From a virus, in IMG/VR virus record IMGVR_UViG_3300042894_000586, positions 1-35,633 of that record: a stretch of DNA of 35,633 bases. The stretch is one strand, 5' to 3'. The notes beneath the pieces are model-generated. The model was not told the origin of the DNA and did no database searches. It saw only the letters and a program-made list of their open reading frames with translations. Below are positions 1-35,633 of this stretch, in pieces. Made by a program: the position numbers and the translations under genes. Numbering within the stretch: the first letter of the stretch is position 1; each line of letters begins with the position of its first letter.

Positions 1-127
1 ATAGACGGTTTAAGTATTCACACCATAGAGGGTAATACGAACGATACGGGAAGTAGAGAGGGGTATGAGGTGTGTAAAAGAATTAGAAAAATGTCGCAGA
101 TTAAAGGATACATTTTAGTATCTTTGC
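1..127. repeat. Terminal direct repeat (left copy), circular-assembly overlap
   Basis: Bases 1-127 are identical to 35507-35633 with no mismatch. A length of exactly 127 matches a common maximum k-mer of short-read assemblers, so this is most simply the overlap left when a circular or circularly permuted genome is written as a line. A real terminal repeat cannot be excluded from sequence alone. Confidence 0.9.
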
Positions 128-132
128 CTTAA
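1..132 (+). CDS. CHAP-type endolysin, C-terminal part (gene split by contig ends)
   Basis: Open from base 1 to the TAA at 130-132. This is the last 43 codons of the lysis gene that starts at 35204: bases 1-127 are the same as 35507-35633, and codon phase continues exactly across the join. This part carries the end of the CHAP fold, including the segment HTIEGNTN, whose acidic/Asn residues complete the Cys-His-Glu/Asn site in CHAP enzymes. On the circular genome the full protein has 144 residues; see the entry at 35204. The gene is followed within 35 bases by a terminator, so it is the last gene of the late operon. Confidence 0.9.
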   Translation: MDGLSIHTIEGNTNDTGSREGYEVCKRIRKMSQIKGYILVSLP

Positions 133-164
133 ATAATAGTTGTTGTTTTTCATAAGTTAAGAAG

Positions 165-190
165 ACCTCTCAGAAATGGGGGGTTTTTTT
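165..190 (+). terminator. Rho-independent terminator after the endolysin
   Basis: A 7-bp stem, ACCTCTC (165-171) with GGGGGGT (178-184), contains two G-U pairs and closes a 6-base loop; a run of seven T follows (184-190). It lies 33 bases after the endolysin stop and before the first early promoter, so it should end late transcription on the circular genome. Confidence 0.7.
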
Positions 191-220
191 ATGCCACAAT
201 ATCCGATATAAAAATAAATT

Positions 221-250
221 TTGTATTGTAACTTTTAAATTGTAATATTG
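221..250 (+). promoter_or_regulatory. Early promoter P1, Bacteroidota type
   Basis: TTG at 221-223, a 19-base spacer, and TAATATTG at 243-250 fit the -33/-7 pattern of Bacteroidota (TTTG, TAnnTTTG) with one mismatch in the -7 box. The ATG at 255 is only four bases after the box, so the first mRNA may have almost no leader. It would drive the early genes from 255 on. Confidence 0.65.
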
Positions 251-254
251 CCAA

Positions 255-455
255 ATGATATTACCACACTATGTTTATCTAACTCCCAAAGGGAAAGTTG
301 TTAAACGAGACGATTCAACATTCAATGACCAAGAATGTCAATTAACTATTACCGGCACTAAAGAGGGTATTTTAATAGACTATTATTGCGAGAATGAAAA
401 ATTCTTAAACGAAGAACAAGTTAAATACATTATTGATAACGCAGACAAATTATGA
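255..455 (+). CDS. Hypothetical early protein, 66 aa
   Basis: This is the first gene after promoter P1; its ATG lies at or within a few bases of the expected transcription start. I do not recognise the family. The protein is small and acidic towards the C-terminus, ending in a predicted helix (NEEQVKYIIDNADKL), with no signal peptide or membrane segment. Its stop overlaps the start of the next gene as ATGA. Position as first early gene suggests a host-takeover or regulatory role, but that is inference. Confidence 0.65.
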   Translation: MILPHYVYLTPKGKVVKRDDSTFNDQECQLTITGTKEGILIDYYCENEKFLNEEQVKYIIDNADKL

Positions 456-586
456 TTAAGAACTTAATAACAGTTAGAAACTTTGCCCTTGCCAATGGTA
501 AGACTACGCAATGGGCATATGACCAAGTAAAGAAAAAGACAGTCAAATCGGTGGAAATTGATGGCGTAAAATTTATTGTAAAATGA
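452..586 (+). CDS. Small helix-turn-helix protein, 44 aa
   Basis: ATG at 452 overlaps the previous stop (ATGA), and the TGA at 584-586 overlaps the ATG of the next gene at 583, so it is translationally coupled on both sides. The sequence, from TVRNFALANGKTTQWAYDQV through to VEIDGVKFIVK, looks like the short winged-helix/excisionase-like fold: helix-turn-helix, a basic linker, then a beta hairpin ending in a hydrophobic strand. Such proteins bind DNA as directionality or transcription factors. No integrase is present here, so a regulatory role is more likely than excision. Confidence 0.6.
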   Translation: MIKNLITVRNFALANGKTTQWAYDQVKKKTVKSVEIDGVKFIVK

Positions 587-789
587 CCGAACAAGAATAT
601 TTAAGCCTGATTGAAACCGAACTTAAAAAGAAGTATGCAATGGTTAAAATTGTCGAGTATCAATGGAGATATACCGTTCACTTTGGGCAAACTGAATTTG
701 TATCCTTTGCGAATCTTCAAAAGTCAACGATTAAACCTTTGGTGTCTGAGGGAATTTTACCTTTAACAATTAAAAATTTATTAAAATGA
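583..789 (+). CDS. Hypothetical protein, 68 aa
   Basis: Coupled to both neighbours: ATG inside the previous stop, and its TGA at 787-789 overlaps the ATG at 786. It is a soluble small protein with an N-terminal helix (TEQEYLSLIETELKKKY) and an aromatic beta-like centre. I recognise no family or catalytic motif. Confidence 0.65.
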   Translation: MTEQEYLSLIETELKKKYAMVKIVEYQWRYTVHFGQTEFVSFANLQKSTIKPLVSEGILPLTIKNLLK

Positions 790-1076
790 GCAATAAAAAA
801 CAAAAAGATAGAACTTGTGAAAATAATTGCAAGGACATTTGTGGGGAGTGTCAAGTTATTGTATTTAAAAAACAAACGGCAGTTGAATGGCTTATTGATA
901 GAATTGTTCAAGACCAATTACATAGGGATATTTCTCATAAAGTATGGTTGGAATTATTTGAACAAGCCAAAGCAATGGAGAAAGAGCAAATAATAAACGC
1001 TAACGAAGATTCATCAACAATAAATGGAGAGTTTTTAACTGGAGAACAATACTACAACGAAACCTATGAGTTATAA
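786..1076 (+). CDS. Conserved phage protein with Cys cluster, 96 aa
   Basis: The N-terminus has four cysteines in a compact cluster (C11, C15, C19, C22), which could bind a metal ion. The rest is helical (KQTAVEWLIDRIV, then ELFEQAKAMEKEQI) and ends in GEQYYNETY. The pattern TAVEWL ... AKAMEKEQI ... GEQYYNETY recurs in small hypothetical proteins of phages of Bacteroidota; the function is unknown. It starts by ATGA overlap and contains the start of the next small gene. Confidence 0.75.
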   Translation: MSNKKQKDRTCENNCKDICGECQVIVFKKQTAVEWLIDRIVQDQLHRDISHKVWLELFEQAKAMEKEQIINANEDSSTINGEFLTGEQYYNETYEL

Positions 1077-1167
1077 AGACAAAGGCGATTTTATCAAATG
1101 GATGGCAAGGCAAGATAAGTTTGCATTAATAAGAACATCAAGAAACTTTCAAAGAAAATACCTATGA
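1066..1167 (+). CDS. Basic microprotein, 33 aa
   Basis: ATG at 1066 lies inside the end of the previous gene and the TGA at 1165-1167 overlaps the ATG at 1164. The product is short and basic (RTSRNFQRKYL end). No family is recognised. Overlaps on both sides in a third frame, filling exactly the gap between two genes, are the main support for its being real. Confidence 0.5.
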   Translation: MSYKDKGDFIKWMARQDKFALIRTSRNFQRKYL

Positions 1168-1583
1168 AAAATAAATTAATAATCGGACTAATCTGCTTAC
1201 TGGCATCGTGCCAAAGTTACCGAGCTGAAAGAAAAATTAACAAACTAAAAGAATGGGGGTATTTAAAAGACTCAACCATTACGGTTTATGACACGATTAG
1301 AGGGTGGTCTCACGATACTTTTATTAAGTTTGATACTATGAATAGGGTTGACACAATTAACACGTTTAAAAACGGAATTAAAGTAGTAACGGTTATCCGT
1401 TGGAAAGAACGTCGGGTTAAACAATTACTTACCCAAAACGATACAATCTTTGAACATAAATTCCAAACCAAAGTAATTAAGCAACCTATTAAATGGTGGA
1501 ATCGGTTTAAAATTGGTTTAATATTTGGAATCATTTTGACAATTGCAATTTTTTATTTAACTTATAAATTTAATAAAGTATGA
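1164..1583 (+). CDS. Candidate unimolecular spanin (lipoprotein with C-terminal membrane segment), 139 aa
   Basis: The N-terminus is a lipoprotein signal: basic start, hydrophobic stretch, lipobox LLAS-C with C16. The middle is a polar, beta- and coil-like periplasmic region rich in DT and VDT. Residues about 117-133 form one transmembrane helix followed by a short basic tail. An outer-membrane lipid anchor at one end and an inner-membrane helix at the other is the topology of u-spanins such as T1 gp11, which are of similar size and fuse the two membranes at the end of lysis. On the circle the gene lies about 1 kb after the endolysin, although behind an early promoter. An alternative is another envelope lipoprotein, for example one for superinfection exclusion. 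Confidence 0.6.
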   Translation: MKNKLIIGLICLLASCQSYRAERKINKLKEWGYLKDSTITVYDTIRGWSHDTFIKFDTMNRVDTINTFKNGIKVVTVIRWKERRVKQLLTQNDTIFEHKFQTKVIKQPIKWWNRFKIGLIFGIILTIAIFYLTYKFNKV

Positions 1584-1969
1584 CACTAAAAGAACAACAA
1601 ACACATTTTAAAGAGTTAGTCAAACTAATGGAGCATACTCTATTCAAAAAAGGCGATGACTACGCTAATGCTGACCGTTTAAGCAACTTTAAACTAAGCG
1701 GTGCAATCTCAGGGACTGATGCAAAACAAATTGCCTTAGACTTAATTGCAGTTAAGGTTTCCCGTTTAGGAAACTTATTCCATTCTGAGAAAGTAAACAA
1801 CGAAAGTATATCGGATAGCATTTTAGACCTGGCCAACTATTCAATTTTGCTTCACATGATAGTAAACGAGGGTCTACACTCTCAAGAAAGTAAACACGTT
1901 TGCTATGAATCATCCCAGTTTACTTGCAATTGTAAAATACTTTGTGAACGTAACCCCTCCAACTTATGA
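1580..1969 (+). CDS. DUF1599 (nucleotide-modification-associated domain 1) protein, 129 aa
   Basis: The segments KGDDYANADRLSNF, LIAVKVSRLGNLF and SDSILDLANYSILL match the core of the DUF1599 family, a small all-helical phage and bacterial family that has been linked by genome context to nucleotide or DNA modification. The biochemical role is not established. Residues after about 100 form a Cys-rich tail (C107, then CNCKILC) that looks like an extension and might bind metal. The start overlaps the previous stop (ATGA). Confidence 0.75.
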   Translation: MTLKEQQTHFKELVKLMEHTLFKKGDDYANADRLSNFKLSGAISGTDAKQIALDLIAVKVSRLGNLFHSEKVNNESISDSILDLANYSILLHMIVNEGLHSQESKHVCYESSQFTCNCKILCERNPSNL

Positions 1970-2040
1970 TTTACTTATTAATTTACTTAATCGGTGCAGT
2001 TTTATGCGTGGGTTTTATCGCTCAAGATGATTCACTTTAA
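1966..2040 (+). CDS. Single-span membrane microprotein, 24 aa
   Basis: ATG at 1966 overlaps the previous TGA (ATGA). The product is one hydrophobic helix (residues 2-19) with an acidic end QDDSL. The function is unknown. Support comes only from the overlap and from the fit to a membrane helix. Confidence 0.4.
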   Translation: MIYLLIYLIGAVLCVGFIAQDDSL

Positions 2041-2123
2041 AAAATAATCGGCTAATTTTCAAACACTTACACTAAATTACTAAAAATAATTAGTTTATAG
2101 TTTTAAATTGTCAAATATTGGTA

Positions 2124-2131
2124 TATCTTTG
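2124..2131 (+). promoter_or_regulatory. Promoter P2, -7 box TATCTTTG
   Basis: TATCTTTG at 2124-2131 is a perfect TAnnTTTG box, 20 bases before the ATG at 2152, in the 111-base gap 2041-2151. The upstream sequence is T/A-rich but has no clear TTTG at 19-20 bases, only TTT. I see no terminator or other gene in this gap. Confidence 0.6.
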
Positions 2132-2151
2132 CACTACTTATTTATAACATT

Positions 2152-2376
2152 ATGACAAATTTATTAGAATCAACAGAAGTTTACGAAGGCTTAAAACAAT
2201 GGACACCAATTTATGAGCAATTACCATCAGGAACTATTTATTGGAAAGTTAAATGCTACGATGGGGACGGCGGTTATTATGGGGCTGATTACAGTTTAGA
2301 CGATAATAATTTAGAATCTATGCGTTCGGTATCCGATGGCTATTTTACTGAAACTTACAAATGCGTAAAAAAATAA
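2152..2376 (+). CDS. Hypothetical protein, 74 aa
   Basis: First gene after promoter P2. It is rich in aromatic and acidic residues (CYDGDGGYYGADYSLDD) and looks like a small beta protein. There is no membrane segment and no recognised family. ATG at 2152 follows an A/T-rich leader without Shine-Dalgarno. Confidence 0.65.
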   Translation: MTNLLESTEVYEGLKQWTPIYEQLPSGTIYWKVKCYDGDGGYYGADYSLDDNNLESMRSVSDGYFTETYKCVKK

Positions 2377-2378
2377 TC

Positions 2379-2471
2379 ATGAAAGACAAATTAAAAAACA
2401 TCGCTTTAGGCATTTTTACCCTTGCCTTATTATTCACTTTCGTTTGGAACATCTTAATCAATTTAGTATAA
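2379..2471 (+). CDS. Single-span membrane microprotein, 30 aa
   Basis: ATG at 2379, two bases after the previous stop; the TAA at 2469-2471 shares its last A with the ATG of the next gene (TAATG). A basic start (MKDKLKN) precedes one transmembrane helix (residues 8-29), inside-positive. It may act on the host membrane; no family recognised. Confidence 0.5.
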   Translation: MKDKLKNIALGIFTLALLFTFVWNILINLV

Positions 2472-2797
2472 TGTACACACCTAAAAACAACTGGCTCTAC
2501 AATGAGCGTTTAAATGACTGCTTTTCACCAGAGCAATTTCAACAACTTGAAGAGCATTACACATTTTCTGGGCAAAACATTATCGTATATCATTTGCATT
2601 GTGATGCCTATGGAGACTTCCATTTTAACTTTAAATTTATGGGAGTTGTGTTTGAAGGCAAAAGAAAATTGGACTCTGTAAACAAAGCATTATGGAGCGA
2701 AGAGACAAGAGACTTTATTGAGTTTGAAATGTGCTTAGAATTACTTTCACACGATGCAATGAACGATGTATACCAAAATCACGAAATTTACTTATAA
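2471..2797 (+). CDS. Hypothetical protein, 108 aa
   Basis: I chose ATG 2471 because it overlaps the preceding small gene as TAATG; an upstream TTG in frame would add nine residues read through that gene. The protein is soluble, rich in aromatic and acidic residues (YHLHCDAYGDFHFNFKF). I do not recognise the family. The stop overlaps the next ATG. Confidence 0.65.
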   Translation: MYTPKNNWLYNERLNDCFSPEQFQQLEEHYTFSGQNIIVYHLHCDAYGDFHFNFKFMGVVFEGKRKLDSVNKALWSEETRDFIEFEMCLELLSHDAMNDVYQNHEIYL

Positions 2798-3033
2798 TGA
2801 AATTTACAATATCAAAAACAATCAAAGAAGAAATCGAATTGCCTAAGTACTGGCAATCTGCTTCTTGCTATCACACTGCAATGGATGACAAATCTGCTTT
2901 AGAATTAGATTTAAGAAACACTGCAATTAAAAAAGTCCATCTTTCAACCGCTACCGTATGTGGTGTAGAAGAAATTACTGAAGAGGATTTTAACCTTAGA
3001 CTTAACGAAATCAAACAAATTTTAAACCTTTAA
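2797..3033 (+). CDS. Hypothetical protein, 78 aa
   Basis: ATG 2797 overlaps the previous TAA (TAATG), so this start is preferred over the in-frame upstream TTG at 2731. Residues 1-18 look like a beta strand and turn (KFTISKTIKEEIELP), and the C-terminus is an acidic helix (EEDFNLRLNEIKQIL). It lies directly before the recombination genes. The family is unknown. Confidence 0.65.
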   Translation: MKFTISKTIKEEIELPKYWQSASCYHTAMDDKSALELDLRNTAIKKVHLSTATVCGVEEITEEDFNLRLNEIKQILNL

Positions 3034-3037
3034 GCTT

Positions 3038-3682
3038 ATGAGCAACCTACCTACTATACAAGAACTACACGAAGAAAATGCACTTGTAAGCTACAAGAAT
3101 GACCAGTTAAACCTACTCCTTAATCAAGAACCCAAAAAGGAGTGGGTTAAGGAGCATCCATTTGTTAAAGGACACAAATATATCCCAATCGATAAAGTGG
3201 AATTTATGCTCCGGAAGATATTTAAAAAGTACTCAATCGAAATTACTAACCAGGGGACTTCCTTTAATGGTGTATGGGTTACAGTCAGAGTGCATTACTT
3301 CCATCCAACTGAGGCGACTATGATGTATCACGATGGAATCGGAGCGGTGCAATTACAAACTGCAAAGGGGACTTCTCCTGCTGACCTTGCTAATATAAAC
3401 AACGGTGCATTAAGCATGGCTTACCCGATTGCAAAGACATTAGCTATTAAGGATGCGTGTGACCACTTCGGAAAGTTATTTGGATGTGACCTTAACCGAA
3501 AGGATACAATGGCTTTTAAAGTGGATGCAAATCCATTAGAATTAAAAGAACAGTTGATCGAATTATTTAATCTTAAAAGGGATATGATGCCAACTGATGA
3601 AATACTAAACACTTTAAGGGTTATAGAAAACAATGAAGTGAAATCCTTTAACAAACAATTTGAATATCTTAAAACCTTATGA
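3038..3682 (+). CDS. Single-strand annealing protein, Rad52-like superfamily
   Basis: The region about residues 95-155 (YHDGIGAVQL, then LSMAYPIAKTLAIKDACDHFGKLFG) has the hallmarks of Rad52-superfamily annealing proteins of phages: a beta sheet, then a long helix with A-K-x-x-A-x-x-D-A-x-x-x-x-G. These proteins form rings and anneal complementary single strands in phage recombination and repair. The next two genes encode an exonuclease and an SSB-like protein, which is the classical partner set. At 214 residues it fits phage members (about 180-250). The exact subfamily (Erf, Sak or Rad22-like) is not settled by eye. Confidence 0.75.
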   Translation: MSNLPTIQELHEENALVSYKNDQLNLLLNQEPKKEWVKEHPFVKGHKYIPIDKVEFMLRKIFKKYSIEITNQGTSFNGVWVTVRVHYFHPTEATMMYHDGIGAVQLQTAKGTSPADLANINNGALSMAYPIAKTLAIKDACDHFGKLFGCDLNRKDTMAFKVDANPLELKEQLIELFNLKRDMMPTDEILNTLRVIENNEVKSFNKQFEYLKTL

Positions 3683-4353
3683 GCATACAACTAAATAAAA
3701 ACCGAATAGGTAACATCAGTTCAAGCAACATCCATAAGATTATGGGTTCTAAGAAGCCGAAAGAAACTTATTTAACCGAACTTTCATACGAGAGACGGTT
3801 AGGCAGGTCACTAAGCAACGAAACAACATCTAAACCGACTTCTTGGGGGCATCTACTTGAAAGTATTGTTTTTAATCAATTAGGCCGTGAATACTCCCTT
3901 GTATCGGACGAAACTATTAAACACCCCGACTTTGACTATTGGTGTGGAAGTCCTGACGGTTATACTGTTGACTCAGTTATTGACATTAAGTGTCCATTTA
4001 CTTTAAAATCGTTCGTAGAACTTGTAGACATTCAAGATATCGAAACTTTTAAATACGAGCGACCTGAATATTACTGGCAATTAGTTTCTAATGCTATTCT
4101 TTTAGGGAAACAATTTGCAGAATTAATCGTATATTGCCCTTATGAAGATGACTTAGGACTTATTAAACATGAGGCTCAAAATGTGGATGCTCAAGACCTT
4201 TATAAATACTATTGGTTAGGCTCAGCTACAAACGAAGAGATCCCTTACATACTACCTGAGAGTCCTTTTATAGACCTCAACATCTTTAAATTTGAAGTAC
4301 CAATCGAAGACAAAGACCTTTTAACCGAAACAATTAAACAAATTAAATTATAA
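3679..4353 (+). CDS. Lambda-exonuclease/YqaJ-like nuclease (PD-(D/E)XK)
   Basis: It has the family pattern in order: SSSNIHKIMG near residue 13, SWGHLLESIVFNQLG around 55-69 (conserved Glu), GSPDGYTVDSVIDIKCPF around 90-107 (Asp ... D-x-K catalytic core) and YYWQLVSNAILLG around 131-143 (conserved Gln). These enzymes digest one strand of duplex DNA and feed the annealing protein encoded just upstream, which overlaps this gene by four bases. At 224 residues its length is usual. The D-x-K form, rather than E-x-K, is an accepted variant. Confidence 0.8.
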   Translation: MSIQLNKNRIGNISSSNIHKIMGSKKPKETYLTELSYERRLGRSLSNETTSKPTSWGHLLESIVFNQLGREYSLVSDETIKHPDFDYWCGSPDGYTVDSVIDIKCPFTLKSFVELVDIQDIETFKYERPEYYWQLVSNAILLGKQFAELIVYCPYEDDLGLIKHEAQNVDAQDLYKYYWLGSATNEEIPYILPESPFIDLNIFKFEVPIEDKDLLTETIKQIKL

Positions 4354-4356
4354 ATC

Positions 4357-4653
4357 ATGGCAGAAATCCTAAGCGGTTCAATCAACTTGAACCTAATCAA
4401 AAAAGAAAACATCAAAGAAGTAACTTTGAAAGACGGCTCAACGGCTAAGTTTTTAAACATCAACATCTCAATCAACAATCAAGTAGACCAGTACGGCAAT
4501 GTCGCAGGTTTAACCATCTCGCAGACTCAAGAGGAAAGACAAGCAAAGACTAAGAAAGTTTACTTAGGTAACCTTAAAAGAGTTTGGAGTGAGGCGCCGG
4601 TACCGACTTTAGAAGATAGTAAAGAACAAACAAGCGACGAGCTTCCTTTTTAA
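4357..4653 (+). CDS. SSB-like protein with acidic DELPF tail
   Basis: A short beta-rich protein of 98 residues begins with SGSINLNLIKKENI and has the strand LNINISINN. It ends in SDELPF, which resembles the acidic tip (DDIPF) by which bacterial SSB proteins bind partner enzymes. It sits after the annealing protein and exonuclease, which supports single-strand DNA binding. It is shorter than a full OB-fold SSB (about 110 residues or more before the tail), so it may be a minimal phage form. Confidence 0.65.
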   Translation: MAEILSGSINLNLIKKENIKEVTLKDGSTAKFLNINISINNQVDQYGNVAGLTISQTQEERQAKTKKVYLGNLKRVWSEAPVPTLEDSKEQTSDELPF

Positions 4654-4662
4654 AAAACACTT

Positions 4663-4848
4663 ATGAACTTTTTACAACTACTATCCGAAACTCCACACGA
4701 ACAACCCTCAAGTGTAATGCTTGAGGGGTTCAAGTATCAACACCTCTACAACATTAGAGCTGAAATACTGACTTCTAAACGCTTTGCAAAGTGGAGAAAA
4801 TCAATCAAAAAAGAACTTAAAAATATCCAAAATGAGAACCACAGTTAA
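4663..4848 (+). CDS. Hypothetical basic protein, 61 aa
   Basis: A small protein with an acidic/polar N-terminus and a strongly basic C-terminal helix (SKRFAKWRKSIKKELKN). It may bind nucleic acid or a partner in the recombination module. No family recognised. Its 3' end overlaps the next gene by 17 bases. Confidence 0.55.
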   Translation: MNFLQLLSETPHEQPSSVMLEGFKYQHLYNIRAEILTSKRFAKWRKSIKKELKNIQNENHS

Positions 4849-5140
4849 AAAAATAGGTATGTTTTTCAACACGATCAAAGAATCGGGACAAGAACTGGAA
4901 GCTTCAAAAGAAAAAACATTGAAGCAAGACCAAATCATTCTAAACGCTTTTAAGCCAAACGGAATGAATAGTGCATGGTTGATGTATAACGCTAATGTAT
5001 TGCCTCACGGAACGCCTATAACCTCTTATCGCAGAAGTTTTAACACTCTACTTGAGCAAGGTAAGATTGAAAGAGTTGGCCAAAGAATCGGCAACCTGGA
5101 CAAAAAAGAATTTACTTATAAATTAAATTTGGAAAGTTAA
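4832..5140 (+). CDS. Putative winged-helix protein, 102 aa
   Basis: The start at ATG 4832 is preferred over an alternative upstream codon at 4784 because it gives a modest 17-base overlap. After a basic N-terminal helix, the segment from QDQIILNAFKPNG to LLEQGKIERVG and FTYKL reads like a winged helix: two helices, a recognition helix (SYRRSFNTLLEQGKI) and a beta wing. It is probably a DNA-binding regulator or replication accessory. Promoter P3 lies over its last codons. Confidence 0.6.
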   Translation: MRTTVKKIGMFFNTIKESGQELEASKEKTLKQDQIILNAFKPNGMNSAWLMYNANVLPHGTPITSYRRSFNTLLEQGKIERVGQRIGNLDKKEFTYKLNLES

Positions 5141-5158
5141 ATATTTAGTTTATATTTG
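5128..5158 (+). promoter_or_regulatory. Promoter P3, full -33/-7 match
   Basis: TTTG at 5128-5131, a 19-base spacer, and TATATTTG at 5151-5158 give a perfect match to the Bacteroidota promoter pattern. It lies across the end of the previous gene and directs transcription into the hairpin region at 5164-5257. It shares AATTTGG, TTATATTTG and a downstream AGTnTTATnA with promoter P5 at 18523. Confidence 0.8.
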
Positions 5159-5163
5159 CAGTG

Positions 5164-5257
5164 TTATGAAGGGTAGAAGACTTCAATTAAATAACAAAGA
5201 TATTAGCCACGTTTACAAGTTGCACTTCTACTGCGCTTGTGAATTGTGGCTTTTTTT
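5164..5257 (+). ncRNA. Short structured RNA or attenuated leader from P3, about 95 nt
   Basis: A perfect promoter is followed by about 95 bases with two hairpins and a T run. Hairpin 1: TGAAG (5167-5171) with CTTCA (5181-5185). Hairpin 2: AGCCAC/GTGGCT, ACAAG/CTTGT and GCA/TGC stacked with small internal loops (5205-5251), followed by TTTTTTT. The outer helix pairs without mismatch. The product could be a free small RNA, or a leader whose read-through controls the replication genes starting at 5269. A 45-codon ORF starting at 5166 crosses the structure but resembles no protein I know. Confidence 0.6.
5205..5257 (+). terminator. Terminator/attenuator hairpin before the replication operon
   Basis: AGCCAC (5205-5210) pairs with GTGGCT (5246-5251), ACAAG (5215-5219) with CTTGT (5236-5240) and GCA (5222-5224) with TGC (5232-5234). 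T5251-T5257 follow directly. It lies between promoter P3 and the ATG at 5269, so the downstream genes need read-through, antitermination or another promoter. Confidence 0.75.
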
Positions 5258-5268
5258 ATTACAAGAAA

Positions 5269-5457
5269 ATGGTAGACAAAATTTTTTCAGACAAAACAAA
5301 TGAACTCGGTTGTTATTTATTAAAAGATGGTAATTGCAATATTATCATTGGAAATCTTTACTCAGGCGCAGACGATTTTAAAGTTATTAATTTAAACAAA
5401 ATTGATATTGGGATTCTAATTGATGAACTTAAACTTATTAAATCTCAAATGCTATGA
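5269..5457 (+). CDS. Hypothetical protein, 62 aa
   Basis: I chose ATG 5269; the alternative GTG at 5239 lies inside the terminator hairpin and would add only ten residues (FFYYKK) read from its T run. The product is small, hydrophobic-polar mixed and probably soluble (GCYLLKDGNCNIIIGNLY). The family is unknown. The stop overlaps the start of the replication initiator gene. Confidence 0.6.
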   Translation: MVDKIFSDKTNELGCYLLKDGNCNIIIGNLYSGADDFKVINLNKIDIGILIDELKLIKSQML

Positions 5458-6122
5458 GCGGATGGATTAAACTACATAGGTCAATTACTGACCACTGGTT
5501 ATACACTGAAAAAAGAGTTTATAGCAGATTTGAAGCATGGAATGACATACTTTTAACTGTTAACTATTCAGATGCTAAGACAATTATTAAAGGCAAGATG
5601 TACACAATTAAACGTGGGGAAAGCATACTATCATTAGAGAGTTGGTCTAAGCGTTGGAATTGGGATAAATCTAAGGTTCGTAGGTTTTTTAGTTTGTTGC
5701 AAACTGACGCCATGATAGTTGTAAAAGGTGATTCAATAACGACACACTTAATCGTTTGTAAATATGATAGTTATCAAGGTGACCGACACGCAGATGAAAC
5801 GCAGACGAAACGCAAACGAAACGCAGACGACATTCAAACGACACCAATAGAAGAAGAAGAAGAAGGAAAGAAGAATAAAGAAGAAAAAGAAATACCGCCA
5901 TTTGATGTTTTTTTTAATTATGTTAAAACATTAAAATCATACAATCAAAAATTAGACTATGCAATTAAAGTTAAATATAATAACTGGGTAGATAATGAAT
6001 GGAAAGACGGTCATGATAATGAGATTATAAATTGGAAAAACAAAATAATGAATACAATGTCTTACATGAAGATTATTGAAAACCCAAACAAACCGCATTA
6101 CTTAAACTCATTACCAAGATAA
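5454..6122 (+). CDS. Replication initiator/replisome organizer-like protein
   Basis: The N-terminal 110 residues (GWIKLHRSITDHWLY, KRGESILSLESWSKRW, WDKSKVRRFFSLLQTDAMI, THLIVCKYDSYQ) follow the pattern of phage replication initiators with a winged-helix domain, as in DnaD/gpO-like proteins. A charged linker (about 125-147) rich in Glu and Lys leads to a C-terminal domain (about 150-222), which may contact the helicase. The gene lies directly before the primase-helicase. Its own DNA carries four 11-bp repeats (5788-5831) followed by a purine-rich tract, much as lambda O carries the lambda origin. By analogy the N-terminal domain would bind these repeats. Confidence 0.75.
   Translation: MSGWIKLHRSITDHWLYTEKRVYSRFEAWNDILLTVNYSDAKTIIKGKMYTIKRGESILSLESWSKRWNWDKSKVRRFFSLLQTDAMIVVKGDSITTHLIVCKYDSYQGDRHADETQTKRKRNADDIQTTPIEEEEEGKKNKEEKEIPPFDVFFNYVKTLKSYNQKLDYAIKVKYNNWVDNEWKDGHDNEIINWKNKIMNTMSYMKIIENPNKPHYLNSLPR
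5788..5831. repeat. Four 11-bp iterons, candidate replication origin
   Basis: Four adjacent units: ACGCAGATGAA, ACGCAGACGAA, ACGCAAACGAA, ACGCAGACGAC. Eleven is not a multiple of three, so the protein in this stretch is not repetitive; the conservation is at DNA level. An A/G-only-rich tract (about 5848-5892) follows at once. Iterons plus an easily melted purine tract inside the initiator gene is the architecture of lambdoid origins. Confidence 0.65.
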
Positions 6123-6125
6123 ATT

Positions 6126-7781
6126 ATGACATACTCAGACTACGGAATAGAACTCAAAACAAGTAAGACCTCAGGAGAGGTGCAGACTACTTGCCCAGCG
6201 TGTTCCCATGAACGCAAAAAGAAAACGGATAAATGTTTATCAGTAAATTTAGACAAACAAGTTTGGTTTTGTGCGCATTGCGGACATAAAGGTAAATTGA
6301 AACAAGAACGCAACATTGAATATAAAGTCCCTGAATGGAAGAACAAAACGGACTTGTCGGATTCAGTGATTAAGTTTTTTGAATCCCGTAAGATATCTCA
6401 AGGGACATTGCAAACGGCTAAGGTAACTGATGGAAACGAATGGATGCCAAAGGCTCAGAAGGAAATATCAACGATTCAATTCAATTACTTTAGAGATTCT
6501 CAATTAATCAATGTTAAGTACAGGGGCAAAGACAAAGATTTTAAGATGTTTAAAGATGGCGAATTAATCTTCTACAACTTAGACTGTTTAAAAACTTTTA
6601 ACGATGTCTTTGTAGTTGAGGGCGAAATGGATGCCTTGACTTTTATTGAGTGTGGCATTTTAAATGTTATCAGCGTTCCAAATGGGGCAACATTAACCAA
6701 TAACAACCTGAACTATGTAGACAATTGTTTGGATGCCTTAGAAGGTAAAAGGTTTATTTTAGCATTAGACAACGATACTCCAGGCAGAAAGTTAAGACAA
6801 GAACTTTGCGATAGGTTAGGGGTTGAAAATTGTTTCTTTTTAGAATTTGAAGGGTGCAAGGATGCAAACGAATATCTAATTAAAGAAGATGTAAATAGAT
6901 TTAGAGAAGCGGTTAAGAACGTCAAAGAGTTTCCTTTAGAGGGTAGTTTTACAATCTCAGATATTGGGGATGATATTTTTGATCTATACACAAACGGATT
7001 GGACATGGGAGTCAATACTCATATTCCTAATTTTAATTTGAGATTTGTAAAGGGATATATCACAACAGTAACGGGGATACCATCACATGGGAAGTCTGAC
7101 TTCTTAGATTACATTTGTTTGAGTTTACACCGACAAGCAGGATGGAAAGGTGCATTTTATTCCCCTGAGAATAAACCGACACAATTACACTTTAGCAAAA
7201 TGGCCCGTAAGATATTAGGTAAGTCTTGGCATGGTGATGATAAGATGACATGGGAGGAAGTTCAAAAGGTTGGGACTTATTTAGACTCTGAGGTATTTTT
7301 TATTAAACCTGAAAAGGACTTTACAATAGAATCAATATTGAAATCGGTTAAGATTTTAAAGAGAAGATTCGGTTTAGACTATTTTGTGATTGATGCTTGG
7401 AATAAACTTGAGCATAAGTACACTGGCAATGAGACTAAGTACATTGGGGAAACCTTAGACAAGATTGCTCAGTTTTGTGAGGTTGAAAATATCCATTGTT
7501 TTATTGTGGCCCATCCTACCAAGATGCAAAAGATAAAAGATTCAGACATTTATCAAGTACCAAGCTTATACGATGTGAGTGGCTCAAGTAATTTCTACAA
7601 TAAATCTGATAACGGTTTGGTAGTTTATAGGGACTTCGCTTCAGGGCAAACAATAGTGAATATTTTAAAGGTTAAATTTTCACATTGGGGCGAAACGAGT
7701 CAATCAATCTTTAGCTATGACCTGGCAAGTGGTCGATATTACAATGATGAATATACAAGAACTGAAAAATGGATAAAATAA
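6126..7781 (+). CDS. Primase-helicase (zinc ribbon, TOPRIM, RecA-like), T7 gp4/Twinkle type
   Basis: A zinc ribbon at the N-terminus (C23, C26, C49, C52) is followed by a TOPRIM primase core with EGEMD at 165-169 and ALDND around 213-217, then CKDANEYL near 244-251. From about 290 the RecA-like DnaB-type helicase follows: Walker A GIPSHGKS at 317-324, Walker B ending in Asp 423 (FVIDAW) and a VAHPTK segment near 461. At 551 residues it matches T7 gp4-like enzymes, which synthesise RNA primers and unwind the fork. It works with the initiator encoded just upstream. All key residues I looked for are present. Confidence 0.92.
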   Translation: MTYSDYGIELKTSKTSGEVQTTCPACSHERKKKTDKCLSVNLDKQVWFCAHCGHKGKLKQERNIEYKVPEWKNKTDLSDSVIKFFESRKISQGTLQTAKVTDGNEWMPKAQKEISTIQFNYFRDSQLINVKYRGKDKDFKMFKDGELIFYNLDCLKTFNDVFVVEGEMDALTFIECGILNVISVPNGATLTNNNLNYVDNCLDALEGKRFILALDNDTPGRKLRQELCDRLGVENCFFLEFEGCKDANEYLIKEDVNRFREAVKNVKEFPLEGSFTISDIGDDIFDLYTNGLDMGVNTHIPNFNLRFVKGYITTVTGIPSHGKSDFLDYICLSLHRQAGWKGAFYSPENKPTQLHFSKMARKILGKSWHGDDKMTWEEVQKVGTYLDSEVFFIKPEKDFTIESILKSVKILKRRFGLDYFVIDAWNKLEHKYTGNETKYIGETLDKIAQFCEVENIHCFIVAHPTKMQKIKDSDIYQVPSLYDVSGSSNFYNKSDNGLVVYRDFASGQTIVNILKVKFSHWGETSQSIFSYDLASGRYYNDEYTRTEKWIK

Positions 7782-7948
7782 TAGACATAATAAAAGAAAA
7801 ATTCCCGACTGCAAACTACCAACATCAAGGTAATTTGCTATGGGTTTGGGAGAACGGCAAATTAATTCAAAGATTTGATTTGAATTACTGCAAAAATTTA
7901 TTAGATTGCAACGAATTACAAACATACTTAAACAACATACAAAAATGA
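7769..7948 (+). CDS. Hypothetical protein, 59 aa
   Basis: ATG 7769 lies inside the end of the primase-helicase gene, and the TGA at 7946-7948 overlaps the ATG at 7945. The protein begins with an amphipathic helix (MDKIIDIIKEKFP), a short beta hairpin (LLWVWENGKLIQRFD), then a helix with two cysteines. The family is not recognised. Coupling on both sides supports expression with the replication genes. Confidence 0.6.
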   Translation: MDKIIDIIKEKFPTANYQHQGNLLWVWENGKLIQRFDLNYCKNLLDCNELQTYLNNIQK

Positions 7949-8418
7949 CAACTCAAGCAGACTCAAAACAGTACACCGAAAGTCAGTATAGAAGACTATA
8001 CAACACTTTACTAAATGACCATCACAATTTAAAAACAAAGTTTACAAGATTAGAAAATGAAAACAAAGTACTTCAGAATAAATTAAAGAAAGAAGATAAG
8101 ATTGAAATACCTGCAAATTTTCAAAGAATCAAAGATGTAATAAACGAACACTTTGGAGTTGATATAGATGTAAAGGTAAGGATGCGACCTTTTGTAATAG
8201 CAAGAGTGGTCTATTATCAAATAATGAGAAGCTCGACACAATTAAGTTATAGGTCGATTGCAGATACATTAAGCCTTAGACAAGATCACGCTACCCTGAT
8301 ATCTAGTTTAAGCAACCATGCAGATTGGTATCAGTTTGATAAAAAATACAAGAGAGATTTTGAAGCCATCATGTTAGAATTAAACTCACAAAATGAAACA
8401 AGTCCTAATAACAATTAA
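7945..8418 (+). CDS. DnaA domain IV-like DNA-binding protein, 157 aa
   Basis: ATG 7945 overlaps the previous stop and is preferred over a non-ATG codon at 7906. Residues about 20-60 form a coiled coil (KFTRLENENKVLQNKLKKED). The C-terminal third (YRSIADTLSLRQDHATLISSL) resembles the DnaA domain IV helix-turn-helix, where the signature RDHSTV reads the DnaA box. There is no ATPase domain. It may bind the phage or host origin, or compete with host DnaA. A coiled coil plus the DNA-binding part suggests a dimer or tether. Confidence 0.65.
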   Translation: MTTQADSKQYTESQYRRLYNTLLNDHHNLKTKFTRLENENKVLQNKLKKEDKIEIPANFQRIKDVINEHFGVDIDVKVRMRPFVIARVVYYQIMRSSTQLSYRSIADTLSLRQDHATLISSLSNHADWYQFDKKYKRDFEAIMLELNSQNETSPNNN

Positions 8419-8524
8419 GTATACTAAAATCTCACACATTGGGACTCAGGTAATAGATGAGAGAGATTATTTCAAAGTAAAAGCAAGACTGGAGAAATTA
8501 GGATATAAAGTTGAAAAATTATGA
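8393..8524 (+). CDS. Hypothetical basic protein, 43 aa
   Basis: ATG 8393 lies inside the end of the previous gene, and its TGA at 8522-8524 overlaps the ATG at 8521. The product is a short alpha/beta protein (VLITIKYTKIS ... YFKVKARLEKLGYKVEKL). No family recognised. Confidence 0.55.
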   Translation: MKQVLITIKYTKISHIGTQVIDERDYFKVKARLEKLGYKVEKL

Positions 8525-9384
8525 ATGTATTAAGTTTATTTAACGGGATGAATACAGGCAGACAAGCCTTAGAAAATGTCGGAATAAAAGTAGATAAATA
8601 CTACTCAAGTGAAATTAAACCTTACGCAATACAGTTAACTCAACATCATTTCCCTGACACTGTTCAAGTTGGAGATGTTACAAAGTGGAAAGACTGGGAT
8701 ATAGAATGGGGTAAAATTGATTTAATTTTAAGCGGTTCTCCTTGTCAGGATTTATCAGCTGCAGGGAAAAGAGCAGGGATTAACGGGAGTAGGTCAAGTT
8801 TATTTTTTGTGTTTGTTGACATTTTAAATCACATTAAATCACTAAATCCAAAAGTATTATTTCTACAAGAAAATGTCGGCAGTGCTCCTAAGTTGGATGT
8901 AGGGATCATGAGTAGAGCTTTAGGCGTTTATCCCGTTAGGATTAATTCAAGCTTAGTTACAGCTCAATTAAGAGATAGGTACTACTGGAGTAATATAAGA
9001 ACAAAGGAAACTATGTTTGATTTGGTTACCGATATACCACAACCTAAAGATAGGAATATTTTATTAAAAGATATTATAACAAGTGGTTTTAATAAAAGAA
9101 AAAAATCAAATTGTTTAACAGAAGGTTTAATAGAAAAAAACACTTGTAAAGATATATTCACAGATAATTGGCAAAAATATTTAAAAAAAAGACCTCAATC
9201 AATGGTAATTTTAATTGAAGAAAATAATTTATTTAGATTGCCAAATAAAATTGAGATGTGTCGTTTACAAGGTTTTCCTGATAATTATTGCGATATTCTT
9301 ACAACAGCTAAGGCAGGAAGTCTTTTAGGAGATGGTTGGACATTGCCAATAATAGAACACATTTTTAAATACATTAAATTATGA
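8521..9384 (+). CDS. Orphan C5-cytosine DNA methyltransferase, Dnmt3-like
   Basis: C5-methyltransferase motifs appear in order: I (LSLFNGMNTGRQAL, SAM binding, residues 4-17), IV (GSPCQDLS with catalytic C75), VI (QENV, 116-119), VIII (QLRDRYYW, 149-156) and X (LGDGWTLPIIEHIF at the C-terminus). It would transfer a methyl group from SAM to cytosine in phage DNA. At 287 residues it is compact with a short target-recognition region (about 170-245), which is rich in Lys and Asn and AT-rich in DNA. No restriction enzyme is next to it, so it is probably an anti-restriction or packaging/replication mark. Confidence 0.9.
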   Translation: MNVLSLFNGMNTGRQALENVGIKVDKYYSSEIKPYAIQLTQHHFPDTVQVGDVTKWKDWDIEWGKIDLILSGSPCQDLSAAGKRAGINGSRSSLFFVFVDILNHIKSLNPKVLFLQENVGSAPKLDVGIMSRALGVYPVRINSSLVTAQLRDRYYWSNIRTKETMFDLVTDIPQPKDRNILLKDIITSGFNKRKKSNCLTEGLIEKNTCKDIFTDNWQKYLKKRPQSMVILIEENNLFRLPNKIEMCRLQGFPDNYCDILTTAKAGSLLGDGWTLPIIEHIFKYIKL

Positions 9385-9899
9385 AGACCTGCAAAATATG
9401 TCTTAAAGAGTTTGAACCTCAGAAACCATTACAAGTTACTTGCTCTTATTCCTGCGCTTTATCGTACGCAAGAGGGCACATGGCCAAGAAAGTAAAGGCT
9501 GAGAACAAGGTTAAAAAAGAAAGAATGAAGACCAAGAGCCAACACTTAAAGGAACTTCAAACCATTTTTAATAAGTACATTAGAACAAGAGATTTACTTT
9601 TGCCTTGCGTTAGTTGTGGGGATAGGATAAGTGGAACGCCTCACGCTTCTCACTTCCTTTCAGTTGGTTCTCATCCTGCCTTGAGATTCAATGAGTTTAA
9701 CGTTCATAGTTCTTGTAGCCAATGCAATACTCATCTACATGGTAACCTTGTAGAATACTCTTTAAGACTTCCCGATAGGATAGGGCAGGACAACTATGAT
9801 AAGTTGATAGCCTCAAGAGGGGATAGGTTGCAACTGAGTATTCCTGAGATATTGGAATTGAAAATACTTTACAAACAAAAAATAAATACCTACCTTTAA
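9381..9899 (+). CDS. NinG/Rap-like recombination nuclease
   Basis: The N-terminal Cys pairs (CKIC and CSYSC) form a zinc site; a long basic helix follows. The core PCVSCGDR ... ASHFLSVGSHPALRF ... NVHSSCSQCNTHLHGN is the NinG family signature, an HNH-like zinc fold. Lambda NinG (Rap) is a Holliday-junction and D-loop endonuclease that promotes recombination. At 172 residues its length is close to NinG. It overlaps the methyltransferase by four bases and is the last gene before promoter P4. Confidence 0.85.
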   Translation: MKTCKICLKEFEPQKPLQVTCSYSCALSYARGHMAKKVKAENKVKKERMKTKSQHLKELQTIFNKYIRTRDLLLPCVSCGDRISGTPHASHFLSVGSHPALRFNEFNVHSSCSQCNTHLHGNLVEYSLRLPDRIGQDNYDKLIASRGDRLQLSIPEILELKILYKQKINTYL

Positions 9900-9906
9900 A
9901 AAATAA

Positions 9907-9938
9907 TTTGTTACTTTCAAATAAAAAATTTAATATTG
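9907..9938 (+). promoter_or_regulatory. Promoter P4
   Basis: TTTG at 9907-9910, a 20-base spacer, and TAATATTG at 9931-9938, the same -7 variant as P1. The ATG at 9948 is nine bases further, so the leader is very short. It fits a start of transcription for the sigma-like gene and the sugar/methyl cassette. Confidence 0.7.
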
Positions 9939-9947
9939 TAAAACATT

Positions 9948-10160
9948 ATGAACGACTTAGTATACAACTATATCGACAACTTAGTAGAGAAAATTGCCAC
10001 AAAAGAGGGGGGATGTTCTCGCAATAGAAAACCAGAAAAGGTCGAGTTTTGGATTCACCGACCTAACTACACAACAGTAGTGACAGTGACTTATAAAGAG
10101 TTAGAAAAGTGTATGATGTTGGCTTGTTACCCTGAACATTTAATCAAGTACATTGAGTGA
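9948..10160 (+). CDS. Hypothetical protein, 70 aa
   Basis: First gene after P4. It contains a basic, Cys-containing centre (GGCSRNRKPEKVEFWIHRP) and a C-terminal helix. The family is not recognised. Its last codons overlap the TTG start of the next gene by eight bases. Confidence 0.65.
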   Translation: MNDLVYNYIDNLVEKIATKEGGCSRNRKPEKVEFWIHRPNYTTVVTVTYKELEKCMMLACYPEHLIKYIE

Positions 10161-10752
10161 GAAGTTTAACATACAACTATGTGAGTTCAACGACTCAAAG
10201 ATTTTTAACGATTATTGTAAAAAGTACGGTCATAGCGACCACCAAGAATTAAAGAGCGAAGTCTTAACAATCCTTTTGGAATTGCCTCAACATAAAAAAG
10301 ACACCATAGCTGAGAACAATTATTTAACTCCATACGCTTTGCAAATTCTTAAGTTTCAAGTTTCACATTGTAATTGGACTGCATTTCGCAAAAAGTTTGG
10401 CAATAGAGAGAAGTTAGTAATGTTTGATGACATTAATTTGCATACTCAAAATATAAGGAATAATGATATAACTGATAAATTTGTTATAATAGATAAACTT
10501 TTTGATATCCCTATTTATGACTTACACGATATAGATGAAGAGTTTATTGATACTGAAAAAGTAGTTAAGAAAATCGAATCGGATATGTTAGACCAAAACA
10601 ACAAATACTTTTATCATTCAAGATTATTAAACGAACTTATTATAACTGGAGTTAATACAAAACAACTGAGCAGGGACATTGGAATCCCATACACATCAGT
10701 TAGACACGCAATAAAAGAATATAGACAACACCTAAAAGAATGGTTAAAATAA
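10153..10752 (+). CDS. Sigma-70-like protein
   Basis: The N-terminal half (HQELKSEVLTILLELP, NYLTPYALQILKFQV) resembles sigma region 2. After an acidic linker (about 115-140), the C-terminal helix-turn-helix (LLNELIITGVNTKQLSRDIG, then IPYTSVRHAIKEYRQHL) resembles region 4. At 199 residues it fits minimal phage and ECF-type sigma factors. It precedes the structural genes and could direct RNA polymerase to late promoters. The start is TTG at 10153: an in-frame stop lies at 10141 and the first ATG would remove about 90 residues. An alternative is a sigma-like replication or packaging factor. Confidence 0.65.
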   Translation: MSEKFNIQLCEFNDSKIFNDYCKKYGHSDHQELKSEVLTILLELPQHKKDTIAENNYLTPYALQILKFQVSHCNWTAFRKKFGNREKLVMFDDINLHTQNIRNNDITDKFVIIDKLFDIPIYDLHDIDEEFIDTEKVVKKIESDMLDQNNKYFYHSRLLNELIITGVNTKQLSRDIGIPYTSVRHAIKEYRQHLKEWLK

Positions 10753-11759
10753 TATACATTAATGAAAAGGATTCGGGTATAGGCTACCATCGTTTGCAAA
10801 TACCTTTTGCGAATATGGATGAAGACTATAAAGACTTAGATATTAAAGGGACTAATGGTTTTACTTTAGACTTTCATCCAAGACAATTTGATATCGTTGT
10901 TTTGAATCGTATGTATAAGCATGATGAGGACTATCTACTTAAGGCAAAAGAAAGTGGGTGTAAAATTATTTTAGACATAGATGATTGGATACAACTTCCA
11001 AACTACCATCATAGGGATGGTGTTAAGGACTCGATTGTAGAGCAAAGAATTTTAGATGCTATAAGTTATGCTGATGTCATTTGGACGGCCTCAGAATACC
11101 TTAAAAAGTGTTTAAAAGACTATCATTCAAACATTGTTTACATACCTAACGGAATTGATTTTAAACAACCTCAATTTATACCACAAAGACAAGCGCAAGA
11201 CAAATACACAATTGGATGGATTGGTGCAAATAACCATCACTTAGACTTAAAGAAGTTAGCTGAACCATTTAGCAAGTTACTTAAGAATAAGAACCATAAG
11301 CTTTTGCTTGGTGGTTATAATGACACCTCCCCTGAGTATTACGATTTGATTGAGAGTTTCTTTACTTCAAACGGGCAAAGACCACCGAGTCAATATATTC
11401 GTGTTGAATGGATGGACATTAGAAACTATGCTTTAATGTATAATTTAATGGACTGCGCACTTGCTCCCTTGAGTAGTGACAAGTTTAGTTTGTGCAAATC
11501 AAACATTAAGGTCTTGGAGGCAGGAGCGTTCTCATTACCGATTATTTGCAGTAACGTAGCACCGTATCTTGAGTTTATTGAACAAGGATTAGTGCTTACC
11601 CCTAAAGGGGATTGGGACGGGGCAATGAAGTCTTTAATCAGCAACCCGATAAAAGGTATTCAGTTAGGTGCAAAGCTTCACGAATACGTCAAAGAGAATT
11701 ACAATATTAAAACAGTTAATAAAAAAAGATATGATAGTATTATCAGCCTTATGGCTTAG
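10740..11759 (+). CDS. Glycosyltransferase, GT-B fold, family 4-like
   Basis: The C-terminal half carries the GT4 pattern: VYIPNGIDF near 133, IGWIGANNHHLDLKKLAEPF around 158-177, VEWMDIRNYALMYNLMDCALAPL around 223-245, and SNIKVLEAGAFSLPIICSNV around 254-273 with the conserved Glu in the E-x7-E-like segment. The N-terminal Rossmann part has FDIVVLNRMYKHDEDYL and ILDIDDW. It would transfer a sugar from a nucleotide-sugar donor. The acceptor is unknown: virion protein, DNA or host glycan. It overlaps the sigma-like gene by 13 bases and starts a cassette with a second glycosyltransferase and two methyltransferases. Confidence 0.85.
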   Translation: MVKIIYINEKDSGIGYHRLQIPFANMDEDYKDLDIKGTNGFTLDFHPRQFDIVVLNRMYKHDEDYLLKAKESGCKIILDIDDWIQLPNYHHRDGVKDSIVEQRILDAISYADVIWTASEYLKKCLKDYHSNIVYIPNGIDFKQPQFIPQRQAQDKYTIGWIGANNHHLDLKKLAEPFSKLLKNKNHKLLLGGYNDTSPEYYDLIESFFTSNGQRPPSQYIRVEWMDIRNYALMYNLMDCALAPLSSDKFSLCKSNIKVLEAGAFSLPIICSNVAPYLEFIEQGLVLTPKGDWDGAMKSLISNPIKGIQLGAKLHEYVKENYNIKTVNKKRYDSIISLMA

Positions 11760-11961
11760 CGGATTTGCATTCGCACTGCATGAATTTTTCCAATTCTTAA
11801 TCAGTAAGTTTCCGAATAGAAAACTAAAGAAACCATTTTCTTGCGTCACGTGTCTTTCATTTTGGATCGGGTTGATATCTTCAATAGTTATGTTAGACCC
11901 TTATTTAATCTTTTTGCCTTTCGTGTTTACAAAAATAATCAATAGGTATTTATGGAGTTGA
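11731..11961 (+). CDS. Small membrane protein with CxxC-x-SFW motif, 76 aa
   Basis: ATG 11731 gives a 29-base overlap with the glycosyltransferase; a codon further upstream (11668) would only add overlap-derived sequence. Two or three membrane segments are visible (about 1-20, 42-58, 59-72). Between them FSCVTCLSFWIGLI resembles the conserved Cys-x-x-Cys ... FW segment of DUF1360-like membrane proteins. Function unknown; its place inside the sugar cassette suggests an envelope role. Confidence 0.6.
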   Translation: MIVLSALWLSGFAFALHEFFQFLISKFPNRKLKKPFSCVTCLSFWIGLISSIVMLDPYLIFLPFVFTKIINRYLWS

Positions 11962-12191
11962 GCAAAATGCAATACGAGTTAATAGTTGATTCTATAAGTC
12001 GCTATCGTTTGACAATGGAGCATCGTTTCATGGTCTACAATGACGAGGATATCCATAAAGCAAATGTATTAAGAAAGGACTTAGGAATAGCAGGTGAGCC
12101 AGTTTGTATGTCTTGCGACGGCTTAGCATACTCGGAGCAATTATTTGGAGCGTTAAATAAATTAGTAATAGAATATGAAAAAATACATTAA
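11952..12191 (+). CDS. Hypothetical protein, 79 aa
   Basis: A soluble, mostly helical protein with a CMSC pair (C52, C55). It overlaps both neighbours (10 bases upstream, 17 bases downstream). The family is not recognised; it is part of the sugar/methyl cassette by position. Confidence 0.6.
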   Translation: MELSKMQYELIVDSISRYRLTMEHRFMVYNDEDIHKANVLRKDLGIAGEPVCMSCDGLAYSEQLFGALNKLVIEYEKIH

Positions 12192-12948
12192 GGTAGTTCA
12201 CGATGGCAATGCAGGTGACCTCGTATATTCACTATCAAGCCTTTACCAATACTGTCAAGACAATGACTGCAAAATAACATTCTACGTTAGGGTAGGCACA
12301 CCAAGTGGGTTCACTGACGAAACGCATCCCGTTGGTTCGGTAATGATGAATGACTTTATGTATGACTTTATTGAACCATTGCTAAAGGCTCAACCTTATA
12401 TTCATGATGTCATTAAATTGAACAAAGGCGAGAACATGGTTGTAGACTTTGACTTAAACTTGTTCAGAAAAGAATACAAGAACTTGTCAGCAGGGAATAT
12501 TCAGAATTGGATAGCTAACGCCTATCACGAATTTAGACCGAACCTATCAAAGCAATGTCTTTTTATACCTGAGAACATCGGCAACAATTACATAATCGTA
12601 AACCGAACTACCCGATACAATAACTTCTTTATTGATTATTCAGTCTTAGAGAAATACGATAATGTATACTTTGTAGGCACTGAGAAGGAGTTTAAACGCT
12701 TTTCAATCCATAACGATAAGATACAACACTTAAAAGTTTCAAACGCATTAGAGATGGCGATAGCAATTAATGGTTGCAAGTTATTTATTGGCGGTCAAAG
12801 TTTAGCCTTTAGTATCGCAGAACAATTAAAAGTAAAAAGGATTTTAGAACAATACGTCTACGCTCCTAATGTCATCCCTCAAGGTGGTGAGTGGTTTACC
12901 TTTCACACAAACGAACAATTTAAAACAATTTTAGATAAAACATTATGA
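12175..12948 (+). CDS. Putative GT9-like (heptosyltransferase-like) glycosyltransferase
   Basis: The N-terminus KVVHDGNAGDLVYSLSSLYQ is a Rossmann-type start similar to GT9 enzymes, where a GxxGD loop contacts the substrate. Near residues 194-223 ALEMAIAINGCKLFIGGQS, followed by AFSIAEQLKVKRILE, resembles the donor-binding segment of heptosyltransferases (FIGNDSG ... HLAAAL). At 257 residues it is shorter than typical GT9 (about 320-350). Assignment to a sugar transferase fold is moderately secure; the substrate is unknown. Confidence 0.6.
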   Translation: MKKYIKVVHDGNAGDLVYSLSSLYQYCQDNDCKITFYVRVGTPSGFTDETHPVGSVMMNDFMYDFIEPLLKAQPYIHDVIKLNKGENMVVDFDLNLFRKEYKNLSAGNIQNWIANAYHEFRPNLSKQCLFIPENIGNNYIIVNRTTRYNNFFIDYSVLEKYDNVYFVGTEKEFKRFSIHNDKIQHLKVSNALEMAIAINGCKLFIGGQSLAFSIAEQLKVKRILEQYVYAPNVIPQGGEWFTFHTNEQFKTILDKTL

Positions 12949-13595
12949 TTGAAGAATACGAAAAAATAGGCAACAGTTACAAGAGCAAAGTCTTTGGTAA
13001 CCCTCAAGATATTTACACGGACAACTATTGGTCAACACCGATAAGGTCATCCATTGATGAACAAGTGTCTAATGTTGTAGACAAGAATAGACTTGTTATT
13101 GAAAACTTAACCCACATTGAACCTAAGATGAATTTAGAGATTGCGTGTTCGCCTGGTGTATTACTGGGTGAGATGTCAGACTTAGGATTTGAGTGTGTCG
13201 GTATAGAAGTGGATGAGAAGTACAAACCCGAAATTGAAAAGTATTCTAAAGATGCGACTCTTTGGTTTGGTTTTTTCCCTGAAGTAACTATAACATTGCC
13301 ATCAAAATATTTCTCAAACATAATTGCCTTAGATGTATTTGAACACATAGAAGATAGTCAAAGCTTCTTAGCTGAGTGCAACCGTTTAATGGTAACGGGT
13401 GGACATTTAATAATTCAAAGCCCTATAATCCTTGAGGATGGTCAAATGGATGACAAGATGTTCAATGGACTTGAGCATATTTGGATATACGGAATTGAAG
13501 ATTTTAAAGAACTATTACTTAACAACGGTTTTGAAGTCTTGAAAGTAGATAGGCATAAAGTTGGACACGAACAAATTGTAGCTAAAAAATTATAA
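12945..13595 (+). CDS. Class I SAM-dependent methyltransferase
   Basis: MNLEIACSPGVLLGEMSDLGFECVGIEVDEKY (from about residue 62) is motif I with the following acidic ribose-binding residue. IIALDVFEHIEDSQSFLAECNRLMVTGGHLIIQSP (about 126-160) is the Methyltransf_11/23 core with the DVFEHI motif. These are typical of small-molecule or sugar methyltransferases such as those acting on surface glycans. It overlaps the GT9-like gene by four bases. Confidence 0.85.
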   Translation: MIEEYEKIGNSYKSKVFGNPQDIYTDNYWSTPIRSSIDEQVSNVVDKNRLVIENLTHIEPKMNLEIACSPGVLLGEMSDLGFECVGIEVDEKYKPEIEKYSKDATLWFGFFPEVTITLPSKYFSNIIALDVFEHIEDSQSFLAECNRLMVTGGHLIIQSPIILEDGQMDDKMFNGLEHIWIYGIEDFKELLLNNGFEVLKVDRHKVGHEQIVAKKL

Positions 13596-13597
13596 TC

Positions 13598-14161
13598 ATG
13601 GCTGAAACATCTAAAAGTAGACCACGCAGAGAAGCTTCAGGCTTTTTTGACAAGTATGTTCAAGGAAAAGTAATTGACATCGGAGTTGGTCGAATAGACA
13701 CACACGATGGTGCTGATGCTTTGACGGATTGGTGCGACACATGGGATAAGGACAACGGGAACGCTGAGTTAATGGAGTCAGTCCCTAACAATACCTATGA
13801 CTTAGTTTATAATTCTCACTTATTAGAACACCTTGACCGCCCAGAGTTAGCGATAATGAATTGGATGCGAATCACTAAGCCTAACGGATATTTAATCATG
13901 GCAGTACCTCATAGAGATTTGTATGAACGTAAAACCAAGATGCCGAGTAAATGGAATAAAGACCACAAATTCTTTATTCTACCTGATACCGAAGACCTAC
14001 CTGACACCCGAAGTTTAAAACACCTTATCGAAGTAGGATGCAGGAATTTCAACTACAAAATAATCAGCATTGAAACCAATGACACCTCAACAAATAAGGA
14101 TGAACCCGAAGAACACGGAAACGGTGAATACCAAATAGAGACAATTATTCAGAAATTATAA
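13598..14161 (+). CDS. Second SAM-dependent methyltransferase (Methyltransf_11-like)
   Basis: Motif I is GKVIDIGVGR near residues 23-32. YDLVYNSHLLEHLDRPELAIMNWMRITKPNGYLIMAVPH (about 67-105) is the LEH-containing core common to Methyltransf_11 enzymes. The glycine-rich loop is shortened (GVGRID), which is a tolerated variant. It ends the cassette and is close to, but not overlapping, the next gene. Substrate unknown; neighbours suggest a glycan. Confidence 0.8.
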   Translation: MAETSKSRPRREASGFFDKYVQGKVIDIGVGRIDTHDGADALTDWCDTWDKDNGNAELMESVPNNTYDLVYNSHLLEHLDRPELAIMNWMRITKPNGYLIMAVPHRDLYERKTKMPSKWNKDHKFFILPDTEDLPDTRSLKHLIEVGCRNFNYKIISIETNDTSTNKDEPEEHGNGEYQIETIIQKL

Positions 14162-14182
14162 ACAAAAAACAATATATTACTT

Positions 14183-15190
14183 ATGATGGGACGCAACAAA
14201 TTACCAGTAAACAAATTAACTGAAGATGCAATACTTAAGTTTCCTGAAATGTCGAAGTCGGCAATAGCAAGATACTTACACGCCACGCACCCTCTTCATT
14301 TTAATTCAGTAGAGAACGCAAGGTCAATGATTAGGAAGCTGACGGGTTCGCAAGGGGACGGAAGAAGACAGTACAAACAAGTTGACCATGTGCCGAATGT
14401 TGAAACACAATTCAATTTACCAAAGTCAGAAGGTAAGTCAAGAGAGTTCTACCACTTAGATAAGAACATCACAAACGCTTTAATCTTGTCAGACATACAC
14501 TTCCCTAATCACGATGTTGAAGCTTTAAGAAATGCTTTAATCTACGGGAAGGAGAATAATATCGATTGTATTATTTTAAACGGGGATATCTTAGACAACG
14601 AACCATTCACGAACCACGATGCACCGCCTCAGAAATTGACCGCAGTCGCTGATTGGTTTCAAATGGCTGAGGACTTTTTGGATATGTTAATTAAAGAGTT
14701 TAACGTACCTATCCATTGGACTGAGGGCAACCACGATAATTGGTATAAGAGATGGCTAATGAAGAAAGCGCCAATCTTATTCAATGATGCGTACTATACA
14801 ATGTCATCAAGACTAAAACTTAGAGAGAAGGGAATTAAGTTCCACGACCAAGACGTTATCTTTATGGCAGGGAAGTTACCAATCACTCACGGTCACTTAT
14901 TAGTAAGGGGAGCATTTAGTCCAGTGAATCCATCAAAGGGAATCTTCAACAAGTTAAAAGGCTCTATGTTAATAGGACATTGCCATCAAACCTCCGAACA
15001 CTCTGAGAGTTTATTAGACGGTTCTTTGATAACTACATACTCAACGGGTTGCCTTTGTACACTTGCCCCAAGCTACGATCCTCACAACATGCGCCATAAT
15101 TTAGGATTTGCAAGAGTAGAGATAAGGGAGAACGGACACTACCGAGTCCACAATAAAAGAATAGATTACTTTACTAAACAAATATACTAA
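14183..15190 (+). CDS. Calcineurin-like metallophosphoesterase with N-terminal HTH
   Basis: All metallophosphoesterase motifs are present: DIH (104-106), GDILDN (134-139), GNHDN (182-186), THGH (235-238) and GHCHQ (265-269). They bind two metal ions for phosphoester hydrolysis. The first 55 residues (LTEDAILKFPEMSKSAIARY, VENARSMIRKLTG) look like a helix-turn-helix, implying DNA as substrate or guide. It directly precedes small genes and the terminase. Possible roles are end processing during packaging or repair, but this is inference. ATG 14183 and the next ATG 14186 are both possible starts. Confidence 0.85.
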   Translation: MMGRNKLPVNKLTEDAILKFPEMSKSAIARYLHATHPLHFNSVENARSMIRKLTGSQGDGRRQYKQVDHVPNVETQFNLPKSEGKSREFYHLDKNITNALILSDIHFPNHDVEALRNALIYGKENNIDCIILNGDILDNEPFTNHDAPPQKLTAVADWFQMAEDFLDMLIKEFNVPIHWTEGNHDNWYKRWLMKKAPILFNDAYYTMSSRLKLREKGIKFHDQDVIFMAGKLPITHGHLLVRGAFSPVNPSKGIFNKLKGSMLIGHCHQTSEHSESLLDGSLITTYSTGCLCTLAPSYDPHNMRHNLGFARVEIRENGHYRVHNKRIDYFTKQIY

Positions 15191-15420
15191 TGTGGATTGA
15201 AGTATTTGAACTAACCCAAAAGCAAGAAGAGGAGGACTTTTATAGTCTAACTGATTGTAACGTAGTAAAGAGATACTTTCTTACTATGGATAGCTTTGCC
15301 CCATACACTGACTATGACGGATTAGAATACACCTCGTTTTATTCAGGTGGCATGGAGTGGATTAGTTGGCTTAGCATTGAGGAATTTATGGACACTTACA
15401 TTAAACCAAAACAAGTATGA
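15190..15420 (+). CDS. Hypothetical acidic protein, 76 aa
   Basis: Starts by TAATG overlap with the phosphoesterase. It is acidic and aromatic-rich (YTDYDGLEYTSFYSGGMEWISWLS), with no membrane segment. The family is not recognised. Confidence 0.65.
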   Translation: MWIEVFELTQKQEEEDFYSLTDCNVVKRYFLTMDSFAPYTDYDGLEYTSFYSGGMEWISWLSIEEFMDTYIKPKQV

Positions 15421-15563
15421 AACCAAAACGAAAAACCGACAATGACAAGTACAGTAAACAAGGAGAGGCAACACCAAAGATTAAACGCCCCCAGTTTACT
15501 TCTAACTTCACAACCGACAATAGACTATTTTATTTATATTTAGACATTATAAGACAAAAATAA
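15417..15563 (+). CDS. Hypothetical basic protein, 48 aa
   Basis: ATG 15417 overlaps the previous TGA (ATGA); TAA at 15561-15563 is two bases before the terminase small subunit start. It has a very basic N-terminal half (MKPKRKTDNDKYSKQ) and a hydrophobic C-terminal strand (RLFYLYLDII). Function unknown. Confidence 0.55.
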   Translation: MKPKRKTDNDKYSKQGEATPKIKRPQFTSNFTTDNRLFYLYLDIIRQK

Positions 15564-15564
15564 T

Positions 15565-16035
15565 ATGGCAAACATAGGCAATCAATTTTGGAAACTAAGA
15601 TTAAAAGGTGGTAGAGAAAAAATCTATGAATCATTTGAAGAGTTAGCACAACGATGCGATGAGTATTTTGAGTTTAAGGAAACCGACTATGAATATGTAG
15701 AGGAATCCCATGTGAAGGAAGGCACTATAATGATTAGGAAGAAGACACCTCTACTATTTGAGGAGTTATACACATTTTTGGGCATAAGTAGAAATACTTG
15801 GAAGAACTATAAAGAAAGAGGAAATGATTTTTTGACACTCTATACACATGTAGAGGATATAATTAATGGGCAAAAGAAAAGAGGGGCTTACATCGGTATC
15901 TTTAATGCAAACATTGTTAAGGCTGATTTAGGTATGGTAGATAAGACCGAAACCAAGAATACTCATGAAGTCGAAGTATTCAAAGGAATAGATTTAAATG
16001 TTACAAAAGACAACGGCTCAGACCAAAATATCTAA
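15565..16035 (+). CDS. terS: Terminase small subunit
   Basis: A 156-residue protein with an N-terminal helical DNA-binding region (ESFEELAQRCDEYFE; LLFEELYTFLGISRNTWKNY) and the segment AYIGIFNANIVKADLGMVDK, typical of small terminase subunits of phages of Bacteroidota. It recognises phage DNA and loads it on the large subunit. Its gene overlaps the large subunit gene by 38 bases, which supports the pairing. Confidence 0.85.
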   Translation: MANIGNQFWKLRLKGGREKIYESFEELAQRCDEYFEFKETDYEYVEESHVKEGTIMIRKKTPLLFEELYTFLGISRNTWKNYKERGNDFLTLYTHVEDIINGQKKRGAYIGIFNANIVKADLGMVDKTETKNTHEVEVFKGIDLNVTKDNGSDQNI

Positions 16036-17158
16036 ACTAACGAAAAGGGTTAGAGTGGTTAGAGGTGGCACATCAGCTTCTAAGACATTCAGCGTATTGC
16101 CTTTTTTAATTGACTATGCTATAAAGAATCCGAAACAAGAGATTAGTATTGTAGCTGAAACAATCCCACATTTAAGGAGGGGGGCAATGCGTGACTTCTT
16201 AAAGATTATGGATTTGATTGGGATGTATCGGGATGAGCAGTTTAATAAATCAAGCCTGACATATAACTTTACTAACGGTTCATTCATTGAGTTCTTTAGT
16301 GCAGACAATTCAAGTAAGTTAAGAGGTGCAAGAAGGGATGTATTATTTGTAAACGAGTGTAATAATATAGACTGGGAGTCATACTATCAATTAGCGATAA
16401 GAACCCGAAAGTTCATTTATTTAGATTATAACCCAGTTAGTGAGTTTTGGGTAGATACCGAATTGCTTGGGGATAGTGACACCGACTTTGTGGTATTGAC
16501 ATATAAAGACAATGAGGCCTTAGACCAATCAATAGTTAAAGAAATAGAAAAGGCTAAAGAAAAGGCTAAGACATCAACTTATTGGGAGAACTGGTGGCGT
16601 GTATACGGACTTGGGGAGGTTGGCTCAGTTCAAGGGACTATCTTTAGTAATTGGTCTACAATAGACACCATCCCGAACGATGCAAGACTTTTAGGTATAG
16701 GATTAGACTTTGGATATTCAGTTGACCCAACGGCTTGTATTGGAATTTATAAATACAATGATTCATTTATACTTCATGAGTTGATATATCAAAAGGAACT
16801 AAGCAATAAGAATATTTTTGATCTAATAAGAAACGAGCCGACAATGGTAATATGTGACAGTGCAGAACCTAAGTCAATAGCAGAACTACAAAGCTACGGT
16901 CTTAAGTGCATGGGTGCGTTAAAGGGCAAGGATTCAATACTACACGGCATTCAACTGATACAACAACAAAACTTATTAGTCACTAAACATTCAACTAACC
17001 TTATAAAAGAATTAAGGTCTTATGTTTGGGCAACTGATAGGAATAATAAACCAACGGGAGAACCTATTGAAATACACAACCACTTAATGGATGCGATGAG
17101 ATACGGATTCACACACATTATACAATCGCCAGGACTTGGCACTTATAGAATACGATGA
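15998..17158 (+). CDS. terL: Terminase large subunit
   Basis: ATPase: the Walker A variant RGGTSASKT at 22-30 and Walker B VLFVNE ending in catalytic Glu 120. Nuclease (RNase H fold): GLDFG with Asp 237, ICDSAEP with Asp 287 and HLMDAMRYG with Asp 365, the three-acid pattern of the packaging nuclease. It drives DNA into the prohead and cuts it. At 386 residues it is compact, near the lower end for the family, yet all key motifs are present. It is followed by ATGA overlap with the frameshifted gene. Confidence 0.93.
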   Translation: MLQKTTAQTKISKLTKRVRVVRGGTSASKTFSVLPFLIDYAIKNPKQEISIVAETIPHLRRGAMRDFLKIMDLIGMYRDEQFNKSSLTYNFTNGSFIEFFSADNSSKLRGARRDVLFVNECNNIDWESYYQLAIRTRKFIYLDYNPVSEFWVDTELLGDSDTDFVVLTYKDNEALDQSIVKEIEKAKEKAKTSTYWENWWRVYGLGEVGSVQGTIFSNWSTIDTIPNDARLLGIGLDFGYSVDPTACIGIYKYNDSFILHELIYQKELSNKNIFDLIRNEPTMVICDSAEPKSIAELQSYGLKCMGALKGKDSILHGIQLIQQQNLLVTKHSTNLIKELRSYVWATDRNNKPTGEPIEIHNHLMDAMRYGFTHIIQSPGLGTYRIR

Positions 17159-17855
17159 ACATAAAAACATACCAAGAGTTATACAACGCCATTAAGATTG
17201 GCGACAACAATGAGATTAGAACGGCTTACAATGTATTGTCAGTTCTTACTGGCAAACCTATTTCTGAATACAAACGAATGAAATGGACTGACTTTTTAAA
17301 AGAGCAAGAGAGTGTAACCATTCCCGACATCAGTTCATTCCCTGATGCGTGGGTTACTGAGTTTGAAGTCAAAGGCGAAAGGTTCTTTGTGAATCAATAT
17401 TTAACGGATTGGAATACCGAGCAGTTTATATCCATGTCAAGTTTGACTAAGGAGAAAGAAGCTATTGTAGACAACTTACATTTAATCTTAGCGACTATGT
17501 GCTACAAGGATAAGGATGAGGATGTTCAGATGACTGAGTTCAATAGGAGGGCAGAGTTATTCCAATACAACTTAGATGTTGACACGGCTTATCCGATAGG
17601 GTTTTTTTTTGCACTTCTTTTAGCGAAATTATCGGAGGGTATCCAGTCCTCTTTAATAAAGAAAAGGAAACCGAAGAAGAAGAAACTGAAACGGATTGGT
17701 TTAGTTCTAAATGGTCTTGGTATGCGACGATTGATAAACTATTTGCGAAAGAAGATAGGTCTAAGTTCAACTACTACTTCAAAATGAACGCATACGACTT
17801 CTTGAACCATCTATGCTACCTGAAAGACAAAGCTGATAATCAACCAAAGAAATAA
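17155..17855 (+). CDS. Structural/assembly protein with -1 frameshift at T9 (233 aa if shifted)
   Basis: In the starting frame the gene ends at 17787 with a Lys-rich tail (210 aa). From T17610 the -1 frame is open for 81 codons to TAA 17853-17855 and reads like normal protein: GYPVLFNKEKETEEEETETD, then DWFSSKWSWYATIDKL and MNAYDFLNHLCYL. The switch point is nine T (17602-17610), read GGG TTT TTT TTT GCA, which contains a heptamer allowing -1 slippage. Explanations: programmed frameshift as in tail assembly chaperones, transcript slippage, or a one-base assembly or mutational loss. The first 150 residues are soluble and belong to no family I can name. It lies between terminase and a connector-like gene. 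Confidence 0.65.
17602..17610 (+). promoter_or_regulatory. T9 slippery site for -1 frameshift
   Basis: Nine T directly after GGG in the reading frame. The phase T TTT TTT fits the X XXY YYZ rule, so both tRNAs can re-pair after a one-base backward slip. The -1 frame downstream is open to 17855. I see no clear stimulatory hairpin in the next 60 bases. Confidence 0.55.
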
Positions 17856-17862
17856 ATGTTTT

Positions 17863-17895
17863 TTAGTTTACATTTCTACACCCAAAGTAAACTAA
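17863..17895. repeat. Perfect 9-bp inverted repeat in the gap 17856-17919
   Basis: TTAGTTTAC (17863-17871) and GTAAACTAA (17887-17895) are exact reverse complements separated by 15 bases. No T run follows on the + strand, so it is not a normal terminator. It could be an operator, an mRNA hairpin shielding the next gene's start, or a 3' end stabiliser. Confidence 0.55.
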
Positions 17896-17919
17896 GTATA
17901 GAATTAGATTACATTCAAA

Positions 17920-18522
17920 ATGAAAATAAGTGATGAAATATTAGACAAGTGTGCCGATGTTCTTTTAGAATGGGGCAACGCAAACGCAAATGAGATGCGA
18001 AGACTCCTGAGAGAAAGACTTAAGCATAAGAAGACTGAAAGTAATTTGGCTCAGAGTATAGACCTACAAGACCCGATAATCAAAGGTGGTGTAGTTTCAA
18101 TGGCTATTGACTTAAACGATTACTGGATGTACATCGACTTAGGAGTTAAAGGACTTAGGAATAAGTCAGGCCCTAAGACGGGTTCGATACCTACAAAGAC
18201 TTACACTAATAAAGACTTTCCCAATGGATTCAGTTTTAGAAACATAGGCACACCGCCTCAAATGATAAATAGCCTACAAGACTTCATCGCAAGAAAAGGA
18301 CTTGAAGCAAGGGTAGGCAATGAGTCGACAAGTCAAGTAATACAAACGAGTTTCCAAATGGCAGAGTCAATGGCTTTAGCTATCAAACTAAAGGGTATTG
18401 ATGGCACACGCTTCTATTCAGACACATTTAACGATGAAAGTTACAACGAACTAACTAACAAACTAAGTTTGATTATCGGTCAAGATGTTGAGTTTAGATT
18501 AATCACCGAATTTAAAAAATAA
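17920..18522 (+). CDS. Putative head-tail connector/tail-completion protein (HK97 gp10-like)
   Basis: The N-terminal part has a helix with LLRERLKHKKTESNLAQSI followed by a beta region with YWMYIDLGVKGLRN; this order resembles HK97 gp10-type neck proteins (residues '...NLRKSI ... YA..vdfGt'). The C-terminal half is helical (MAESMALAIKLKGI). Assignment is based on pattern and position only. It is followed by its stop and, in the same bases, by promoter P5. Confidence 0.45.
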   Translation: MKISDEILDKCADVLLEWGNANANEMRRLLRERLKHKKTESNLAQSIDLQDPIIKGGVVSMAIDLNDYWMYIDLGVKGLRNKSGPKTGSIPTKTYTNKDFPNGFSFRNIGTPPQMINSLQDFIARKGLEARVGNESTSQVIQTSFQMAESMALAIKLKGIDGTRFYSDTFNDESYNELTNKLSLIIGQDVEFRLITEFKK

Positions 18523-18553
18523 TTTGGTTTTGTTGAAAATAGTATTATATTTG
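18523..18553 (+). promoter_or_regulatory. Promoter P5, full -33/-7 match
   Basis: TTTG at 18523-18526, a 19-base spacer and TATATTTG at 18546-18553. It starts one base after the previous stop codon. It shares AATTTGG, TTATATTTG and downstream AGTnTTATnA with P3. It faces the hairpin unit at 18555-18627 in the gap 18523-18665. Confidence 0.8.
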
Positions 18554-18554
18554 A

Positions 18555-18627
18555 AGTCTTATAATTGTTCATATAAGATTGAAAAGGAGAATAGGTCAGA
18601 CTTGCAAGGTGCTGACCTATTTTTTTA
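18555..18627 (+). ncRNA. Candidate small RNA, about 70 nt, with two hairpins
   Basis: Right after P5 a 9-bp stem forms between AGTCTTATA (18555-18563) and TATAAGATT (18572-18580), with one G-U pair and an 8-base loop. A short linker GAAAAGGAGA follows, then a perfect 9-bp terminator stem (18591-18620) and a T run. No open reading frame of note lies inside. Promoter, two hairpins and terminator in about 100 bases, wholly between two genes, describe a self-contained small RNA. The single-stranded AAGGAG between stems is striking in a genome that does not use Shine-Dalgarno sites. Confidence 0.65.
18591..18626 (+). terminator. Rho-independent terminator of the P5 unit
   Basis: ATAGGTCAG (18591-18599) and CTGACCTAT (18612-18620) are exact complements around a 12-base loop; TTTTTT follows at 18621-18626. 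The loop contains the palindrome CTTGCAAG. Confidence 0.85.
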
Positions 18628-18649
18628 TGTCGGTATTTTTGCCATTAAA

Positions 18650-18660
18650 TAATATAATAT
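18650..18660 (+). promoter_or_regulatory. ATATAATATA box before tail gene
   Basis: The box containing TATAAT (18653-18658) lies seven bases before the ATG at 18666. The same ten bases occur in front of genes 26472 and 29202. Here I see no TTGTAC at 16-17 bases upstream, so it may be a weaker promoter or an A/T-rich translation-start element. Confidence 0.4.
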
Positions 18661-18665
18661 AGATA

Positions 18666-19895
18666 ATGGCAGTTACATTCATTCAACAACCTGACTTATT
18701 CGTGAGTGGTTTCGACCCTATCATCTATTTAGCTTCGAGTTCACAAACTACACAAACGAACTTTAGATACCGTATCCAAGTCTTAGACGCTTCAGCTAAT
18801 GTAATCACGGAACTTAGAAAACCTGCTTACTATGCTGATGGTACTGTTGACTTAGATGCTCATAGAATCATTGAGAACTATTTGTCATACGATATGACTA
18901 ATCTAATTGCAGGTTCAGTAGGGTTTAAGACTGGAGTCAATGTCTACAAAAAGTTCAAGATAAACATACGGGAGGAATACGGAGCGGTTGTAAGTGGTTA
19001 TGCCAGTGCCGAGAGTACTTACATTTACGCTATTAATTCGGCTCAGACTTACCTAAAACAAATTAACAGCCCTATTGATGACTTGGTTTATAAAGGCATC
19101 CCGACAACCTTTGGGACATTCTTAACTAATCAACCATCGACCATTGATATAAGAGTCGGGGATAGTTACGAGCTTGGATTCTTAAACTATGCGACAAACG
19201 GGACTGACCATATGAGGGTTAAGACCTACGATGAAAGTGGAACGCTACTTAAAAGTTCAACCTTTGCCAATGCTTGGGTCGCTGACACAACGGACAAGGA
19301 ACACTTCTTAAGTGTCTTGGTAGGCCCTGCAAACTTAAACTCATGGACTGTTGCAAGTGGTTCGGCTCAACCTATGATTGCGGATTCAGTAGCAAAGTAT
19401 GAAATCAGTTTTGAAAACAACACCCCGACAATAGTTTCAAATACTCTGACTTTTAAAATAGATAGGGAGTGTACACGGGATGGGAACTACAATCGTTTGT
19501 TTTGGCTTAATCCTTTAGGTCGAATGGATGCGTTTAACTTCACCCAAATAGCTGATGACAATATAACCGTACAAAGTAGTAATTATAATCGTTTACAAGG
19601 CACAAGGACAAGTTCAGGGATTACATTCAATACTTACTCACACGAAAGGAGTAACTTCTTTAATTCGTCTAAACAAAAATACACCCTTAACAGTGGTTAT
19701 GTGAATAGCGAAACAAGTCTTTGGCTTAAGGAGTTGGTTCAATCGCCTTTGATTTATATGATAATCGGAGGGCAGTTTGTAGCGGTCAACATTTTAACAA
19801 CTGAATACCAGGCTAAGAGTACAATCAAAGAAAAACTATTTAATGTGACTATGGAAGTGGAATTGAGTGCAGACACTAAAAGACAAAGACTATAA
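18666..19895 (+). CDS. Tail protein, 409 aa (distal-tail-like position)
   Basis: A beta-rich protein without membrane segments or signal. The start (VTFIQQPDLFVSGFDPIIYLASS) and the NPLGRMDAF ... HERSNFFNSSKQKYTLNSG region are of a type seen in tail genes of phages of Bacteroidota. It directly precedes and overlaps (TAATG) the large tail protein gene, which suggests a baseplate or distal tail part. The precise role is inferred from position. Confidence 0.6.
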   Translation: MAVTFIQQPDLFVSGFDPIIYLASSSQTTQTNFRYRIQVLDASANVITELRKPAYYADGTVDLDAHRIIENYLSYDMTNLIAGSVGFKTGVNVYKKFKINIREEYGAVVSGYASAESTYIYAINSAQTYLKQINSPIDDLVYKGIPTTFGTFLTNQPSTIDIRVGDSYELGFLNYATNGTDHMRVKTYDESGTLLKSSTFANAWVADTTDKEHFLSVLVGPANLNSWTVASGSAQPMIADSVAKYEISFENNTPTIVSNTLTFKIDRECTRDGNYNRLFWLNPLGRMDAFNFTQIADDNITVQSSNYNRLQGTRTSSGITFNTYSHERSNFFNSSKQKYTLNSGYVNSETSLWLKELVQSPLIYMIIGGQFVAVNILTTEYQAKSTIKEKLFNVTMEVELSADTKRQRL

Positions 19896-22800
19896 TGAGA
19901 AATGAATTGGTAATAGGTGGATATTCAATTGACACCATTGAAGACATAGACATCAACATCACTAAGGAAGTCTACAACATAGATGACCCGTCTAAAAGGC
20001 AAAGTGACTTTAGCAAGTCAGTGGATATACCGGGCAGTAAGCTGAACGATTTTGTTTTTAAGTCTTTGTTCGATGTTTCATTTTCAATAAGGAATAGCGA
20101 CCAACTCAACCCCGACTTCAACCCAAGCAAGAAAGCTACTTGTATTTACTATCAGGATACACTACAACAAATAAGTGGATATTGTCAGTTAAACGAGATT
20201 AAGATATTAAACAATGACCAAGTAACTTACTCTATAACTATCTACGGTAAGAATATAGATATATTTTCAAAGCTGACTGATAAGACTTTAAACGATTTAA
20301 CAACATTAGGGACTGCAACGTGGAACGATACTGAGATAGTAAATTCGTGGACTGCAACCTTTGACCCGACAATTAAACTTACTTACCCTATGGTCGATGT
20401 GGGGTTGGATAAGTTCGGTTTCAATGGAGATGCTTCTACGGTTATAAGTCACAACTACAATAGTTTTAAGCCTTTTATTTATGTCGGTCATATAATCAAT
20501 GCTATCTTTGAGGAAGCTGAAGTACCTTTGGAGGTTGCAAGTTTTTTTAATACTCCACAATTCCAAAAGTTAATACTTCAATGTGACGTAGCTAAGTTCA
20601 AAATGAATGAAGGCGAAAAGGCTGCAAGTATTGTAACTGCGACAAGGTCAACAAATCAAACCTTATCATTAGTAAGTACTGCAAACGCAGGGAATAGAGC
20701 ATTAGAATACGCTAACGCACTTCAATTTAATATTACGGGCTTAGACCCTTTAGGCCAATACAACGCAACTACGGGGACATTCACTAAGCTTGTAAATGGT
20801 TATACTAATTTTGAGGTAGAGTTTACTGTTGAGGTTTCAACCACAATGACGGGTGGCGATACTGGAGATTTATATTTCTATGCAATAAAGAAAACTGGGT
20901 CAACTTATACTTACATAGATTCTATATCTGCAAGTATACCCGCAACATTGGCAAACCATGATTATAGATTTGCCATAGATTCAGTTTTATTACAAGCAGG
21001 GGATGAAGTTAGATTTTGTGTAGGTAATTTTATGTACTACGGGGCATTTGACAATAGCAAAATAAGTGGATTAGTATTTAAGAATACAACAAATAGCTAT
21101 ACTCAATATGTTGATGGGCAAATAGAATACGGTCAAACATTCCCAATTGAGAGAATCCTGCCTAACATGAAACAAACGGACTTCTTAATGGCAATAATTA
21201 AGATGTTTAATCTTTACATGAGTCCGATTTATGAAACGGGTGTTGTAATTGAACCGAGAGATACATATTACACTAATGATATAGTTGATTGGACTGAACT
21301 TTTAGATACGTCTAAGGACTTTACAATTAAGCCTCAGGGACTATTAGAAAACAAGGAGTTAGTATTTACCTACACCGAGAACGGGGATGACTTAAATAAG
21401 CTTTTTAAACAAGCGACAAGTTTTAATTTTGGATATAGGGATTTAATTTTTGATAATGAGTTTGTAAAAGAAACTAAAAAAGTAGAGATACCTTTTTGTT
21501 TAATTCCCTTACAAACTGATGACGACAAGAATACAGTTATGAGAACCATCTTTGATGGCGAAACGCAAGAGAAATCCCCTAAACCGATCATTGCATACTT
21601 TGGAGGCATGAAGTCGGGGAAGCTGAGATATTGGAATTATAATAATACATCAGCGACTAATTACACAACCTACCCGTACGCAGGACACGTCGATGATTTA
21701 ACCGCCCCAAATTATGACCTTGCATTTGATGTTCAAGACTTTTATTATTACTTAACCCCTCAAAGTTCGGGAGTTACCACAACCGATAATAATCTTTACA
21801 ACCAATTCCATAAATCACAATGGGAACAAATAGGCAATAAGGATTCCAAATTAGTAGAGGCATGGTTTAAACTTAGGCCAAACGATATTGCAAATTTAGA
21901 CTTCCGAAAAACATACTGGGTTAAAGACAATGCGTATAGATTATTAACCGTTCAAGACTATGACCCGAACGGAAACTCTACAACACTTTGCAAACTTTTA
22001 AAATTTGCGTATCAAGATGCTTTTGTACCTACTATCTTACAATCAAGTGGAGGTAACGGGCAAGGCGAGAAAGACGGAGGTTATAACACTACACGCAACG
22101 TAATTAAAAAAGGTTTATTAGCTACGGGAGGCAATGTAATAAACGATAACACCAACGGTATAGTAGTAACGGGTAACGGGAATAACTTAGGAGGGGATAA
22201 CTCAAATGTAATTATTCAAGGCGATAACAACGTCATATTGCCCGGTATCACCGATGTTGTTTTGATTAACACAAGTGGTTTGACCATCGCTGAGAGTGGA
22301 GTTCAATACATCGATGGGATTAAAGTAGACTTTGGAACACCAATTAACGGTTATGTTGTGGCTTATGATTCTGCGACTAATTCAGTTAAGTTCACTGCTC
22401 CAGGTGGTGGCGGTGGAGGGGATATGTATAAGAGTGTTTACGATACGGATGATGATGGAATCGTAGACAATGCAGAAACTATAAATGTAACAGTAAGGAA
22501 TAGTACGGGTGCAACCTTACACAAAGGTAAAATAGTTTATTTACAAGGCTCGACGGGTTATAGACCTAATGCGATACTTGCTCAAGCAAATGCCGAGTCT
22601 ACAAGTTCGGGGACTTTTGGAGTGGTAATGGCTGACATTGCTAATAATGCTGATGGTAATGTTTGCGCAGTTGGAACTTTACACACTTTAGATACTCGTG
22701 TGGGCGCACCTAATCCATTTACTGCATTAACCTTGACTGATGGTGACATACTTTGGCTAGATCCTGCCAATGCAGGATATGTGACTAATGTAAAACCAAC

Positions 22801-23278
22801 TGCACCAAATCACATTGTAAGGATTGGAGTGGTGGCAAGAACAAGTCCGACCAATGGTAGAATAGTTTACACAATTATAAACGGGTTTGAGTTAGATGAA
22901 ATCCATGACGTTAGTTTAAACTCTGAGGCGAATTTTGATTTATTAGTTTATGAAACTTCAACGGGGTTATGGAAGAACAAATCTTTAGCAACCATAAATA
23001 GTGGGGCAGGATACTCAGGTCAAGTGACAATAGACTTTGGAACGGTAGAAAGTTCTTTTGTTAGACATACAGTCTTAAACTCAAAGGCTTTAACGGGAAG
23101 TATAATATTAGTTTCGCCATCGGGATTGGCAACGGCAGACCATGACCCTGACGATTACCAATGGGATAATGTGAGTGGGTATGCTACTAATATAGTGAAC
23201 GGAGTTTCTTTCGACATTATCGGAGTCGCACCTAATGAAACATGGGGACGATATACAATGAATTACATAATAAAATAA
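19895..23278 (+). CDS. Large tail-tip/host-recognition protein, 1127 aa
   Basis: The N-terminal part (residues 1-140: VDIPGSKLNDFVFKSLF, then CQLNEIKILNNDQVTYSITIYG) resembles the conserved N-terminal domain of tail-tip proteins in phages of Bacteroidota. The centre is beta-rich. Around 735-810 the sequence has repeating short Asn/Gly units (GNGNNLGGDNSNVIIQGDNN), probably a beta-helix-like segment. A Gly linker (about 836-841) leads to a C-terminal domain (about 850-1127) that likely contacts the receptor. It is the largest gene of the genome and follows the distal tail gene by overlap. Confidence 0.75.
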   Translation: MRNELVIGGYSIDTIEDIDINITKEVYNIDDPSKRQSDFSKSVDIPGSKLNDFVFKSLFDVSFSIRNSDQLNPDFNPSKKATCIYYQDTLQQISGYCQLNEIKILNNDQVTYSITIYGKNIDIFSKLTDKTLNDLTTLGTATWNDTEIVNSWTATFDPTIKLTYPMVDVGLDKFGFNGDASTVISHNYNSFKPFIYVGHIINAIFEEAEVPLEVASFFNTPQFQKLILQCDVAKFKMNEGEKAASIVTATRSTNQTLSLVSTANAGNRALEYANALQFNITGLDPLGQYNATTGTFTKLVNGYTNFEVEFTVEVSTTMTGGDTGDLYFYAIKKTGSTYTYIDSISASIPATLANHDYRFAIDSVLLQAGDEVRFCVGNFMYYGAFDNSKISGLVFKNTTNSYTQYVDGQIEYGQTFPIERILPNMKQTDFLMAIIKMFNLYMSPIYETGVVIEPRDTYYTNDIVDWTELLDTSKDFTIKPQGLLENKELVFTYTENGDDLNKLFKQATSFNFGYRDLIFDNEFVKETKKVEIPFCLIPLQTDDDKNTVMRTIFDGETQEKSPKPIIAYFGGMKSGKLRYWNYNNTSATNYTTYPYAGHVDDLTAPNYDLAFDVQDFYYYLTPQSSGVTTTDNNLYNQFHKSQWEQIGNKDSKLVEAWFKLRPNDIANLDFRKTYWVKDNAYRLLTVQDYDPNGNSTTLCKLLKFAYQDAFVPTILQSSGGNGQGEKDGGYNTTRNVIKKGLLATGGNVINDNTNGIVVTGNGNNLGGDNSNVIIQGDNNVILPGITDVVLINTSGLTIAESGVQYIDGIKVDFGTPINGYVVAYDSATNSVKFTAPGGGGGGDMYKSVYDTDDDGIVDNAETINVTVRNSTGATLHKGKIVYLQGSTGYRPNAILAQANAESTSSGTFGVVMADIANNADGNVCAVGTLHTLDTRVGAPNPFTALTLTDGDILWLDPANAGYVTNVKPTAPNHIVRIGVVARTSPTNGRIVYTIINGFELDEIHDVSLNSEANFDLLVYETSTGLWKNKSLATINSGAGYSGQVTIDFGTVESSFVRHTVLNSKALTGSIILVSPSGLATADHDPDDYQWDNVSGYATNIVNGVSFDIIGVAPNETWGRYTMNYIIK

Positions 23279-23285
23279 ATAAAAT

Positions 23286-24749
23286 ATGGCTAACAAAATA
23301 CAAGGCGGAACAAACAACGCAGGACTCGTAAACGTAGATGCAAACTACCAATTAAAGATAAGTCCCGAAGTGGATATCTTAACAAACCCTCAATATATTG
23401 GGGCGGTTAAAATTGTTTCTGAGAATGACGGAGGCACTAAAATGAGTGAACCTTACTTATTGAGTCCTGAAACGGATAGTGACTTTAGATTAAGAATGAG
23501 TTTAGACACTCCTTTGGATGATGAAACATTCAACTATACGGCTCAAAATACGGGTAAGCATAACAACCAATCCACAACCATGACTTATACCTATGGTACG
23601 GGTGGCTTGTTAACGAATGGTTCATCGATTACCACTACTACTACTGGCTTATCATTGTCTACTTATGCTATGTTTGCCTTTCCGTCTAATGGTGCGGTAT
23701 TGTACAATCAAGCTGATTTATCTTTCTCTAATCAACCCGTTGCAAATACTATTGTAGACTTTGGTTTATTCTTAAGGCCGACATCAAATCCATACGCTCC
23801 GACGGATGGTGCTTACTTTAGATTAAACGCTTCAGGTTTATTCGGGGTTGTCAATCATAACGGTACTGAAAATACTACATCTGCATTTGCATTTACTTAT
23901 GACAATAACCATGTCTATAAATTTATTGTAGCGGCTTCTAATAATAGGGTTAATTTTTGGATAGACGATGTTCTTTACGGTTCTATTTCCACTCCGATAT
24001 CTCAAGGGCAACCTTTCATGGCATCTGCTTTACCTTTCTCATTAAGACACGTTATAACGGGAGGCGCAGCAGGTGGAGTGTTCCAAGCTACTTTAAGGGG
24101 TTATGGAGTTTCAGTTTGTGGATTGAATCAACCAAGAACATTAGGGGAAACGGGTAACGCAATGTATGGTGCTTATCAAGGTTTAAGCGGTGGAACAATG
24201 GGAAGTTTATCTACTTATGTAAACTCAACAAACCCGACTGCGGCAGTTCCTGCTAACGCATCTTTAACGGCTAACTTACCAAGTGGATTAGGTGGTATGG
24301 CTTTTGAAACATTTACTTTGGCGGTTAACACTGATGGTATCTTAATGTCTTATCAAGTCCCTGCGGGTACGGTTTCGGTTATGGGGAAACGATTGAAAAT
24401 ATTAGGTGTTAAATTATCTTCATTTGTTCAGACTGTTTTAGTGGGTGGGCCAATGGTTAGAACATTCGCTTTGAACTTTGGGCATACGGTTGTATCAATA
24501 GCAGCAGCAGAGTCAGCGATTGCAAAAGCAAGGAGAGTAGTTTTACTTCCCGAACTTAGCCAAACAGTCACCGCAGCACAAGCAGTTAGTACTATGTTAT
24601 CTCAACCTTTAGGTGGCGTGAGTATGTTTCTTGAGCCGATCTATGTGAATCCAGGCGAATTTATCTCACTATCGGTTAAACACATCGGAACTGTTGGAAC
24701 AAGTGGAACAATCGCAACAAGTATGCAATACATTTATTCTTGGGAATAA
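23286..24749 (+). CDS. Tail-associated structural protein, 487 aa
   Basis: The first 80 residues (GGTNNAGLVNVDANYQLKI ... YLLSPETDSDFRLRMSLDTP) form a pattern that recurs in structural proteins of gut and environmental phages of Bacteroidota. A Thr/Ser-rich segment (ITTTTTGLSLST) and a lectin-like beta region (about 115-270) follow. The C-terminal third is also beta-rich. It could be a tail fibre or decoration protein. It lies eight bases after the large tail gene and nine before the tape measure. Confidence 0.55.
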   Translation: MANKIQGGTNNAGLVNVDANYQLKISPEVDILTNPQYIGAVKIVSENDGGTKMSEPYLLSPETDSDFRLRMSLDTPLDDETFNYTAQNTGKHNNQSTTMTYTYGTGGLLTNGSSITTTTTGLSLSTYAMFAFPSNGAVLYNQADLSFSNQPVANTIVDFGLFLRPTSNPYAPTDGAYFRLNASGLFGVVNHNGTENTTSAFAFTYDNNHVYKFIVAASNNRVNFWIDDVLYGSISTPISQGQPFMASALPFSLRHVITGGAAGGVFQATLRGYGVSVCGLNQPRTLGETGNAMYGAYQGLSGGTMGSLSTYVNSTNPTAAVPANASLTANLPSGLGGMAFETFTLAVNTDGILMSYQVPAGTVSVMGKRLKILGVKLSSFVQTVLVGGPMVRTFALNFGHTVVSIAAAESAIAKARRVVLLPELSQTVTAAQAVSTMLSQPLGGVSMFLEPIYVNPGEFISLSVKHIGTVGTSGTIATSMQYIYSWE

Positions 24750-24758
24750 TTTTAAACA

Positions 24759-26429
24759 ATGGCAAAAACTAAAATAGAAGTAGACTTAGTCATCAAAGGT
24801 GGCGAAAGTGTTGAGCAGGTAGAACAAAAAACCAAGAGTCTAAAAACTCAGCTAAAGGAAATGAAAGCTTTATTGGCTTCAGGGACTTTAGACAATGCTC
24901 AGTTTAATAAGTTATCAAAAGAGGCGGGTGATTTACAAGACAAGATAGGTGACGTAAATCAACAAGTTAAGAACTTAGCAAGTGACTCTAAGAGATTGGA
25001 CGGTTTAATTTCCATAACTCAAGGTATTGTCGGGGGGTTTGCTGCGGTTCAAGGTATTACGGCAATGGTTGGAACTGAGAATGAGGACTTGCAAAAGACA
25101 ATGGTTAAGTTGCAAGGGGCAATGTCAGCACTTGCAGGGATTCAAGCAGTCGCTAACACACTTAACAAAACAAGTGCAGCCTACACTACTGCGAATACTA
25201 TCGCAACTAACATAAGTACATTTGCTCAGAAGAGATATGCAGCAGCCGTAGGAACTACAACGGGTGCAATGAGGTTGTTAAGGATAGCAGGGGCAGCGTT
25301 AGGAATCGGTTTAATTATCGGTGCGATTGCTTTACTTGTTACCAATTTTGACAAACTTAAAAATGTAGTAGGGAAGTTTATCCCAAGTTTAGACACATTG
25401 TCAAAAGGGTTTAAGGCGGCTTATAATGCAGTGACTGACTTTATAGGGATTAGTTCAGAGGGCAAAAGAAAAGTTGAGGAATTTGAAAAGGCAAATAATA
25501 AAAAGAATAAATCTTTAGAGAATGAAATAGAAATACTTGAGGCAATTGGTGGTAAAGAAGAACAAATTTATCGCAAGAAGTCTTTAATAATTTCAAATAA
25601 CATTTTACAACTTGAAAGACAAAAACTACAAGGCATAGTATCTGCTGAAGAATATCAAACTAAGCTTGAAGAATTAAGACAAGAGGATAAAGTTTTAGAG
25701 GCTCAACACAATAAACAAATTTTAGACAGTAAAAAGAAAGTAGGCAAAGAAAAAGTTGTTGTACAAAAAACCGTCAAAGAAGAATTAAAGTTAGAGCAAC
25801 AAGATTCTCATGTACAATTATATTTAGACAATGTTAAACAAGGGGAGGAAGATATGGCTTTGCTTATGTCACAACTTGAGGCAGAGGTTTTGGCAGAACA
25901 AGAGGCAACCGATAAAAAGTTGGCATTAGAAAAACAGTTGTTTGATAATAAATTAAACCTAACAAGGGATGGGTTAAATGCTTTAAGTGATTTAACATCT
26001 GCATTTGCGGGCAAATCAGAAGAGGGGCAAAGAAGAGCCTTTGCAGTAAATAAAGCGTTAAACATAAGTACTACAATTATAGATACTTATTTATCAGCGC
26101 AGAAAGCCTATGCTTCACAGTTAAGTATTCCGACACCTGATGCACCAATAAGGGCGCAAATAGCCGCAGGGATAGCAACCGCAAGTGGTTTAGCAAGAGT
26201 GGTAGCGATTGGGAGAACTGAATTTGGAGGTAAGGGTGTTAGTAATACTGGAGGCGGTGGTGGTGGTATAGGTGGGGGCAATTTCTCAAGTCAACCTCCA
26301 AGAATAGATACATTCCAAAGTAACCGTAACCCAATGAGTGCTAACCAAAGAGTCTATGTTTTAGAAAAGGACATAACGGATTCTCAAGGTCGAGTAGCGA
26401 GGATTAGGCATAACGCAACTTTGATTTAA
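24759..26429 (+). CDS. Tape measure protein, 556 aa
   Basis: A Lys/Gln-rich coiled-coil N-terminus (VEQVEQKTKSLKTQLKEMKA) is followed by alpha-helical repeats and a glycine/alanine hydrophobic stretch (about 173-194) that can span a membrane. A second long coiled coil lies around 235-420. A Gly run (about 497-510) precedes the C-terminus. This arrangement is typical of tape measure proteins, which set tail length and help DNA pass the membrane. At 556 residues the tail would be short for a siphophage (on the order of 80 nm by the usual 0.15 nm per residue rule). Confidence 0.75.
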   Translation: MAKTKIEVDLVIKGGESVEQVEQKTKSLKTQLKEMKALLASGTLDNAQFNKLSKEAGDLQDKIGDVNQQVKNLASDSKRLDGLISITQGIVGGFAAVQGITAMVGTENEDLQKTMVKLQGAMSALAGIQAVANTLNKTSAAYTTANTIATNISTFAQKRYAAAVGTTTGAMRLLRIAGAALGIGLIIGAIALLVTNFDKLKNVVGKFIPSLDTLSKGFKAAYNAVTDFIGISSEGKRKVEEFEKANNKKNKSLENEIEILEAIGGKEEQIYRKKSLIISNNILQLERQKLQGIVSAEEYQTKLEELRQEDKVLEAQHNKQILDSKKKVGKEKVVVQKTVKEELKLEQQDSHVQLYLDNVKQGEEDMALLMSQLEAEVLAEQEATDKKLALEKQLFDNKLNLTRDGLNALSDLTSAFAGKSEEGQRRAFAVNKALNISTTIIDTYLSAQKAYASQLSIPTPDAPIRAQIAAGIATASGLARVVAIGRTEFGGKGVSNTGGGGGGIGGGNFSSQPPRIDTFQSNRNPMSANQRVYVLEKDITDSQGRVARIRHNATLI

Positions 26430-26437
26430 GTCTATAT

Positions 26438-26466
26438 TGTACATAGTTTAATTATAAATATAATAT
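26438..26466 (+). promoter_or_regulatory. Candidate late promoter L1 (TTGTAC-N17-TATAAT)
   Basis: TTGTAC at 26438-26443, 17 bases, TATAAT at 26461-26466 inside ATATAATATA, five bases before the ATG at 26472. The whole stretch aligns well with L2 at 29167. It is not of the TAnnTTTG type, so it may be used by an altered polymerase, for example with the sigma-like protein encoded at 10153. Confidence 0.55.
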
Positions 26467-26471
26467 AATCA

Positions 26472-27635
26472 ATGAAGCTACCTTTATATGTTTTGGATAT
26501 AGACGAAAGTTTAGAGGATGAAACCTCAGTTTTCGCAGTTGGCTTAGTATTACAACCTGCTATTGAAAGGAATTGGCAGACATTTGCCGCACATGAACCT
26601 ATAATAGAACACAAATTTACTGTTGTAGATGAAGAAAAAAGGATTTTAGGAGGCTTTTTAATGGCTGCGGAACAACCAATTTACCGCAGAGACGAGGATG
26701 GGACTGAGTATTATGTCAAATTTACCGCTGAAAGCATCGCAAGAATCGTAAATAAACTCGCTAAAAGTGGCAAACCACTGTCTTTTAACCTTAATCATGA
26801 CGATAATTTGCCCGTAAAAGGTGCTTATTTACTCTCTCATTTTATAATTGATAGCAAATTAGGTATAAAAACGCCCGACGGTTTCACTCCTGCACCCGAT
26901 GGGAGTTGGTTTGGCTATGTAAAAATCGAGGATGACGCAGTTTGGGACATGGCAAAGAAAGGCGATATCAAAGGTTTTAGTGTTGAGGGTTACTTTAATG
27001 ATAAGAAAGTAGACGAAGCCGAGCAAAATGAATACGAAGAATTAAAAAATAAAATAATCAATAATATGGAATTTAATAAATTGAAAAAAGTCTTAGGCGA
27101 AGACTTGACGAATCAACTTAAGAAAGTTTTTTCTGAAGAAACGCCCGTTGTAGAACCTGCGATTGAATTAGCAGAAACTAAATTGTTAGACGGCAGCGCA
27201 AGTGTTAAAGGAACTATCGCAGTTGGCGAAAGTGTAACTTTAATTATGGCTGACGGTAGCGAAGTTGAAGTGCCTGACGGTGAACACACTTTAGAAGGTG
27301 ACATTGTTATCACTGTAACGGGTGGAGTTATCGAAGAGGTTTCAACACCTGAAGAAGAAAACCCGTTGAATGACGAAGCAATGATGTCTAAGGTAAACGA
27401 AGCATTAGAGGCTCAAGCAAATGACTTCAACACTCAGATTGCTGAAATTCACTCAAAGTATGCTAAAGAAATTGAAGCATTAAACGCAAAGACAACCGCT
27501 TTATTTAGCGCAGTTGGAATCCTTGCTAAGACCGAAGAAGCTGAACCCGTTAAGGATGATGCAAAGAGAAAGAGTGTAAGCGTAGGCGCTTCTCAATTCT
27601 CAAGATTAACTGAAATATTAAACAAAATAAAATAA
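26472..27635 (+). CDS. Prohead protease (XkdF-like) fused to scaffold-like C-terminus
   Basis: Residues 1-180 match XkdF-type prohead serine proteases: VGLVLQPAIERNW near 24, GGFLMAAEQPIYRRDEDG around 60-77, SFNLNHDD with H109 and GDIKGFSVEGYF with S170. These cut scaffold and capsid proteins during maturation. Residues 200-387 are acidic and coiled-coil-rich (EEEN ... NEALEAQANDFNTQIAEIHSKYAKEIEAL), as expected of a scaffold. In the middle (about 235-300) is a small beta repeat (VGESVTLIMADGSEVEVPDG). It lies just before the capsid gene. An internal ATG at 27066 (M199) could produce the scaffold alone. Confidence 0.75.
   Translation: MKLPLYVLDIDESLEDETSVFAVGLVLQPAIERNWQTFAAHEPIIEHKFTVVDEEKRILGGFLMAAEQPIYRRDEDGTEYYVKFTAESIARIVNKLAKSGKPLSFNLNHDDNLPVKGAYLLSHFIIDSKLGIKTPDGFTPAPDGSWFGYVKIEDDAVWDMAKKGDIKGFSVEGYFNDKKVDEAEQNEYEELKNKIINNMEFNKLKKVLGEDLTNQLKKVFSEETPVVEPAIELAETKLLDGSASVKGTIAVGESVTLIMADGSEVEVPDGEHTLEGDIVITVTGGVIEEVSTPEEENPLNDEAMMSKVNEALEAQANDFNTQIAEIHSKYAKEIEALNAKTTALFSAVGILAKTEEAEPVKDDAKRKSVSVGASQFSRLTEILNKIK
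27066..27635 (+). CDS. Possible nested scaffold protein, 189 aa (internal start)
   Basis: ATG 27066 is in frame with the protease gene at M199, exactly where the protease domain ends and a new helical domain begins (MEFNKLKKVLGEDLTNQLKK). The bases before it are A/T only-rich, like the other starts of this genome. Lambda C/Nu3 and related phages make scaffold from such nested starts. There is no direct proof here. Confidence 0.4.
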   Translation: MEFNKLKKVLGEDLTNQLKKVFSEETPVVEPAIELAETKLLDGSASVKGTIAVGESVTLIMADGSEVEVPDGEHTLEGDIVITVTGGVIEEVSTPEEENPLNDEAMMSKVNEALEAQANDFNTQIAEIHSKYAKEIEALNAKTTALFSAVGILAKTEEAEPVKDDAKRKSVSVGASQFSRLTEILNKIK

Positions 27636-27640
27636 ATAAG

Positions 27641-28603
27641 ATGAAACTTAAAAAATTCGCATACGACACCACTGGATTACCAGCAGTCGTTAATGACCAA
27701 TCACTTGAACTATTAATCCGTTCTTTCTATGAAGGCAAAACGGGTGCTACTTTCGCCAAGCAAACGGGTATCAAGAGTACCGCAGATTTGCATTACATCA
27801 CCACTGAGTTATTCTACCAAGCTGACACTGCTTGTGCATTTAACGCTTCGGGTAAAACTGGTTTCTCTAAAAGAACCATCACAGTAGGTAAAATCAAGGT
27901 ACAACAAGAGTTTTGCGCAAAAGAACTTGAAGGATTTTGGACTGAGAGAGCCTTAAGACCAGGCACTATGTATGACTATATTGCATTCGAAGCTGACTTT
28001 ACTAACTTCCTTGTAGGTTTGTTGACTGAAGCTAAAGAAACTGCATTATGGCAATCTGCAATCGGTGGTTCAGGTGGTGCTAACTTGACTCAATTCGATG
28101 GTTTCAACAAAATCATTCTTGATGCTTCTGCTACTACAATCAACGGTAACCCAAGCGGTATCACTACTGGAACGGGCATCACTTCTGCAAACGTAGTATC
28201 TATCTTTGACGGAATATGGGCATTGCTTCCTGCTAAATTGAAAGGTAAATCTGATTTGCAATTCATGTGTGGTAGCGATATTTTTGATAAGTTAATCCTT
28301 GCATTGAAAGCTGCTAATTTATTCCACTATGATGGTGTGAACGGTTCTGCTTACCAATCTCAAGAACTAATCTTACCGGGTACTGGAATCAAGGTAGTTG
28401 CATACTTCGGATTAGACGGAACAAACCGCATCCACTTAGGTCGCACTTCTAACTTCATTATCGGTACTGACTTGGAGTCTGACGAAGATATGTTTAACAT
28501 CAGAGAGAACCCAATCTCTTTAACTATGATGCTTGATATTCACTTCAAAGTTGGTACTCAAGTGAAATTCCCGAACGAAATCGTAACCTTTAAATTAGTT
28601 TAA
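27641..28603 (+). CDS. Major capsid protein
   Basis: A 320-residue protein placed directly after the protease/scaffold gene. The N-terminal segment (LPAVVNDQSLELLIRSFYEG), the centre (GTMYDYIAFEADFTNFLVGLLTEAKETALWQ) and the end (SLTMMLDIHFKVGTQVKFPNEIV) fit capsid proteins of phages of Bacteroidota with the HK97-type fold. It contains GFSKRTITVGKIKVQQEFC, a typical beta segment. There is no long N-terminal delta domain, consistent with a separate scaffold. The start at ATG 27641 has the A/T-rich leader AAATAAATAAG typical of highly expressed genes of this phylum. Confidence 0.85.
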   Translation: MKLKKFAYDTTGLPAVVNDQSLELLIRSFYEGKTGATFAKQTGIKSTADLHYITTELFYQADTACAFNASGKTGFSKRTITVGKIKVQQEFCAKELEGFWTERALRPGTMYDYIAFEADFTNFLVGLLTEAKETALWQSAIGGSGGANLTQFDGFNKIILDASATTINGNPSGITTGTGITSANVVSIFDGIWALLPAKLKGKSDLQFMCGSDIFDKLILALKAANLFHYDGVNGSAYQSQELILPGTGIKVVAYFGLDGTNRIHLGRTSNFIIGTDLESDEDMFNIRENPISLTMMLDIHFKVGTQVKFPNEIVTFKLV

Positions 28604-28604
28604 T

Positions 28605-29120
28605 ATGCCGTGCTTACTATCAACAGGATTCACTCTTGATTGCCGAGATAGTATCGGTGGAGTGGACGAAGTTTACATCGGAGAATTAGAGTATCTTAAT
28701 ACTACTACTTTCACAACTTCAGCAGGTTTAGTTTCAGCAATGGCAATGACGGGTGGCAAAAAGTTCTACAAATATGAACTTAGACGTAACACGGCAGAGG
28801 CTAAGGCAGACAACGCAGGGGAGGTTACAAGTGGAAGCGGTTACATCATGCAAAGCGTAGAGTTTCAACTCGATCGTTTTGATGTTGCTAAACGTAATGA
28901 GATTCGAGTACTTGCTCAAAAACCTTTGATGTTTATCGTTAAAGATAAAAACGGTTTATTTAGTTTGTTCGGTTCTGAGAATGGTTTAGACCTATCTACG
29001 GGAACGGCAGGAACGGGCAAAGGTGCAAGTGACTTAAACGGTTTTGTATTGACATTCACTGGCGAAGAGAAGACCTATCCTTATGGAATCTCTCAAGCTA
29101 TTGTTACTACATTAATCTAA
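28605..29120 (+). CDS. Putative major tail-tube protein, 171 aa
   Basis: The start (LLSTGFTLDCRDSIGGVDEVYI) and the end (FTGEEKTYPYGI) recur in a structural protein family in phages of Bacteroidota. It is a beta-rich protein of tube-protein size without membrane segments. It follows the capsid gene by one base and is closed by a terminator, so it is probably made in large amounts. A minor capsid or decoration role is an alternative. Confidence 0.55.
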   Translation: MPCLLSTGFTLDCRDSIGGVDEVYIGELEYLNTTTFTTSAGLVSAMAMTGGKKFYKYELRRNTAEAKADNAGEVTSGSGYIMQSVEFQLDRFDVAKRNEIRVLAQKPLMFIVKDKNGLFSLFGSENGLDLSTGTAGTGKGASDLNGFVLTFTGEEKTYPYGISQAIVTTLI

Positions 29121-29139
29121 TAAATTATAATTAAAGAAA

Positions 29140-29168
29140 GGGAGGCTTAACGGCTTCCCTTTTTTTTT
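29140..29168 (+). terminator. Rho-independent terminator after the capsid operon
   Basis: GGGAGGC (29140-29146) pairs with GCTTCCC (29153-29159), with one G-U pair and a 6-base loop, followed by nine T (29160-29168). It ends the transcript of protease, capsid and tail-tube genes. Confidence 0.85.
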
Positions 29169-29194
29169 GTACTTAAGTTACTTTATCATATAAT
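29167..29194 (+). promoter_or_regulatory. Candidate late promoter L2 (TTGTAC-N16-TATAAT)
   Basis: TTGTAC at 29167-29172 begins in the terminator's T run; 16 bases later comes TATAAT at 29189-29194 within ATATAATATA, seven bases before the ATG at 29202. It aligns with L1 over about 36 bases including TTGTACnTA and ATATAATATAA. A terminator followed at once by this element supports a real promoter. Confidence 0.55.
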
Positions 29195-29201
29195 ATAAGT
29201 A

Positions 29202-29594
29202 ATGATTCGACTTAATCTTGGAAGTAACGTTGTGGTATTGACTTTGTCTGAAAAGATAACTATATCCTCGCCTAACTTCTTGTTTGAATTTATTAACAAT
29301 CAAACGCAAATAAAGTACTATTGTATCTCAAGTGATTTAAGCCTATATCCTGAGAGATATAATAAGTTTACAATAGTTGTAAAGACAACTACACCGAGTC
29401 CATTAGTAGGCGAAATTCAGATACCTTTAGGCGATGAATACACCTACAACGTTTACGAACAAGTAAGTTCAACTAATTTAGTGCCTACTGGTTTAAATGT
29501 AGTTGAAAATGGACTAATGACCTATGATAAAGTAATAACCTCAAGAGTAGAGCAAGAATCTACCTTAACAAGAAAAGCATATGAGCCAAACTAA
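29202..29594 (+). CDS. Hypothetical structural protein, 130 aa
   Basis: A beta-rich protein. LNLGSNVVVLTLSEK and SSDLSLYPERYNKFTI resemble a small family found beside portal genes of phages of Bacteroidota. The C-terminus is linked to the portal by a 14-base overlap. It is possibly a virion component; the role is not known. Confidence 0.6.
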   Translation: MIRLNLGSNVVVLTLSEKITISSPNFLFEFINNQTQIKYYCISSDLSLYPERYNKFTIVVKTTTPSPLVGEIQIPLGDEYTYNVYEQVSSTNLVPTGLNVVENGLMTYDKVITSRVEQESTLTRKAYEPN

Positions 29595-31554
29595 AAATTA
29601 TTCATTCAGTAAGTTTCCACTTTATGCGAATGAAACACCCATATTCCGCAGACAACCTAATATGTTGTATGTGCCTTATGGAAAGAATAACGATTATAGC
29701 GACTACTTATCTTATTTATACAATAACTCAGGCATTCACGGAGCGATTATAAAAGGTAAGGCAACTTATATCTTTGGGAAAGGTTTTAAGATTAGAGCTG
29801 ATTGGGCAGGGGATAAGGTTGCTTTAGAAAAGACTTTAAATTCTATTAACAATTCTCAAACGGCGGATGAGTTAGCAAGAAAGAAAATCTTTGAACGTAC
29901 TTTATACGGTGGATGTGCTTATCTTATTGAGTGGGATGTATTCGGTGCAATCAAAAGTGTAAAGCTTCAACCATTTAATACAATTAGAACCAACGTAGAC
30001 AAGTCTGAATTTTACATTAGTAAAGAATGGACAAGAGAACAATCGACTAACGCTAAATGGAAACGCTCAAACGGTAAACTTCCTGAAGACACCGTTAAAC
30101 TTCCTGCATTTGACCCTTTAAAAAGACAAGGGAAACAAATCCTTTACCTAATCGACGATAACCCTGCGAGTGATATTTACCCTTTACCTGAATATAATAG
30201 CGGTGCTACACCGATTGAAACGGATATTGAGTGTAACTTTTTTCAGTTAAATAATGTAAAGACGGGATTTAGTGCGGGGACAATGGTTACGTTCTTTAAT
30301 GGGACGGCCATAAATGACGAAGAGCAAGTAGAAATAGAACACGCATTTAAATCTAAAGCGAGTGGAACGGATAACGCAGGTGAGATACTTTTAAACTTTC
30401 AGAATCCGAATACTACACCTCCCGAAATTAGTCCTTTGCGTTCTAATGACCTCGACAAACAATACGAACAATTAAGCAAGGACACAATTAATAAGATACT
30501 TTATTCTCACCGAGTTTCTAACGGGTTACTTTTCGGTATTAAAACTCCTGGCGAATTAGGTGGGGGTAGGTCTGAGTTCGATTTGTCATGGGAACACTTT
30601 AGTAATACCTATGTAAAGCCAAAACAACAAGAGGAGGAAGAGGACATGAATTATATCCTTAGTCTTTATGGATTCATAGGTAACCCCGTTGAATTAACAA
30701 CCTTAGACCCTATCGGTATAGAGTTGACCTCAGAAGTAATTAGCAGAACAATAGATGCGGATTCATTTGCTGACATGGTTTATGAAAGATTAGGAATTGA
30801 AAAACCAAACCTTGTAAAGAAAGATGACATCTTAACTATCATAAATTCTAATCCTATAATTGCTCCTAAGATTCTTGAAATATTAACACCTAACGAAATT
30901 AGAAGTTTTATAAATTTACCTGCGATTGTCGGAGGCGATGTTTTAAAGACAAGTGCATTTGAAACTCAAGAAGATTTTATCCTTAATGAGTTTTTAAAAA
31001 TAGGCGAATCGGCTGACAATTACGAGATAGTAAAATCTTGTTTTGTTTATTCGGATTCGGATAAGTTTGCAAAAGAAGACGATCAAAAATTATTAGATGA
31101 AATAAAAAAGGGCAAGAGTTACAAGATTAGCGACCTTGCAAAAAAATTAAAGATTTCAGAAAGTGAACTTTACAAATCTTTAGAAAGATTAAACAAGGCT
31201 AATATTCTACAAGTAAAGTACACTGAGGTTAAAGGCGAAATAAGTATAACTCCCGAAGAGATACAAGAACCCCCAAGCCAAGAGGTCGGCTTAGAAACAA
31301 AGTGGAGATACACGACTAATTTAGAGCCTAAACTTTTAGATACCTCAAGAGAGTTTTGTCGTAAAATGTTAGGAGCAAATAAATTGTATTCAAGAGCAGA
31401 AATAGATAATTTACAAAACGATGCAAGTACAAAGGGTTATAACGATGACGTATTCAAGTATAAGGGTGGATGGCAAACTATCAAAGGCACTGTTACTCAT
31501 ATCCCTTCTTGCCGCCATTTCTTTGAGAGCGTATTAGTTAAAAAGAAAAAATAG
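29581..31554 (+). CDS. Portal protein with C-terminal winged-helix and head-morphogenesis-like tail, 657 aa
   Basis: Residues 1-440 fit a portal: FRRQPNMLYVPYGKNNDYSD, IHGAIIKGKATYIFGKGF near 53-70, the loop around LYGGCAYLIEW, a long helix region with YSHRVSNGLLFGIKTPGELGG, and ILTPNEIRSFINLP. After a hydrophilic stretch, residues about 500-560 (YKISDLAKKLKISESELYKSLERLNKANI) read as a winged helix. The last 80 residues (LLDTSREFCRKMLG ... VFKYKGGW ... HIPSCRHFF) resemble the C-terminal part of Mu gpF-like head morphogenesis proteins. The portal is the ring at the packaging vertex. The two extra C-terminal pieces make this protein longer than usual. Confidence 0.8.
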   Translation: MSQTKNYSFSKFPLYANETPIFRRQPNMLYVPYGKNNDYSDYLSYLYNNSGIHGAIIKGKATYIFGKGFKIRADWAGDKVALEKTLNSINNSQTADELARKKIFERTLYGGCAYLIEWDVFGAIKSVKLQPFNTIRTNVDKSEFYISKEWTREQSTNAKWKRSNGKLPEDTVKLPAFDPLKRQGKQILYLIDDNPASDIYPLPEYNSGATPIETDIECNFFQLNNVKTGFSAGTMVTFFNGTAINDEEQVEIEHAFKSKASGTDNAGEILLNFQNPNTTPPEISPLRSNDLDKQYEQLSKDTINKILYSHRVSNGLLFGIKTPGELGGGRSEFDLSWEHFSNTYVKPKQQEEEEDMNYILSLYGFIGNPVELTTLDPIGIELTSEVISRTIDADSFADMVYERLGIEKPNLVKKDDILTIINSNPIIAPKILEILTPNEIRSFINLPAIVGGDVLKTSAFETQEDFILNEFLKIGESADNYEIVKSCFVYSDSDKFAKEDDQKLLDEIKKGKSYKISDLAKKLKISESELYKSLERLNKANILQVKYTEVKGEISITPEEIQEPPSQEVGLETKWRYTTNLEPKLLDTSREFCRKMLGANKLYSRAEIDNLQNDASTKGYNDDVFKYKGGWQTIKGTVTHIPSCRHFFESVLVKKKK

Positions 31555-31556
31555 AA

Positions 31557-32123
31557 ATGAGTTTAAAACCACTTTTCGTAAGCACCGCCACCATAAAAAA
31601 ATATGGTGTAATTGAGAATAACGTCGATGACAAGCTTATTGCTCAGACGATAATAATGGTGCAAGATTTACAACTGCAACAAATTTTAGGCTCAGACCTT
31701 TACAATGAGATTGCAGACCAAATCAACGCATCGACTTTAACGGGGTTAAACCAAACTTTGTTAGACGATTATATCAGAGATTTTATTATCAACGCAACCA
31801 TCGCTGATGGGGCGATAATATTCAACTACCGATTCTCAAATAAAGGAGTAGTAACCCAAAATTCAGATAATCAGCAACCAGTAAGCCAAAGAGAATTAGA
31901 ATTGATAGAACAAAAATGGGGGCGTATGGCTGAGTTCTACGGCAAAAGGTTGTCAGGTTATTTAAGCGAATATAACACCTCTTACCCTTTGTGGATGTCA
32001 GGCAATAACAACGCTCAAGACATTCAATCAAGAGAATTAGGATATAACACTGGAATTTATTTAGGCAGGTCAAGAAGAAAAAACAATGAACGAAAATATT
32101 ACCCATACTGTAAAGATTGCTAA
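31557..32123 (+). CDS. Head-tail connector protein, 188 aa
   Basis: A helical protein beginning LKPLFVSTATIKKYGVIENNVDDKLI, with IIMVQDLQLQQILGSDLY and DDYIRDFIINATIADG. This matches the connector (adaptor) type of phages of Bacteroidota, equivalent to HK97 gp6-like proteins. It follows the portal by two bases, the expected place. The last residues (RSRRKNNERKYYPYC) are basic. Confidence 0.7.
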   Translation: MSLKPLFVSTATIKKYGVIENNVDDKLIAQTIIMVQDLQLQQILGSDLYNEIADQINASTLTGLNQTLLDDYIRDFIINATIADGAIIFNYRFSNKGVVTQNSDNQQPVSQRELELIEQKWGRMAEFYGKRLSGYLSEYNTSYPLWMSGNNNAQDIQSRELGYNTGIYLGRSRRKNNERKYYPYCKDC

Positions 32124-32184
32124 TAAGAAAATCACTAAAAAGAACTTACAAAAGTTAATGGTTTACATAGAGAAAAAGAAATGA
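32086..32184 (+). CDS. Lys-rich microprotein, 32 aa
   Basis: ATG 32086 lies inside the end of the connector gene and the TGA at 32182-32184 overlaps the next ATG at 32181. About one residue in three is Lys (IANKKITKKNLQKLM). The double overlap is the main support; function unknown. Confidence 0.45.
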   Translation: MNENITHTVKIANKKITKKNLQKLMVYIEKKK

Positions 32185-33875
32185 TTACTAAAAACATTCT
32201 TTACAAATATTTTAAGGATTTTGCAGACAACCATTTGCAGATTAAAGACTATGGCTATGGTGACCTATCGGAAATTAGTTCATCTACGGCTACAACTTAC
32301 CCGTTGTTTTGGGTTAGTCCGCAACCATCTTCAATAAGTGGGAATGAGATAACCTACAACTTTAATATTTTAATCGGAGATAGGCTTGAAGATGGGGATG
32401 CAAATAAAGTCGAAGTAGAAAGCGATACTTTCCAAATAGGATTAGACCTTTTAGCTACTCTTAACCTTAATAGAGATGTTGACCTTGACAAGAGCAATAC
32501 CTTAACTCCTTTTATCCATGATTTTAAAGATAGGATTGCAGGTCATTTAATTACTGTTAGCGTAACGGCTGATTTTGACTACAATGAGTGTGCAGTTCCA
32601 ACTACGGGAACACCAACACCTCCGACAAGTTCTTGCCCAGTTGCAATAATAACAATTAATGGTGTTGCTTACGGGAGTGCAGCGAGTGGAGGAACTGAGG
32701 ATATTGCAGTAGTGGACGGGTTTGGAACTCCAGTAGGGTCTTTGGTTAGTGGTAATTGGGTTGTTACGGCATCTTGTCCAAACGCTTCAGCAGTACTTAA
32801 GAATACTTTAGGGACTACATTGTCAACTACAAGTATTGCAAGTGGGGGAAGTTCGGATATTACTGCCCCTGATTCCACAATAACAATTAACTCAGCAAGT
32901 TTCTCCCCTTATCCAAGTGGGTCAACTTCTAACATATTAGTTAAAGATGGTTCAGGAAACCAAGTAGGTAGTAAAGTAGGAACTGAATGGATTGTACCAA
33001 GTACTGCATATGATGTTGGGACGGTTGATAGATTTGGCAATACTTTGCTTACAAATTCAGTAAGTGCAAATACTACTTTAAATTGGCAAACCTATGATTA
33101 CGCTGATTTCTTTTTAAGTAAAGAAACCGATTGGTCTACATCGGGATATACGGATGCTCAAGCAAGAACTGCAATTACAAATTTAGTAGATGGATTAATT
33201 ACTGATGGGATATGGGATAAATTATATTGTTTTTTCCCATTTGTTGGAGGTACGGCTGCAAAGCATAAATGGAACTTAAAAAATCCTACAACATTTGAGC
33301 AGGATATTCTTTATTTTGTTGGTAGTCCTACGCATAATGAATTAGGTGTAGTGATGAATGGTTCATCAAATGTAGCTTATATTAATGCTAATCCAAGACA
33401 ATTTAAAACTGGGTATGAATTTAATTTTGGGTGCTATTCTCAAGGTGGCACATCAACTGCGAACACAGTAGATATAGGTTATTATGCAGCATTAAATTCA
33501 GGTATTCATTTAAGTATTAAATATTCTACTTCTAACCATAGATGCGGTATATTTTCAGCACAAGCAGTTGCTTATAGTGGGGCAGATACATCTTTTTTTA
33601 TTGTTAATAGATTAGGTAGTGCATATAAATCAATTAGAAATACAACTAATTTAATAAGTGTAAGCACCACTGCCGATGGACAACCAGCGTTACCAAATAC
33701 ATTACCTTTAACATTAGGTGCTGCAATAAATTCAGGATTATCAGGATATACGCTACACGCTGCAAGGACATATTCGGGGTATTGGTTTGGGCAAGGATTA
33801 ACGGATACGCAATTAGGCAACTTTAATACAAGAGTACAAGCTTTTAATTTAGCATTAAATAGACAACAATTATGA
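32181..33875 (+). CDS. Composite tail-terminator/adhesin-like protein, 564 aa
   Basis: Residues 1-132 (ILYKYFKDFADNHLQIKDYG, then NFNILIGDRLEDGDANKVEVESDT) have the pattern of tail-completion (terminator) proteins. A Pro/Thr linker (about 138-150) follows. Residues 150-300 contain two related beta units (ITINGVAYGSAASGGTEDIAV and ITINSASFSPYPSGSTSNILV), likely Ig-like. From about 320 the C-terminus is a lectin-like beta domain ending in a helix with NTRVQAFNLALNRQ. The last part is more AT-rich than the first. The combination suggests a structural base fused to a host-binding domain. Confidence 0.55.
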   Translation: MITKNILYKYFKDFADNHLQIKDYGYGDLSEISSSTATTYPLFWVSPQPSSISGNEITYNFNILIGDRLEDGDANKVEVESDTFQIGLDLLATLNLNRDVDLDKSNTLTPFIHDFKDRIAGHLITVSVTADFDYNECAVPTTGTPTPPTSSCPVAIITINGVAYGSAASGGTEDIAVVDGFGTPVGSLVSGNWVVTASCPNASAVLKNTLGTTLSTTSIASGGSSDITAPDSTITINSASFSPYPSGSTSNILVKDGSGNQVGSKVGTEWIVPSTAYDVGTVDRFGNTLLTNSVSANTTLNWQTYDYADFFLSKETDWSTSGYTDAQARTAITNLVDGLITDGIWDKLYCFFPFVGGTAAKHKWNLKNPTTFEQDILYFVGSPTHNELGVVMNGSSNVAYINANPRQFKTGYEFNFGCYSQGGTSTANTVDIGYYAALNSGIHLSIKYSTSNHRCGIFSAQAVAYSGADTSFFIVNRLGSAYKSIRNTTNLISVSTTADGQPALPNTLPLTLGAAINSGLSGYTLHAARTYSGYWFGQGLTDTQLGNFNTRVQAFNLALNRQQL

Positions 33876-34336
33876 TAATAATTAACACTAATCAATATAA
33901 TTTAAGTAAAAAAGATAATTTAGTATTTTATGCTGCTCCCATTTTGAGTGGAGAATATATTGGGAAATTTGCTACAAGTGAAAATTCATTAGTTGAGTTC
34001 CCTGAAATATTTGAAACTTTAACTTATGAAACTATTGACTTAGATTCTAAAGTTTTTCAAGTTGATTATACCGCCCCAAGTTTATTGCCTTACGCAGTTG
34101 AAATCCCTGAGATATATCAATGGGCATTCCCTGAAGATATGTTTATTTTAAGTGGGTTTATAATTCCTTTAGACACTTATCAAAGTATAAAGGTTGTAAA
34201 CTTAGCTTACTTTCAATGGTTGGAATTTAGGGCTGAGTTAGATTCAGGTAATTACGAAAGTTTAAAACGCTCTTTAATGCCACTTTGGGACTATGTAGCA
34301 ACTCAAGTAAGTAATAATAATATAATAGTACTATGA
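33872..34336 (+). CDS. Hypothetical protein, 154 aa
   Basis: It overlaps both neighbours by four bases. Beta strands come first (FYAAPILSGEYIGKFATSE), followed by a Trp-rich helical end (YFQWLEFRAELDSGNYESLK). It is a soluble acidic protein. It may serve the protein encoded just upstream, for example as a chaperone, since adhesin genes often have one downstream. The family is not recognised. Confidence 0.6.
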   Translation: MIIINTNQYNLSKKDNLVFYAAPILSGEYIGKFATSENSLVEFPEIFETLTYETIDLDSKVFQVDYTAPSLLPYAVEIPEIYQWAFPEDMFILSGFIIPLDTYQSIKVVNLAYFQWLEFRAELDSGNYESLKRSLMPLWDYVATQVSNNNIIVL

Positions 34337-34689
34337 GGGGTTTAATTTTATATCTAACGGCTTTAATACTTAAATGTATATTCTACCCTATTGGGTTTAC
34401 TTATTCGTGCTTACTGACCTTGTTTAAAAACGGGTATGCAGAATTAGACGGATACCTTTTTAAATGTGCGATTGCAGACGATCAACAAGCCAACACCTAT
34501 CTTGCTAAATTGTTCAACGATATTTTAATTAAAAAAAACGGTCATAAGTTCGGCAATCCCGACGAAACCATCTCAAGTGTTTTAGGCAAGAATTTGAAAC
34601 TTAACAAACTTTCTCTAATGGGAAAAGGGTTAAACTGGATATTAAACTTATTTGAAAAAGACCACTCAATAAAAGCAATAGAATTATGA
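34333..34689 (+). CDS. Conserved protein with N-terminal membrane segment, 118 aa
   Basis: Residues 3-30 form a membrane segment or hairpin. The C-terminal part contains FGNPDETISSVLGKN, a strongly conserved stretch of a family often found near the lysis genes of phages of Bacteroidota; its function is unknown. It overlaps its neighbours and precedes the holin candidates. Confidence 0.65.
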   Translation: MRGLILYLTALILKCIFYPIGFTYSCLLTLFKNGYAELDGYLFKCAIADDQQANTYLAKLFNDILIKKNGHKFGNPDETISSVLGKNLKLNKLSLMGKGLNWILNLFEKDHSIKAIEL

Positions 34690-34787
34690 AATTAAAATTT
34701 ATATTTTTTTGGTGTGTTAAAATTTGGCGAGAACGGTATGAAGAATTTATTGCAGTCGGGGTTTCTTTAGGGCTTTCAATGATATGA
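34686..34787 (+). CDS. Membrane microprotein, 33 aa
   Basis: ATG 34686 overlaps the previous TGA (ATGA), and its own TGA at 34785-34787 overlaps the ATG at 34784. One short hydrophobic start (LKFIFFWCVKIW), a charged centre (RERYEE) and a hydrophobic end (FIAVGVSLGLSM). It is next to holin candidates, so it could be a lysis regulator. Confidence 0.5.
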   Translation: MKLKFIFFWCVKIWRERYEEFIAVGVSLGLSMI

Positions 34788-35011
34788 TATACCAAGCAAT
34801 ATTGATGGCACACAACATTAAGAATCACATCGGGGAAATTTGCGGTACTATTTTGTTCCTTTTTTTAGGGCGCAACATCGACATGACCGATAAATTAATC
34901 ACGTTTATTTTTTCGGTTGGTGCAGGTTTGTTCGTACACATTTTAAAAGAGATAAACATAGGTCAATTATTAATACAATTATTCAAGAAAAAACATGACA
35001 AGAAAAACTAA
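34784..35011 (+). CDS. Holin-like membrane protein, 75 aa
   Basis: Two hydrophobic segments (about 17-30 and 36-57) with a basic C-terminus (FKKKHDKKN). Length, topology and position two genes before the endolysin fit a small holin. No specific family signature is visible, so it may instead be the partner of the next gene. Confidence 0.5.
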   Translation: MIYQAILMAHNIKNHIGEICGTILFLFLGRNIDMTDKLITFIFSVGAGLFVHILKEINIGQLLIQLFKKKHDKKN

Positions 35012-35207
35012 TACACCGAGATACCTATCTTTAATTAGAAAAGGTATGATTTATTTAGGAGGTGCAACTTTTCTACCTATGCTATTCGGTAAAATAGGAA
35101 TCAAAGATGTAGAGTTTGCATTACAATGTTGGCTCGGTGCTTTAGGGTTATTGCAACTTTACATCGATAGTAAGTATAAAAAAGAACAAGACATTTATAA
35201 GCCATGA
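34995..35207 (+). CDS. Second holin-like membrane protein, 70 aa
   Basis: A basic N-terminus (MTRKTNTPRYLSLIRKG) precedes two hydrophobic segments (about 18-33 and 39-56), and a charged tail follows. It overlaps the endolysin start by ATGA. It is the closest holin candidate to the endolysin; two neighbouring membrane genes could be holin and antiholin. Confidence 0.55.
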   Translation: MTRKTNTPRYLSLIRKGMIYLGGATFLPMLFGKIGIKDVEFALQCWLGALGLLQLYIDSKYKKEQDIYKP

Positions 35208-35633
35208 AACACATAGAAATAGCAATCTCACAAATAGGAGTCCAAGAAGTCCCAAAGGGCAGTAATTGGGGTGCAGACGTTAAAAAGTATCTCAACAGTG
35301 TCGGGATCAATTTCCCCGCTTCATGGTGCATGGCGTTTGTTTATTGGTGTTGCAAAGAGGCAGGAGTAAACCTTTTTAAAACGGGCGGAGTTTTGGCTCA
35401 ATGGAATAAAACACCAAAAGAAAAGAAGTCTTTAACACCTGTAGTAGGCTCTATTTTTATAATGGACTACGGCAAAGGTTTGGGACATACTGGCTTTGTT
35501 GAAAGAATAGACGGTTTAAGTATTCACACCATAGAGGGTAATACGAACGATACGGGAAGTAGAGAGGGGTATGAGGTGTGTAAAAGAATTAGAAAAATGT
35601 CGCAGATTAAAGGATACATTTTAGTATCTTTGC
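35204..35633 (+). CDS. CHAP-type endolysin, N-terminal part (continues at base 128)
   Basis: The gene starts at ATG 35204 and runs off the end; on the circle it continues to the TAA at 130-132, giving 144 residues. The CHAP/NlpC-like active site is visible: ASWCMAFVYWCCKEAG with catalytic C42, LGHTGFVERIDG with H95, and HTIEGNTN with E111/N113. Such enzymes cut peptide bonds in peptidoglycan. There is no signal peptide, so export depends on the holin-like proteins encoded just upstream. There is no separate cell-wall-binding domain, as is common for phages of Gram-negative hosts. The candidate spanin is about 1 kb further on the circle. Confidence 0.88.
   Translation, partial: MKHIEIAISQIGVQEVPKGSNWGADVKKYLNSVGINFPASWCMAFVYWCCKEAGVNLFKTGGVLAQWNKTPKEKKSLTPVVGSIFIMDYGKGLGHTGFVERIDGLSIHTIEGNTNDTGSREGYEVCKRIRKMSQIKGYILVSL
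35507..35633. repeat. Terminal direct repeat (right copy)
   Basis: Identical to bases 1-127. It lies inside the endolysin gene; one copy should be removed before counting genes or length. See the left copy for interpretation. Confidence 0.9.

Follow-up and report, generated by a model that had tools for sequence, protein, structure and literature searches.

The window, that is, the whole stretch of DNA analysed here (35,633 nucleotides), is a complete IMG/VR virus record, and its replication genes are preceded by a compact locus made of a promoter, two hairpins and a run of T (Table 1). All these elements, as well as the ATG at 5269, lie where a preliminary description of this DNA had placed them, and the distance from promoter to terminator hairpin, which it had put at about 45 bases, is 46 bases when counted from the TATATTTG box to the terminator stem; the T run is separated from the ATG by 11 bases. 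That description did not include the key feature, the one that defines the RNA family: the first loop and the terminator loop are perfectly complementary over 7 nt (K1 and K2, the kissing partners). The upstream gene of the window ends inside the RNA promoter. Beyond the primase, the protein encoded at 7906-8418 has a weak match to the DnaA C-terminal domain (Bac_DnaA_C), and Cellulophaga phi10:1 also carries a gene annotated as 'DnaA protein'.

Table 1. Features of the RNA locus and of the genes that follow it in the window.
Feature	Position	Strand	Basis or remark
Bacteroidota-type promoter TTTG-N19-TATATTTG	5128..5158	+	sequence; TTTG 5128-5131, TATATTTG 5151-5158
Hairpin 1, outer stem GTTAT/ATAAC, inner stem TGAAG/CTTCA	5162..5196	+	fold; adjoins the predicted 5' end
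K1 GTAGAAG, loop 1, kissing partner 1	5173..5179	+	exact complement of K2; covaries with K2 in relatives
A/U-rich linker joining the two hairpins	5186..5204	+	relatives often AAARAAUUAUU
Intrinsic terminator hairpin AGCCAC...GTGGCT with apical GCA/UGC sub-stem	5205..5251	+	fold and covariation
K2 CTTCTAC, terminator apical loop, kissing partner 2	5225..5231	+	exact complement of K1; covariation
Seven T, predicted transcript end	5251..5257	+	sequence
Small ORF, 62 aa	5269..5457	+	first gene past the T run; other genes instead in relatives
DnaD-like helicase loader	5454..6122	+	phrog_2514, E 3.9e-25
DNA primase/helicase (TOPRIM + DnaB_C)	6126..7781	+	phrog_239, E 1.7e-89; Pfam

When positions 5158-5262 are folded, both hairpins are predicted at -27.5 kcal/mol, against a mean of -19.1 for shuffled sequences (z -2.83; 1 of 200 shuffles as low), a statistic that by itself, without comparison, is suggestive. 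The consensus terminator scan, which accepts short loops and unbroken stems only, did not flag the terminator of the window. An ORF of 45 codons that starts at 5166 and overlaps the RNA was considered as a leader peptide and is not conserved in relatives (it has 7 codons in L002 and 2 in L024). It is the comparison with relatives that makes it certain that the structure in the window is real.

What lies upstream of the DnaD gene was compared in 32 viral relatives. In nearly all relatives, TAnnTTTG or a near variant occupies the position that matches the promoter. In phage after phage, loop 1 and the apical loop of the terminator are complementary to each other while their letters differ each time, as in the pairs GTAGAAG/CTTCTAC (the window), GTAGGAT/ATCCTAC, GGTCTGAC/GTCAGACC, CTCTCAC/GTGAGAG and GCGTAGGA/TCCTACGC. 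A structural descriptor that combines the promoter, hairpin 1, the kiss and the terminator was scanned over 823 kb, and it yielded 48 non-redundant matches on the plus strand and 2 on the minus strand, compared with 1-5 matches in three dinucleotide shuffles scanned on both strands. Units can also be gathered without using the kiss: among 61 promoter-plus-strong-terminator units collected in this way, a perfect loop complement of at least 6 nt is present in 48 and one of at least 7 nt in 41, while loops paired across loci as a control reach these lengths in 7.2% and 2.35% of cases, respectively. The class as scanned numbers 63 units, whose kisses comprise 50 different sequences, and a GU/AC anchor sought within the kiss appeared as a tendency only.

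Two alignments were used to measure covariation, one of 16 sequences (A2) and one of 7 sequences from the window's own subgroup (A4). For the whole structure in A2, 93.5% of the cells are paired and 22 pairs show double changes; for the kiss alone the figure is 99.1%, and six of its seven pairs have changed on both sides. In none of 500 shuffles is the share of paired cells, the number of double changes or the covariation score as high as in the kiss, although 49 of the 500 match its count of further pair types, and when the kiss is slid out of register the paired cells fall to 22-44%. In A4 the kiss is paired in 98% of the cells, with double changes in five of seven pairs, and the inner stem of hairpin 1 covaries with 100% of the cells paired. 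The terminator stems, in which the preliminary description had proposed to look for compensatory changes by covariance analysis, do covary in the relatives. Since the kiss is absent from the RNAalifold structure, it cannot have been produced by the RNAalifold fit. What these alignments show is a pairing that is kept while its letters change from virus to virus. As for its geometry, the linker (median 16.5 nt in 54 members) does not scale with the length of the terminator (r = -0.17), so this test lends no support to an intramolecular arrangement and leaves room for an intermolecular kiss as the alternative.

The RNA is found in 24 of 24 loci in which DnaD identity is at least 60% and enough upstream sequence is available (21 by the scan, L022 by the covariance model R1 with 88 bits, and L004 and L016 by eye). 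Scan units become rarer as DnaD identity falls, with 17 of 43 loci at 45-59% and 5 of 15 below 45%. The RNA is also present, unannotated, in cultured phages, where it sits in the intergenic gap ahead of the replication genes: the Flavobacterium phages lillamy9-1, hemulen6-1, hattifnatt9-1, mumin6-1, snusmum6-1 and morran9-1, Cellulophaga phi10:1, Tenacibaculum JQ, and elemoB 14-3B, elemoA 7-9A, elemoF 6-3D and, by eye, elemoA 2-5C. Several cultured Bacteroidota phages (L208-L220) have unannotated gaps of about 150-250 nt directly before the replication module, and the RNA fills them. In two cultured phages a tiny hypothetical CDS has been annotated across or into the RNA (976-1119 in L216, morran gp042; 1050-1145 in L215, snusmum gp042), and both are probably mis-annotations.

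When 395 Bacteroidota genomes were searched with model R1, the single match fell in a prophage-like locus with a DnaD gene; judged with this model, which covers one subgroup only, the RNA looks like a phage element. A weak match in Marinilabilia was rejected as a family member, being an ordinary terminator. Searches against Rfam 15 at the gathering threshold gave no family match in the window or its relatives (the relatives gave tRNAs only), and relaxing the threshold to E values up to 10 over positions 5000-5400 returned nothing relevant, so that the earlier remark that no RNA of this structure has been described holds for Rfam 15. The window itself has no megablast-level match among cultured phages, and a nucleotide search returned weak partial matches on the promoter side or none. 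Searching with the DnaD protein led mostly to Firmicutes and proteobacterial phages among the matches listed, and searching with the primase reached Bacteroidota isolates.

Variation around the basic plan was also observed. The RNAs of L096, L099, L103, L109, L110 and L112 are variants whose linker contains an additional small hairpin (AGGTTTATTTTAACCT and similar), and a middle hairpin is also seen in L102, L132 and L124. Contig L006 contains two kissing RNAs (at 1648 and 5086) with different kiss sequences. Behind the second come, in this order, an HNH homing-type endonuclease, an unknown gene of 120 aa and an ERF-like gene. The space that separates the RNA from the DnaD-like gene is often the exact site at which HNH, GIY-YIG-like or nuclease-like genes are inserted (L041, L048, L092, L017, L043, L009, L051).

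The way in which the RNA is joined to the genes behind it bears on its function. From the T run to the next ATG there is a median of 15 nt (range 0-46 in 54 loci), and a TAnnTTTG promoter box occurs in this gap in only one of the 54. Because so short a gap almost never holds a promoter, its anatomy suggests that the replication module is reached by read-through only. In the cultured Lillamyvirus and Muminvirus a separate terminator ends the upstream unit just before the RNA promoter, and the leader therefore opens a new unit; transcription from upstream could also feed the replication module. If the terminator is strong, most members should release an RNA that measures 78-93 nt when counted as far as the T run. 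The preliminary description had offered the release of an RNA of about 95 nt and the gating of the replication genes by read-through as alternatives, and the anatomy supports both together, given the predicted length of the RNA and the gap that is promoter-free in 53 of 54 loci.

Taken together, these observations are best accounted for by a kissing-loop terminator RNA, a leader whose terminator is clamped by the kiss and which gates the replication module while releasing an RNA of about 95 nt, an explanation that we consider somewhat more probable than all others combined. The promoter just upstream would start the RNA, the 6-11 nt loop of the 5' hairpin would pair with the apical loop of the 3' intrinsic-terminator hairpin, and the terminator would thus be formed and held as one half of a closed pseudoknot, a pairing for which covariation is the evidence. 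Most polymerases would then halt at the T run and the compact RNA would be released, so that the replication module, some 15 nt farther on and with no promoter in the gap, would be transcribed only by those polymerases that read through. From the anatomy we infer both the termination and the gating, by which the RNA may meter or time the expression of the replication genes. With regard to the switch, pairing of the 5' arm of the terminator with upstream sequence, in a nascent RNA that ends after K2, averages 0.285, against 0.345 with shuffled upstream sequence (n=55), and with no excess of such pairing a classical antiterminator is not conserved. Since no alternative antiterminator fold is conserved, we favour as the switch either a kiss that is lost or an antitermination factor of the phage or the host; the terminator would be constitutively clamped, and leakage or factor-driven bypass would feed the replication genes.

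The kissing sequences fall into alleles, and the RNA is much more divergent than the sequence on either side of it. In the window and L002, the 400 nt downstream are 100% identical, the 160 nt upstream 91% and the RNAs 82%; the corresponding values are 99, 96 and 79% for L008 and L010, and 92, 87 and 21% for L002 and L003, where the whole RNA has been replaced. A survey of 22 phages with a recognisable window-type YqaJ gave a scan match in 19, distributed over five alleles (GTAGAAG, GTAGGAT, GGTGAAG, GTACGAG and TCCGTCTCAAA). L263 has a sixth, TCGCAC, recognised by eye, the contig of L254 ends too early to judge, and the RNA is absent from L274. An identical RNA allele can precede different genes, and the same pair of 62-aa and DnaD genes stands behind three alleles, combinations which imply that RNA and module recombine freely. 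In L253-L273, DnaD-like, helicase or other initiator-like replication genes take each other's place behind the RNA, in phages whose YqaJ proteins are 90-96% identical. Three alleles occur among the elemo phages of a single host strain, Flavobacterium BAL314: TGAGAGC, GTGGAGG and, recognised by eye, GTGAGATG. Candidate causes of the alleles are the exchange of cassettes from a large pool and selection that is diversifying or frequency-dependent.

These alleles are the main argument for a trans-acting RNA of immunity or dosage, in which the loops of the released RNA would bind K1 or K2 in another, nascent copy of a leader with an identical allele and shift its termination, so that related phages or extra copies would sense each other; such an activity would supplement the gate and not replace it. 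The excess divergence of the RNA in the three comparisons above, the separate alleles of phages whose YqaJ is 90-96% identical and the differing elemo phages of BAL314 all speak for it. However, pairing of K1 with K2 inside one RNA should quench pairing in trans, neither 7-mer recurs in the flanks (6 and 7 matches, compared with 4.7 and 5.4 expected, and hence no enriched outside targets), no integrase is present among the genes searched in the window phage, and cassette exchange by itself could yield the alleles; we regard this activity as unlikely. Rather improbable, in our view, is a free-standing phage small RNA, for instance an anti-defence decoy or a protein-binding RNA, for which the folded molecule would be the product and the position before replication genes secondary. 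Such an RNA would have its own promoter and terminator, a compact fold, a rapid diversification like that of an arms race and alleles that precede unrelated genes, all of which are observed, but the constant, short, promoter-free gap to the ATG would silence the replication genes unless read-through were designed in, and there is no Rfam relative.

A classical attenuator of the pT181/pIP501 type, in which an antisense RNA decides between a terminator fold and an antiterminator fold that exclude each other, would explain a leader terminator ahead of replication genes as well as kissing loops. It is nevertheless very improbable, given a 5' arm no more sequestered than with shuffled upstream sequence and a complement that lies within the RNA itself rather than in an antisense transcript. 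On the minus strand of the window there is a TATCTTTG box, which the corresponding letters of L002 break (by eye). That the locus is an ordinary terminator behind a promoter, its loop complement arising by chance, has a negligible probability: in its favour the single-sequence fold is only moderately unusual, but covariation refutes it, the descriptor counts and the kiss-blind units also stand against it, and two ordinary promoter-terminator units of the window (18546 and 28201) have no kiss.

Several known systems resemble the kissing-clamped leader in place or logic. The CI RNA of satellite phage P4 (seqA/seqB/seqC) is described in PMC4825925 (citing Sabbattini 1995 and Briani 2000) as a small RNA that derives from the replication operon's leader and belongs to an immunity where premature termination keeps the replication genes off and RNA-RNA complementarity sets the specificity. 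The leader position before replication genes is alike, a fit known here from anatomy; the P4 RNA pairs with separate sites outside itself, whereas the kissing RNA holds both partners inside, one of them in the terminator loop. For IsrK of Gifsy-1, a prophage promoter gives rise to a small RNA that ends by termination and to an mRNA made by read-through (PMC4825925). IsrK, in contrast, has its own read-through transcript as its target in trans. The c4 antisense RNA gave no Rfam match, either at the gathering threshold in the window and relatives or at E values up to 10 over 5000-5400. We know of no internal kiss between a loop and a terminator in IsrK or c4. In the pT181 and pIP501 attenuators, orthogonal variants arise from changed kissing loops (PMC4878617). 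They share the leader terminator before a replication gene and the kissing contacts, but depend on an antisense RNA as well as on an antiterminator, and an antiterminator was sought and not found in the kissing RNA. Tandem pseudoknot repeats followed by a toxin gene, as in the ToxI-like type III antitoxin RNAs, are absent from the locus, which has a single unit followed by replication, homing-type or unknown genes. Bacteroidota small RNAs with intrinsic terminators share the TAnnTTTG promoter and the terminator end; within a limited literature search, we know of no report that their terminator loop kisses a 5' hairpin.

The kissing RNA is thus most like P4 CI, IsrK and the plasmid attenuators in place and logic, but it lacks those of their defining features that were tested (outside targets and an antiterminator) and is not classed with them. 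Its own order of elements is promoter, hairpin 1, linker, a terminator whose loop is complementary to loop 1, and then the gene start, and to our knowledge an architecture in which a terminator is clamped by its own 5' hairpin is undescribed. As far as searched, this is an undescribed class of phage leader RNA, which would exert a control already known in kind, that of phage leader terminators.

The window contains a second unit at 18523-18629, with a TTTG-N19-TATATTTG promoter, a hairpin and a terminator, ahead of a 409-aa gene at 18666. This unit has no kiss, its terminator loop holds CTTGCAAG, which is not conserved, and only part of the relatives have the unit.

Little is known of early-gene control in the phages of Bacteroidota. 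The present analysis points to a widespread unannotated RNA at the gate of the replication genes in many of these phages, including the cultured Lillamyvirus, Muminvirus, Elemovirus, phi10:1 and Tenacibaculum JQ. A speculative extension, which we put forward as possible but doubtful, is that the self-kissing terminator RNA may be an allele-specific device of self-recognition among competing phages, one that gates replication and, through the RNA set free, detects other copies of its allele, with frequency-dependent selection keeping many orthogonal alleles. The natural allele series is a ready set of orthogonal kissing pairs, and the existence of cultured phages with different alleles on one host strain makes the question of recognition in trans directly testable.

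Follow-up and report, generated by a model that had tools for sequence, protein, structure and literature searches.

Between two genes of a phage genome, here called A and B, lies a stretch of about 105 bases, positions 18523 to 18627 of the window (our term for the whole 35,633-nt, or 35.6-kb, virus record that was analyzed), into which no ORF fits. The question raised by this locus is whether it is a gene in its own right, with a small RNA as its product. The first-pass annotation had taken it for a self-contained small RNA unit set between a connector gene and a tail operon. Our analysis confirms the parts that were described, and leaves the small RNA reading plausible, if unproven; a comparison of related phages adds a history of insertion and exchange that bears on what the unit may be.

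The Phage and the Genes Flanking the Unit

An identical direct repeat of 127 bp is found at both ends of the window (1–127 and 35507–35633), and the record is therefore probably a complete, circularly assembled genome. The terminase that it encodes is nearest to those of Flavobacterium phages, and the nearest relatives of its primase belong to a Tenacibaculum phage, to Flavobacterium phages, and to one phage recorded from sewage. The host is probably to be sought among Flavobacterium-like bacteria. At the DNA level, the 18523–18627 region has no match among the GenBank phages searched.

Gene A (17920–18522, 200 aa) and gene B (18666–19895, 409 aa) lie on the plus strand, as does the unit between them. 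The labels "connector" and "tail operon" could not be upheld for these neighbors, neither of which has a PHROG match or anything above cut-off in Pfam; a portal protein and a protein with a tape-measure-like match are encoded further downstream. Relatives of gene B, looked for in a genome contig collection as a possible host homologue, were not found there. Gene B is preceded in all relatives by a conserved leader (GTATTTTT...TAATATAATATAG; 18633–18665, plus strand).

The window contains the sequence TATAATATA at just three places (18653–18661, 26459–26467, and 29189–29197). Each copy closely precedes, by a few bases, the ATG of a structural-region gene (18666, 26472, and 29202) and has a GTA(C/T)(A/T)T box 14–20 nt upstream. 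Versions of this element precede the counterpart of the gene at 18666 in all relatives, and it may act in the phage group as a late promoter or a start element. Within 29121–29201, directly before the TATAATATA element of the gene at 29202, there is a further sequence that resembles a terminator (GGGAGGCTTAACGGCTTCCC and a long run of T).

Promoter, Hairpin, and Terminator

The promoter reported earlier, TTTG-N19-TATATTTG, is present on the plus strand and conforms to the Bacteroidetes consensus. Its −33 box, TTTG (18523–18526), directly follows the stop codon of gene A, and after 19 nt comes the −7 box TATATTTG (18546–18553; consensus TAnnTTTG), which in the relatives reads TATCTTTG. Since the TAnnTTTG box of F. 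psychrophilum sits at −12 to −5 (PMC9723704), we place the predicted transcription start at 18556–18558, at the base of a hairpin (18555–18580, plus strand). This hairpin, too, is as described and where a 5′ end would be expected, with arms at 18555–18563 and 18572–18580 that form nine pairs, one of them G-U, around an 8-nt loop. It is followed by the hexamer AAGGAG (18584–18589, plus strand), the A-tract of an intrinsic terminator (18590–18626, plus strand). The terminator is perfect and has its T run, as the annotation had it, with a stem one pair longer than the nine stated: arms of 10 bp (18590–18599 and 18612–18621) enclose a 12-nt loop and lead into T7 (18620–18626). Promoter and terminator together predict a non-coding RNA of about 70 nt (18556–18626, plus strand), and neither an ORF of note nor a hidden small protein was found when 18523–18627 was searched for them. 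By its sequence, then, this is a short non-coding stretch bounded by a promoter and an intrinsic terminator, as expected of a small RNA gene.

The predicted fold of 88 nt is unusually stable (z = −4.7; none of 200 shuffles was equally stable). The window contains four strict TTTG-N19-21-TANNTTTG matches, this promoter among them, against a shuffle mean of 0.97; the one at 5128, which lies upstream of an ORF at 5166, repeats both the spacing and the −7 octamer. The combination of promoter, hairpin, and terminator is found once in the window and in none of the 60 dinucleotide-shuffled versions of the full window, a figure that flatters the unit because the criteria were fixed after it had been seen. 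An Rfam search of the window gave no match above the gathering score.

Promoter-like sites of the form TTTG-N19/20-TANN(T/A)TTG also stand in pre-gene gaps at 220–250, 5128–5158, and 9907–9938, and TAATATTG may be a variant of the −7 box that the window phage uses. A second candidate promoter-terminator unit, at about 119–195, was set aside; judged by eye, its TATCTTTG falls in the last codons of an ORF that crosses the contig ends.

The A–B Junction in Related Phages

Scans with genes A and B yielded 34 related phage contigs in which the A–B junction is readable. In 20 of the 34 the two genes are only 33–34 nt apart, with no insert. Five (L004, L007, L008, L009, and L031) have a 71-aa ORF followed by a matching −7 box, hairpin, and terminator; five others (L002, L003, L005, L006, and L025) have small ORFs of other kinds, which end in a terminator unlike that of the unit; and the remaining contigs carry a 29-aa ORF (two) or a non-coding stretch of about 130 nt (two). 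Because empty junctions, junctions with the same unit, and junctions with other inserts all occur, the site can be recognized as an insertion hot spot that holds cargo, and the unit as accessory. These comparisons make it a moron-type cassette, present in the window as a copy that has no coding gene, and not a core regulator.

The junction also bears marks of exchange. The window's gene A shares 99.7% DNA identity with its counterpart in L010, whose junction is empty, and the 5′ part of gene B is closer to L004 (89.8%) than to L010 (85.2%), so that recombination has taken place around the unit. L004 and L007 have the window's TAATTTG at the gene A stop, and in those two phages it is spaced correctly for a cargo promoter, TTTG-N20-TAATATTG. 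The −33 position of the unit itself, in the relatives, reads TATG at N20 and not TTTG (by eye).

The 71-aa ORF ahead of the unit (3088–3303 in L004, with a matching ORF in L007) encodes an acidic protein that resembles no known family above noise. Its coding sequence differs between L004 and L007 at 18 of 216 positions, with one of nine four-fold sites changed; 14 of the 18 differences lie in codons in which the amino acid changes and four in synonymous codons, suggesting that the cargo protein evolves fast. In L006 (4466–5000) and L025 (4470–5000) the cargo at this junction is a different one. Its ORF is roughly 104 aa long and is accompanied by a promoter-like TTG/TATCTTTG and by the terminator GGTAGGCAGAAATGTCTACC, which leads into a T run.

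Constraint on the Unit

The unit occurs in three distinct sequences in all, and it has evolved slowly. Over the stretch that begins with the −7 box and closes with the 5′ arm of the terminator, L004 and L007 differ at 0 of 54 positions, whereas 13 of the 36 four-fold sites that gene B has in its first 300 nt are changed (Fisher 1e-6); for the window and L004 the corresponding figures are 5 of 54 and 19 of 37 four-fold sites of gene B (Fisher 1e-5). Of the five differences, one falls at a position that TAnnTTTG leaves free, one in the hairpin loop, one in a stem pair whose partners still pair (U-A/U-G), one in the linker, and one in the A-tract. The −7 box and both stems are spared, an outcome that has a probability of 0.02–0.06 if five changes are placed at random. 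The terminator stem is invariant, and its loop varies in length and sequence among the relatives. Covariation can be followed through three sequences only: all pairs are kept, one change is one-sided (the U-A/U-G pair), and no two-sided compensatory change is seen.

Wherever the unit occurs the −7 box and both stems, the 5′ hairpin included, are intact, which holds for all three distinct sequences; the −33 TTTG is unmatched, and the 20 contigs with an empty junction lack the unit altogether. Similarity to the relatives can be detected from the −7 box onward, and upstream of it there is just the TAATTTG at the gene A stop. A remnant of the cargo ORF had been suspected by eye in the stretch that precedes the window's −7 box; alignment did not bear this out (p = 0.84). 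Slow evolution, the retention of −7 box and stems, and a similarity that starts at the −7 box together favor a functional module that begins at its promoter. The small number of silent changes in the cargo coding sequence suggests in addition that the cassette may have been transferred recently, and the slow evolution of the unit could in part reflect this.

Distribution and Possible Targets

A covariance model of the unit, run against 36 sources and 12 related records, has strong matches only in these phages, and a search of a viral collection for the hairpin pattern returned the same five phages along with unrelated chance matches. Within the collections covered, the unit is thus confined to this phage group. 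Several kinds of weaker match were rejected. Those to the covariance model lie on the reverse strand of the palindromic terminator or in unrelated terminators with that palindrome; hits to the hairpin pattern in bacterial genomes lack the combination with −7 box and terminator and look like chance; and terminator-pattern matches in other viruses, three of which were inspected, have only the AGGTCAG/CTGACCT palindrome in common.

A scan for pairing between the accessible part of the RNA and phage start regions gave best p values of 0.05 (window) and 0.34 (L004), and the top-ranking target was not the same for the two; no conserved target was found among those start regions.

Discussion

We think it probable that the locus is a non-coding, accessory (moron-type) transcription unit, residing at the A–B insertion hot spot of a group of Flavobacterium-like phages and producing an untranslated RNA of about 70 nt. 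Host RNA polymerase of the sigma-A type would start at about 18556–18558 and stop at the terminator near 18626, and the product would consist of the 5′ hairpin and the terminator hairpin. The window would represent the version of the cassette that has no 71-aa gene, one whose consensus promoter is completed by the TTTG next to the A stop codon; the terminator would also end transcription arriving from gene A, just ahead of the leader of gene B. Since the unit of the window has a consensus promoter and no companion gene, one would naturally predict a transcript of about 70 nt, and on the strength of promoter and terminator we infer that the unit is transcribed. That the RNA does more than end transcription, acting as a stable and possibly base-pairing small RNA, we put forward tentatively. 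The broader idea, that a small regulatory RNA of phages moves between related phages as a non-coding moron of its own, by itself or together with a gene for a small protein, we hold with similar reserve. The claim of a self-contained small RNA unit is thus supported by the anatomy, the slow evolution, and the preservation of −7 box and stems, and is weakened in that the role proposed for AAGGAG fails, most relatives lack the unit, and it lies elsewhere at the 3′ side of a small ORF.

This last observation invites a different account. Since the unit is found just downstream of a small ORF in every other carrier, there may be nothing here beyond the 3′ end of that gene and its terminator, and in those phages the RNA could be a 3′ UTR. 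The unit of the window would then be a relic of the 71-aa cargo gene, left behind when the ORF was lost, with any RNA a by-product and the promoter match a consequence of the cargo's −33 TTTG having come to lie 19 nt from a TAnnTTTG-like sequence. The position directly 3′ of the cargo ORF in all five other carriers agrees with this account, as do the shared TAATTTG at the A stop, which suits the cargo promoter of those phages, and the unmatched −33 box of the unit there. The account leaves it unexplained why no trace of an ORF is detected upstream of the window's −7 box, and why the −7 box and the 5′ hairpin have been conserved although a terminator needs neither. We regard it as unlikely on balance, while taking it seriously.

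That the unit serves as an insulator, blocking transcription that arrives from the packaging side and leaving gene B to its own late start element, seems to us improbable. A strong terminator does stand directly upstream of the conserved B leader, and other inserts at the site likewise end in a terminator; against this, the junction has no terminator in the 20 relatives with no insert, and insulation would call for neither a promoter nor a 5′ hairpin. Finally, the suggestion that an exposed AAGGAG mimics or binds the anti-Shine-Dalgarno sequence, so that the RNA would capture host ribosomes as a decoy, has in its favor that the hexamer is present in the window, and we consider it very improbable because the hexamer is not conserved (AAAGAG in every relative), is predicted to be paired with the U-tract (probability 0.81–0.99 for its last four bases) rather than exposed, and would face Flavobacterium ribosomes that sequester their anti-Shine-Dalgarno, the only clear user of which, rpsU, requires an extended match (PMC9976891).

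Returning to the reading of an accessory transcription unit, several known systems offer comparisons. The OOP RNA of phage lambda (pO-oop-tO), 77 nt long, has its own promoter and its own intrinsic terminator (PMC12197685, PMC5869508) and so resembles the unit, for which both are predicted, as a short non-coding phage transcript. A relation in sequence was sought through Rfam, with no match. OOP is antisense to cII, whereas our unit lies on the same strand as its neighbors and overlaps no gene, and unlike OOP it is accessory, not core. Closer to the likely host are the Rfp RNAs of Flavobacterium psychrophilum, which are independent non-coding transcripts, short and structured, with TAnnTTTG promoters (PMC9723704). 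They share with the unit the promoter type and a short, structured RNA, which for the unit is predicted; they differ in being chromosomal, several of them conserved in the genus, while the unit belongs to phages. Small RNAs derived from 3′ UTRs provide a third parallel, in that the putative unit RNA of the relatives would likewise come from the 3′ end of a protein gene, with one terminator serving both; the unit of the window, in contrast, has no coding gene.

A phage moron has been described as a gene that is flanked by a promoter and a terminator and inserted between two genes (PMC4378225). Like a moron, the unit carries what its bases indicate to be a promoter and a terminator of its own, is placed between genes that are adjacent in related phages (the 33–34-nt junctions), and differs among close relatives. 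Morons normally hold a coding region; the unit of the window does not, and relatives of the L004/L007 type have the 71-aa ORF.

We found no description of a small regulatory RNA moron in this phage group, and small RNAs of Bacteroidetes phages seem hardly to have been described at all; a full-text literature search on small RNAs of Flavobacterium phages brought up a single paper, which deals with snow communities. The locus offers a natural comparison, since near relatives are available with cargo gene and unit and with neither, and the window has the unit alone. Should the unit be transcribed, it would establish that phages can trade cassettes without a coding gene as morons; if it is not, it would show that the turnover of cargo leaves behind promoter-terminator stubs that resemble small RNA genes.
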